A model generated the notes under the pieces. It was given only the letters and a program-made list of their open reading frames with translations. It was not told the DNA's origin and did no database searches. A stretch of 41,600 nt of DNA from a virus. A program made the position numbers and the translations under genes. The stretch spans positions 1 through 41,600 of the IMG/VR virus record IMGVR_UViG_3300027754_000191. One strand, 5' to 3'. Within the stretch, counting starts at the first letter, position 1; each line of letters begins with the position of its first letter. This document shows, one piece after another, positions 1-41,600 of the stretch.

Positions 1-843
1 AAGTTGATTAATACTTGGTTACCGGGCGACGGCACAGGAAACAGTAATCGCGGCATTGTGATCGAAAGCCTTGGTAATGCAACAATTACTAGTGATATAT
101 CAATCATTGGATGTAGTATACGTAATAGTGAAGACTGTGTATACGTAACTGATCCAGTTATACGGTTGAACATAACAGGTAATAATCTATATAACTCATA
201 TAATGCTGTAACTCTCGGTACCAGTGCATATGGCGGGCCCAGCTATGTTACTATCCAAGATAACAGCGTCAGGGATCTCGACAACAATGGATTGGATATA
301 GACACTGTTGGGTTTGTAAGCAGTGTTAATAACAGTTACCAAAATATTGGTGATCCGAGCACTATGCCTGCTATAGTATGGTCGGCGGCTTGTGAAAATT
401 GCCAAAGCATAGGGGATGTATTTGATGTAACTGACAGAGCGTATCGGGTGCTTAACAACAACCCTGGTTACAATCTAATATTTGACCCGCAACAAACAGA
501 GCTGGTGAACAACGCACCAACTCCGCATATTGACACTATATTGCCCAATCAAGTCAATGCGGCTACAGGAATAGCATATGATCTCACAAATGTTACCACT
601 ACTTTCACAGCCTTCATAGATTACGCAGTAAGCCTTGATACATATCGCAAGAGCGGCAGAATTACTGTGATATCAGACGGTACCACTGCAGATCTCACTG
701 ATGCAGCTACTGAATTGAACAATGATGCTAGTATGATATTTTCGGTAAGTGTGGTACCGGGTGTGTCGTTATCAATAAATTACACCAATCCCGCTGCACT
801 AACCGGCACGCTGTCTTGGATTCAAACTTACTGGTCAATATAA
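1..843 (+). CDS. Tail spike/fiber-like beta-helix protein (5' truncated)
   Basis: The reading frame is open from the first base, so the true start lies upstream of the window. The visible 280 residues open with short repeating turns rich in G, N, I and V (around residues 15-120, for example GIVIESLGNATI and NVTGNNL-like steps), the pattern of a right-handed parallel beta-helix as in phage tail spikes and pectate-lyase-like fibres. The last 70 residues (YRKSGRITVISDGTT and onward) look like a compact beta domain of the kind that ends phage structural proteins. The likely role is host-surface binding or glycan cleavage on the virion, but no catalytic residues can be assigned. It is followed after 20 nt by another gene and then by a hairpin that appears to close the structural module. 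Confidence 0.6.
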   Translation, partial: KLINTWLPGDGTGNSNRGIVIESLGNATITSDISIIGCSIRNSEDCVYVTDPVIRLNITGNNLYNSYNAVTLGTSAYGGPSYVTIQDNSVRDLDNNGLDIDTVGFVSSVNNSYQNIGDPSTMPAIVWSAACENCQSIGDVFDVTDRAYRVLNNNPGYNLIFDPQQTELVNNAPTPHIDTILPNQVNAATGIAYDLTNVTTTFTAFIDYAVSLDTYRKSGRITVISDGTTADLTDAATELNNDASMIFSVSVVPGVSLSINYTNPAALTGTLSWIQTYWSI

Positions 844-863
844 ACAACTAATAGTCTGGCTAT

Positions 864-1364
864 ATGGAAAACCCTTTCTTCCTGCATCCTCAACAACTAC
901 AGAGACTCTGGAAAGATCTACGTGGATCTATTAACAGTAATTTAACTACAGCACAGCAGTTGCATATGGTTGTTGACTTCTGGCGCTTAGCGCCAATAAG
1001 CCAGCCCTACTTAGACTATGTTGATACCACTACATGGCCGGATCCTTGGTCTCTAATAGATTCTAAACTGATAGATCCAAATGTTGTTGCGCTTGGTATG
1101 TTTTACACACTATTGCTATCAGAGGACAAGAGCTGGCGAGCAGACAGGTTAAGGTTAGCGATGATACGCAACAGAACCGACTGTTGGGAACGACTGATCT
1201 GTGTGGTTGATGAGCGATGGTTATTGAACTACAACTACAATAGCATCGTTGACGCCAGAGAAGAAACTGCCGACTTGCACAGCATGCATATCTACAAATA
1301 CGATTTACATAAACGCAATATCATAGAAATACTTGCAGACAAGCAAGTGCTATATCATGTCTAG
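864..1364 (+). CDS. Conserved phage protein of unknown function next to tail gene
   Basis: This codes for 166 aa starting at the ATG 20 nt after the tail protein. The protein is soluble and rich in W, L and D, with a proline-tryptophan segment (TTWPDPWSLI, about residues 56-65) and a C-terminal part suggesting an alpha-helical fold. It resembles hypothetical proteins I associate with structural clusters of marine T4-like phages, so a role in assembly or as a minor structural part is possible, but this rests on pattern memory and position only. No signal peptide, membrane segment or enzyme motif is visible. The gene is the last before a 233-nt non-coding stretch. Confidence 0.65.
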   Translation: MENPFFLHPQQLQRLWKDLRGSINSNLTTAQQLHMVVDFWRLAPISQPYLDYVDTTTWPDPWSLIDSKLIDPNVVALGMFYTLLLSEDKSWRADRLRLAMIRNRTDCWERLICVVDERWLLNYNYNSIVDAREETADLHSMHIYKYDLHKRNIIEILADKQVLYHV

Positions 1365-1444
1365 ATTTCATACATAAACTAATATTAATGGAAAGTGATT
1401 TCAACTTGATACTAGCACTGTTACCGCCGAACGATACTCTGGTG

Positions 1445-1488
1445 ACATAATCAATTATACGTTGATTATGTTATATTTTATTGGATTT
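1445..1488 (+). terminator. AT-rich hairpin and T-rich tail after the structural module
   Basis: ACATAATCAA (1445-1454) pairs perfectly with TTGATTATGT (1462-1471) around a 7-nt loop, and the next bases are strongly T-rich (TATATTTTATTGGATTTTTT). It lies between the last structural gene and nrdA, where an end of transcription is expected. The stem is AT-only except for two G-C pairs, so it may be weak. The rest of the 1365-1597 gap holds no ORF; a short GC-richer leader with AAGGAA precedes nrdA. Confidence 0.45.
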
Positions 1489-1597
1489 TTTGGAAAATTT
1501 TATCGAAATTCGTCGGCCTATTTTGGGTATCTAAACAGTAAATATACCTGTTGCTTAAAGCAGCGGTCCACCATACAATAGCAAGGAAACGAAAGAG

Positions 1598-3919
1598 ATG
1601 ATCATGGCTACAAATAACAAATCCGACATCATGGTAACCAAGCGTGACGGCAGGAAAGAGCCATTGGATCTAGATAAGATGCACAAAGTTGTGTTCTGGG
1701 CAACTGAAGGTATACAAGGTGTCAGCGCCAGTGAAGTTGAGATACGCAGTCAGATACAATTCTATAACGGTATCAAGACATTGGACATGCAAGAAACACT
1801 GATTAAGGCAGCAGCCGACCTCATCAGTGAAGAAACACCTAACTATCAGTATGTTGCTGGACGTTTGGTTAACTATCATCTCCGCAAAGAAGTATACAAC
1901 GATTACAAACCGTGGCATATACTTGATCTCATCAAGAAGAACGTTGCTGATGGATTCTATGATCCGCAACTGCTAGAAGAATACAGCGACCAAGAATGGG
2001 AACAGATCAATCGTTTCGTGGACCACGATCGTGACAGCAGCCTAACCTATGTGGCCATGGAACAGCTGCGTGGCAAGTATTTGGTACAGAATCGAGTGAG
2101 TGGTGAAATCAAAGAAACTCCGCAGTCGGCATATGCGCTGATAGCAGCGACTCTATTCATTCGCCATGATAAGCAGACTCGTCTTGCTATAGTACGCGAT
2201 TATTATGATGCTATCAGCAAGCACGACATCAGCTTGCCTACGCCTATCATGGCAGGTGTACGCACACCACAGCGCCAGTTCAGCAGCTGTGTGTTGATTG
2301 AAACTGGTGACAGCTTAGACAGCATCAACGCTACTGCCAGTGCAGTGGTCAAGTATGTAAGTCAAAAGGCTGGTATTGGGATCGGTGCTGGATCTATTCG
2401 CGCCATCGGCTCACCCATACGCAACGGCGATGCTAGCCACACTGGTGTGGTGCCGTTTTTCAAACTGTTTCAAGCAGCCACTCGTAGTTGCTCGCAAGGT
2501 GGTGTACGCAATGGTGCAGCCACGTTATATTATCCTATATGGCATCTAGAAGTAGAAGAGATGCTAGTGCTTAAAAACAATCGCGGTACTGAAGATAACC
2601 GTGTGCGTCACATGGATTATGGTGTGCAGTTTAGCAAACTGTTCTACGAACGACTGATACAAAACGGCGATATTACACTGTTCTCACCTAGCGATGTACC
2701 AGGTCTATATGATGCATTCTTTGCTGATCAAGATCGTTTCCGTGTGCTGTACGAAGCAGCAGAGCGCAACAAGAAACTGCGCAAGAAGACCGTGAAGGCT
2801 GTTGAGCTGTTTAGCAGCTTCATGCAAGAGCGCAAAGACACTGGCCGAATTTATCTACAAAACGTAGACAATGCTAACCAACACGGTGCATTCATCGAAA
2901 GCATTGCACCTATTCGCCAAAGCAATCTCTGTGCTGAAATTGACTTACCCACCAAACCGTTAACCGATCTCAATGATGAAGATGGTGAGATCAGCCTTTG
3001 CACACTCAGTGCGATAAATTGGGGTAACATACGTAGCCCTGCCGACTTTGAAAAGCCTTGCAAACTAGCAGTGATGGCACTAGACAATCTGTTAGATTAC
3101 CAAAGCTATCCAGTGAAAGCTGCATACAAAAGCACGATGAACCGCCGCCCGCTGGGTATTGGTATCATTAACTTTGCCTATTGGTTAGCTAAGAATGGTG
3201 TTAGCTATAGCGACCCTGCCGCATTACCGTTAGTTGACGAATACATGGAAGCCATGAGCTACTATCTGATCAAAGCTTCGGTGGATCTTGCACGCACAAA
3301 GGGTGCATGTGGTAAGAGCGACGAGACCAAGTATGGACATGGCATCGTGCCCATTGACACACGCAAGAGAGACATTGACGAGTTGGTTCCGTATGTTGAA
3401 CGCATGCCCTGGGCAGAGCTACGCGAAGACCTGCAGATAGTTGGCATACGTAACAGCACGCTGATGGCAGTGATGCCAGCAGAAACTTCGGCACAGATTG
3501 CCAATGCTACTAACGGTATTGAACCTCCGCGCAGCTTGATCAGCATCAAACAAAGCAAACATGGTGTTCTCAAGCAGGTAGTGCCCGAGTTTCGTCGTCT
3601 AAAGAACAAGTACGAATTGCTCTGGGATCAAAAGACACCAGAAGGGTATCTCAAGATATGTGCAGTGTTGCAGAAGTACATTGACCAAGGAATTTCAGTC
3701 AATACGTCTTACAATCCTCAACATTATCAAGATGATAAGATACCGTTAAGCGAGATGCTGGGCCACTTATTGATGTTCTACAAGTACGGCGGAAAACAGT
3801 TGTACTATTTCAACACTTATGATGGGCAAGGTGAGATCAACGTAAGCAAGATGATCTCCGATGATGCAGCCGAACTGCCGCCTATTGACGAAGCTGATTG
3901 CGAAAGCTGCACCATCTAA
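1598..3919 (+). CDS. nrdA: Class Ia ribonucleoside-diphosphate reductase, large subunit
   Basis: The 773-aa protein reduces ribonucleoside diphosphates to deoxyribonucleotides together with NrdB, supplying dNTPs for phage DNA synthesis. An N-terminal ATP-cone is present (VTKRDGRKEPLDL at residues 13-25, then IKAAADLI), so dATP feedback is probably retained. Catalytic residues are all visible: C231 (QFSSCVL) and C468 (SLCTLSA) as the redox pair, N443-C445-E447 (SNLCAEI) for radical chemistry, the PAETSAQIANATNGIEP phosphate loop, the YY pair in KQLYYFNT for radical transfer, and a C-terminal CESC tail (C768, C771) for re-reduction. Length matches the bacterial family. ATG 1598 is chosen because AAGGAAAC sits 7-8 nt upstream; ATG 1604 is the alternative. 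nrdB follows 60 nt later behind its own promoter. Confidence 0.97.
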   Translation: MIMATNNKSDIMVTKRDGRKEPLDLDKMHKVVFWATEGIQGVSASEVEIRSQIQFYNGIKTLDMQETLIKAAADLISEETPNYQYVAGRLVNYHLRKEVYNDYKPWHILDLIKKNVADGFYDPQLLEEYSDQEWEQINRFVDHDRDSSLTYVAMEQLRGKYLVQNRVSGEIKETPQSAYALIAATLFIRHDKQTRLAIVRDYYDAISKHDISLPTPIMAGVRTPQRQFSSCVLIETGDSLDSINATASAVVKYVSQKAGIGIGAGSIRAIGSPIRNGDASHTGVVPFFKLFQAATRSCSQGGVRNGAATLYYPIWHLEVEEMLVLKNNRGTEDNRVRHMDYGVQFSKLFYERLIQNGDITLFSPSDVPGLYDAFFADQDRFRVLYEAAERNKKLRKKTVKAVELFSSFMQERKDTGRIYLQNVDNANQHGAFIESIAPIRQSNLCAEIDLPTKPLTDLNDEDGEISLCTLSAINWGNIRSPADFEKPCKLAVMALDNLLDYQSYPVKAAYKSTMNRRPLGIGIINFAYWLAKNGVSYSDPAALPLVDEYMEAMSYYLIKASVDLARTKGACGKSDETKYGHGIVPIDTRKRDIDELVPYVERMPWAELREDLQIVGIRNSTLMAVMPAETSAQIANATNGIEPPRSLISIKQSKHGVLKQVVPEFRRLKNKYELLWDQKTPEGYLKICAVLQKYIDQGISVNTSYNPQHYQDDKIPLSEMLGHLLMFYKYGGKQLYYFNTYDGQGEINVSKMISDDAAELPPIDEADCESCTI

Positions 3920-3924
3920 GCAGG

Positions 3925-3953
3925 TTGGCAATCTAGCTAGCTTGCGATATAAT
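3925..3953 (+). promoter_or_regulatory. Promoter for nrdB
   Basis: TTGGCA (3925-3930), a 17-nt spacer and a perfect TATAAT (3948-3953) form a sigma70-type promoter in the nrdA-nrdB gap. The predicted start near 3960 leaves a roughly 20-nt leader containing GAGGAAG before the nrdB ATG. It would allow the small subunit, the GT2 gene and glutaredoxin to be expressed separately from nrdA. Confidence 0.6.
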
Positions 3954-3979
3954 CAGTCTATATACATGAGGAAGATACT

Positions 3980-5077
3980 ATGAGCGTTTTTGACGTCGCA
4001 AACCGGTCGGATCATACCAAAAGTTTGGCATTCTTGGATCCCAACGGGGGTGTCAGCATCCAGCGCTATGATACTATGAAATACAAGACGCTGGACAAGC
4101 TCACAGAAAAGCAGCTGTCGTTTTTCTGGTTGCCTACTGAAGTTGACATCTTCAAAGATGCTAAGGACTTCAAAGATCTCACTGCGCATGAACAGCATAT
4201 ATTCACAAGCAACCTCAAGCGCCAGATACTGCTAGACAGCGTCCAAGGTCGTGCACCTAGCGTGGCATTTGGGCCAATCTGCAGCTTGCCCGAGCTAGAG
4301 AACTGGATCACTACTTGGACGTTTAGCGAGACCATCCATAGCCGTAGCTATACTCACATCATTCGTAATGTTTACAGCAATCCAGGCAAGATCTTTGACG
4401 AGCTGATGGACATTGCTGAGATCGTAGACTGTGCTGGTGATATCAGCCAGTACTATGACGAGCTGATCGACATGAACACTAAACTGGCAATCGGCGCTAA
4501 CGATTACGATGCATATCGTCACAAGCAGTTGATCTGGCTGTGCATGATGAGCGTGAACATCCTCGAAGGTGTGCGCTTTTATGTGAGCTTTGCCTGCAGC
4601 TGGGCATTTGCCGAAGTCAAGAAGATGGAAGGCAATGCTAAGATCATCAAGTTTATCGCCCGCGATGAAAACTTGCACTTGGCCAGCACACAGACGCTGT
4701 TGAAGATACTGCCCAAGGATGACCCGGACTACGCCAAGATTGAGATCGAATGCCAAGCCGAAGCTATTAAGATGTTTGAAGATGCAGTAGATCAAGAAAA
4801 GCGTTGGGCAGAATACTTGTTCAAAGATGGCAGCATGATCGGTCTTAACAATCAGCTGTTGGCCGAATACGTTGAATGGATCGCTGCCAAGCGCATGACT
4901 GCTGTTGGGCTACCAACCAAATACAAAGGTGGTTCAAATCCTCTGCCGTGGACACAAAAATGGATTGCTGGTGGAGAAGTTCAAGTGGCCCCGCAAGAAA
5001 CAGAGATCAGTAGCTATGTTAGCGGTGGCACCAAACAAGATGTTGGCACGGACAGCTTCAAAGGGTTCAGTCTCTGA
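3980..5077 (+). CDS. nrdB: Class Ia ribonucleotide reductase, small (radical) subunit
   Basis: The 365-aa protein houses the di-iron tyrosyl radical that starts catalysis in NrdA. Ligands can be placed: D86 (LLDSVQGR), E117 and H120 (FSETIHSRSY), the radical tyrosine Y124, a Glu in ILEGVRFYVSF, and Glu and His in RDENLHLAS. The SETIHSRSYTHIIRN block matches the proteobacterial NrdB family closely. Length is normal (E. coli 376). The start has GAGGAAG 6 nt upstream. The stop codon overlaps the next start as TGATG, suggesting coupled translation with the glycosyltransferase. Confidence 0.97.
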   Translation: MSVFDVANRSDHTKSLAFLDPNGGVSIQRYDTMKYKTLDKLTEKQLSFFWLPTEVDIFKDAKDFKDLTAHEQHIFTSNLKRQILLDSVQGRAPSVAFGPICSLPELENWITTWTFSETIHSRSYTHIIRNVYSNPGKIFDELMDIAEIVDCAGDISQYYDELIDMNTKLAIGANDYDAYRHKQLIWLCMMSVNILEGVRFYVSFACSWAFAEVKKMEGNAKIIKFIARDENLHLASTQTLLKILPKDDPDYAKIEIECQAEAIKMFEDAVDQEKRWAEYLFKDGSMIGLNNQLLAEYVEWIAAKRMTAVGLPTKYKGGSNPLPWTQKWIAGGEVQVAPQETEISSYVSGGTKQDVGTDSFKGFSL

Positions 5078-5769
5078 TGAAAGTAGCTATCGTTACACCG
5101 TATCACACGGAATCTGCTGCAGTGCTGCATAGGTGTAACGATAGCGTTCTAGCTCAGACCTATACCAACGTGCGACATTTCATGGTTGGCGATGGCATTA
5201 CTAATCCATTGGTATCTACATTCGATGCAGACAGTTATGGTCTACCACATGCTCATGCTGATGCTGGTGCAACCCCTCGAGCGATAGGGGCACTTAGTGC
5301 ATTCAGCCAAGGGTATGATGCTGTTGGGTTCATAGATGCTGACAACTATCTCAAGCCCAATCATGTAGAGCACATGGTTGCAGTGCTGCAAAAAAGTGGA
5401 GCCGATGGAATAGTAGCCACGCGAGTGATACACAGTCAAGATGACCGTGAGATGTACGTTGACCGTATTGAAAGCAACGGTGAGAACATGATTGATACCA
5501 ACAGCTGGTTTCTCACTCGCAATGCCATGCACCTGATGTCACATTGGATCACTACTCCTGGTCAGCAGCTGTGGAGCGATAGGCATTTTGCCAAAGCTGT
5601 GCTGGATAGCGGTATGAGGCTGGTACGTTGTGATGAACCAACTGTGGTGTACGTGACACGCTGGGCATGGCATTATCAATATGCAGGATGGGCAGTACCA
5701 GATGATGCAGTATGGATACATACTGCAGCAGATGGCACGTTATCACATGTTAAAAATGCCAATAAATAA
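5077..5769 (+). CDS. Family 2-type glycosyltransferase
   Basis: This 230-aa protein has the GT-A nucleotide-sugar fold signature: VAIVTPYHTES at the N terminus, the NDSVLAQTYTNVRHFMVGDG strand-helix-strand, and the DxD metal site D87-A-D89 within GFIDADNY. A donor UDP- or GDP-sugar is therefore likely; the acceptor cannot be told and could be DNA, a virion protein or host glycan. The W-rich C terminus (RWAWHYQYAGW) may shape the acceptor site. The gene is wedged between nrdB (1-nt overlap) and glutaredoxin, an unusual place unless it is co-expressed with nucleotide metabolism, for example to sugar-modify DNA. No membrane segment is seen, so the enzyme should be cytoplasmic. Confidence 0.8.
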   Translation: MKVAIVTPYHTESAAVLHRCNDSVLAQTYTNVRHFMVGDGITNPLVSTFDADSYGLPHAHADAGATPRAIGALSAFSQGYDAVGFIDADNYLKPNHVEHMVAVLQKSGADGIVATRVIHSQDDREMYVDRIESNGENMIDTNSWFLTRNAMHLMSHWITTPGQQLWSDRHFAKAVLDSGMRLVRCDEPTVVYVTRWAWHYQYAGWAVPDDAVWIHTAADGTLSHVKNANK

Positions 5770-5785
5770 TCAAGAGGATCAAAAC

Positions 5786-6046
5786 ATGGATGCTGTCCTA
5801 TTCACCAAAGATAACTGTGTATACTGCACACAAGCCAAAGCTCTGCTGAACAGCAAGGGCTTAACATATGAAGAACGTATCATAGCATTGATAGGGCCAG
5901 ATGATCGTGTGCTCAAAGAAAATCAAAGCTGGACCAATCGAGAAGAACTGTTGGCTGCAGCGCCTACTGCTAGGACAGTACCACAGATATGGTTGCATGG
6001 CGAGCATGTTGGCGGGTACACCGATCTCTTAGCACGATTGAAATAA
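5786..6046 (+). CDS. Glutaredoxin
   Basis: The 86-aa protein has the thioredoxin-fold active site C11-V-Y-C14 near the N terminus, the cis-proline loop TVPQIWL and the GGYTDL glutathione-binding turn, all standard for glutaredoxins. It should pass electrons from glutathione to the C-terminal cysteines of the NrdA encoded just upstream. ATG 5786 is chosen over an upstream in-frame ATG at 5681 because AGAGGAT precedes it and the fold begins there; the longer frame would run into the glycosyltransferase gene. It closes the nrd group; a peptidase gene begins 3 nt later. Confidence 0.93.
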   Translation: MDAVLFTKDNCVYCTQAKALLNSKGLTYEERIIALIGPDDRVLKENQSWTNREELLAAAPTARTVPQIWLHGEHVGGYTDLLARLK

Positions 6047-6049
6047 CAG

Positions 6050-7015
6050 ATGCCTTATATAAAACGATCATTCCCACAAGCATTGGATATCGTAGACCCT
6101 GGTGTGATAGATGTCTACAGCAGTCCTACAGTTTTTGTGAACTACCAAAAAGTTGCGTTGTGGAACGCACCGACGCTAGGCACTAGCGTACTAAGCCAGC
6201 TTGCTATACCAGTATCGCCACCTTTAGAAAACTATGCACCGAATCCAGAACAGATCAACAATTATAATTCTAGTGCTGCATTAGCTCTGGCAGATCCGCT
6301 AGAGATACAATTTGCTGACGGCACTATAGCTTATCAAGCCCAAGGAAATCCGCCCGGGCCTAACACATCAGATCCTAACGATCTGGCAGGCAATGCTGAT
6401 CCTACGGTGGGATTTGTTACTCCGCCGGCAGGTAGCGGCGTGTGGGGCGCACTTGAATCAAATCTAAATAAGTGCGTACAAGAAGGTGATGCAGGCCAGT
6501 GGAATGAACAAGGGTCTCCTGGCAATCCAAACATACTTAATTGTTATGCACATACAGGCGGCATAGCTGCTGCACAGAGAATTGCGCCAGGCGATCAATG
6601 TCCGTGGTGTGCTGCCTTTGTTGGTACAATATTACAAGCATCTGGGACAACTGGTATGATATCGTTTTCAGTAGACAGTTATTATGATCTTGCTCGTCGG
6701 GTGTCGCAATGGGTATCTAAATGTGGTGCAATATCTATACCTGTTTCTGATCCCTCACAATGGCGTCGTAATGACGTGTGTGTGCTATCTGGTAATGGGT
6801 CGCACCATGTGGCATTTATACGAGGAGTCGATCTGCAAGCTGGGCGAATACGATTGGCCGGCGGCAACCAAGGCGATAAATGCAGCGAAGTCAACTATAA
6901 AGCTGGTTCTATCAGAAACGTTGCATTCATTGGTCGTACCTGGGTGGTGCCGCCCGATGCTAACAAGCCAATAATAGGAACACTTGCCGGCGGCGGAGCT
7001 GTAAAGACACGTTGA
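6050..7015 (+). CDS. Cysteine peptidase/amidase (TIGR02594-like) with tail-tip-like N terminus
   Basis: The C-terminal half (about residues 165-310) has the hallmarks of the NlpC/P60-CHAP-like family called TIGR02594: CPWCAAFVG with nucleophile C187, SHHVAFIRG with H253, and LAGGNQGD with N273. Such domains cut peptidoglycan. The N-terminal 45 residues (VIDVYSSPTVFVNYQKVALW) look like the short beta strands of PAAR-type tail-tip proteins, then comes a Pro/Asn/Gly-rich linker. There is no signal peptide. The likely role is a virion-borne enzyme opening the cell wall at injection; the PAAR part is a weak inference. It shares the PWCAAFV block with the secreted protein at 20068-20706. Confidence 0.75.
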   Translation: MPYIKRSFPQALDIVDPGVIDVYSSPTVFVNYQKVALWNAPTLGTSVLSQLAIPVSPPLENYAPNPEQINNYNSSAALALADPLEIQFADGTIAYQAQGNPPGPNTSDPNDLAGNADPTVGFVTPPAGSGVWGALESNLNKCVQEGDAGQWNEQGSPGNPNILNCYAHTGGIAAAQRIAPGDQCPWCAAFVGTILQASGTTGMISFSVDSYYDLARRVSQWVSKCGAISIPVSDPSQWRRNDVCVLSGNGSHHVAFIRGVDLQAGRIRLAGGNQGDKCSEVNYKAGSIRNVAFIGRTWVVPPDANKPIIGTLAGGGAVKTR

Positions 7016-7070
7016 TCTTGCTATATTGATACAAGTTTCATATACTCAATTGAAATAGGGAGTATTGCAC

Positions 7071-7409
7071 ATGTTACTTGAAAAGACTTGGAAGACTGAC
7101 GATATCTGCACACTAAAGCTGGCTAGCGGCGAAGAGTTAGTAGCCAAGATAGTAGATTCGGACGACACTATGGTGGCGATTGTTAAGCCGTTGGTAGTGA
7201 ACATCAGCGTTGATCCGCAGACCAACCGAGTCGGAATACAGATGATACCCGGATTCATCATCACTGCTAATCCGGATGCTAAGCTGCGTTTGAGCCTGCA
7301 CAGCATAGTGACCATCACTCCCACTGAAGAAAACATCAAGAAAAGTTATCTAGCCAACACCAGCAGCTTGACCATACCAGCTAGTGGTAACCAAAGCCTG
7401 CGGTTCTAA
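7071..7409 (+). CDS. Small beta-rich protein, Sm-like fold suspected
   Basis: The 112-aa product begins MLLEKTWKTDDICTLKLASGEELVAKI, the strand pattern of a small barrel in which a loop is followed by a GEELVAKIVD strand pair, reminiscent of Sm-like phage proteins. ATG 7071 is preferred over the in-frame TTG 7065 because AGGGAG lies 8 nt upstream. A promoter-like TTGATC/TATATT segment lies at 7013-7060. No catalytic motif or membrane segment is visible, so RNA or protein binding is only a guess. Confidence 0.65.
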   Translation: MLLEKTWKTDDICTLKLASGEELVAKIVDSDDTMVAIVKPLVVNISVDPQTNRVGIQMIPGFIITANPDAKLRLSLHSIVTITPTEENIKKSYLANTSSLTIPASGNQSLRF

Positions 7410-7416
7410 CAGCGTC

Positions 7417-7725
7417 ATGGATGATGCTACACCAACTCCTAAACCAAGCATGCACTGGCCGCAAGGGCAACCCTGTAGCCACTGCGGCTTGCCAACAGTG
7501 TCTGAGCTGCACAGGTTTGAGGGCAACGGTGTGCGCAGAGAATACTGGGCGCCCCTTTATCACCTTGCTGAGAAGAATCTTGGGTTCTGTGGCCCGGCGT
7601 GTGTAGCAGACTGGATGATGGTTCAATTGGCCGTGCAGCCCGAAAATGTGCCAGTGAAAAAGTTCATAGTCTCTAGCCTCGACGATGTACGCCAGGGTAA
7701 ATCATGGCGTAATGGTGCGAAATGA
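7417..7725 (+). CDS. Small zinc-binding protein, unknown role
   Basis: The 102-aa protein carries two cysteine pairs, C20-S-H-C23 and C58-G-P-A-C62, spaced like a treble-clef or MYM-type zinc finger (QPCSHCGLP and LGFCGPACVADWMM). Zinc binding is likely, and contact with nucleic acid or protein possible. ATG 7417 follows the previous stop by 7 nt; the frame is also open upstream to 7384, but that start would overlap the previous gene. The stop overlaps the next start in an ATGA. Confidence 0.65.
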   Translation: MDDATPTPKPSMHWPQGQPCSHCGLPTVSELHRFEGNGVRREYWAPLYHLAEKNLGFCGPACVADWMMVQLAVQPENVPVKKFIVSSLDDVRQGKSWRNGAK

Positions 7726-7937
7726 AAGGCATGATCAAAATTGACCAGTTTATCATCGAATCAACTGGTGTGCGGGTAGTCATATTAGGTGACAACGACA
7801 CCAATGGCAGGCTGTTGGCTATGGCTGTGCTGACACCACCTAAAGGCTTTATCATGACTGCTGATCACGGATGCATACCCGACCCTGCAATCATTACAGT
7901 TGACAACTCAAAAAGTGATGCTATAAATACAGTGTGA
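7722..7937 (+). CDS. Unknown small protein ending at the tmRNA promoter
   Basis: This 71-aa product (MKGMIKIDQFIIESTGVRVV...) is beta-rich with no recognised motif. Its start overlaps the upstream stop (ATGA), so it is probably co-translated. Its last 13 codons overlap the promoter that appears to drive the tmRNA, and its stop codon sits at the predicted 5' end of that RNA. Confidence 0.55.
   Translation: MKGMIKIDQFIIESTGVRVVILGDNDTNGRLLAMAVLTPPKGFIMTADHGCIPDPAIITVDNSKSDAINTV
7900..7929 (+). promoter_or_regulatory. tmRNA promoter, also matching the T4 late motif
   Basis: TTGACA (7900-7905), a 16-nt spacer and TATAAA (7922-7927) with TGC before the -10 predict a start near 7934-7937. The same -10 extends to TATAAATA (7922-7929), the T4 late-promoter consensus. 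It is the only TATAAATA I found in the window, so sigma70-type early expression and phage late expression are both possible. Confidence 0.6.
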
Positions 7938-8270
7938 TGTTGATATTCACTGAACACGTTCTGGACCCCGGTTCGAATCCGGGCAGGTCCACCATAGATA
8001 CACACTAAACTAGGTTCAGGTATTTTCCGAAAGCCTATGTTGATAGCGACAGCCTGGAAGCTGGAGTAGGCAGTTTATGTGTGTATCTTTGCTGGGCCTG
8101 AGTTGGGCATCGACAGGCGAACTAGGCAGGATGGAGTCACCGGGATCTAAGCGCCGTTACCGCGAAGAAAACTACAGTTGCAAACGATAACTTTGCTCCT
8201 TCTTACGAGGCTATTGCAGCGTAAATGAGTTTTTGGCAGTTTTGACTTGGAAACAGAATAAAACTGCCGC
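7935..8270 (+). ncRNA. ssrA: Circularly permuted two-piece tmRNA (transfer-messenger RNA)
   Basis: tmRNA frees stalled ribosomes and tags the unfinished protein. Here the gene is permuted: the acceptor piece (about 7935-7994) ends in a T arm CCCGG-TTCGAAT-CCGGG and CCA, and the coding piece starts downstream at 8094. GGGCCTG (8094-8100) pairs with CAGGTCC (7984-7990) to form a 7-bp acceptor stem whose third pair is G-U, the alanine identity element. The coding piece contains the conserved GGCATCGACAGG D-region and a resume codon GCA at 8180, giving the tag ANDNFAPSYEAIAA and a TAA at 8222. ANDN at the start and AA at the end are typical of alphaproteobacterial tags. A 9-bp hairpin (8235-8243 with 8260-8268) probably marks the 3' end. 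The outer ends are estimates. Confidence 0.93.
7995..8093 (+). other. tmRNA intervening segment with long clamp stem
   Basis: The 99 nt between the CCA and the 5' GGG should be removed when the permuted precursor matures. AGATACACAC (7996-8005) pairs with GTGTGTATCT (8079-8088), and TAAACT (8006-8011) continues the helix with AGTTTA (8072-8077) after one bulged T: 16 bp. GCCTA (8033-8037) and TAGGC (8067-8071) may form an inner stem. The clamp would hold the two halves together before processing, presumably by host RNase P at the 5' end and 3' tRNA nucleases. Confidence 0.8.
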
Positions 8271-8290
8271 TTACACACAAGGACACAACA

Positions 8291-8554
8291 ATGCCAAATT
8301 GGCCAAACAGTGTTTTAGTTGATAGAGTTGAGTATCCGCTAACAACACCGGGCACATCCATTGAGACTAAACTGATTAACGGCATCCATGAACTAATACC
8401 AGTGATGCGGTTTTACACTGTTATTGACGGCTGCACAACAAAACTTAAAACCAAAGTAGAGTTTGTGCATACAAAAGACACAGTAGATCACAGTGCTGTT
8501 CGAACATTTGTTGACGATGTAACTAAAGAAATTGAAATGGCAATCGCAGCCTAA
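8291..8554 (+). CDS. Unknown small protein after tmRNA
   Basis: This codes for 87 aa starting MPNWPNSVLVDRVEY, with AAGGA 8 nt upstream. It is a mixed alpha/beta soluble protein whose last 20 residues look helical. No motif is recognised. It begins 20 nt after the hairpin that ends the tmRNA coding piece and could be read through from the tmRNA promoter. Confidence 0.6.
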   Translation: MPNWPNSVLVDRVEYPLTTPGTSIETKLINGIHELIPVMRFYTVIDGCTTKLKTKVEFVHTKDTVDHSAVRTFVDDVTKEIEMAIAA

Positions 8555-8582
8555 TTAATAATTGGCCTGCAAAGGATAACTG

Positions 8583-8747
8583 ATGATCAAATGGTATAAG
8601 TTTTTAAGAAAACAAGGCTATTCGATAAGTATTTCCTTTTCTAGTGCAATATATAACTGCAGACACTGGTACCCCGAAGGCGAATGGCCTTATGGAATGA
8701 AGAAAAAATATAAAGGAAACAACTATGGCAATGAATCATCAATCTAA
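8583..8747 (+). CDS. Small basic protein, unknown
   Basis: This ORF codes for 54 aa (MIKWYKFLRKQGYSISIS...). AAAGGAT stands 6 nt upstream of the ATG. The product is rich in Lys, Tyr and Trp. Its 3' end overlaps the next small gene by 23 nt and contains that gene's ribosome binding site. Confidence 0.5.
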   Translation: MIKWYKFLRKQGYSISISFSSAIYNCRHWYPEGEWPYGMKKKYKGNNYGNESSI

Positions 8748-8901
8748 GAAAAAGACAGATGAAGATTTGATTGCTGAGTTTTTAAACAAGGGCGGGTCTG
8801 TTACCACCGGCAAAACAAAGCCAATGGCTAGCGAACTTGGTATTAGCAATCACACTTGGAATCAAAAACTTACCAAAGCAGAAAAAGACGCCAAGAAGTG
8901 A
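8725..8901 (+). CDS. Small conserved phage-type protein with FLNKGGSVT motif
   Basis: The 58-aa product (MAMNHQSKKKTDEDLIAEF...) has an excellent AAAGGAAAC site upstream. The segment LIAEFLNKGGSVTTGKTK resembles short phage proteins with a 'FL-KGG-VT' core whose function I do not know. It ends in a Lys-rich helix, so nucleic-acid contact is possible. sufE starts 27 nt downstream. Confidence 0.6.
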   Translation: MAMNHQSKKKTDEDLIAEFLNKGGSVTTGKTKPMASELGISNHTWNQKLTKAEKDAKK

Positions 8902-8928
8902 ACTGGATAGAAATATACGAGAATTGTC

Positions 8929-9327
8929 ATGCATAAGATAACACACTGGGCAGACGAACTTGGCATATTCGATGATACCATGGATCAATATGCATTTCTC
9001 ATTGAACTTGCAAAAAAACCAACAACGTTGCCCGGCGAACTTCGCACAGAAGACAAACTTGTGAATGGTTGTATCAGTAAGATATGGGTAGACGTGGGAG
9101 AGATTGACGGGCGAACCAGAGTGTATTACGACAGCGACGCACTGATAACCAAAGGGGTCACACACGTAATTTGCGATTGTTTCGATGACCTACCAATAGA
9201 TCAGGCCAAACAAATCACTAAGAGCCAATTTACCCAGATTGGATTGGAGGGTATCTTGAGCAGCAATCGTCGCAATGGGTTGTCGAGCCTTATAGAAACA
9301 CTACAAATCAAGATTGCAAGTTTGTAA
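8929..9327 (+). CDS. sufE: SufE-like sulfur acceptor protein
   Basis: The 132-aa protein matches the SufE/CsdE fold throughout: WADELGIFDDTMDQYAFLIELAK at the N terminus, the active-site loop KLVNGCISKIWVD with C48, then the GL-GILSSNRRNGL block near the C terminus. SufE takes persulfide sulfur from the cysteine desulfurase SufS and raises its activity, feeding Fe-S cluster assembly. The catalytic cysteine is intact and the length is normal. No sufS or scaffold gene lies nearby, so it would work with host partners. Possible clients here are the radical SAM enzyme at 17798 and other Fe-S enzymes. The ribosome site is weak (CGAG). Confidence 0.88.
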   Translation: MHKITHWADELGIFDDTMDQYAFLIELAKKPTTLPGELRTEDKLVNGCISKIWVDVGEIDGRTRVYYDSDALITKGVTHVICDCFDDLPIDQAKQITKSQFTQIGLEGILSSNRRNGLSSLIETLQIKIASL

Positions 9328-9342
9328 CCTTCATGCTATCAT
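9314..9342 (+). promoter_or_regulatory. Promoter before the sulfotransferase-like gene
   Basis: TTGCAA (9314-9319), a 17-nt spacer and TATCAT (9337-9342) preceded by ATGC overlap the end of sufE. The predicted start near 9349 gives a roughly 30-nt leader with TAGGA before ATG 9381. Confidence 0.5.
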
Positions 9343-9380
9343 GATATCTATAGGACTCTTGCAATGCTGATAGGATCGTG

Positions 9381-10013
9381 ATGCCAAAATACATATTCGT
9401 AACTGGGGCGCCTGGCAGCAAGTGGTGCAGTGTGGTCAACAGCATCTATCATAGTGCTGACATTGACCGCGGTGACTACAGTGATTCTCGAACCTATCGT
9501 CGCGATCTTAGTGGTCAGATGGAACTTGCACACCAAGGTGCATATTTTGATCCTGGCATGGAATTTGGTGATTGGTTCGAAGAGCTAGATGCAAACACCA
9601 AGGCCGTGTGTGAAGCTGAGTTTGATAGGCCCTGGGCAGGACATGCGCTGGGCGGTATCAAGATAATCAAAAGCCATATGTTCGCAGCCCAGATTGACTT
9701 CTTGCGCGAAACTTGGCCAGATTGTCCAGTGGTGTTAGTACATCGGTCAGAGGATGCGTGTTTAGGGCAGTGGGTACGTTGCGGTGAATTCCGTATCGCG
9801 TACCCAAAATATACATACTATAAGAATCTAGACAATATGGCATGGCATATAGATTATCAAAACAACGGTATTTTGAATGCTGCTGCACGCGCAGACGTGG
9901 ACTTTGACATAGTGGATAACCATCATCTCTGCCAGAGGCTAGGCATCAAAACACCCACAGATCATTGGCAAAATTACCCAAGGTCAGACGTAAAAGTCGC
10001 AGTTTTAAAATAG
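9381..10013 (+). CDS. Sulfotransferase-like P-loop protein
   Basis: The 210-aa protein opens with YIFVTGAPGSKWCSVV, a sulfotransferase-style 5'-phosphosulfate loop rather than a kinase Walker A (the usual GK[ST] is replaced by SKW). Later VVLVHRSEDACLGQWVRCG resembles the 3'-phosphate binding strand-helix of PAPS-dependent enzymes. I recognise the YFDPGMEFG segment from marine phage proteins annotated as sulfotransferases. The acceptor is unknown; protein, glycan or lipid are possible. ATG 9381 is preferred over GTG 9378 because TAGGA lies 5 nt before it. Catalytic assignment is uncertain. Confidence 0.65.
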   Translation: MPKYIFVTGAPGSKWCSVVNSIYHSADIDRGDYSDSRTYRRDLSGQMELAHQGAYFDPGMEFGDWFEELDANTKAVCEAEFDRPWAGHALGGIKIIKSHMFAAQIDFLRETWPDCPVVLVHRSEDACLGQWVRCGEFRIAYPKYTYYKNLDNMAWHIDYQNNGILNAAARADVDFDIVDNHHLCQRLGIKTPTDHWQNYPRSDVKVAVLK

Positions 10014-10017
10014 GCTC

Positions 10018-10046
10018 TTGTGAAAACAGTCATAGAATGCTATAAC
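10018..10046 (+). promoter_or_regulatory. Promoter giving a predicted leaderless topoisomerase mRNA
   Basis: TTGTGA (10018-10023), a 17-nt spacer and TATAAC (10041-10046) preceded by ATGC. The expected start, 7 nt after the -10, coincides with the ATG at 10053. There is no Shine-Dalgarno sequence before that ATG. Confidence 0.55.
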
Positions 10047-10052
10047 TAGCTG

Positions 10053-11939
10053 ATGAAGAAGCAATCTAACGAAATACAAAAACTCACTGACTATCAACAT
10101 CACCGTCTGCGCACGGAGATGTATCTTGGTAGTCGAAGCCCACACAGCCAGACGATCGTGAACTGGGACGGCAAGGCCCTGAAGCCAGTGGAGATGACAT
10201 GGACTCCTGCAGTCTATTGCGCATTCCGTGAGATATTAGACAATGCCCTTGACGAAGTTGTTGGGCACGGGCATGGCACTAGTGTCGGAGTTACCTATGA
10301 TCAGAAAGAGATGCTGTTCACTGTCAGCGATGACGGTAGAGGTATCCCGATTGACTGGGATGAGAATGAAAACATGCACAAAGCAACGTTGGCTTTGACG
10401 CAGGCTCGTGCAGGTCGTAACTTTGGGGCTCGCGAAGAAGTGCGCGGTACCAACGGCATCGGGGCCAGCACTGTGGTTAGCTGCAGCGAACATTTCACGT
10501 TGGATATCATTAGAGACGGTAAACGCTTCCAGCAGACATTCCGTGAAGGAAACGCTGCATTTGACGAGCTCGATATACGCGAACCCAAGATCACTAACAA
10601 TAGTGGCAAGACTGGAACTACGGTTGAGTTCAAGCTCAGCAAGGATGTGTTCAAGAAAGCTAATCTGCCGCTAGCCTTCGTTAAAGCACGCATGACAGAA
10701 ATTGCGGCAAATCATCCTAAAATTCGCTTTAGTTTCAATGGCACTCGCGTTGTAGTTAAGCCAACAGTAGCCAAGACCTTCTTTGAAGGTAAATCTGTAA
10801 TCACTGTTGATGTTAACGACAAGAACTTCAAGAGCACGTTCTATTTGGTGCCAAACTTTGCTGAAGACGGCGAATACCTGCATACTACTGTGAACGATAT
10901 CCCTGCATTCAACGGCGGGCAGCATATTGATACATTCAAGCGCATATTCTATGGTGGATTGGTGCGTGCCCTTGAGCGCGAAAGCAAGCGTCGTGGATTG
11001 ACACCTAATCGTAGCGATATCGCAGATGGATTGTTGATCTATAACGTCACAGCAATGCACGCTCCTAACTTTGATAGCCAAAGCAAGACGCGGCTGATCA
11101 ACGACGATGTTGATGGCTATATCAAAACTGTGCTTGAAGATGAAAACACCTTAAAGAACATAATCAAGAACAACAAGACTTGGATCGACGAGATCTATGC
11201 ACGCTGTGCTGCACGCACACAGAAGAAAGATGATGCCGAGCTAGCCAAGCAAGCACGCAAGATGATGCGTACCAAGGTGCCTAAGCTGTTGGATGCCAAT
11301 GGCAAAGATCGTACCAAGTGCGTGCTGTTGATCACAGAAGGTGACAGCGCCAAGACCATGGTTAGTGCTGTGCGCGATCCAGAGGTACATGGTGCATTAC
11401 CACTGCGTGGTAAAATTTTAAATGTGCGCGGCGAAGCACCCAAGACCTTGTTGGACAATCAGATACTCATGGATCTCATGACCAGCATTGGCTGTGCACT
11501 GGGACAGCGTGCTGTGCGTGCTGATCTGCGCTACGGACAAGTTTGGCTAGCAGCTGACCAAGATCCAGATGGCGCTAACATCACAGCACTATTGGTCAAC
11601 TTCTTCTACTTGCATTGGCCCGAGCTGTTTGATCCCAAGCTGCCCACGTTCTTCTACGCACTACAAACTCCGTTTATCATCCAAGAAAAAGGCAAGAACC
11701 GTCACTATTGGTATGCTGATGATTATCATACCTACAATGCCAAGGACTGGAAAGGTGCGCCAAAACCAACCCGTGCTAAGGGTCTCGGGTCGTTAGAAGA
11801 AGCAGATTGGCGCCACAGCTTGGTCAAACCAAAGTTGATACCTATCAACGACGATGGTAACTTAGGCGACGCATTAAAGTTGATATTTGATCCCAAGGGC
11901 GCTGACGCTCGCAAGGATTGGATTGCGCTGGATGTCTGA
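10053..11939 (+). CDS. T4-type DNA topoisomerase II, large (ATPase/TOPRIM) subunit
   Basis: The 628-aa protein combines the GyrB-like ATPase and TOPRIM domains found in T4 gp39 and gp60, here in one unbroken chain. Motifs: FREILDNALDEVV with catalytic E60 and N64, VSDDGRGIP, a GTNGIGAS lid glycine loop, then TOPRIM EGDSA (E429), PLRGKILNVRG and the metal-binding DQDPDG (D502, D504, D506). It would use ATP to pass one DNA duplex through another with the medium subunit encoded at 12200. The two subunit genes are separated only by a small unknown gene. The mRNA is predicted leaderless from the promoter at 10018. Confidence 0.95.
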   Translation: MKKQSNEIQKLTDYQHHRLRTEMYLGSRSPHSQTIVNWDGKALKPVEMTWTPAVYCAFREILDNALDEVVGHGHGTSVGVTYDQKEMLFTVSDDGRGIPIDWDENENMHKATLALTQARAGRNFGAREEVRGTNGIGASTVVSCSEHFTLDIIRDGKRFQQTFREGNAAFDELDIREPKITNNSGKTGTTVEFKLSKDVFKKANLPLAFVKARMTEIAANHPKIRFSFNGTRVVVKPTVAKTFFEGKSVITVDVNDKNFKSTFYLVPNFAEDGEYLHTTVNDIPAFNGGQHIDTFKRIFYGGLVRALERESKRRGLTPNRSDIADGLLIYNVTAMHAPNFDSQSKTRLINDDVDGYIKTVLEDENTLKNIIKNNKTWIDEIYARCAARTQKKDDAELAKQARKMMRTKVPKLLDANGKDRTKCVLLITEGDSAKTMVSAVRDPEVHGALPLRGKILNVRGEAPKTLLDNQILMDLMTSIGCALGQRAVRADLRYGQVWLAADQDPDGANITALLVNFFYLHWPELFDPKLPTFFYALQTPFIIQEKGKNRHYWYADDYHTYNAKDWKGAPKPTRAKGLGSLEEADWRHSLVKPKLIPINDDGNLGDALKLIFDPKGADARKDWIALDV

Positions 11940-12213
11940 CACTAGAGTTTGCATGGGAAAGTTTCAGGTCAATCGCGACGTTGGTGATTGGCTGCTAGAC
12001 AATGCCAAGCTAATCATGTTCTACACTCAAAACCAATCGCTGATAGAATGGTGTGAAGAACACATCTCATCATTCAACAGTGGCCGTTTGGTGATAATCA
12101 CAGAACCGTTTCGCACCTACGATGAGATCGGCGTGTGGATGCCGATAGATAACACTAGCGATCTAGTGCTTTGGAAGCTACGACCAGAATGGAAACAGAA
12201 TGAGCACATATAA
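11932..12213 (+). CDS. Small unknown protein between topoisomerase subunits
   Basis: This codes for 93 aa (MSDTRVCMGKFQVNRDVGDW...) starting 8 nt inside the end of the topoisomerase large-subunit gene and overlapping the medium-subunit gene by 14 nt, so all three are probably translated together. It contains SLIEWCEEHISSF and ends ...LVLWKLRPEW, a pattern that recurs in the C-terminal part of the 30129 protein and in the 32458 protein. ATG 11953 is an alternative start. Function unknown. Confidence 0.6.
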   Translation: MSDTRVCMGKFQVNRDVGDWLLDNAKLIMFYTQNQSLIEWCEEHISSFNSGRLVIITEPFRTYDEIGVWMPIDNTSDLVLWKLRPEWKQNEHI

Positions 12214-13558
12214 CAACACCACTGACTACATCAAGGGTACCAGCCGAGACTACAGCATCTATGTGTGCCAGACTCGTGGTATTCCCAGTGTGTGTGATGG
12301 GCTCAAGGATGCACAGCGCAAAGCACTGTTTGTGATCAAACCCAAGAGCGACAAGATCAAGACCATTTCTCTGGCAGGCGAGATGATCAGCCAAAACGTT
12401 TACTTGCACGGTGACGCTAGCGCAGCAGAAACGCTAAGCTTAATGGCTGCACCCTATTGCAACAACGTACCATTGCTGCACGGCATCGGCGCGTTTGGTA
12501 CCAAGGTTGGACCAACTGATTGGGGTGCAGCACGTTACACGTATCTCAAGCGCAACACGCATACCGATGCACTGGTGTTTACTGATTACGATATAGTACC
12601 ACTCAAAGAAAACTACGACGGCAGCGTGCTTGAACCCAAGAACTATCTACCGTTGGTGCCAATGGTACTGCTCAATGGTATTAGCGGTATCGCAGTTGGT
12701 TGGAGCACTGACATCCTGCCGCGTGCGCTGGATGACATCATTGACGCTACTGTTGCTGCACTGGACGGCAAGACTATCAAAATATTGGTGCCGCGCTATG
12801 ACTACCTCAACTGTGGTGTGCGCAACATTGCTGGTAACAGCTGGGAGTTTACGGGCCGCTGCCGCATTGACGGTAGCACTGTGTGGATCGAAGAGCTGCC
12901 ACCAGATCTCAGCCTCGAGAAGTTCAAAGCGCGGTTGAACACCATGGAAGAAGAGGACAAGATCCAGACCTACATTGATCGCAGTACCAAAGAGATCCGT
13001 ATCGAGATACGCTTCAAGCGCGGCACGATCAACGGCTGGACCGAAGACACTGCTATCGACTATTTCAAGCTGCGTAGCAAAGCTACTGAACGAATTGTAG
13101 TATTGGATTGGAACGGCAACAGCGTGCGCCAGTTTGAATCTGCAGAACAGGTAATAAAAGAGTATGTAGAATGGCGGCTAGGTTGGTACAAGATCCGCTA
13201 TGAAAAACTGATAGCTGATTTAACCTACCAACTGAATTGGAACTTGGCTATCAAAGCTTGCATAGATGGACAATTACCGCAGTTCTTACCCACTGCTGAT
13301 GACAAAGCTGCTATCGTTGCTAAGGTAAACGCACTGTGTGCTGCTATTGTGCTAGATGACGATCAGATAGACCGCATTGCCAGCTTGCCTAGCTATCGTT
13401 GGGCCAAGGATACCTATGCTGATGTGGTAGCTAAGATAGCTGATATAACCAAGACGATCGCAAGCCATCAGACAGTCTTGGTCGATCCTGCACTGCAACG
13501 AGCACTATATAAGCGTGAGGTCCAGGCACTTAAGAAACTGCCTAAGATAGACCGATGA
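12200..13558 (+). CDS. T4-type DNA topoisomerase II, medium (GyrA-like) subunit
   Basis: The 452-aa protein is the DNA-cutting subunit, like T4 gp52 and the N-terminal part of GyrA. IPSVCDGLKDAQRKAL matches the GyrA winged-helix start, and the catalytic tyrosine is Y113 in WGAARYTYLK, which would link covalently to the DNA 5' end. GISGIAVGWSTDILP matches the conserved tower/central region. It stops without the GyrA C-terminal DNA-wrapping domain, so it should relax rather than supercoil, as in T4. Length matches gp52 (442 aa). Confidence 0.95.
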   Translation: MSTYNNTTDYIKGTSRDYSIYVCQTRGIPSVCDGLKDAQRKALFVIKPKSDKIKTISLAGEMISQNVYLHGDASAAETLSLMAAPYCNNVPLLHGIGAFGTKVGPTDWGAARYTYLKRNTHTDALVFTDYDIVPLKENYDGSVLEPKNYLPLVPMVLLNGISGIAVGWSTDILPRALDDIIDATVAALDGKTIKILVPRYDYLNCGVRNIAGNSWEFTGRCRIDGSTVWIEELPPDLSLEKFKARLNTMEEEDKIQTYIDRSTKEIRIEIRFKRGTINGWTEDTAIDYFKLRSKATERIVVLDWNGNSVRQFESAEQVIKEYVEWRLGWYKIRYEKLIADLTYQLNWNLAIKACIDGQLPQFLPTADDKAAIVAKVNALCAAIVLDDDQIDRIASLPSYRWAKDTYADVVAKIADITKTIASHQTVLVDPALQRALYKREVQALKKLPKIDR

Positions 13559-13680
13559 TCAACTGGGCACCAAGTTACTGCACATTGTTTGATCAAGAGA
13601 TATGTATCAGACTAGACATAGACATAGCAAGGTTGCAAAATATAGCAAAGCTGTCATCAATTAACTTTAAAGGAGAGTAA
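13555..13680 (+). CDS. Possible 41-aa protein coupled to topoisomerase
   Basis: The ORF begins in an ATGA overlap with the topoisomerase stop and ends 1 nt before the BI-1 ATG (MINWAPSYCTLFDQEICIR...). Its last codons (AAAGGAGAG) double as the ribosome site of the BI-1 gene. The overlap favours a real gene, but no family is recognised. It may only be a leader that carries ribosomes to the next start. Confidence 0.4.
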   Translation: MINWAPSYCTLFDQEICIRLDIDIARLQNIAKLSSINFKGE

Positions 13681-13681
13681 T

Positions 13682-14374
13682 ATGGCTGTGACACGTGCTA
13701 TTAACACAACTACTACCGATGATCAAAGTTTGCGCGAATACATGATCGGTGTTTACAATAACATGGGGATTGGCTTGTTACTGAGTGGCATTGTTAGCTA
13801 CATCATAGGTACTGACCCCACCCTCGTTGCCATGTTCCTTGGCGGACCACAAGCATGGCTTTTTATACTTGCGCCGCTTGCCATGGTATTTGTCATGTCA
13901 TTTATGATTGACAAAATGTCTGTGACTGTTGCAAGATTTATGTTCTATGCATACGCCGCTGTTATGGGTATTAGTTTGTCCAGCATCTTTATAGTATATC
14001 AGTTGGGCAGTGTTATTCAAGTTTTTATGATCACTGCTATCATGTTTTTATCAATGAGCATATATGGATACACAACCAAACGCGATCTTACGTCGCTGGG
14101 TGGATTTTTTCTTATGGGTCTGTTCGGCTTAATTGCAGCTAGTATTTTAAATATATTCATGCAAAACTCTGCATTGGATTTTGCAATTTCCATCGTAGGT
14201 GTGGTGATTTTTGTTGGGTTAACTGCGTATGATACACAACAGATTAAAGATATTTTCTATAAAACGCACGGCGATGATAGGTCAAAGGCTGGTATCATGG
14301 GTGCACTGTCCTTGTATTTAGACTTTGTAAACCTTTTGCTGAATTTGCTGAAGTTAGTAGGCGCTAAAAAGTAA
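13682..14374 (+). CDS. Bax inhibitor-1/YccA family membrane protein
   Basis: The 230-aa protein has about seven membrane segments from residue 28 to the C terminus and the signatures of the BI-1 (YbhL/YccA) family: GYTTKRDLTSLGGFFLMGLFGLI, VGLTAYDTQQIK and the terminal GALSLYLDFVNLLLNLLKLVG. It should reside in the inner membrane. In bacteria YccA binds the FtsH-HflKC protease and slows degradation of membrane proteins; other family members act as pH-sensitive calcium leaks. A phage copy could protect phage proteins from FtsH or tune lysis timing, which is inference. AAAGGAGAG precedes the ATG and a strong terminator follows. Codons look more AT-rich than in the adjacent topoisomerase genes, hinting at separate acquisition. 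Confidence 0.93.
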   Translation: MAVTRAINTTTTDDQSLREYMIGVYNNMGIGLLLSGIVSYIIGTDPTLVAMFLGGPQAWLFILAPLAMVFVMSFMIDKMSVTVARFMFYAYAAVMGISLSSIFIVYQLGSVIQVFMITAIMFLSMSIYGYTTKRDLTSLGGFFLMGLFGLIAASILNIFMQNSALDFAISIVGVVIFVGLTAYDTQQIKDIFYKTHGDDRSKAGIMGALSLYLDFVNLLLNLLKLVGAKK

Positions 14375-14390
14375 TAGACAAATATCAAAT

Positions 14391-14418
14391 AAAATAGCCG
14401 TAGTATACGGCTATTTTT
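14391..14418 (+). terminator. Rho-independent terminator after BI-1 gene
   Basis: AAAATAGCCGTA (14391-14402) pairs perfectly with TACGGCTATTTT (14406-14417) around a 3-nt GTA loop and runs into a T tract. The symmetric A and T flanks mean it could also work in the other direction. Confidence 0.9.
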
Positions 14419-14436
14419 ACCATCAAGGATACGCAT

Positions 14437-14736
14437 ATGTCAGATTGGCTATACGAAGCAACGTATACACAGGCAATAGCAGAATCGCTGCGAGTTAAAT
14501 TGTACGACGCTGAACAAAAACTAGAAATGCTACGGTTAAAAGTCTACTACAACACAGACTTTGAAGGGCTGTGGCCTGTGGGTACTAGTGCAGTAGTTGT
14601 TGCAGAATCTGTGGAGCAAGCAGAATTGCTGTTAACTGACAAGCTTGCAGCAATTGGTCTTGCATACAGGGGTACCATGACTGAAATGGACATGACTGTG
14701 CCCCATGCAGTGATCCTACAAGACGGTAATTACTGA
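14437..14736 (+). CDS. Unknown small alpha/beta protein
   Basis: This codes for 99 aa (MSDWLYEATYTQAIAESLR...) with AAGGAT upstream, just after the terminator. The N-terminal 35 residues look helical. The rest (SAVVVAESVEQAELLLTDKLAAIGL) reads as a beta-alpha-beta unit common in small phage proteins with an 'AE-S-EQAE-LL' helix. No function can be given. Its own promoter is not obvious. Confidence 0.6.
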   Translation: MSDWLYEATYTQAIAESLRVKLYDAEQKLEMLRLKVYYNTDFEGLWPVGTSAVVVAESVEQAELLLTDKLAAIGLAYRGTMTEMDMTVPHAVILQDGNY

Positions 14737-14764
14737 TTGACAAACGTTTTACGTGTGCTACTTT
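14737..14764 (+). promoter_or_regulatory. Sigma70-type promoter, 16-nt spacer
   Basis: TTGACA (14737-14742), 16 nt, TACTTT (14759-14764) preceded by TGTGC. It starts directly at the end of the previous gene and should drive the membrane peptide gene at 14800 and those beyond. Confidence 0.6.
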
Positions 14765-14799
14765 ATTGATGTAGATGACTATACAGTATGGAGTTTCAA

Positions 14800-14970
14800 A
14801 TGTATGTGACTAAAACTATCCGCGATGTTGTTCTTAGTGTGCTTGGGGTGGCAATCTTTGCACTTGGTGCGTATGTGCTTACCCATTCATACGAAACCGG
14901 CCGTTGGTTGAAATCTGTGGATGATGCTCGGTATTTCGAATTAGATCAAGATGTGGGAGTGTCAAAATGA
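14800..14970 (+). CDS. Single-pass membrane peptide
   Basis: The 56-aa product has one strong hydrophobic segment (VVLSVLGVAIFALGAYVLTH, residues 10-29) followed by a charged tail, so it is probably an inner-membrane protein with a short cytoplasmic or periplasmic end. ATG 14800 is chosen over the in-frame ATG 14788 because TATGGAG lies 6-7 nt before it. Size and topology would suit a holin-like or accessory membrane peptide, but nothing specific supports that. It overlaps the next gene in ATGA. Confidence 0.6.
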   Translation: MYVTKTIRDVVLSVLGVAIFALGAYVLTHSYETGRWLKSVDDARYFELDQDVGVSK

Positions 14971-15182
14971 GCACTGCTGCATTGGGCGACGTCATGTCAG
15001 TAAAAGATCTTGCCGACCTAGTTGATCAGCGCTACCGAGAGCATGCTCAACTTGCGCAGTTAGTTATTAACGGCGCGGCGTCTGAAACAGAGCTACTAAA
15101 AGCTAGCGATGCACTAGGGCATGTGCAAAACGAATTAGCTGCAGCACTGGTTGATACGCCCCAGGATAAGAGACGGCGATAA
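14967..15182 (+). CDS. Small helical protein, unknown
   Basis: This 71-aa product is mostly helical (LADLVDQRYREHAQLAQLVI... LLKASDALGHVQNELAAAL) with a basic C-terminal tail DKRRR. The ATGA overlap links it to the membrane peptide upstream. No family recognised. Confidence 0.6.
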   Translation: MSTAALGDVMSVKDLADLVDQRYREHAQLAQLVINGAASETELLKASDALGHVQNELAAALVDTPQDKRRR

Positions 15183-15188
15183 CATAGC

Positions 15189-15878
15189 ATGCACTATGAT
15201 TTCATAGAGATAGGTACGTCTGATTTTGATACGCTGTGCCAATCGGTACCTGATGGACAAGTAGGCCTAAGTGTTGAACCAGTCAAAGTGTATCTAGACA
15301 GGCTACCCGTCAGACCAACCATGCACAAGCTATGGAGTGCGATGGTCACAGATGAGCAGTACACTCGCAGTGCTTCTGTTGATCTATACTTCATACCAGA
15401 CAGTGACATTGCACTGCACGGCCTTGGCAGTTGGATGAAGGGTTGTAATTCCATTGGCAAACCTCATGAGTTCCACACTGGGTACTATCCTAACATAGAC
15501 AACTGGCATGCAACAGACGATCGTGCTGCGTTGCCCAAGTGGGATCTATTAGCAGCAGGTGTTGTAAAGATTGTGCAGGTTCCTTGCATCACCTGGGGCA
15601 TGCTGATAGACCAGTTTGACATTGGCACAGTTGATCTACTCAAGACAGATACAGAAGGCATGGATGCCGATCTGCTGATCAACATGTTGATTGAGTACAC
15701 ACGTCGAGGCATGCGTGTTAGCTTGCCTAAGAAGATACAGTTTGAAGACAATGCCCACACAGACGTGAAGCGCATGTTTGTAGCCAAAGAGCTGTTAACT
15801 GTCTGCGGTTATAACGTGATAACACACCCGCATGGCAAGGATTCGTGGGCAGAACTGATCCAATCGGAGTACGTGTAA
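15189..15878 (+). CDS. FkbM-type SAM-dependent methyltransferase
   Basis: The 229-aa protein starts with the Rossmann glycine motif FIEIGTSDFDTL, followed by LSVEPVKVYLDRL (acidic residue that binds the SAM ribose) and VDLLKTDTEGMDADLL, the signature of FkbM methyltransferases. These enzymes put methyl groups on sugar or lipid hydroxyls. With the sugar dehydrogenase, radical SAM and glycosyltransferase genes nearby it may take part in glycan modification, though the substrate cannot be read. No signal peptide. The stop overlaps the next start (TAATG). Confidence 0.8.
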   Translation: MHYDFIEIGTSDFDTLCQSVPDGQVGLSVEPVKVYLDRLPVRPTMHKLWSAMVTDEQYTRSASVDLYFIPDSDIALHGLGSWMKGCNSIGKPHEFHTGYYPNIDNWHATDDRAALPKWDLLAAGVVKIVQVPCITWGMLIDQFDIGTVDLLKTDTEGMDADLLINMLIEYTRRGMRVSLPKKIQFEDNAHTDVKRMFVAKELLTVCGYNVITHPHGKDSWAELIQSEYV

Positions 15879-16159
15879 TGTCAGACGCTGAACAGGTCTG
15901 GGTCCTAAACTGGCAACATCTCGAAGATCACGCAGTAATGGAACGCATAGAATGGCTAAGGGATAACCTAGTAGCAGGCACTGATTGGGGAGTGTGCAAC
16001 GACCCGCGCATCTGCGTGCTAAAGACCGAGTCTGCTGGTGTGATGTATCGCATGCGCTGGTTTGATGGTAGCCAAAGCAGCTTTGATCCATATAGATCAG
16101 ATTCGGTGCTACGCAGATTCCTGGTCAAACCTACAGATGAAGAAGCAGCGGCGCAATGA
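15878..16159 (+). CDS. Unknown 93-aa protein
   Basis: The ATG overlaps the upstream stop and has CGGAG 9 nt before it. The protein is W-rich (VWVLNWQHLEDHAVMERIEWLRDNL...) and has a central VCNDPRICVLKTESAGVMYRMRWF strand pair. The 'IEWLRDNL ... MYRMRW' pattern distantly recalls the 11932 and 32458 proteins. It overlaps the glycosylase gene in ATGA. Function unknown. Confidence 0.6.
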   Translation: MSDAEQVWVLNWQHLEDHAVMERIEWLRDNLVAGTDWGVCNDPRICVLKTESAGVMYRMRWFDGSQSSFDPYRSDSVLRRFLVKPTDEEAAAQ

Positions 16160-16587
16160 CTGTGAAAGAAGTATCTGTCCACGCACTGCGTGATGATTTA
16201 ATGGTCCAACAACAGGTGCACACCCGCTGGCAGCACATGGTTGGTGTGATCATGTTAAACCAAACAGGTCGCAAGCCTGTTAAGACTGTACTACCAGAAT
16301 TCTTGAGCAGGTGGCCAAACGAAGAGTCGTATCTTTACAGCACGCCAGATGAAGTGATACCTGTGATACGTCCACTTGGTTTCTACAATCGCAGAGAGAA
16401 TACCCTACGCAAGATGAGTTGCGATTTCCTAAGCTGGGATTTTAAAGATGCAACCAAGCTGTATGGTATAGGCCAGTATGGCAGTGAAAGCTATCGGATC
16501 TTTTGGCTAGGTGAACGGTTTGAACCGCAAGACAAGGAACTGCGGCGATACCTTGGTTATCCACAATTAGAGAAAGCTACTGCATGA
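16156..16587 (+). CDS. MBD4-like mismatch-specific DNA glycosylase
   Basis: The 143-aa protein reads as the catalytic domain of MBD4 in the HhH-GPD (endonuclease III) superfamily: VIMLNQTGRKPVKTVLPEFL, VIRPLGFYNRRENTLRKMS, then YGIGQYGSESYRIFWLG, matching the MBD4 hairpin region HGIGKYGNDSYRIF, and PQDKELRRYL with D126 at the place of the catalytic aspartate of human MBD4. There are no C-terminal Fe-S cysteines, as in MBD4 and unlike Nth or MutY. MBD4 removes T or U opposite G, the product of cytosine or 5-methylcytosine deamination. The likely role is repair or editing of phage DNA, or removal of unusual bases. The gene sits in a four-gene overlapping run. Confidence 0.85.
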   Translation: MTVKEVSVHALRDDLMVQQQVHTRWQHMVGVIMLNQTGRKPVKTVLPEFLSRWPNEESYLYSTPDEVIPVIRPLGFYNRRENTLRKMSCDFLSWDFKDATKLYGIGQYGSESYRIFWLGERFEPQDKELRRYLGYPQLEKATA

Positions 16588-17345
16588 GCACATTGATATT
16601 TGGCCGAGGGTTTGTTGGAAAAGCCACTGCTGGTATACTGAACTGTGATATTGCATGGTACGATCCAGCCCAGGGTTACGATCAAGTAGACCTGCGGGCC
16701 GTTGATCGCGCAATCATCTGTGTACCCACACCCGATCACAAAGATGGGTTGGATCATTCTGCAGTGTACGAGTGCTTAAACTATCTTGCCAGCAGAGGTT
16801 GGGCAGGACCTGTGGCAGTACGCAGCACTTCTATGCCTGCTGCATTTGATAGCATGCTGTCTATAAATGCCAATTTGGTATACTGGCCAGAATTCTTGCG
16901 TGAGGCACGTGCAGCAGCAGATGCAGCTAACCCAACGCAGGTAGTGCTAGGAGGGTCTAATGAGATCGTGCATCAATGGCGCATATGGTTGTGTGGCATG
17001 CAACATGCACAGTCGGCCTGCTGGACGCTCACAGATATCAAGACGGCTGCAATGATCAAGATTGGCATCAACTCTGCTCTAGCTGCCAAAGTCATGTTGT
17101 TTAACAGCTTGTATCAAGCATGTCAAACCACTGGTGCCGATTGGGCAAGCGTGCGAGCAGGAGTTGGATTAGATCCGAGGATAGCCACCGGGCAGACCAT
17201 GGTACCTGGACCGGATGGGTACCTTGGGTTTGGAGGTAAGTGCTTGCCCAAGGATATTGGCGCACTAGCTGCCATGCTGCCAGATGATCAGTTACTGCAA
17301 GGCATTATTGCTCAGAACGCTGCGGTACGAAATGGCATAAATTAG
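16584..17345 (+). CDS. Short UDP-glucose/GDP-mannose dehydrogenase-like enzyme
   Basis: The 253-aa protein has the N-terminal NAD site LIFGRGFVGKATA, the VPTP strand (AIICVPTPDHKDG), the helix-turn E in WPEFLREA and the catalytic loop GFGGKCLPKDI with C220 and K222-D223, all typical of UDP-glucose or GDP-mannose 6-dehydrogenases. It ends shortly after that loop, so the usual C-terminal sugar-nucleotide binding domain of about 120-150 residues is missing. It may be a minimal oxidase for a nucleotide sugar or a related hydroxy substrate. Start and stop overlap neighbours closely. Confidence 0.8.
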   Translation: MSTLIFGRGFVGKATAGILNCDIAWYDPAQGYDQVDLRAVDRAIICVPTPDHKDGLDHSAVYECLNYLASRGWAGPVAVRSTSMPAAFDSMLSINANLVYWPEFLREARAAADAANPTQVVLGGSNEIVHQWRIWLCGMQHAQSACWTLTDIKTAAMIKIGINSALAAKVMLFNSLYQACQTTGADWASVRAGVGLDPRIATGQTMVPGPDGYLGFGGKCLPKDIGALAAMLPDDQLLQGIIAQNAAVRNGIN

Positions 17346-17348
17346 TAT

Positions 17349-17798
17349 ATGAGATATGATGAAGTGATCAATGGTGCTAGCAAAGCACTGATTTGGAGCA
17401 GGTTAACTGATACGTTCCTGTTCATCTTGCGCAGTGAACTCTGCAGCCATCCGTTGCAGTGGGACGTGGCCGGCGGCCATGTAGATGCAGGCGAGAACTA
17501 TAAGCAGGCATTGTACAGGGAAATTGTTGAAGAGATTGGACGAGATCTCAGCGATGCTCCGATCAGATTGCTCAGCGAGACTACAACAGAACAACCGCAC
17601 TTTGTCATGCGCAACTATGTGGTATGTGTACCAGAAGAATTTGAACCCAAGCTCAACTGGGAGCATGTTGAGTTCCAGTGGAAGAGCCTGGAAGAGATGC
17701 CAGAACCAGTAACGTTCAACATAGACATGTTGCTCAGCAACGACCGCGCTGCTGTGCGACTCAAAGAATTCCAAGAGCGTTGCAGAAAAGCTGGATAA
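17349..17798 (+). CDS. Nudix hydrolase (first of two)
   Basis: The 149-aa protein carries a complete Nudix box at G43-G64 (GHVDAGENYKQALYREIVEEIG), matching Gx5Ex7REUxEExGU, so it should bind Mg and cut a nucleoside diphosphate linked to another group. Its substrate could be a sugar nucleotide, fitting the dehydrogenase just upstream, or a damaged dNTP. The stop overlaps the radical SAM start (TAATG). Confidence 0.88.
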   Translation: MRYDEVINGASKALIWSRLTDTFLFILRSELCSHPLQWDVAGGHVDAGENYKQALYREIVEEIGRDLSDAPIRLLSETTTEQPHFVMRNYVVCVPEEFEPKLNWEHVEFQWKSLEEMPEPVTFNIDMLLSNDRAAVRLKEFQERCRKAG

Positions 17799-18976
17799 TG
17801 CCAAACGTAAATCATTTCTGTATGGCCCCATTCACGAGTTTATCATATACCTCGTGGAGCAATAATGTAAAACCTTGTTGCCAATGGCCCGATTTCAGAG
17901 ATGGCAATGCGCCTAGTTGGGATCTTGGTATAGTAGATACATACCCAGATCCGTTGAATCATCCAAACATGGAAGCATTAAGGCAAACTATGCTGTCTGG
18001 TAAATCGCATCCAGGGTGTTCAAGATGTGACTATAAATCTTCTCTTGGTATAAACAGTGCCAGAGATAACAGCAACCAGCTGTTCCACAATCACAACACT
18101 GCTACGGCTCTGTTACGCTCAATTGAATTGAACCTTGGTAATCTCTGCAATATGAAATGCCGCATGTGCAATAGCGGTAATAGTAGCAGATGGATAGAAG
18201 ATGAAATTGTCTTAAAAGGCAAAAGTCATCGCAAGCTAATGCGCCGCAGCATTGATGACTTTACAATGGACATGAGCCATGTAGAATTTTTAAGATTTGT
18301 TGGCGGCGAACCGCTATTAGAACAAAAAACCATAATAGCAGTATTAAATAAGATACAACGCGATCGCGGATCATTAAAAGATTTAGACTTGGCTATAACA
18401 ACTAACGCCAGCGTTGCAATAGAAGATGCACTTCTAAGTTTGATTTCTGATTGTAGGGCTTTCTTATTAGATGCAAGTATAGATGGCATAGGTGCTGTCA
18501 ACGATTATCAGCGCACAGGTGCACACTGGCCCGACATAGAGAAAAACCTGCGTACATGGCATGATCTCAAGGACACATGGCCTATGCCTTATATCTGTGT
18601 AGCAAGTTGCTGGACACTGTTAAACGTGCATCATTTTCCTGAATTTATTAGATGGGTTACATCAAATATACCAAAGTATTCTATCATTGGACAGATAGTA
18701 ATTGATCGACCGCAGCTTGCACCGAGAAATCTGCCATACACAGTCAAGCAAGATCTCATATCACAGATATCTAATATGACCGGATACAACACTACTGGAT
18801 TAGAGCAAAAACAAGAAATCACAGAACTTACCAAATTGATATTAAATGAATTACACACCCCTGCTGATCTTGACCTTGAATCTGTAAAAGATATTATTGC
18901 GCAACTAGACACGCTGCGTAATGAAAGCTTTGCTGATATAGAACCTAATATACACAACGCTATATTCTCAAATTGA
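17798..18976 (+). CDS. Radical SAM protein with N-terminal cysteine (twitch-like) segment
   Basis: The 392-aa protein has the canonical cluster motif C117-N-M-K-C121-R-M-C124, followed by FVGGEPLLE, the radical SAM GGE motif. Before it lie FCMAPFTSLSY, NVKPCCQWP and GCSRCDYKS (C8, C27, C28, C74, C77), which could hold a second Fe-S site; this arrangement fits twitch-domain radical SAM proteins that I recall from phage genomes. It should cleave SAM to make a 5'-deoxyadenosyl radical for an unknown modification. ATG 17798 is chosen for the overlap with the Nudix stop. Local base use is more AT-rich than in the genes before it. Its Fe-S clusters might depend on SufE-fed assembly. Confidence 0.85.
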   Translation: MPNVNHFCMAPFTSLSYTSWSNNVKPCCQWPDFRDGNAPSWDLGIVDTYPDPLNHPNMEALRQTMLSGKSHPGCSRCDYKSSLGINSARDNSNQLFHNHNTATALLRSIELNLGNLCNMKCRMCNSGNSSRWIEDEIVLKGKSHRKLMRRSIDDFTMDMSHVEFLRFVGGEPLLEQKTIIAVLNKIQRDRGSLKDLDLAITTNASVAIEDALLSLISDCRAFLLDASIDGIGAVNDYQRTGAHWPDIEKNLRTWHDLKDTWPMPYICVASCWTLLNVHHFPEFIRWVTSNIPKYSIIGQIVIDRPQLAPRNLPYTVKQDLISQISNMTGYNTTGLEQKQEITELTKLILNELHTPADLDLESVKDIIAQLDTLRNESFADIEPNIHNAIFSN

Positions 18977-18999
18977 GATCAATCATCTAAGATCTTTGG

Positions 19000-19027
19000 T
19001 TGACATGCTAGCACATTGTGCTATTGT
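19000..19027 (+). promoter_or_regulatory. Promoter for leaderless tilS
   Basis: GG-TTGACA (19000-19005), 16 nt, TATTGT (19022-19027) preceded by TGTGC. The ATG of tilS at 19034 lies exactly 7 nt after the -10, where transcription should begin, and no Shine-Dalgarno precedes it. Confidence 0.75.
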
Positions 19028-19033
19028 AAGCAC

Positions 19034-19978
19034 ATGTTTGATGTAGATGAACTAGCAGAACAACTTGGCACACGCAAGACCGTGATCGGTGTTAGCGGCG
19101 GTGTAGATAGCATGCTGCTTATGTACATTATCAGCCAGAATCTCAATAAATTCCGTTGTGATATCAGTGTTGTAACTGTCAATCATCGCTTGAACGCTAA
19201 CAGTGACGCTTGGGCAGTTTTTACCCAACACCAATGCGATAGGATGGGCTTGCACAGTAATGCGGTGTCAGTAGTTACTGTTGATACAGACAAAAATCTA
19301 GAAAACAGTGCCAGAGTTGCTCGATACCATGCCTTTCGTAGTTTCAATCCAGAAGCTATCGTGTTAGCACATCATGCAGATGATCAAGCTGAAACTGTGC
19401 TGATGAAGCTGTTTCGTGGTGCAGGGGCTCGCGGCCTTAAAGGCATGGAAAAATACAGCCCTGCTTGGTTTGATCCCGCAGTGTTAATGTGCCGTCCTAT
19501 GTTGGATTGCAGCCGAGCAGAGATTGAAACCTATGCAAAGCTGTGCGAAGTACCCTACATCACAGATCCCAGCAATGCCGATACCAAGTATGACCGCAAT
19601 TGGTTGCGCAACACTGTGATTCCAGAGATCCGTGCTAGGAACCCGCAAGCTGTGGCAAACATCAGCAAGACTGCAAGCATCCTAGGTGAAAGCTTGGAAT
19701 TGATGCGCGATCTTGCAAACATTGACCAAGCTGCCGCCACGAGAGCCGATGGCACATTAGATTGGCCAACACTGTGCTCACTTAGCAACACCAGATTGAA
19801 AAACCTCTTGATGCATGTGCTTGAACAGAACGGTGTACATGGTTACAGCACTGATCATATTGAAGAATTTTCTAATGGGTTGCTGCATGCTAATAGCGAT
19901 AGCCGCAACGAGATGCGCATTGGCAGCTTCAAAATGCACAAGCTAGGGCACAGAGTTATACTTGTACAGTGCACCTAG
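19034..19978 (+). CDS. tilS: tRNA(Ile)-lysidine synthetase
   Basis: TilS converts C34 of tRNA-Ile(CAU) to lysidine with ATP and lysine, changing its reading from AUG to AUA and its charging from Met to Ile. The 314-aa protein has the PP-loop SGGVDS (21-26), VTVNHRLN, AHHADDQAETVLMKLFRGAGARGLKGM, CRPML and DPSNADTKYDRNWLRNTVIPEI, all family hallmarks. It is shorter than many bacterial enzymes (E. coli 432) but similar to short forms lacking most of the C-terminal domain. The frame is open back to 19016 but ATG 19034 is chosen from the promoter position and the family N terminus. No tRNA-Ile(CAU) gene lies in the window. Confidence 0.93.
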   Translation: MFDVDELAEQLGTRKTVIGVSGGVDSMLLMYIISQNLNKFRCDISVVTVNHRLNANSDAWAVFTQHQCDRMGLHSNAVSVVTVDTDKNLENSARVARYHAFRSFNPEAIVLAHHADDQAETVLMKLFRGAGARGLKGMEKYSPAWFDPAVLMCRPMLDCSRAEIETYAKLCEVPYITDPSNADTKYDRNWLRNTVIPEIRARNPQAVANISKTASILGESLELMRDLANIDQAAATRADGTLDWPTLCSLSNTRLKNLLMHVLEQNGVHGYSTDHIEEFSNGLLHANSDSRNEMRIGSFKMHKLGHRVILVQCT

Positions 19979-20030
19979 CTGAGCCTGCAGTGATAAATTA
20001 ATATAGCATCTCGGAAGGAGTGCTCTAAAC

Positions 20031-20195
20031 ATGCGTGCAGAAGCCTGCACCACACTGAGGAGAATAGATGGCTTTTCGGCCTATGTTGGCGCCGCTTTCG
20101 GTGCTGATCTGGGCAGCTACGGCGATCATCCACGGGGCCCATGCCACAGAGCACCCTCACGTTCGCGCCGAGTTGTATCACGATCAATACAATAA
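20031..20195 (+). CDS. Doubtful 54-aa ORF overlapping the endolysin start
   Basis: GGAAGGAG stands 10-11 nt before an ATG that opens a 54-codon frame (MRAEACTTLRRIDGF...) running out of phase across the first 128 nt of the next gene. The Shine-Dalgarno match is among the best in the window, yet the Arg-rich, Gly-rich product looks like an out-of-frame shadow. It could be a leader controlling the peptidase. Confidence 0.2.
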   Translation: MRAEACTTLRRIDGFSAYVGAAFGADLGSYGDHPRGPCHRAPSRSRRVVSRSIQ

Positions 20196-20706
20196 ATCTT
20201 GCCACCCCACGGTCTATACAGACTGTGACTCAATAAGGTACGACTTGGTATTAGCCAAGTACCAAGTTGACAAGACCGACGACCCAATGGGCGCAGTGGC
20301 CGATCTAGCAGAACAGTATCGAGGTTTCACTGAAAAGCAAGATCGCGACAAACTAGAACAGTTGTTTAGCGACACGCTCGGTCTAGAGATAAATCCAAGA
20401 CGAACTCCCTGGTGTGCAGCATTTGTTAATGCCGTACTGGTTAAGTTGGGATATGCATACAGTGGCAGCATAGAATCTGTCAGCTTTGTCAAATACGGCA
20501 TTGCTGTAACGATACCAGCCAGGGGCGATATAATAGTTCTCAAGGGTGTGGGAGGTCGCAGCCCGACACATGTTGGGTTCTTTGTTGGCACGACTATCAT
20601 GCATGGTCGGCTGTATTATGGCGTGCTAGGTGGCAACCAAAGCAATGCTGTAAAAGTCAGCTATTTTCCTGCTAGCAAGGTCATTGCCATACGCAGAGTT
20701 GGTTGA
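20068..20706 (+). CDS. Secreted endolysin candidate (TIGR02594-like cysteine peptidase)
   Basis: The 212-aa protein begins with a hydrophobic export signal (MLAPLSVLIWAATAIIHGAHA, residues 6-26), so it should reach the periplasm through Sec without a holin pore. The catalytic domain shows TPWCAAFV (nucleophile C116), SPTHVGFFVG (H168) and VLGGNQSNAV (N190), and probably cleaves peptidoglycan at lysis. GAGGAG lies 6 nt before the ATG. It shares the PWCAAFV family with the tail-linked protein at 6050-7015. Whether the signal is cleaved or acts as a SAR anchor cannot be decided; His and Thr residues make it only moderately hydrophobic. Confidence 0.78.
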   Translation: MAFRPMLAPLSVLIWAATAIIHGAHATEHPHVRAELYHDQYNKSCHPTVYTDCDSIRYDLVLAKYQVDKTDDPMGAVADLAEQYRGFTEKQDRDKLEQLFSDTLGLEINPRRTPWCAAFVNAVLVKLGYAYSGSIESVSFVKYGIAVTIPARGDIIVLKGVGGRSPTHVGFFVGTTIMHGRLYYGVLGGNQSNAVKVSYFPASKVIAIRRVG

Positions 20707-20730
20707 CATTTTTGTGCGTTGTGCTATCTT
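20703..20730 (+). promoter_or_regulatory. Promoter for a leaderless small gene
   Basis: GG-TTGACA (20703-20708), 16 nt, TATCTT (20725-20730) preceded by TGTGC. The -35 begins within the endolysin's last codons. ATG 20737 lies 7 nt after the -10. Confidence 0.7.
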
Positions 20731-20736
20731 AATAGC

Positions 20737-20958
20737 ATGAAAGACTACGATCTCAGAATAATGCGCACACCAGAACAGGGCAGCTATTACATAGTGGATT
20801 TCACTGTGGACGGTGTACCGTTTGCTCGCCGAGAATTCCCGGGTCATAGCAAACTCTATGCTCAGAGTGCTGGTCAAAACTGGATCGACGGTGTGTTGTC
20901 TGAGAAGCATTTTACTATGGAAGAATTCTTGTTAGCAGGAGCGTACATTGGACCATGA
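20737..20958 (+). CDS. Unknown 73-aa protein (leaderless)
   Basis: The product MKDYDLRIMRTPEQGSYYIV... is a compact alpha/beta protein with three predicted strands and a C-terminal helix (FTMEEFLLAGAYIG). ATG 20737 is chosen over the in-frame TTG 20719 because the promoter places transcription start at this ATG. No family is recognised. Its 3' end overlaps the next small gene and supplies its ribosome site AGGAG. Confidence 0.65.
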   Translation: MKDYDLRIMRTPEQGSYYIVDFTVDGVPFARREFPGHSKLYAQSAGQNWIDGVLSEKHFTMEEFLLAGAYIGP

Positions 20959-21100
20959 TCATGTGAAAGCACTAGAGCTAGAGATAGCTATACTCAAGAC
21001 CAAGCTGCAGCCGCATGACACTGGGCATATACACACTGCTATCGGTGTGCTAGAAGCAAGAATCAATGAGATACTAGGCAAGGAATCTGTACATGACTGA
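20948..21100 (+). CDS. Small coiled-coil protein with PHDTGHIHTAI motif (TTG start)
   Basis: The ORF codes for 50 aa from a TTG placed 6 nt after AGGAG (MDHDHVKALELEIAILKTKL...). A short amphipathic helix is followed by QPHDTGHIHTAIGVLEARINEIL, a motif I recall from small conserved proteins of T4-like phages. GTG 20963 is an alternative start. Function unknown. It overlaps the next gene by 8 nt. Confidence 0.6.
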   Translation: MDHDHVKALELEIAILKTKLQPHDTGHIHTAIGVLEARINEILGKESVHD

Positions 21101-21329
21101 CCGTAATCAAGCGCCCGATGGTGCAGCATTGCCGAAGATGCTGATCTTCATATTGCTGAGCATGATGAGCCCATTTTTCACCATCTTGGCGCTGAACACC
21201 GTATTCCCAGCGCTGGCCATACCCAGCAATTTTTACACATGGCTGTCGGTAATTTGGCTGCATGCTGTGGTGATTGCAGGGCAACGTGCTGCGATTCGCA
21301 CAGCAGGTCGAAACGTAAAACATGACTGA
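21093..21329 (+). CDS. Small membrane protein, two segments
   Basis: The 78-aa protein has two hydrophobic stretches (MLIFILLSMMSPFFTILAL, about residues 16-34, and FYTWLSVIWLHAVVIAG, 47-63) with a basic C terminus. It follows the endolysin candidate by 400 nt, so a holin or antiholin role is conceivable, but this rests on topology and position only. Confidence 0.6.
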   Translation: MTDRNQAPDGAALPKMLIFILLSMMSPFFTILALNTVFPALAIPSNFYTWLSVIWLHAVVIAGQRAAIRTAGRNVKHD

Positions 21330-21588
21330 CATGGCCACTTGGCCCAGCGGAAACATAGTGCGCCTGGGCCCGATGGACAGATATAAAGCTAGTGCAGTAG
21401 TAGCTTGGTTGCACGAGCAGCACGGTGGGTCAAACTGCTGGGAGGACTACAGTAGCCACGGTCTTACTGGCTATAGGGGCGGGGTGTTTAGAGTCAAGTC
21501 ACTGAGAGTGGAAAACGCAGAGTACATGCTAGATGTTGCGCTGCCAGATAACAGTTCGGCTATGTTGTGCTACCTCAACTGGATCTAA
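21322..21588 (+). CDS. Unknown 88-aa protein
   Basis: It overlaps the membrane protein gene by 8 nt. The product (MTDMATWPSGNIVRLGPMDR...) looks like a small alpha/beta fold with a central helix ASAVVAWLHEQHGG and a C-terminal strand pair. No family or motif recognised. Confidence 0.6.
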   Translation: MTDMATWPSGNIVRLGPMDRYKASAVVAWLHEQHGGSNCWEDYSSHGLTGYRGGVFRVKSLRVENAEYMLDVALPDNSSAMLCYLNWI

Positions 21589-21623
21589 GATCCAATAATA
21601 AGTATTCGATGGGAGAGGCTAAG

Positions 21624-22037
21624 ATGATCACAACTACATGCGGCATACTGATCACAAACGGCACAGATCTATTGATCTGCCGTCCAACCAATAGCTTACA
21701 ATGGGACATACCCAAGGGTCGACAGGACCCTGACGAATCCTATGCAGACACTGCTATCAGGGAACTGCGCGAAGAAACTGGTATCAGCGTCAAGGAAGAT
21801 GACCTCACTTATATTGGCCTGTATGATTACAAGCCTACCAAGCAGCTAGCGCTGTTTAGGTGCTATGAGATTAACATGCCTGACCCGGCACAGTGCCACT
21901 GTGAAAGCAAGTTCTTGCAAGACGGTGAACTGTATCCAGAGATGGATCGTTTCGCAGTGACTCATGTAGCTGGTGCAGTTTGGTTGATGAATCCTAACAT
22001 GAACCGGATCCTAACAACCGTTTTCTTGGGAGGTTAA
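21624..22037 (+). CDS. Nudix hydrolase (second)
   Basis: The 137-aa protein has a full Nudix box from G32 to G53 (GRQDPDESYADTAIRELREETG). The N terminus TTCGILITNGTDLLICRPTN and QWDIPKGR resemble diadenosine-polyphosphate or NTP pyrophosphatase types. A housekeeping or nucleotide-pool role is likely; a RppH-like or Ap4A activity is possible. ATG 21624 is chosen because GGGAGAGG ends 5 nt before it; the frame is open upstream to 21567. Confidence 0.88.
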   Translation: MITTTCGILITNGTDLLICRPTNSLQWDIPKGRQDPDESYADTAIRELREETGISVKEDDLTYIGLYDYKPTKQLALFRCYEINMPDPAQCHCESKFLQDGELYPEMDRFAVTHVAGAVWLMNPNMNRILTTVFLGG

Positions 22038-22051
22038 GCATACCAAGCGTA

Positions 22052-22564
22052 ATGATTGATATTGAGACCATGGGTACCAAAGCTGATTGCACTGTGCTAA
22101 CGATCGGCGCTGTGCAGTTTGATCCTAACGTACCAGGACACATGCCTAGCACGCTGTATCTGCACTTAGACATAGAAGAGCAACAGGCTCTCAATCGATC
22201 TGTGGATGCTGATACCATGACATGGTGGGCAACACAGGACGCTGTGGTACGTGACGAAGCATTTAAGCTATATGGTCGTGTAAAGCTGGCAGATGCACTT
22301 GCAGCACTGAGTGCATTTGTGCTGGAGGCTGATACAGTTTGGTCGCAAGGGCCAACCTTTGACATGATCATACTGGAGAATCTCTACACTCAGATGGAAA
22401 TGCCAGTACCGTGGCGCTACAGCCGAGTGCGCGATAGCAGAACGTTGTTTGCAGTGCTTGGGGATCAACGTCCCGTTGATAGATCATCGGCGCATAATGC
22501 TCTCAGTGATTGTATATATCAAGCACAGGGTGTGCAGAACTGCATAGCATCTATCACTAAATGA
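22052..22564 (+). CDS. DEDDh 3'-5' exonuclease
   Basis: The 170-aa protein shows all five residues of the DEDDh family: D3 and E5 in MIDIETMG, D104 in GPTFDMIIL, and H148 and D153 in AHNALSDC. It should remove nucleotides from DNA or RNA 3' ends, resembling ExoX or T4 DexA-type enzymes. The ATG has no close ribosome site; GGGAGG lies 18 nt upstream, in better position for an AUA at 22040 that is in frame (giving I-P-S-V before M), so the N terminus is uncertain. It overlaps the next gene in ATGA. Confidence 0.85.
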   Translation: MIDIETMGTKADCTVLTIGAVQFDPNVPGHMPSTLYLHLDIEEQQALNRSVDADTMTWWATQDAVVRDEAFKLYGRVKLADALAALSAFVLEADTVWSQGPTFDMIILENLYTQMEMPVPWRYSRVRDSRTLFAVLGDQRPVDRSSAHNALSDCIYQAQGVQNCIASITK

Positions 22565-22812
22565 AAGTGATAATCTCCAGAAAATTAATTGTCTCTGAGC
22601 AGTGGAAAGATGTTAACACTGCAGACTATCGCAATTATATGATAGAGTTGTGCAAACTAGACGCTGTAGAATCATGGTTACGAGACCGCGATCTTACTCT
22701 CAACATGGAGAACGTGCGTCATAAAGATGCATCTGGTCATTACATAGTAAATATCTTTTATGCTGAGCTAACACCAGAGCAGCAAATAGAACTACAACTT
22801 ACATTTGGTTGA
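22561..22812 (+). CDS. Unknown 83-aa protein
   Basis: The product (MKVIISRKLIVSEQWKDVN...) is a soluble alpha/beta protein ending in LTPEQQIELQLTFG. It is the last rightward gene before the leftward outer-membrane gene, with a hairpin after it. No motif recognised. Confidence 0.6.
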   Translation: MKVIISRKLIVSEQWKDVNTADYRNYMIELCKLDAVESWLRDRDLTLNMENVRHKDASGHYIVNIFYAELTPEQQIELQLTFG

Positions 22813-22824
22813 TAGGTCAAAAGA

Positions 22825-22848
22825 AAACCCAGGATTTCTCCCGGGTTT
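22825..22848 (-). terminator. Terminator of the outer-membrane gene
   Basis: Read leftward, AAACCC and GGGTTT (22843-22848 with 22825-22830) form the stem of a hairpin extended by GG/CC after one mismatch, followed by TTTTCTTTT. The T-rich tail lies on the leftward side, so it serves the minus-strand gene; it may also slow rightward transcription. Confidence 0.7.
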
Positions 22849-22870
22849 CTCATACGTAGGCTAAGTTCTA

Positions 22871-23500
22871 TTAGAACTTGATGGTCAATCCAACAGTAGC
22901 TGCGTCACCAGTTTCGTTGAAGTCTGCATCGTAGTTACGAGCAATCTTCGCAGATACGCTGTAGGTCTTGTTCAGCGCATAAGTTACGCCAGTAGCAAGC
23001 TGGTGGCTTTCGTAGTCGTTTGCAGTGTCAAACGCATTGCGATAGCGGTAGCTAAGTGCATTAAGCGTAATGTCGTCGTTGACCTTGTAGTCAGCTGCGC
23101 CATAGACTGCATAGTATGTGAAGTTGTCTGTGGTGAAACGCTCACCGATACCAACCTTACCGCTCAGGGCAACACCTGAGAACGCAGGCATTGCATAACC
23201 AGCTTGTACTTCGATGTTCTGCTTCAACAGCGAAGCTTCTGACTGCGACGTGCTGATAGCAGCACCTGCGCTGAATCCGCCGTCAAACTTGTGAGTGTAG
23301 CTTGCAGCAAACGTGTCCTTGTCCTTGGTGCCAAAGCTGTCAAGCACAAAGTCTTGTCCATAGCTGAAGCTAATAGAATCAACTGATGCAGGAGCAGCAG
23401 CTGCAACTGCAGGAGCAGCAGTCTTGCTTGGGAGATCAGCAGCAAATGCTACCGAAGCTGTTGCCAACAAGGCAACAAGTGTTGTAGTGATGAGTTTCAT
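22871..23500 (-). CDS. Outer-membrane beta-barrel protein
   Basis: This is the only leftward gene. The 209-aa precursor has a clear Sec signal (MKLITTTLVALLATASVAFA, cut before ADLPSK), a Pro/Ala-rich linker (about residues 25-40) and then alternating amphipathic strands ending in VGLTIKF, whose terminal Phe is the BAM recognition mark of outer-membrane proteins. The mature part suggests an 8- to 10-stranded barrel. The AADLPSK start is typical of alphaproteobacterial Omp25/porin-family proteins. ATG 23500 is chosen for the signal peptide and AAGGA upstream. The gene has its own terminator and a roughly 120-nt leader, so it behaves like a moron. It may change the host surface, for example to block other phages; this is inference. 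Confidence 0.88.
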   Translation of the reverse strand: MKLITTTLVALLATASVAFAADLPSKTAAPAVAAAAPASVDSISFSYGQDFVLDSFGTKDKDTFAASYTHKFDGGFSAGAAISTSQSEASLLKQNIEVQAGYAMPAFSGVALSGKVGIGERFTTDNFTYYAVYGAADYKVNDDITLNALSYRYRNAFDTANDYESHQLATGVTYALNKTYSVSAKIARNYDADFNETGDAATVGLTIKF

Positions 23501-23562
23501 AGTAGTTCCTTCATGTTGTAGCGGTCCATTTTGGATCCTCGGACCAGCTCGGTTAACCAATT

Positions 23563-23574
23563 GTCATTAATGAC
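23563..23574. repeat. 12-bp perfect palindrome upstream of omp
   Basis: GTCATTAATGAC is a perfect palindrome 63 nt before the omp start codon. Another inverted pair GGTCC/GGACC (23523-23527 and 23541-23545) lies between it and the start. A minus-strand promoter could be TTGCTC-17-TAAATA just upstream (about 23583-23611). The palindrome would suit an operator or a structured leader. Confidence 0.4.
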
Positions 23575-23665
23575 TAGCTATATTTAACAGCAAAGGCTCA
23601 AAAGAGCAAGATCTTGCAGCACAAATAATCACACGAATGATGTTGCAATGTAACAAAACTAATGG

Positions 23666-23693
23666 TTGACAAGCTGCACACTTATGCTAATGT
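23666..23693 (+). promoter_or_regulatory. Promoter for the 3'-phosphatase operon
   Basis: GG-TTGACA (23666-23671), 16 nt, TAATGT (23688-23693) preceded by TATGC. The start near 23700 leaves a 13-nt leader containing AGGGAG before ATG 23713. It diverges from the omp leader. Confidence 0.7.
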
Positions 23694-23712
23694 GAGGACA
23701 AGGGAGCACATC

Positions 23713-24153
23713 ATGACCAAAATCATCGTTTTTGACATCGACGGCACTATTGCTAACATGGAGCACCGGCGCCATTGGGTTGCAACTAAGCCCAAGAACT
23801 GGCGTGCGTTTAACGCTGGCATGTCGCAGGACACTGTGCATGAGGACATTGCTAGCCTCATGGATATGTTTGCTGACAAGGATTATACCATCCTGCTGTG
23901 CAGCGGTCGAGGCGAAGAAACTCGCGGTGTGACCGAAACTTGGCTGGCAGACAACGACCTGCCCTACAAGCAGCTGTACATGCGAGCAGCTAAAGACTAC
24001 AGGCAAGACAGCATCGTTAAGGTCGAGCTGCTGGATCAAATCCGTGCACAGCATGGTAATCCCTGGCTGTGGCTTGATGACCGCCAGCAAGTTGTTGATG
24101 CAATCCGTGCGCAGGGCGTTCGCGTTCTGCAAGTGGCACCCGGCGACTTTTGA
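23713..24153 (+). CDS. Polynucleotide 3'-phosphatase (PseT C-terminal domain-like, HAD family)
   Basis: The 146-aa protein has the HAD motif FDIDGT (nucleophile D8, acid D10), LLCSGRGEE (motif II) and WLDDRQQVVDAI...QVAPGDF, which matches the end of the T4 Pnkp phosphatase domain (AIDDRTQVVE...QVASGDF). It should remove 3'-phosphate or 2',3'-cyclic phosphate ends from nucleic acids. In T4 this domain is fused to a 5'-kinase; here the kinase-like gene stands alone at 35636. ATG 23713 is chosen over the upstream frame start because AGGGAG precedes it. Confidence 0.88.
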   Translation: MTKIIVFDIDGTIANMEHRRHWVATKPKNWRAFNAGMSQDTVHEDIASLMDMFADKDYTILLCSGRGEETRGVTETWLADNDLPYKQLYMRAAKDYRQDSIVKVELLDQIRAQHGNPWLWLDDRQQVVDAIRAQGVRVLQVAPGDF

Positions 24154-24377
24154 TGAAGTTGGTTGATGTCAAATGGTACTGCGCGGGACACGGCAACGTG
24201 GGGATCGTTTGCATGGATGATCCCCACGAAGGCACGGTCTACTATATTGGTCAGTGCAGTGGTACTAGCATAGAGCTAGACATTGAACACATCAGCAACT
24301 GGGGCAGCAGGTTTCCTGTAGATGCAGGTAATGTATTGTTTGGCTATGCAGAAAGCAAGCACTATGACACCAACTGA
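24153..24377 (+). CDS. Unknown 74-aa protein
   Basis: The start overlaps the phosphatase stop (TGATG). The product MKLVDVKWYCAGHGNVGIVC... is beta-rich, with a GNVGIV strand, YYIGQCSG and a C-terminal WGSRFPVDAG segment. It resembles a small phage protein family I cannot name. No catalytic motif. Confidence 0.6.
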   Translation: MKLVDVKWYCAGHGNVGIVCMDDPHEGTVYYIGQCSGTSIELDIEHISNWGSRFPVDAGNVLFGYAESKHYDTN

Positions 24378-24603
24378 ATGGTATAGTGAAAAGAAGAAGG
24401 CATACCTAGAACGCTATGGCACTGCGTGGAAACATCTTTCCATGTATGGCGACAGCCAAGATTCAGAAGTATGCGAAACTGCTATGCGGTCTGGTATCGA
24501 ATCACGCTTTCTAAAACCCAATGGAGCAGATGAAATTGAAATGGTTGCTAATGCAATCATGATCAGAGACTACATCAACGAACGACACAATAGTGCTAAG
24601 TAG
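24364..24603 (+). CDS. Unknown helical protein, 79 aa
   Basis: ATG 24364 lies 14 nt inside the previous gene; the product MTPTEWYSEKKKAYLERYG... is mainly helical and charged. No good ribosome site, so it is probably coupled to the previous gene. A 72-nt AT-rich gap without features follows. Confidence 0.55.
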   Translation: MTPTEWYSEKKKAYLERYGTAWKHLSMYGDSQDSEVCETAMRSGIESRFLKPNGADEIEMVANAIMIRDYINERHNSAK

Positions 24604-24675
24604 TGATAATGAGTGACTTTGATAGAAAAGTTATGTATGTTTAACATGTAATTCAACACGTGAAAAGGTTTGGCA

Positions 24676-25593
24676 ATGCCTACATTATGGGTATTAGGTG
24701 GTAGTTTTGCAGTACCATATCCAAGTGCTAGCAATTACATACATATATTGTCCCAAGGTCTTGGATTAGAAATTAGTAGCTATTCTATGGGCGGATCTAG
24801 CATACCTCACATGTGTATGGAACAATGGCCGCAGATACGTGATCATATCAGCTGCGGCGATGTAGTATTGGTTGCTCTCACAGCACCGCATCGGACCTAT
24901 TTCTTATCAGGTCATCCAACTATTAGCGCACTATCTGAACTACACAACCACACAACAATTATGTCATCAGATGACATACCTACTGAAGAAAAATCTGCAT
25001 TAATTAATTATTATACGTATCTTCATAGGGATCCGCTGAATCTTAGTTGGTTGCGATCCTGGTTTTATGAGTTAAATCATGTATGCATTGAGCGAGGGGT
25101 AGTTGCTATAGTATTAGACGGCGCCCATCATAGTGATTTGATCACAATTGACGACGATTGGTCCGTTGTGCGATCCATATGGCACACGGTTACCTCAACA
25201 TTCAAAAACAAACTTGATAGTTTTGATACTAATAGATATGGTAACACCGGAGATGTTGATAGCAGTGCGTGCCAATCATTAATCAGAGGACACGGCCACT
25301 TATACGGTGTAAGTAGAGAAGAACACGTAGATCGCGCATCGTTTAGTTGGTTAGAAGAACACGGCGATTTCAGAATGAATCACCTAGGAATTGTAAATCA
25401 CAAGGTGCTAGCTGACAAGATAATAGCCAGCATTAAAGATGGGGCAATGCTAGACTTGACCACTGGGTTCCATACAAGATATATAGATAAGCAATATTTT
25501 AAATCAGTAGGTTGGCTACAACAGCATACTATGTGGCCACCATTTTGCGACATTGAAGGAGTTTGGCGCAAGACTTGGGGCAAGAACGTATGA
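24676..25593 (+). CDS. SGNH-fold hydrolase-like protein A
   Basis: The 305-aa protein begins LWVLGGSFA (G8-G9-S10, in the place of the SGNH GDS motif), then GGSSIPHM, the TAPHRTYF segment and a late DFRMNHLGIVNHKVLADKI that could carry the Asp/His pair. It is paralogous to the 27816 protein (both have APHRT/GPHRT, YLHRD-L-L-WLRSWF, MNHL--NH--LA-KI and LDLT-G---R-ID). The GDS Asp is Gly here, so activity is less sure. Esterase activity on acetylated glycans is the family norm. Base use is AT-rich compared with the phosphatase region. Confidence 0.65.
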   Translation: MPTLWVLGGSFAVPYPSASNYIHILSQGLGLEISSYSMGGSSIPHMCMEQWPQIRDHISCGDVVLVALTAPHRTYFLSGHPTISALSELHNHTTIMSSDDIPTEEKSALINYYTYLHRDPLNLSWLRSWFYELNHVCIERGVVAIVLDGAHHSDLITIDDDWSVVRSIWHTVTSTFKNKLDSFDTNRYGNTGDVDSSACQSLIRGHGHLYGVSREEHVDRASFSWLEEHGDFRMNHLGIVNHKVLADKIIASIKDGAMLDLTTGFHTRYIDKQYFKSVGWLQQHTMWPPFCDIEGVWRKTWGKNV

Positions 25594-25754
25594 AAGAGCT
25601 GATGCAGCCAGTAGATCAGCAGATCATGATGTGTGATGATCGCAATGAAGTGTTGATGATGGCATGTGCGATGCTGCAGCGTGTTAAAGAGATATTTGAC
25701 AGCCAGCTGGGCACCGAAGGGCGCAAACTAATGTTTAAGGATCTTGTGAAATAA
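25590..25754 (+). CDS. Small helical protein, 54 aa
   Basis: The ATG overlaps the SGNH stop (ATGA). The product MKELMQPVDQQIMMCDDRNE... has a central helix rich in Met (LMMACAMLQRVKEIFD) and ends EGRKLMFKDLVK. Function unknown. The following 115 nt hold no ORF; a weak TTGATC-18-TACAAT promoter may lie near 25803. Confidence 0.55.
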   Translation: MKELMQPVDQQIMMCDDRNEVLMMACAMLQRVKEIFDSQLGTEGRKLMFKDLVK

Positions 25755-25869
25755 GCATAAAGTTTGTGATATTGGCTACAGTAGTTGGCGCAGCATAGAC
25801 AACTTGATCCGGAGTGTAACTTGCCATTACAATGATTGGCTCGCAGACGTTTGATATACAGGAAATGCA

Positions 25870-26676
25870 ATGACAGGTTTTTTCAATAACCACCGTGCTC
25901 AATCAGCACAGCGTGTCTTAATATTGGGTGACAGCTTTGCTGTCAAACATACTGGCTACGATGATGCAGACTCTGATAATGGTCCTAGCTGGACCATGCT
26001 GTTGGAATCAGATCCTCGTTTCAAAATTACTAACATGGCCGAAGGTGGGTCAGGCATGTGGTTCTCATTCCGTAACTTCATGAAGCATCATCATGAATAT
26101 GATGTCATACTGTATGTTGTATCTGAATCGCATAGATTATACCATCCTATATCCACTGATTCTGGTATACGACACTGGAATTTCGCTGCACCCTGGTGGT
26201 TTGATGCCATAAGACACAAGCTATCAGCTCAATCATCGGACAATCCTGGGTTAAAAGAAGTGTCAGCTATAGAACTTTTTTTTGAACATCTATTAGATAT
26301 AGAAGAACGAGACACATTTCAACGTTTGATGATCAACGATATCAGAACAGTTAGACCGGATTCTATCTTGATACCTGCATTCCGTGAATCTATATATGAT
26401 CACCACGGGACGTGCTTAATAGACATATCTGACAGGGAGATACATCACCTCGGCTTGAGAATGGCTGATACTTTCAAGACACGCGATGAAAGACGGCTGT
26501 GCCACTTGACCAAAGAAAATAATCGCACGCTGTATGAGCATGCGGTGCGATGGATAGACGGTGAGAACATGAGCATGCATGCTGAGGATTTCGGCGTCAT
26601 GTCAGCAGATGAGCTAGATAGATACTTGCCGTTGCTAACACCAGAGCGCTGGGCAGTGATAGAAAGCATGATCTAA
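25870..26676 (+). CDS. SGNH-fold hydrolase-like protein B
   Basis: The 268-aa protein has a classical VLILGDSFAVKH (S22) and NMAEGGSGMW in the place of the second SGNH block. It has no clear resemblance beyond this to the other two SGNH proteins in the neighbourhood, and its C-terminal third (ERRLCHLTKENNRTL...) is its own. A DxxH pair near the C terminus is not obvious. Likely a cytoplasmic esterase/lipase-fold protein; substrate unknown. AGGAAATGCA precedes the ATG. Confidence 0.65.
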   Translation: MTGFFNNHRAQSAQRVLILGDSFAVKHTGYDDADSDNGPSWTMLLESDPRFKITNMAEGGSGMWFSFRNFMKHHHEYDVILYVVSESHRLYHPISTDSGIRHWNFAAPWWFDAIRHKLSAQSSDNPGLKEVSAIELFFEHLLDIEERDTFQRLMINDIRTVRPDSILIPAFRESIYDHHGTCLIDISDREIHHLGLRMADTFKTRDERRLCHLTKENNRTLYEHAVRWIDGENMSMHAEDFGVMSADELDRYLPLLTPERWAVIESMI

Positions 26677-26680
26677 CTGG

Positions 26681-26708
26681 TTGACAGGCGTTCAAATTGT
26701 GTTAATGT
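26681..26708 (+). promoter_or_regulatory. Promoter for the AAA+ ATPase gene
   Basis: GG-TTGACA (26681-26686), 16 nt, TAATGT (26703-26708) preceded by TGTGT. The predicted start near 26715 gives a 27-nt leader. Confidence 0.7.
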
Positions 26709-26741
26709 ATCACTGTATACCACAACTCGGAAAGCTACAAG

Positions 26742-27806
26742 ATGACACACTTCCTCAAGAACGGCAGCACTTGGCGAGTGGCTGCTAACGCAGCTATGGA
26801 CTTGCACAGCAAGCTTCCTCCGGGTAACTACATCGTCCGGGCTGATCAATACGGTGTGCTGTTCCTCGAAGAAATTGATGCGTTTGTCGCGCCTAAGAAG
26901 ATCTATGGCAACACAATCAAGATGACTGATCGCATCCTCAATACTTTCAATGATCGTCCTGCCGCAACTGGTGTGCTGCTCACAGGCGAAAAGGGCTCAG
27001 GCAAGACACTGCTAAGCAAGATGCTGAGCATCAAGGGTGCCGAACAGGGCATGCCCACCATTGTGGTCAACCACCCTTGGAAGGGCGATGCATTCAACAA
27101 GCTGATCCAAGACATCCAACAGCCCTGCATGGTGCTGTTTGACGAGTTTGAGAAAGTCTACAATCGCGATGAGCAAGAAGCCATGCTCACGCTGCTGGAC
27201 GGGGTGTTTCCCAGCAAGACACTGTTTGTGCTGACCTGCAACGACAAGTGGCGAGTTGATGCGCACATGCGCAACCGTCCGGGTCGCATCTACTACATGC
27301 TGGACTACACTGGCCTGACCATGGAGTTCATCGGAGAATACTGTGCTGATAATCTCAAGAACCTGCAGCACACAGATGGCGTTTGCAAGATCGCCAGCTT
27401 GTTCAGCGCTTTCAACTTTGACATGCTCAAGGCACTGATTGAAGAGATGAATCGCTATGACGAACCGGCACAAGAATCCATGCAGATGCTGAACACCAAG
27501 CCCGAGTTTGCCAACAGCGACGAGTACATGGTGCAGCTGATCGTTGACAACAAGCCCGTTGAAGCCAAGGACGTGGAGAACAACGGCAAGTGGAACGGCA
27601 ACCCGCTGAACGGTGAGATCGACATCGGCGTGCGTGATTACGACGACGCCGGCGAGCAGGACGGGTGGGTCACCTACAGCTGGAATGGCCGTGATCTCAA
27701 CAAGGTTGATGCGCATGCTGGGCAGTTTCAGTTTACCAACGAGGACGGTACAGTGGTGCTGACTCGCGTGGTCCAGCGCAAGGTCAACTACTTCATTGAC
27801 TTTTGA
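26742..27806 (+). CDS. AAA+ ATPase (first)
   Basis: The 354-aa protein has Walker A GEKGSGKT (82-89), Walker B MVLFDEFE (D134, E135), sensor-1 LFVLTCND and a candidate arginine finger in MRNRPGRIYY, so a complete AAA+ motor up to about residue 245. The C-terminal 100 residues (EYMVQLIVDNKPVEAKDVENN and onward) are an acidic beta-rich extension. I recall this architecture from many T4-like marine phages, where the role is unknown; a host-takeover or remodelling motor is plausible. Codon use is GC-richer than in the SGNH genes on both sides. Confidence 0.88.
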   Translation: MTHFLKNGSTWRVAANAAMDLHSKLPPGNYIVRADQYGVLFLEEIDAFVAPKKIYGNTIKMTDRILNTFNDRPAATGVLLTGEKGSGKTLLSKMLSIKGAEQGMPTIVVNHPWKGDAFNKLIQDIQQPCMVLFDEFEKVYNRDEQEAMLTLLDGVFPSKTLFVLTCNDKWRVDAHMRNRPGRIYYMLDYTGLTMEFIGEYCADNLKNLQHTDGVCKIASLFSAFNFDMLKALIEEMNRYDEPAQESMQMLNTKPEFANSDEYMVQLIVDNKPVEAKDVENNGKWNGNPLNGEIDIGVRDYDDAGEQDGWVTYSWNGRDLNKVDAHAGQFQFTNEDGTVVLTRVVQRKVNYFIDF

Positions 27807-27815
27807 TACTAGGTA

Positions 27816-28661
27816 ATGCGAAATCTTTGGATATTAGGCGACAGCTATGCGTCTCTTTATTTAGGTACTGATACCTACCTAAATAAAATAGCTGAGAATC
27901 TAGATTTACTGCCAAGGCTGCCCGGCGGCCTTGGCGGGTCGTCGTTACCTTATATGTTTGCTGAGCAGTGGCCCAAAATCAAACCTCAATTACAACCAAA
28001 CGACCTGTTGTTGATTGCTGTCACAGGACCTCACCGTACTTGGTTCTTTCATGCGTATCCAAATATCAGTACACTTGGTTCTATAAATCCCAGCACAGTA
28101 CGGCATGCAGCGCAAACAGACGCTACTGCTGCTGAGGGTATAGGCATGCTTACACAAGAGCAAATAGCTGCTTTTAACCATTATTATGTTTACCTACATC
28201 GCGACCAGTTACATCTTGAATGGTTGAGATCGTGGTTTGAAGATGTAAATGCTACATGCTGCCAATTGTGCATTAAAGCGGTAGTGCTTGACTGCTTTGA
28301 CGATGGAATGGTTGATCAGTTTGCTGTTGATTCTACTATGCGGGTGAAAACAGACCATTTGCCAGCCATCATACGCGGCAATCAGTGTTTACAGTATGTG
28401 ACAAAGCTCGAATATGCTAATAGTCGCACGCAAGACTATATAAATCGCAACCCAGATCCAAGGATGAACCATCTTAGCAAAATTAACCATACCATATTAG
28501 CTGAGAAGATAACACACAGCGTAACCAATGATGTTCCATTAGATCTAACTAGCGGCTGGGCATCTCGCCATATAGATTCGTCAAAGTTTGCATCTGAAGA
28601 ATATCTCAAGACTGTGTTTGCATGGCCACTGTGTTATAAATTAAATCCCAACGATTTCTGA
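27816..28661 (+). CDS. SGNH-fold hydrolase-like protein C
   Basis: The 281-aa protein keeps the nucleophile motif WILGDSYA (S10), GGLGGSSLPYM, GPHRTWFF and DPRMNHLSKINHTILAEKI, whose D/H residues could complete the triad. It is a paralog of the 24676 protein over its whole length and unlike that one has the standard GDS. Two related esterase-like genes separated by an unrelated SGNH gene and an ATPase suggest duplication and insertion. AT-rich codon use sets it apart from the ATPase upstream. Confidence 0.68.
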   Translation: MRNLWILGDSYASLYLGTDTYLNKIAENLDLLPRLPGGLGGSSLPYMFAEQWPKIKPQLQPNDLLLIAVTGPHRTWFFHAYPNISTLGSINPSTVRHAAQTDATAAEGIGMLTQEQIAAFNHYYVYLHRDQLHLEWLRSWFEDVNATCCQLCIKAVVLDCFDDGMVDQFAVDSTMRVKTDHLPAIIRGNQCLQYVTKLEYANSRTQDYINRNPDPRMNHLSKINHTILAEKITHSVTNDVPLDLTSGWASRHIDSSKFASEEYLKTVFAWPLCYKLNPNDF

Positions 28662-28667
28662 TAGTGG

Positions 28668-28695
28668 TTGACAAGTGTACATCCTATGCTATTGT
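28668..28695 (+). promoter_or_regulatory. Promoter, 16-nt spacer
   Basis: GG-TTGACA (28668-28673), 16 nt, TATTGT (28690-28695) preceded by TATGC. The 21-nt leader carries AGGAT before ATG 28723. It opens the long small-gene array. Confidence 0.75.
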
Positions 28696-28722
28696 GTGTT
28701 ATCTAGCATAGGATGGATTGCC

Positions 28723-28932
28723 ATGACCGGATGGACGATGCGAGTTGATTTTGTTACTGCTGAACCGCTGGAACACGGCAATTGGTCAGCAGTAGAGTTC
28801 GAAACTGAAGCAGAAGCACGACTGTGGTGGAATGCTGCAGACACTCGGTCTGGTGTGCATCGAGTCATGACACTGACTGACCCCGACGGCAATGTAGTAG
28901 ACCAGCGAGTGGTGTCGGTGGGAGTTTGGTGA
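28723..28932 (+). CDS. Unknown 69-aa protein
   Basis: ATG 28723 follows TAGGATGG by 6-8 nt; in-frame starts upstream would lie in the promoter. The product (MTGWTMRVDFVTAEPLEHG...) is beta-alpha-beta-like with a helix EAEARLWWNAAD and a final strand pair DPDGNVVDQRVVSV. Function unknown. The GGAG in its last codons serves the next gene. Confidence 0.6.
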   Translation: MTGWTMRVDFVTAEPLEHGNWSAVEFETEAEARLWWNAADTRSGVHRVMTLTDPDGNVVDQRVVSVGVW

Positions 28933-29168
28933 TGGACGCTGATGTTATCAAATATTTGATCGAAGACTCTGTTACTGTAGATATCTACGGCGACCTGCAT
29001 GGGCATGACCGAGTTGCCGAAGAGATTGCTCACTACATCAAACGTCTAGAGGATCAGATCAAGAAGTTAGAATCGACGAAGTCTGTTGAACCGTGGTTTG
29101 ATCGTATGGGCGGGCAGTTTACTCCAGAAGAAATTGCAGAATCAGAACGTGGAGGTCATGGCTGGTGA
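28932..29168 (+). CDS. Small coiled-coil protein
   Basis: This 78-aa protein starts 8 nt after GGAG. Residues 30-52 (EIAHYIKRLEDQIKKLEST) form a coiled coil, followed by an acidic tail PEEIAESERGG. Function unknown. Confidence 0.6.
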   Translation: MDADVIKYLIEDSVTVDIYGDLHGHDRVAEEIAHYIKRLEDQIKKLESTKSVEPWFDRMGGQFTPEEIAESERGGHGW

Positions 29169-29476
29169 TATACTTCAACTTCAAATTGGTTAATCCGTTT
29201 CGTTACAAAGAAACTAAGTCAAAAGACTATGTTTACAAAGAACGAGTGATCGCCAAGAACAAAAGCGTAGAGCTGCAGATCAGCAAATGGAGAACCGCTG
29301 CATCGCTGTTTACGTTTGAACTAGATTTGCGATGGAAGGGGCAGGACCATGCAGGTCCCAGCATCATGATCGAAGCATGGAAGTATTTCTTTAATCTTAA
29401 GATTTACGATCATAGACACTGGGACTATGAGAACCAAACTTGGGAAGTATACAGCGAGGAACTTCACGATGAATAA
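29165..29476 (+). CDS. Unknown W-rich protein (GTG start)
   Basis: The GTG overlaps the previous stop (GTGA) with GGAGG about 10 nt upstream. The 103-aa product (MIYFNFKLVNPFRYKETKS...) has KSVELQISKWRTAASLFTFELDLRWKGQDHAG, a strand-rich block, and FFNLKIYDHRHWDYE. It looks like a small conserved phage beta protein. Function unknown. Confidence 0.6.
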   Translation: MIYFNFKLVNPFRYKETKSKDYVYKERVIAKNKSVELQISKWRTAASLFTFELDLRWKGQDHAGPSIMIEAWKYFFNLKIYDHRHWDYENQTWEVYSEELHDE

Positions 29477-29612
29477 GCTTGACTATGCCCTAAGGCTGAT
29501 TGAGATGCTGGCTTTAGAAATGATAGAGAGGACCCCCGATCACGGCAAGATCAAGTGGGTACTAGACACAGCCAAGTCGTTACGAAACGCAACTGAAAAG
29601 GACGCAGTGTGA
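29469..29612 (+). CDS. Small helical protein, 47 aa
   Basis: GAGGA lies 8 nt before the ATG. The product MNKLDYALRLIEMLALEMIE... is two short helices. It overlaps both neighbours by a few nucleotides. Function unknown. Confidence 0.55.
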   Translation: MNKLDYALRLIEMLALEMIERTPDHGKIKWVLDTAKSLRNATEKDAV

Positions 29613-29944
29613 AACCTGATAAAGTGATCCGAGACGGTATGGTCGCAGTGCTGTACTCTCCGGGCTATGGTGCCGGATGGTCTACGTGGGCACACAACGA
29701 CGACATTGCCAAGTTCATCACCTTTGACCGACGACTGGTTGCTGCAGCAGAACGCAACGCCGCCGGTGACGAAGTTGAGGAATTGTTGTCTGACATCTTT
29801 GGGCCAGATACCTACGTGGGTACCGGTGGATGGGATCAGATCAAGATCGCCTGGGTTGAAAAAGGTCAGCGTTTTCACATTACAGAATACGACGGATCTG
29901 AGTCTATTCGATCCCACAACCCCAACGACTACTACACTGCTTAA
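29609..29944 (+). CDS. Conserved small protein with SPGYGAGWSTW motif (GTG start)
   Basis: The GTG overlaps the upstream stop. The 111-aa product contains GMVAVLYSPGYGAGWSTW, an aromatic C-terminal WDQIKIAWVEKGQRFHITEYDGSES and matches a hypothetical family I recall from phages and some bacteria; its function is not known to me. No metal or catalytic motif is clear. Confidence 0.7.
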   Translation: MKPDKVIRDGMVAVLYSPGYGAGWSTWAHNDDIAKFITFDRRLVAAAERNAAGDEVEELLSDIFGPDTYVGTGGWDQIKIAWVEKGQRFHITEYDGSESIRSHNPNDYYTA

Positions 29945-29958
29945 AGGAAACCAAATAG

Positions 29959-30132
29959 ATGATATATGTAGTGATGCGTCGCGATCGGTACCAGGAAACT
30001 GTGCAAGCAATCGCTGCATTTGATAGCCACATGGATGCATACAACTATGCAAACAGCATCGACGACGGCAACGAAAAATACGCATACCGCATTGACTCTG
30101 TGCATCTAAACCCTGCCAAGGACATCAAATGA
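29959..30132 (+). CDS. Small unknown protein, 57 aa
   Basis: AAAGGAAACC precedes the ATG by 8 nt. The product MIYVVMRRDRYQETVQAIAAF... is beta-alpha-beta with FDSHMDAYNYANSI, a pattern often seen in tiny phage proteins. It overlaps the next gene in ATGA. Confidence 0.6.
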   Translation: MIYVVMRRDRYQETVQAIAAFDSHMDAYNYANSIDDGNEKYAYRIDSVHLNPAKDIK

Positions 30133-30767
30133 TGCGATTGCTCAACAAATTGTATGGCAAAGACGGCCCAATTTGGATAGCACCGGCGACACTGTTTATA
30201 TGCTTCTTGATACCTGGGTTGATGGTATTAACACCATGGCGCCAATATGCAGTTACTGCTGCCTGGTCTGTGCAGCTTACATTTGTGACCATTGGATTTG
30301 TGTGGATATCATGGCGACGCAGGATCAAACCATGGATATGCCGTTGGTTGGTCAAACAGATGTTCCCCAACGGTGCACGGTCATTATCGGGTGGCACACA
30401 GCCAGTAGCAAGCACATCTGGCAACCTCTGCGGCGCAGGTGGGCAGAATCATCCTCCCATGACCAAGACTTGGCAAGAGCTTTTTGACGATTGGCCTGAT
30501 CGCAGCATGCGAATTGTTGCCAACAAGGACAACATACGTGCCATAAAAGAAGTCATGTTCTTTGGCTATTTTGCACCACTGGAATCGTGGTGCGAACGCA
30601 ATTTCAGCAGTGCATTCTACCTGTGGTCAGACGAGACTGCCATCAAGCTGATCATCCCTGATGCCAACGACCGCATGCTGTGGATGCTGACCTGGAATCA
30701 GGGACTGCCTGCCCCTGGCGAACTAGATGAAGTTATGCGAATAGTGATCTCTGCAGATTATGGTTGA
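30129..30767 (+). CDS. Membrane-anchored protein with soluble C-terminal domain
   Basis: The 212-aa protein has two hydrophobic segments (IWIAPATLFICFLIPGLMVL, residues 15-34, and AVTAAWSVQLTFVTIGFVW, 41-59), a basic stretch, then a low-complexity linker (about 80-110) and a soluble domain. That domain begins at an internal Met with MTKTWQELFDDWPD and contains LESWCERNFSSAFYLW and MLWMLTWNQG, resembling the 11932 and 32458 proteins. It looks like a fusion of a small membrane protein with that domain, or two genes merged. ATG 30129 or 30132 may be used. Function unknown. Confidence 0.6.
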   Translation: MMRLLNKLYGKDGPIWIAPATLFICFLIPGLMVLTPWRQYAVTAAWSVQLTFVTIGFVWISWRRRIKPWICRWLVKQMFPNGARSLSGGTQPVASTSGNLCGAGGQNHPPMTKTWQELFDDWPDRSMRIVANKDNIRAIKEVMFFGYFAPLESWCERNFSSAFYLWSDETAIKLIIPDANDRMLWMLTWNQGLPAPGELDEVMRIVISADYG

Positions 30768-30791
30768 CGTTCCTGTAGACTGTGTTATGTA
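30764..30791 (+). promoter_or_regulatory. Promoter, 16-nt spacer
   Basis: GG-TTGACG (30764-30769), 16 nt, TATGTA (30786-30791) preceded by TGTGT. The leader to ATG 30825 is about 27 nt and contains AAGGGAA. Confidence 0.65.
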
Positions 30792-30824
30792 TAGTGTATG
30801 TTGTGTGCACAAGGGAACCGCGCT

Positions 30825-31016
30825 ATGAAGTTTGTCATAGTACAAAGCAGCAAGCTAGAAAAGATCGCCGAAGCCCACAGCTTTACTGGGGGCGAATACG
30901 GCGTGTGGTATCACAACGGTCAGATGGTAAGTTACCGGGAAGAATTTGACCGGGACGAAGATCGTTACTACTACGACTACTACGTCCGCGAAGACTTTGT
31001 ACTGAGCCAAGCCTAA
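30825..31016 (+). CDS. Acidic, Tyr-rich small protein
   Basis: This 63-aa product starts 6 nt after AAGGGAA. It contains EEFDRDEDRYYYDYYVREDF, extremely rich in Asp, Glu, Tyr and Arg. Acidic small phage proteins often bind host enzymes or mimic DNA, but nothing specific points to that here. Confidence 0.65.
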   Translation: MKFVIVQSSKLEKIAEAHSFTGGEYGVWYHNGQMVSYREEFDRDEDRYYYDYYVREDFVLSQA

Positions 31017-31032
31017 CTGGGAGATTGGGATC

Positions 31033-31419
31033 ATGGGAATCGCTCGCAAAAATGAAAATGGCGTCTATGTAACGTATGATAGCATCAGCTGTAGTCGTTA
31101 CAGCTTTGAAGGCACCGCCGAAAGTTTAAAGGCTTACATTGACTCTGTTGTTGAAGAAGCCAATTCCAAAGGTATGATTGGTGATGGTATCTTTGACATA
31201 AACATGAACCGCGGATTCTATGATGACTATGAATTAAACATTACGTATGAATTTTATCGAGTGGAAAACGATAAAGAACGTGCTACTCGTGAAAAAGCCG
31301 AAGCTGCTGAAAAAGATCGTAAAGCCAAAGATCGTAAGAAAGCTGCTGAAAAGCGCAAGCTGAAAGCTGATGCTGAGTATGCCGAATACGAACGGTTGAA
31401 AGCCAAGTTTGGGGATTGA
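31033..31419 (+). CDS. Protein with charged coiled-coil tail, 128 aa
   Basis: The N-terminal 80 residues form an alpha/beta domain (GVYVTYDSISCSRYSFEG ... YELNITYEFYRVEND). From residue 82 on there is an Ala/Lys/Glu/Arg coiled coil (RKAKDRKKAAEKRKLKADAE). The first half recalls a small phage family with an 'F-G-AE-L-AYID' helix. GGGAG precedes the start. Function unknown. Confidence 0.65.
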   Translation: MGIARKNENGVYVTYDSISCSRYSFEGTAESLKAYIDSVVEEANSKGMIGDGIFDINMNRGFYDDYELNITYEFYRVENDKERATREKAEAAEKDRKAKDRKKAAEKRKLKADAEYAEYERLKAKFGD

Positions 31420-31444
31420 CACTGTCTACCAGACTGTGTATACA
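31416..31444 (+). promoter_or_regulatory. Promoter for the second AAA+ gene
   Basis: TTGACA (31416-31421), 17 nt, TATACA (31439-31444). The leader carries GAAAGGAC just before ATG 31475. Confidence 0.6.
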
Positions 31445-31474
31445 GCACACAACACACACAGAAAGGACTACAAT

Positions 31475-32458
31475 ATGCAGGACGTTACTATTGTTGCAGG
31501 CAGTTACCGTAACCAGCCGCTGACCGATGTGCGCTGCATGTTGGTGCAGCCTATCAAGATGGGAAGCCGTGGTTGGTATGGCAACTTTCAAATACCGGGT
31601 ATGGGTAGCATTCGTGTGCAACTGCCCAGCGAATCTAGCTTGTCCTATCACGGCACGCTGAAGTCGCCAGAGTTGGCAGCTGCTGAAGAAATCACTGACG
31701 AGCAGATTGCCAAGCGTATTGAGGATCGATTCAACATTCTCAATGAGATCACTGCAGGGGTTGCGTCTGATACAGTGCGCAGTTTGATTGTCAGCGGTGC
31801 GCCTGGCATGGGCAAGAGCGTGGGCATCCAAAACATCTTGGATCGCGAGATGTCGCTGAACGGCATTGAATACAACAAGATCAGCGGCAGCATTGTCAGC
31901 GCATTCCAACTGTATCAAGTGTTGTTTGACAATGCAGAGCCCAACAGCGTGCTTATCCTCGATGACTGCGACAGCTTGCTGTTTGATTCAGACTGCGTTA
32001 ACTTGCTCAAAGCTGCGCTGGAAAGCGGCGACCGTCCGCGCATGGTTAGCTATAACAGCGAAAGCGTGGTCAAGCTGGGTATGCCCAAAACGTTTGAATT
32101 CAATGGTCGCGTGATTTTCATCACCAACTTGGATTTCCAACAGATCATTGACAAGGATCGCGGTGCTGCCAAGCACATCTCTGCACTGGTTGACCGTAGC
32201 TTGTATTTGGATCTCAGCATGCACACTCGGCGTGAGATCTGGTGCCGGGTTGAGACCATGGTTCGCAAGCATCGCATGCTCAAGTCGTTCTGCTTTGACG
32301 AGCCGGTTATCGACATGCTGTTGGATTATGTCAAGGAACGCCGCGATGATTTTCGTCGGCTAAGCTTGCGGACTGTGGTTCAGCTTGCGCAGTTTGCCAA
32401 AACCAGCCCCGACGGTTGGCGTCGCATGAGCGAAGCATTCCAGATCCGGCCGCGCTGA
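31475..32458 (+). CDS. AAA+ ATPase (second)
   Basis: The 327-aa protein has Walker A SGAPGMGKS (107-115), Walker B VLILDDCDS (D163, D164), sensor-1 RVIFITNLDF, and a C-terminal helical lid (RREIWCRVETMVRKHR onward). The first 70 residues are an extra domain with strands. D rather than E after the Walker B Asp may lower hydrolysis. Its role is unknown; T4-like phages often carry such ATPases. GAAAGGAC lies just upstream. Codon use is GC-rich and similar to the first AAA+ gene. Confidence 0.85.
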   Translation: MQDVTIVAGSYRNQPLTDVRCMLVQPIKMGSRGWYGNFQIPGMGSIRVQLPSESSLSYHGTLKSPELAAAEEITDEQIAKRIEDRFNILNEITAGVASDTVRSLIVSGAPGMGKSVGIQNILDREMSLNGIEYNKISGSIVSAFQLYQVLFDNAEPNSVLILDDCDSLLFDSDCVNLLKAALESGDRPRMVSYNSESVVKLGMPKTFEFNGRVIFITNLDFQQIIDKDRGAAKHISALVDRSLYLDLSMHTRREIWCRVETMVRKHRMLKSFCFDEPVIDMLLDYVKERRDDFRRLSLRTVVQLAQFAKTSPDGWRRMSEAFQIRPR

Positions 32459-32700
32459 TGGCAACCAAGTTAAGAACAGTTGAGGAAACAATCCGCTTGT
32501 TTCCTCATCATGTGCGGATCAAACCTGTAAAAGTAGCAGCCTACGGCCGTTCAAACATGCGCGAATGGTTTTCCGAGCATCAGATACGAGTGCACCATTT
32601 GTACGGCGATGCAGCAGATGTATATTGGGAGACAGGCTGGTCCAACTTTTACTTCAAACGCGACACGCATGCTGTACTTTTTAAATTAACGTGGCTATAA
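32458..32700 (+). CDS. Small protein of the WF/WC-E repeat family
   Basis: The ATG overlaps the ATPase stop (TGATG). The 80-aa product contains NMREWFSEHQIRVHH and ends VLFKLTWL, the same spacing as LIEWCEEH...LVLWKLRPEW in the 11932 protein. Function unknown. Confidence 0.6.
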   Translation: MATKLRTVEETIRLFPHHVRIKPVKVAAYGRSNMREWFSEHQIRVHHLYGDAADVYWETGWSNFYFKRDTHAVLFKLTWL

Positions 32701-32725
32701 TCTAGCTAAGTCCGGGAGATGTACG

Positions 32726-32884
32726 ATGAAACAATATGTGATTGCAGTCTATGAAGGTTTGATCAAGATTGGTCAACGAGTTGAATCAGATGCAAAAATT
32801 GCAGGATATATCTCTGATTGGTACAAGAGCCAAGGATATGAAACCCAGGTTCAGGTATTTGAATATGAGGGGAATGCACGATGA
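32726..32884 (+). CDS. Small unknown protein, 52 aa
   Basis: GGGAG lies 8 nt before the ATG. The product MKQYVIAVYEGLIKIGQRVE... is beta-alpha-beta with AKIAGYISDWYKSQGYETQVQVFEY. It overlaps the next gene in ATGA. Function unknown. Confidence 0.6.
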   Translation: MKQYVIAVYEGLIKIGQRVESDAKIAGYISDWYKSQGYETQVQVFEYEGNAR

Positions 32885-33072
32885 CATTGGTTAATCTTGA
32901 CGGATCATTTTTCAACGTGGATCGCATAGTAGCGATCACTCGCTGTAACAAGATTGGCCCAAGAGATACGACCTATATCTGGTTTAGTGCATGCGAAGAC
33001 GACTACTTCCAGGTAAACATGACACTTGACCAAGTGATTGATACTATCGCGGCCAAGGTTGCTGGACTGTGA
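32881..33072 (+). CDS. Small beta protein, 63 aa
   Basis: The product MTLVNLDGSFFNVDRIVAIT... has strands followed by a helix DQVIDTIAAKVAGL; it resembles a short phage family with a 'VNLDG--FNVD-I-AI' start. It overlaps the next gene in GTGA. No known role. Confidence 0.6.
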   Translation: MTLVNLDGSFFNVDRIVAITRCNKIGPRDTTYIWFSACEDDYFQVNMTLDQVIDTIAAKVAGL

Positions 33073-33341
33073 ACACTCACAGCCGGTTCTATGCAGTGGT
33101 TGACGCACTGAACAAGACAGAATACTATGTGTATCCGGGTGATATTGAACTTGGCGACGATAAGTGGATGCACAACGGCGTGCAGATTACCTTAAACCAA
33201 GACGGCACGGCGTGGAGCATTACTACCAACGAACTAGACGTGAGCATCCACGATAAATGGGGAGATACTATACTATTTGATCGCGGCACACCAGATGACT
33301 TAGAACGGCTATATGTACAAATGAGGTTAACGCATGGCTAA
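33069..33341 (+). CDS. Unknown 90-aa protein (GTG start)
   Basis: The GTG overlaps the upstream stop. The product (MNTHSRFYAVVDALNKTEYY...) is beta-rich with WMHNGVQITLNQDGTAWSITTNELDV. It overlaps the next ATG by 8 nt. Function unknown. Confidence 0.55.
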   Translation: MNTHSRFYAVVDALNKTEYYVYPGDIELGDDKWMHNGVQITLNQDGTAWSITTNELDVSIHDKWGDTILFDRGTPDDLERLYVQMRLTHG

Positions 33342-33660
33342 CTACACACCAGACAACTGGGTTGTTATCAAGTTTAAAGGTGACGACCCACACTATCGCG
33401 TGCTCGTTGGATGGTCGGGCGGCTACAGTGATGGTGATTCATGGCGCATGAACAGCGGCATCGTCAGGGTTGAAGAGACTGAACACGCATTCCTTTTCTA
33501 TGGTGCATCTGGATCTTGTTATGAAGGCCGCAAGACTGGATATTGCTTGCGCAAGAACAACGCATATATTTGGACGCAGCTGCAAGAACTGCACGGCGAC
33601 AAGGTTGAGATCATGCCAGAAACTACCGACTGGCTCAGCATGGATTGGATCATCAAATGA
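33334..33660 (+). CDS. Unknown 108-aa protein
   Basis: The product MANYTPDNWVVIKFKGDDPH... matches a small phage family I recall that starts with PDNWV-IK and has YRVLVGWSGGYSDGDSWRMNSGI. Three cysteines (SCYEGRKTGYC and others) are scattered. Function unknown. Confidence 0.65.
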   Translation: MANYTPDNWVVIKFKGDDPHYRVLVGWSGGYSDGDSWRMNSGIVRVEETEHAFLFYGASGSCYEGRKTGYCLRKNNAYIWTQLQELHGDKVEIMPETTDWLSMDWIIK

Positions 33661-33884
33661 TCATGTTTGAAACAGTGCTGAACCTGGTGGCTGGTGGTAT
33701 ACTAGGGTATCTCATAAGCGACACTGCTTACAAAGCATACGGTACGGACAGCACCAGAGGCTTACTTACGATCTTGGCTATACTGGCTTGCCTACTAGTG
33801 CACGTCATCGCATCGGAGCGCATACACAAGCAGAACTTTCTAAACATGTTGCGGTCTGAAATAGAGCAAGGAGCGATCCAATGA
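33657..33884 (+). CDS. Small membrane protein, two segments
   Basis: The 75-aa product (ATG 33657; 33663 is an alternative) has two hydrophobic helices (VLNLVAGGILGYLIS and LLTILAILACLLVHVIA), probably an inner-membrane hairpin with an acidic C terminus. Function unknown. Confidence 0.6.
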   Translation: MIMFETVLNLVAGGILGYLISDTAYKAYGTDSTRGLLTILAILACLLVHVIASERIHKQNFLNMLRSEIEQGAIQ

Positions 33885-34105
33885 TTAACAACTATGTGCG
33901 ATATCGAAACTGGTATTTCGAACATCAAGCACCGCATGAATGGCCACTTAGGCCGCAAGAAGCATTCAAGCAACACATCAACGCAATGACGCAGTACGAG
34001 CTGCTAGAAACGCTTGAAGGGTTCGGCGAAGAAGACAACGACGAATACGCGCCTGGGTCTGTACCTGAGAAACTGATGTTGGAGATGTTTGATGACGACG
34101 TTTAA
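33881..34105 (+). CDS. Acidic small protein, 74 aa
   Basis: GGAGCGATCC precedes the ATG. The product MINNYVRYRNWYFEHQAPHE... ends in a very acidic tail (GEEDNDEYAPGSV...MFDDDV). Function unknown. Confidence 0.6.
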   Translation: MINNYVRYRNWYFEHQAPHEWPLRPQEAFKQHINAMTQYELLETLEGFGEEDNDEYAPGSVPEKLMLEMFDDDV

Positions 34106-34484
34106 CGACTGGTTTGACGAGATTGAAGTGTTTAGTGCTCGGTCCGAACGGTTCTACGACGACTTTAACTCTAGAGAATCTGTGAGGATGACGCTTTGGC
34201 TCAAGGCTGCGTATGAACAAGGCAGCGAAAACGCAGCATCTGCTCGCGTTGAGCAGTTGGAAGCAGCGTGTTGGCGTATGCAAGAACAGCGCGATCGTGC
34301 TGTTGGCTGGCGCGACAGTGATCAACTGCGTGCAGACACTGCAGAAGCCAAGCTGGCAAAAGCTGTAGCTGCACTGCAAGAAATTGCCCAAGGTCCTTAT
34401 AAGGCTGAGCAAATGGCAGCATGGATTGACCGCACGATGTCTCAAACTAGTAGTGTGCTAGCTGAAATAAAGGCGAGTAAATGA
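34092..34484 (+). CDS. Ead/Ea22-like coiled-coil protein 1
   Basis: The 130-aa product starts 7 nt after GGAG. Residues 50-105 form a coiled coil (ASARVEQLEAACWRMQEQRD, then ADTAEAKLAKAVAALQEIAQ), the Ea22-like pattern found in many phages. It is one of three such proteins encoded in a row. Role unknown. Confidence 0.65.
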   Translation: MTTFNDWFDEIEVFSARSERFYDDFNSRESVRMTLWLKAAYEQGSENAASARVEQLEAACWRMQEQRDRAVGWRDSDQLRADTAEAKLAKAVAALQEIAQGPYKAEQMAAWIDRTMSQTSSVLAEIKASK

Positions 34485-34819
34485 TGAATGACCAAGAACT
34501 GATCGAACGTCTGCGGGAAGGTAAGGCTGAATACTTTGTGCAAACTTTTGCCGCCGACCGCATCGAGGAGTTGGTGAAAGAGCGGGATGAAGCCCGCATT
34601 GCTATAAACCAGATTGGTGAAGCAATGGGCGTTTTAGGAATTGTCCAATGCCTAGGTGACATTGTTGCCGAGGCCAAAAAGAGGTTTGCCAAGCTGGCCA
34701 AGGCGGTGGAGGCGCTGAAGTTTTACGCACCTCAAACTGTTGGCGGGATTACGTTTGTTGGTGGTGATGACGCAGGTAAACGTGCCAGCGCTGCACTAGC
34801 CGAACTGGAGAAGATGTGA
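34481..34819 (+). CDS. Ead/Ea22-like protein 2
   Basis: The 112-aa product has an N-terminal MNDQELIERLREGKAEYFVQ, a FAADRIEELVKERDEARIA helix and LAKAVEALKFYAPQT...KRASAALAEL, the usual Ea22-like C terminus. ATG 34481 or 34484. Start overlaps the upstream stop. Role unknown. Confidence 0.68.
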   Translation: MMNDQELIERLREGKAEYFVQTFAADRIEELVKERDEARIAINQIGEAMGVLGIVQCLGDIVAEAKKRFAKLAKAVEALKFYAPQTVGGITFVGGDDAGKRASAALAELEKM

Positions 34820-35157
34820 TGGGCGGCATGAGCCAATATTTGTTCAAGCTAGAAGCTGATTTGGACCTAGCCGAAGCCGAATGCAAGCGATTAACTGACG
34901 ACCGCGACTCGTGGAAAGATAAGTTCGAAAAATTAGAGCGAGAACGAGATGCGCTGCAACTCGTGCTGAAGTTCTATGAAGTAGATAATAAATCTACTCA
35001 CGCTATCCTAGCAAAGGCAGCAGCAGCACTGGATGAAGCAATTTATCTGCTTGATCCAGACGAGGAAGATATCGCTAAGGAAACTGGGCTGTATCGTATC
35101 GTGACTACTCGTGCTTTGATCGGGGATGTAAAATCTCTGTCTGACGACCTAAAATAG
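34819..35157 (+). CDS. Ead/Ea22-like coiled-coil protein 3
   Basis: This 112-aa product starts 8 nt after GGAG. It is a long coiled coil (LEADLDLAEAECKRLTDDRD... KLERERDALQLVL) followed by LAKAAAALDEAIYLLD. Similar to its two upstream neighbours in general form only. Role unknown. Confidence 0.65.
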   Translation: MGGMSQYLFKLEADLDLAEAECKRLTDDRDSWKDKFEKLERERDALQLVLKFYEVDNKSTHAILAKAAAALDEAIYLLDPDEEDIAKETGLYRIVTTRALIGDVKSLSDDLK

Positions 35158-35160
35158 TGG

Positions 35161-35188
35161 TTGACAGGCCCTATATCTATGTTATTGT
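35161..35188 (+). promoter_or_regulatory. Promoter, 16-nt spacer
   Basis: GG-TTGACA (35161-35166), 16 nt, TATTGT (35183-35188) preceded by TATGT. Predicted start about 35195; CGGAG in the leader serves ATG 35224. Confidence 0.75.
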
Positions 35189-35223
35189 ACGGTATAGAGC
35201 AAAACACACACGGAGCAAACAAG

Positions 35224-35493
35224 ATGGATATCAAGCAGATCAATGCCGCAATCCTCGCAGGCGACTTCAACATGGACGAGCTGCGCAGCATCTGGGACAC
35301 GGTCAAGCGTGCCAATCAGCGTGCTAGCTTGATGAAGGCTCGGGATTTCATCGTTGGCGACAAGGTCAAGTTCACTGACCGCGCTGGGCGCACCTATGAG
35401 GGCACTGTGTCCAAGGTTGCGATCAAGAACTTGGTCATTGCTACTCCGCTGGGTGCGTATCGCGTGCCTGCTAACATGCTCCAAGCAGCGTAA
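35224..35493 (+). CDS. Small protein with KOW/SH3-like barrel
   Basis: The 89-aa protein has an N-terminal helix pair (MDELRSIWDTVKRANQRASLM) and a C-terminal barrel (FIVGDKVKFTDRAGRTYEGTVSKVAIKNLVIAT...YRVPANML) resembling KOW or SH3 folds. It may bind RNA, ribosome or polymerase; there is no direct evidence. Similar proteins occur widely in T4-like phages by recollection. Confidence 0.7.
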   Translation: MDIKQINAAILAGDFNMDELRSIWDTVKRANQRASLMKARDFIVGDKVKFTDRAGRTYEGTVSKVAIKNLVIATPLGAYRVPANMLQAA

Positions 35494-35505
35494 GGATACG
35501 AGAAC

Positions 35506-35634
35506 ATGCATACACTTGCAGCTATGGTTGTTGGCGCAGTGATTGGCGCTGTTGTTATGGACTTCATGTGGGCCTGGCGCTTGGGTATTCCGCAGCGCAT
35601 GTGGTACCGTTACACTCAGCGCAACAAGGATTAA
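35506..35634 (+). CDS. Tiny membrane peptide, 42 aa
   Basis: AAGGATACG lies upstream. The product (MHTLAAMVVGAVIGAVVMDF...) is one membrane helix followed by WAWRLGIPQRMWYRYTQ. Next start follows after 1 nt. The aromatic, basic tail probably faces the cytoplasm. Function unknown. Confidence 0.6.
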   Translation: MHTLAAMVVGAVIGAVVMDFMWAWRLGIPQRMWYRYTQRNKD

Positions 35635-35635
35635 C

Positions 35636-36106
35636 ATGCCCAAGCTTTTTATCTTAATTGGCGTGCCCGGATCAGGTAAGAGCACTTGGATTCGGTCGCG
35701 CAATCATGATGCAGTCATAGCCAGCACAGATGACAAGATCGAAGCTGCAGCAGCTGCGCAGGGCAAGACCTACAACGAAGTGTTTGACGCTGAGATCAAA
35801 GCTGCTACTGCAGCTATGCGCGAAGATGTCAAGCAAGCTGTGCGAGACAAGCGCGACATCATCTGGGATCAAACCAACCTCACTGCCAAGACACGCCGCG
35901 GCAAGATGGGGCAGGTTCCCAAGAGCTATGAACGCATTGCACTGTTCTTTCCCACGCCTGATGGTGAGGAATTAGAGCGTCGATTGGCCGGCCGTCCTGG
36001 CAAGACAATTCCGGCACATGTGATGGCAAGCATGCTGGCAAGCTTGCAACCGCCCATGATCGACGAAGATTTTGACGCAATCTACGAGGTACCGGCACAG
36101 AGCTGA
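35636..36106 (+). CDS. Polynucleotide 5'-kinase-like P-loop kinase (PseT N-terminal domain-like)
   Basis: The 156-aa protein has the P-loop GVPGSGKST (9-17) at the N terminus, as in T4 Pnkp, an AVIASTDDKIEAAA acidic patch that could bind the 5'-OH end, IIWDQTNLTAKTRRGKM (Walker B-like strand then a basic lid), and a short C terminus. It lacks the HAD phosphatase domain, which appears as its own gene at 23713. Together they could do the T4 Pnkp end-healing job; alternatively this is a different small P-loop kinase. ATG 35636 follows the membrane peptide stop. Confidence 0.75.
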   Translation: MPKLFILIGVPGSGKSTWIRSRNHDAVIASTDDKIEAAAAAQGKTYNEVFDAEIKAATAAMREDVKQAVRDKRDIIWDQTNLTAKTRRGKMGQVPKSYERIALFFPTPDGEELERRLAGRPGKTIPAHVMASMLASLQPPMIDEDFDAIYEVPAQS

Positions 36107-36143
36107 CTGCCTCGTAGATCACAACACACAGTGAGATAGTATC

Positions 36144-36830
36144 GTGCCTCGAATCAAAGCATACAAGAACGCAGGAAAGATCATACCTGTAGCAGATGCC
36201 AAGATTGGTATTGCCTTCAAATGTCCATGGACTGGCAAGCTGTTTGGTGACAAGCGTGGCTATGTCGCGCACCTAAAAGTTCTCAGAGCTGATCGGATAC
36301 ATCGACAGATCCGTGTGAAACGCATGTCTCGCCTCAAAGAAGAGCTGTGGTCTCGCAGCGATTTTCACAGCGTGGTCAGTTGGATTGAGCTGCATCCAGA
36401 AGTGCTGTTTGATGCAGTCATGGACCGTGGTCATGAAGGGTGGGCTGATCGCAGGGCGCATCTGCGCAGTGACTTTTGGATCAAGATCACTTATCTAAAG
36501 ATGCAATACAGCGACAGCGTCAGCAACAGCCACAGCGCACCTAGGGGAAAACATACCAACTGGGGCGGCGCCAACAAAGACATTCCTCGCGGCTATCCTG
36601 GCTGGTCTGGACACATAGAATTCCAGCTTAGCCACGATCTGAGCTTTGGATCAGACATCCTCAAAACTCTGCGGATCCACACTGGGTCTGGCGGGGGTAC
36701 CAGCGGACAACGCTATGGATACGACGTGACTTTCTGGGCAGATGATTGGCCTGGTCTCAACATGATGCGTGCTCTGACTGATGGGTCTGAAAATACCGTG
36801 ATCTACGGTGAACCACGCTACTTTAAATAG
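36144..36830 (+). CDS. Unknown 228-aa protein (GTG start)
   Basis: The protein begins MPRIKAYKNAGKIIPVADA and has FKCPWTGKLFGDKRGYVAHLKVLR, reminiscent of a C2H2 finger but with only one Cys, so zinc binding is doubtful. The middle is helical and basic (HRQIRVKRMSRLKEELW). The C-terminal half (HIEFQLSHDLSFGSDILKTL...RYGYDVTFWADDWPGL) is beta-rich. Function unknown. It ends just before a long inverted repeat. Confidence 0.65.
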   Translation: MPRIKAYKNAGKIIPVADAKIGIAFKCPWTGKLFGDKRGYVAHLKVLRADRIHRQIRVKRMSRLKEELWSRSDFHSVVSWIELHPEVLFDAVMDRGHEGWADRRAHLRSDFWIKITYLKMQYSDSVSNSHSAPRGKHTNWGGANKDIPRGYPGWSGHIEFQLSHDLSFGSDILKTLRIHTGSGGGTSGQRYGYDVTFWADDWPGLNMMRALTDGSENTVIYGEPRYFK

Positions 36831-36834
36831 GGTG

Positions 36835-36878
36835 CTGCCAGCAATTTACAGATGCTAAATCACTGAAATTGCTGGCAG
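36835..36878 (+). repeat. Long inverted repeat without T tract
   Basis: CTGCCAGCAATTT (36835-36847) pairs perfectly with AAATTGCTGGCAG (36866-36878); after one bulged A three more pairs (CAG/CTG) form, leaving an 11-nt loop. On either strand there is no T tract after the stem (rightward an A-rich stretch follows), so it is not a standard intrinsic terminator. It lies between a stop codon and a promoter. Confidence 0.75.
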
Positions 36879-36898
36879 AAAAATGTGAAAAATAGTGG

Positions 36899-36926
36899 TT
36901 GACAGCACATACAGCTATGCTATTAT
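36899..36926 (+). promoter_or_regulatory. Promoter, 16-nt spacer
   Basis: GG-TTGACA (36899-36904), 16 nt, TATTAT (36921-36926) preceded by TATGC. Leader of about 28 nt with GGAG before ATG 36961. Possibly the strongest match in the window. Confidence 0.8.
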
Positions 36927-36960
36927 ACCAAAGTTGAAGCAAACACATTGGAGTTTACAC

Positions 36961-37311
36961 ATGGATAAGCTTTTTACGGTAGCTGGTTACAGCACGCACA
37001 ACAGTGAGACTAAGGTTCGTTTTGCCACCAGCATGGACCGTGTAAAGGTCCTCGCACGCAACGGGCATACAGACATCAAGCTGCAGGAATTGCCCCGTGC
37101 TATGACCAAGGCAGATGCAGTAGCGTATCTGGAATCTAGTGCTGTTGTGGCTCCTGCAGTTGCGGCTGAGATGCCCGATGCTGTAGCTGACGCTAGGGCC
37201 AAGAACCTCGAGACGATCCGCCGTGTGCATCAGCGCATGAAAGCTGCTGAAGCACGTAGCGGTTTGCGGGAAGAAGCCAAAGCGGAAGTGGAAGAGTTGG
37301 AATTCATCTGA
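36961..37311 (+). CDS. Conserved T4-like phage protein, TVAGYST/KVLARNGHTDI type
   Basis: The 116-aa product starts MDKLFTVAGYSTHNSETKVRF and continues DRVKVLARNGHTDIKLQELPRAMTKADAV, a sequence pattern I associate with a widespread small protein of marine T4-like phages. The C-terminal 50 residues form a charged helix. ATG 36961 is chosen for the promoter and GGAG. Function unknown. Confidence 0.75.
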   Translation: MDKLFTVAGYSTHNSETKVRFATSMDRVKVLARNGHTDIKLQELPRAMTKADAVAYLESSAVVAPAVAAEMPDAVADARAKNLETIRRVHQRMKAAEARSGLREEAKAEVEELEFI

Positions 37312-37601
37312 GTGTTGATCTAGACGGCCTGTATGCACACAGGTATTATCGATATCCAACACGCGAACCATGGCTGCCATGGTTCGCGTGGCGGCCTATT
37401 CGCATGATCTATTGGTATGACGAATATCCATTTAGCGCAGATTGTCCAATCAAGTTAAGCAAGATTGTGTGGCTGAAGACCATACTGCGCAGGCGCGTGC
37501 TTGATAGCCGTGCAGGACCCGGCAGGGAATTTGCGCCACCTGTCAAATATACGGAATATACCACACTGTTTGATCTGCTCAAATGGGGCAGCAGCGAGTA
37601 A
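37308..37601 (+). CDS. Small protein with RYPxxxPWxPWFAWRP motif, start unclear
   Basis: An ATG at 37404 gives 65 aa, but the frame is open upstream to the previous gene and encodes RYYRYPTREPWLPWFAWRPI, a phage-like motif that should belong to the same protein. In that extension there is no ATG, GTG or TTG in frame; CTG 37308 (overlapping the previous TGA) and CTG 37329 are candidates. The remainder (VWLKTILRRRV... TLFDLLKWG) is aromatic and basic. Either a rare start codon is used or the N terminus has decayed. Function unknown. Confidence 0.5.
   Translation: MSVDLDGLYAHRYYRYPTREPWLPWFAWRPIRMIYWYDEYPFSADCPIKLSKIVWLKTILRRRVLDSRAGPGREFAPPVKYTEYTTLFDLLKWGSSE
37360..37390. repeat. 31-nt near-perfect palindrome within coding sequence
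   Basis: CACGCGAACCATGGC (37360-37374), T, GCCATGGTTCGCGTG (37376-37390): a 15-bp inverted repeat around a single base. It falls inside the EPWLPWFAW codons of the gene above, so coding constraint explains part of it, but its perfection and 31-nt length are notable. It would form a very stable mRNA hairpin just before ATG 37404. Confidence 0.8.
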
Positions 37602-37608
37602 ATAGCTC

Positions 37609-38637
37609 ATGCAGATTAGAGAACTCTTAGAAGGTGGTTGGGACACGACTGTGACACAGGGCACAGTGATCAAGCCTGCCACAGTAAAGATCACGCTGGC
37701 CAAGGTACAGCAGTTTGTCACAGATTTCAACAGATGGCTTAGCGCTACTAACCAAGGTCCGGTGGCGCTGGGCAGACCCACTGGGTCGGGCACCTATCAT
37801 GAGATAGACAGCAAAGAGCATCCCGACAAGGTCTACGGCGACATCGACCTGCAGATGATTGCCCCAGATGTGCAGGGTACTAGCTACGGTCAATACACCA
37901 CACATTGGAACAGGCTAGCTGACGAATTCGTCAAAAGCAACACGCCAAACTATATACACACAGGTGAAAGCAAGCCAGGGCATCCAATATTTCAGATTGG
38001 CCCCGATCAGTATGTACAAGTAGACTTCATGTGGCACCCACCGCATCTCAAGGATTGGGGTGCTGCTCGCGTCACTCCGGAGCGCGGCATCAAGGGATTG
38101 CTTACTGGTAACATGTACAGCGTGCTGGGAGAGCTGCTAGACATGAGCATACAGCATGCAGGTGTGCAGCTCAAGACCATAGATGGCAAGCATGTGCCGT
38201 TCAGCAAGCAAAAAGGCGCTGTGGTAAAGACCATCAGCACTGATCCAAGATCGTTTATATACGACATCTTCATGAACGAGTACCAACAGATCACAGGGCA
38301 AGAGCCTGGCACTGCCAAGGTTGACCAGCTGCTAGATAGGTTCAGAGGCAACGACCCAAGCGATGTCAAGATCAGCAAGCTGATCAATGCTGTGAAAGGT
38401 TTAGCACGTAGCTTTCAGATCAACGGTATGTATGGCAAGCAGGACCTTGCAGGCTTTGGCGATGCACACGACTTCTTGAATAAGTTCATGCAACGTTATG
38501 AAGAAAAGGCCATGACAGACGTCAACGCTAAGAAGCGCGACAAAGCTGAGACACCAGAAGCCAAGGCTCGTGCAGAAGCTGATCGTCAGAAAGTGCTTAG
38601 CGGTCTGGATACTGTAAAGGGCTTGTTCAATCTATGA
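37609..38637 (+). CDS. Nucleotidyltransferase-fold-like protein
   Basis: The 342-aa protein shows GRPTGSGTYHEID, then VYGDIDLQM (D78, D80) and YVQVDFMWHP, the G-S and three-Asp spacing of the polymerase-beta nucleotidyltransferase fold. It would move a nucleotide to a protein, RNA or small molecule, but the GS motif is atypical. The C-terminal 90 residues are helical and charged (DVNAKKRDKAETPEAKARAEA). It overlaps the plcP start in ATGA, placing it in the same operon. Assigned from motif only. Confidence 0.55.
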   Translation: MQIRELLEGGWDTTVTQGTVIKPATVKITLAKVQQFVTDFNRWLSATNQGPVALGRPTGSGTYHEIDSKEHPDKVYGDIDLQMIAPDVQGTSYGQYTTHWNRLADEFVKSNTPNYIHTGESKPGHPIFQIGPDQYVQVDFMWHPPHLKDWGAARVTPERGIKGLLTGNMYSVLGELLDMSIQHAGVQLKTIDGKHVPFSKQKGAVVKTISTDPRSFIYDIFMNEYQQITGQEPGTAKVDQLLDRFRGNDPSDVKISKLINAVKGLARSFQINGMYGKQDLAGFGDAHDFLNKFMQRYEEKAMTDVNAKKRDKAETPEAKARAEADRQKVLSGLDTVKGLFNL

Positions 38638-39377
38638 TACGTTATCGCAGCGTTTGGATATCAGATGTGCATCTAGGTACCAGGATGAGCAATGCAGCCG
38701 CACTGCTGGAGTTCTTCAAGACTTTTGAGACAGATAAACTGTTTCTAGTTGGCGATATCATTGATGGTTGGGCATTAAGCAAAAGTTTTTATTGGCCACA
38801 AGCACACAATGATGTGATACAGAAGATACTACGGCAAGCCCGCAAAGGCACTGCAGTGACCTACCTGCCTGGAAACCACGACGAGTTTCTGCGCAACTTT
38901 GGTGACCACATATTTGGCAACGTCAGATTGATCGACAGTTGCATATATCACGCAGCCGACGGTAAGTGCTACAAGGTCATACATGGCGACCAGTTCGACG
39001 TAGTGATCAAACATGCCAAATGGCTGGCACATCTAGGCAGCTGGGCATATGACATGCTGATTGCACTTAACGTGACGGTTGGCAGCGTGCGTCGGATGCT
39101 GAAACTTGAACCGTGGAGCCTCAGCGCTTGGGCCAAGTACAAGGTCAAACAGGCTGTGAACTTTATCGGAAACTACGAAGAGAACCTCAGCGGTTATGCC
39201 AAAGCACACGGCTGTGACGGTATCATATGTGGGCACATACATCACCCTAACATCAGAGACATAGACGGAATTGTCTACATGAACTGCGGTGATTTTTGTG
39301 AAAGCTGCACTGCATTGGTTGAACACGAAGACGGACGCTGGGAGATCATTAGATGGCCACTAAACTCTGTATCGTAA
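38634..39377 (+). CDS. plcP: PlcP-type (LpxH-like) calcineurin metallophosphoesterase
   Basis: The 247-aa protein has the complete metal site of calcineurin phosphoesterases: D11-x-H13 (SDVHLG), D40 (LVGDIIDGW), N80-H81-D82 (PGNHDEF), H116 (IHGDQFD) and H200/H202 (CGHIHHP). The central WSLSAWAKYKVKQAVNFIGNYEE and final YMNCGDFCESCTALVEH are typical of the alphaproteobacterial branch often annotated as UDP-2,3-diacylglucosamine hydrolase, which contains PlcP, the phospholipase C that turns membrane phospholipids into diacylglycerol under phosphate limitation. Overlap by 25 nt with a GT4 glycosyltransferase, as in bacterial plcP-agt loci, favours PlcP over lipid A synthesis. No signal peptide; it acts at the inner membrane's cytoplasmic face. 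Confidence 0.82.
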   Translation: MIRYRSVWISDVHLGTRMSNAAALLEFFKTFETDKLFLVGDIIDGWALSKSFYWPQAHNDVIQKILRQARKGTAVTYLPGNHDEFLRNFGDHIFGNVRLIDSCIYHAADGKCYKVIHGDQFDVVIKHAKWLAHLGSWAYDMLIALNVTVGSVRRMLKLEPWSLSAWAKYKVKQAVNFIGNYEENLSGYAKAHGCDGIICGHIHHPNIRDIDGIVYMNCGDFCESCTALVEHEDGRWEIIRWPLNSVS

Positions 39378-40348
39378 CTGATGCTTGGCTACCACAAATA
39401 AACGGTGTAGTTACAACACTGACCAACTTGGTACGAGAAGCCGAAGCTGCTGGCTGGGAAGTGTTGGTCATACATCCAGGGTTGTTCCCCAATCGTCCTG
39501 CGCCTGGATATCCAGAAGTGCAGATATGTTGGCCATGGGGTGTTCGCAAGATGGTTCGCAAGTTTAACCCCGATCATCTGCACATAGCCACTGAAGGACC
39601 ACTGGGACTGATGGCACGCATCAGCTTTCGCCGCTGGGTACTGACCACTGCTTATCACACGCAATGGGCACCAATCTTCAAGCGCATGTTTGGATTGCCC
39701 GAGCAACTGACCTGGGGCTTTATGCGTTGGTTCCACGATCACGGCAAGGTCATGGTGCCTACACCCAGCATACAGCGCGAACTGATAGACCAGGGTGTCA
39801 AAGCAGAAGTTGTGCTGTTTAGCAGAGGTGTTAACCTGGACAAATTGACTCCTACTGTAGAGCATACAACAAATCTACGACCGCGCATACTAAGCGTTAG
39901 CAGAGTCAGCGTAGAAAAGAATCTAGAAGCATTTTGTCAGTTAGATGCTGATAGATATGATCTAGTATTGGTAGGCGACGGTCCGCATCTAGCATCGCTA
40001 CGAGCCCAGTATCCACGAGTACACTACACAGGTATGCTGCACGGATCAGAGCTAGCAAATGAGTATGTTCGTGCAGACTGTATGGTGTTCACCAGCCGTA
40101 GCGATACCTTTGGGCTAGTGATAATTGAATCACAGTGCATGGGAACACCTGTTGCTGCGTATCCAGTCAAGGGACCAATAGACGTGATATTACCAGAGAC
40201 TGGTTGCATGCGCGACGATATTGATGCTGCTATCACTGCTGCACTACAGCTGGACAGGGAAGTCTGCCAACGTATTGCTAGGGCCAAGTTTAGTTGGTTA
40301 CATGCTTGGCTACAGTTCAAAGACAATCTAGTTTCACACGACAGCTGA
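39353..40348 (+). CDS. GT4-family glycosyltransferase (Agt-like, partner of PlcP)
   Basis: The 331-aa GT-B protein has KLCIVTDAWLPQINGVVTTL at the N terminus, the ITEGPLG-like HIATEGPLGLMARI, TAYHTQW, VPTPSIQRELI and the C-terminal donor site with DTFGLVIIESQCMGTPV (E-x7-E type). This is the GT4 group that includes lipid glycosyltransferases next to plcP in alphaproteobacteria, which glycosylate diacylglycerol to make glycolipids that replace phospholipids. Start has GGGAG 8 nt upstream within plcP; the 25-nt overlap points to coupled translation. Sugar donor not readable. Slightly short at the C terminus for the family. Confidence 0.8.
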   Translation: MATKLCIVTDAWLPQINGVVTTLTNLVREAEAAGWEVLVIHPGLFPNRPAPGYPEVQICWPWGVRKMVRKFNPDHLHIATEGPLGLMARISFRRWVLTTAYHTQWAPIFKRMFGLPEQLTWGFMRWFHDHGKVMVPTPSIQRELIDQGVKAEVVLFSRGVNLDKLTPTVEHTTNLRPRILSVSRVSVEKNLEAFCQLDADRYDLVLVGDGPHLASLRAQYPRVHYTGMLHGSELANEYVRADCMVFTSRSDTFGLVIIESQCMGTPVAAYPVKGPIDVILPETGCMRDDIDAAITAALQLDREVCQRIARAKFSWLHAWLQFKDNLVSHDS

Positions 40349-40355
40349 TCGTAAC

Positions 40356-41591
40356 ATGGCCGTCTACATACTGTATCATAATGTTAGATCTGATAATATC
40401 CCACAATGGAATTATATACCTGACCCGCAGCAACTAACTAATTGGTCAGCTGATCCGGCACAGTTTGATATGAAGTTCATAGAAAACATGCCTAACACTG
40501 CTGTTGCGTATGCTAGGATAGAAGACGTTCCGGTAGGCAGCAATTGGTTGTATCCCCTGCACAATCTATACAACAATTCAGTTTATACTCGCTCAGATCT
40601 GAAGATATTTGATCATTTCATGTCTGTGCCTAGGCTTTGGGATGATCTCTTAGCCGGATGTGGTAGGATACTCTATGATGTTAGCCGTGAGGGATTTTTA
40701 TTCCCAAATTTCGTACTTGGGCAAGTAGAAGGATTTTTTAAACAGAACGGCATACCATTAGACCGGGTTGTGTTTGGAACTAGTGCTGCTAATGCTGGTG
40801 AGATATTTCTACAAAACGGCTACACTATGCAGTCATTATCGTTTCAGCAACTTGAATTGGAATCAAGTTGGTGGTCGCAACACTTGCCAACTGTACCACT
40901 GCATCGTACCATAGATAAACGATTCTTATGCTTTAACCGATTGTACAAATATCGGCTGCACCGACTGCAACTACTAGCCAAGCTGCACCGTAGAGATCTG
41001 TTGGGACAGTTCTACTACAGCATGTTGGACGGCGTTGACGACATCGACATAGTTGCAGCTGCAGCGCAGTTAGTAGGTACAGAGCCAGCTAGCTATGATA
41101 CCATTAGTGCAATGAGAGAACTCAAACCCAGAATGCCAATGCTGTTGGATACTGATGATTTGAAAACCAATCTGGCCTGGGAACACACTGATACTGTAGA
41201 ATCATATTACCGTCGCACGGGTATCAGCATAGTAACAGAAACCTTGTTCCACGATGGTGAGATATTGGTGAGCGAGAAGACCTGGCATCCCGTGCGCATG
41301 CAGCAGCCATTCATCGTGCTGAATGGCCCCGGCGCATTACAGCATCTCAGAGATCTCGGCTACAAGACGTTTGGCCAATGGTGGGACGAAGGCTATGACA
41401 CGATTGCAGATCCGTATGACCGTTTGGATGCTGTCGAACAGCTGATAGCAGATATCGCCAGTTGGTCCGACACTAAGTTTGCACAGTTCGTAGCAGAGTC
41501 TGCAGCAGTGTGCCAGCACAATCTGATCCACTTGCAGTCGGCACACACCCGCATAAGCTACGACAGCAAATTAAAGGCATTGTTCATATAA
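40356..41591 (+). CDS. Glycosyltransferase-like phage protein, 411 aa
   Basis: The protein begins VYILYHNVRSDNIPQWNYIP. The central part is basic (KRFLCFNRLYKYRLHRLQLL), and the C terminus has ISIVTETLFHDGEILVSEKTWHPVRMQQPFIVLNGPGAL and LGYKTFGQWWDEGYD, which recalls exostosin- or fucosyltransferase-type donor sites (SEK-W-P motif) in phage glycosyltransferases. The gene follows the GT4 gene by 7 nt in the same orientation, so a shared role in glycan or glycolipid synthesis is possible. The stop lies 9 nt before the window's end. Confidence 0.65.
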   Translation: MAVYILYHNVRSDNIPQWNYIPDPQQLTNWSADPAQFDMKFIENMPNTAVAYARIEDVPVGSNWLYPLHNLYNNSVYTRSDLKIFDHFMSVPRLWDDLLAGCGRILYDVSREGFLFPNFVLGQVEGFFKQNGIPLDRVVFGTSAANAGEIFLQNGYTMQSLSFQQLELESSWWSQHLPTVPLHRTIDKRFLCFNRLYKYRLHRLQLLAKLHRRDLLGQFYYSMLDGVDDIDIVAAAAQLVGTEPASYDTISAMRELKPRMPMLLDTDDLKTNLAWEHTDTVESYYRRTGISIVTETLFHDGEILVSEKTWHPVRMQQPFIVLNGPGALQHLRDLGYKTFGQWWDEGYDTIADPYDRLDAVEQLIADIASWSDTKFAQFVAESAAVCQHNLIHLQSAHTRISYDSKLKALFI

Positions 41592-41600
41592 GATTCCGCT

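Follow-up and report, generated by a model that had tools for sequence, protein, structure and literature searches.

Whether a phage can carry its own pathway for converting the phospholipids of its host into glycolipids is the question raised by two overlapping genes on a 41.6-kb viral fragment from IMG/VR, which derives from a T4-like phage (hereafter the window, i.e., the whole stretch of 41,600 nucleotides that was analyzed). The first gene, plcP (38634 to 39377, plus strand), codes for a 247-aa calcineurin-like metallophosphoesterase assigned to the PlcP clade, and the second, agt (39353 to 40348, plus strand), for a 331-aa family 4 glycosyltransferase (GT4) assigned to the Agt/GTcp group of diacylglycerol glycosyltransferases. 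The ATG of agt at 39353 sits within plcP, which ends at 39377, and the two reading frames have 25 bp in common (39353 to 39377, plus strand), as expected from the original prediction of a plcP gene overlapping a GT4 gene. With agt directly 3' of plcP on the same strand, the layout is that of an operon. The spacing of -25 recurs in one relative (L016), and most other relatives have short overlaps or gaps. Upstream, a gene for a 342-aa protein of unknown function (37609 to 38637, plus strand) overlaps plcP by 4 bp. Because of the 4-bp and 25-bp overlaps, these three genes look to be cotranscribed. The 342-aa product is 83 to 86% identical in the two nearest phages and its synteny is kept, yet there is no evidence for its membership in a lipid module.

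Judging from gene content and synteny, the pair is phage borne and not bacterial contamination. This assignment rests on the presence in the window of genes for T4-type topoisomerase II subunits, phage NrdA and NrdB, and baseplate/tail-lysozyme-like matches, together with the conserved context in the nearest relative, a 216-kb contig (L015) with the T4 capsid gp23 and portal genes. On that contig, the order kinase, two small genes, 342-aa gene, plcP, and glycosyltransferase is kept at 57 to 86% identity to the window, and its hallmark phage genes bear out the earlier claim that a phage carries the pair. At the DNA level, no match of the window to phage records was found, and the only match in the window to the T4 late promoter TATAAATA lies away from plcP and agt.

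The product of the first gene is, by its sequence features, a PlcP-type metallophosphoesterase, for which Mn2+-dependent hydrolysis of phosphatidylglycerol and phosphatidylethanolamine to diacylglycerol may be inferred. It matches the Metallophos domain of Pfam (PF00149, 2.4e-11), retains the complete set of metal ligands (D, H, D, N, H, H, and H), and has all of the conserved family residues (D11, H13, D41, N81, H82, H117, H201, and H203), which are invariant when it is aligned with bacterial PlcP. It is 54 to 56% identical to PlcP of Pelagibacteraceae and 51% identical to a Pseudomonas aeruginosa protein (L008), which the PlcP side of the tree takes in. The layout around the latter gene (plcP, a glycosyltransferase directly downstream, and then adenylate cyclase) leads us to infer that it corresponds to PA3219-PA3218, the proven PlcP-Agt1 locus of P. 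aeruginosa (PMC8528852).

Homologues of this protein are named LpxH (UDP-2,3-diacylglucosamine diphosphatase) in public records, its best sequence match in the PDB is a weak one to LpxH (8.9e-05), and the two enzymes have the calcineurin-like fold family and the metal-ligand pattern in common. The database annotations would thus suggest a lipid A enzyme accompanied by a glycosyltransferase that modifies lipopolysaccharide, a reading to which we give next to no credence. The window protein scores far below the curated cutoffs of the LpxH models (41.1 bits against 134 and 30.4 bits against 190.35), and it has the motif GNHDE, unlike LpxH of Escherichia coli and of the other gammaproteobacteria compared, which have GNRDF. 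When viral and bacterial homologues are placed in trees together with LpxH sequences, LpxH is separate from the PlcP side (SH-aLRT of 99 in a quick tree), with support of 100/100 for the LpxH clade in a more careful tree with fewer rows. The partner gene, moreover, is of the Agt type and not a lipopolysaccharide glycosyltransferase. Placement within the LpxH clade would have refuted the PlcP assignment of the original prediction; an approximately unbiased (AU) test rejected such nesting of the window protein (p-AU 0.000133), and LpxH membership was excluded on the basis of scores, motif, separate clade, and this test. A further AU test, grouping the window protein with all LpxH sequences, did not reject that arrangement (p 0.199), but it only shifts the root and is no test of LpxH membership. 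As this shift of the root onto the window branch is compatible with the data, the order of branches inside PlcP is poorly resolved and remains open. In the quick tree the window protein falls in a virus-only group of 25 rows (support 99), and in the careful tree, with fewer rows, its only supported grouping is the pair with L015. A single origin for all viral plcP genes is neither shown nor rejected (p-AU 0.262).

The second gene product is, on comparable grounds, a GT4 enzyme of the Agt/GTcp group, with synthesis of MGlc-DAG or GlcA-DAG as the inferred activity; this placement among the diacylglycerol glycosyltransferases agrees with the Agt-type partner originally proposed. It matches Glyco_transf_4 (4e-18) and Glyco_trans_1_4 (1e-16) of Pfam. 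We compared 14 residues of the SAR11 enzyme GTcp that had been probed through mutation or docking (PMC8231724), and 13 are identical in the window protein (G16, G82, G85, H104, R163, R190, K195, D256, T257, F258, G259, E264, and W320 in GTcp numbering), the sole change being T162 to Ser. The catalytic dyad H104-D256 of GTcp has its counterparts in H102 and D251 of the window protein, and both R163 and W320, which belong to the proposed diacylglycerol site (PMC8231724), are kept. Most of the 14 positions are invariant across the aligned viral homologues. The window protein also has the GTcp-type Asp where MshA-type GT4 enzymes have Glu, a distinction that the GTcp authors made for their enzyme (PMC8231724), and its first motif reads SRVSVEKN versus GRVAXEKN. 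Viral and bacterial glycosyltransferases are largely apart in the tree. Relative to the two nearest relatives, dN/dS is about 0.05 to 0.08 for plcP and 0.09 to 0.13 for the glycosyltransferase gene. These low ratios indicate purifying selection and hence maintenance of both proteins, an estimate to be taken with caution, as dS is near saturation.

The original prediction allowed for a cassette reaching to the window end, through a next gene that seemed to code for another glycosyltransferase, and this part of it found no support. The gene in question (40356 to 41591, plus strand; 411 aa) matches no family of Pfam, NCBIfam, or PHROG. A structure prediction of low quality (pLDDT 51.5) gave GT-B glycosyltransferases as the best structural matches, at weak E-values (9e-4 and worse), and assignment of the product to GT-B-like proteins has weak support at best. 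It is absent downstream of agt in the five nearest agt loci read, and a relative with 68% identity (L209) has no plcP within the 9.2 kb examined. Extension of the cassette into this gene was rejected on these counts; as the gene is absent beside agt in relatives, the cassette ends with agt, and we leave the third gene outside the cassette count. Its product has a conserved C-terminal pattern, TET...SEKTWHP...LGY.TF..WWDE, common to distant phage proteins (L209 to L213 and L018), and it may possibly represent an undescribed phage glycosyltransferase family.

Relatives of PlcP are encoded by at least 560 viral stretches of IMG/VR among the matches listed. For viral clusters at 85% identity, counted only where at least 1.3 kb of downstream sequence was available (n = 57), a glycosyltransferase of the Agt group adjoins plcP in 26, the corresponding figure for bacterial clusters being 30 of 43. 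A search with the glycosyltransferase alone fetched 10 viral loci of about six distinct lineages, and plcP lies directly upstream in 10/10. The pairing is not due to chance, given the 26/57 clusters and the paired state of every locus from the glycosyltransferase-only search. Further, the pair is found with T4 capsid or portal genes on the same contig in L015, L030, L036, L070, L110, and L114. The remaining 31 of the 57 viral clusters lack an adjacent glycosyltransferase of the Agt group, and on several large plcP contigs (e.g., those of L040, L049, L058, and L084) agt was not detected anywhere, from which it follows that the partnership of plcP and agt is not obligatory. In some clusters without an adjacent Agt-type enzyme, the next gene codes for a family 2 glycosyltransferase (L112). 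The many phages that have plcP without agt would fit a role of PlcP in lysis or membrane reshaping, in which, late in infection, the host membrane would be weakened or bent by diacylglycerol, a non-bilayer lipid, and Agt would merely adjust the lipid composition. This possibility, which we regard as very improbable, does not account for the repeated occurrence of plcP with agt and with pstS, and the neighborhoods read gave no sign of an association with genes for holins or lysis. A divergent PlcP relative is common to a human-gut phage record (L003) and a Parabacteroides plasmid (L013), in both of which it is followed by an overlapping gene; the products of these overlapping genes look alike, and the plasmid copy is annotated as a glycosyltransferase.

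Taken together, we consider it probable that plcP and agt form a working lipid-renovation module of the phage, with activity, substrates, expression during infection, and benefit all being inferences. In such a module, the metal-dependent PlcP would cleave host glycerophospholipids, e.g., phosphatidylglycerol and phosphatidylethanolamine, to diacylglycerol and a phosphorylated head group, and Agt would transfer glucose or glucuronic acid from the UDP-sugar to the diacylglycerol. The membrane would thereby keep its bulk and lose phosphorus, without a buildup of diacylglycerol. In water poor in phosphate, the benefit would most likely be a supply of phosphorus from which to replicate the genome, and an altered envelope would inevitably come along with it. 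As the product of PlcP is a phosphorylated head group and not free phosphate, recovery of phosphate needs a further phosphatase or a reuse step. A gene for a UDP-glucose dehydrogenase-like protein (16584 to 17345; phrog_9148, PF00984, and part of PF03721), 21 kb from the pair and seemingly without the beginning of its NAD-binding domain, could supply UDP-glucuronic acid, the second sugar donor of Agt, for an acidic glycolipid. The two reactions, formation of diacylglycerol from phospholipids by PlcP and its glycosylation by Agt, are established for the bacterial relatives (PMC8528852, PMC4796936, PMC8231724, and PMC9239053), and bacteria in which such a pathway is proven have the same gene pair. 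For the phage copies of PlcP and Agt, neither enzyme nor lipid data are available, and proof is lacking as to whether the pair serves phosphate gain, envelope alteration, or both.

Evidence for the phosphate reading comes from other members of the family. In L116, plcP-agt is immediately preceded by a pstS-like gene (PF12849), and in L076 it is immediately followed by one. The phage-like contig L112 has, downstream of its phage-type nrdA and nrdB, four consecutive genes (L112:3486-7620) whose products are a PstS-like protein, a phosphate-selective porin, PlcP, and a glycosyltransferase of family 2. A gene for a phosphate ABC transporter is oriented divergently from plcP in Mosig, a cultured phage of Pelagibacter, and in Pelagibacteraceae genomes pstS is found about 2 kb further on from plcP-agt. 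Such pstS genes occur on only 6 of 30 plcP contigs, and the pstS-flanked contigs, which are fragments, have no capsid, portal, or terminase matches; they are taken as viral on the strength of the IMG/VR call and of the flanking phage-type genes. Cooccurrence with phoH (17/30) was set aside, as this gene is common in T4-like phages. Exact Pho-box-like sites were recovered upstream of viral plcP in 3/58 cases versus 5/1284 background segments (p = 0.004), all three being from one clade and situated 50 to 62 bp upstream of the gene. Upstream regions of bacterial plcP are strongly enriched in such sites (16/45 versus 12/956 in the background, at up to one mismatch). A search of the window for Pho boxes, proposed along with the original prediction, gave nothing beyond chance (3 near-matches in total versus 6.8 expected) and none at the locus. 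The phosphate reading thus has support in some members of the family, and it extends to the window phage by analogy only, because of the absence of a Pho box there. We do not claim PhoB regulation of the window pair; the membership of the two enzymes in their families, inferred from sequence, stands without it.

The lack of a Pho box, along with the fact that no pst gene was seen in the window, leaves room for the same enzymes to serve envelope remodeling and not phosphorus supply, by altering surface charge or receptor display, blocking superinfection, or protecting against cationic peptides. Precedents exist in the glycolipids of P. aeruginosa, reported as protective against polymyxin B from tests with P. 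aeruginosa mutants and with E. coli expressing Agt1 or Agt2 (PMC8528852), and in the aminolipids of Ruegeria, which are reported to entail a trade-off with phage attachment (PMC9938194). The window also codes for a family 2 glycosyltransferase besides the UDP-glucose dehydrogenase-like protein. Against this stand the pstS and phosphate-porin neighbors in other phages, which favor phosphate. We regard the envelope as a rather unlikely sole purpose and as the main rival of phosphate gain; the two purposes are not exclusive and both can hold.

Phosphorus limits phage production in many waters, and the known phage genes related to it act in uptake (pstS) or have unclear roles (phoH). The window pair resembles the phosphate-related auxiliary genes of cyanophages and pelagiphages (pstS, phoA, and phoH) in being phage borne and tied to host phosphorus use, and pstS adjoins plcP in some relatives, but plcP-agt is predicted to act on membrane lipids and not on phosphate uptake. 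With a lipid-remodeling pair, phosphorus would become accessible from the host membrane, and the surface of the infected cell would be changed as well. The PlcP-Agt pathway is well known in bacteria, and what appears to be new here is its presence in phages; no report of a phage-encoded version was found among the open-access papers searched, with most subscription papers and preprints being outside this scope. With the bacterial systems (PA3219-PA3218 of P. aeruginosa, plcP-agt/GTcp of SAR11 HTCC7211, and plcP-agt of Methylosinus), the window pair has families, order, and catalytic residues in common, and its identity to bacterial copies with the pair is about 51 to 60% for plcP and 36 to 43% for the glycosyltransferase. 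It differs from them in residing in a T4-like phage, lacking a Pho box, having overlapping genes, and having a merely inferred activity, and the viral copies form their own subclades.

A PlcP-clade protein with 49% identity is encoded by the cultured Pelagibacter phage Mosig EXVC030M (Mosig_00120), adjoining the phosphate transporter gene. Unlike the window gene, it has no agt neighbor, and it is annotated as a UDP-2,3-diacylglucosamine hydrolase, a lipid A enzyme; no published role for it was found. Viral surveys list lpxH among viral auxiliary genes as a lipopolysaccharide gene (PMC10653327 and PMC9611531). As no viral copy that we examined falls among the LpxH sequences, these survey-listed genes may be PlcP too, and a likely misreading of viral plcP as lpxH, including the cultured pelagiphage copy, would be corrected. 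The evidence seems to us evenly balanced on the broader proposal that T4-like phages, as a widespread class, rebuild the host membrane from phospholipids to glycolipids and mine it as a phosphorus store, and that viral PlcP, usually filed as LpxH, has gone unnoticed in environmental phages as an auxiliary gene for phosphorus. Phosphate genomic islands of the marine HIMB59 contain genes annotated as LpxH and RfaG (PMC10734472), which are probably PlcP and Agt.

Elsewhere in the window, the family 2 glycosyltransferase gene (5077 to 5769) directly follows nrdB, a membrane protein with a strong match to the Bax1-I family (2.3e-56) is encoded at 13682 to 14374, and a radical SAM protein (phrog_14086) is encoded at 17678 to 18976.
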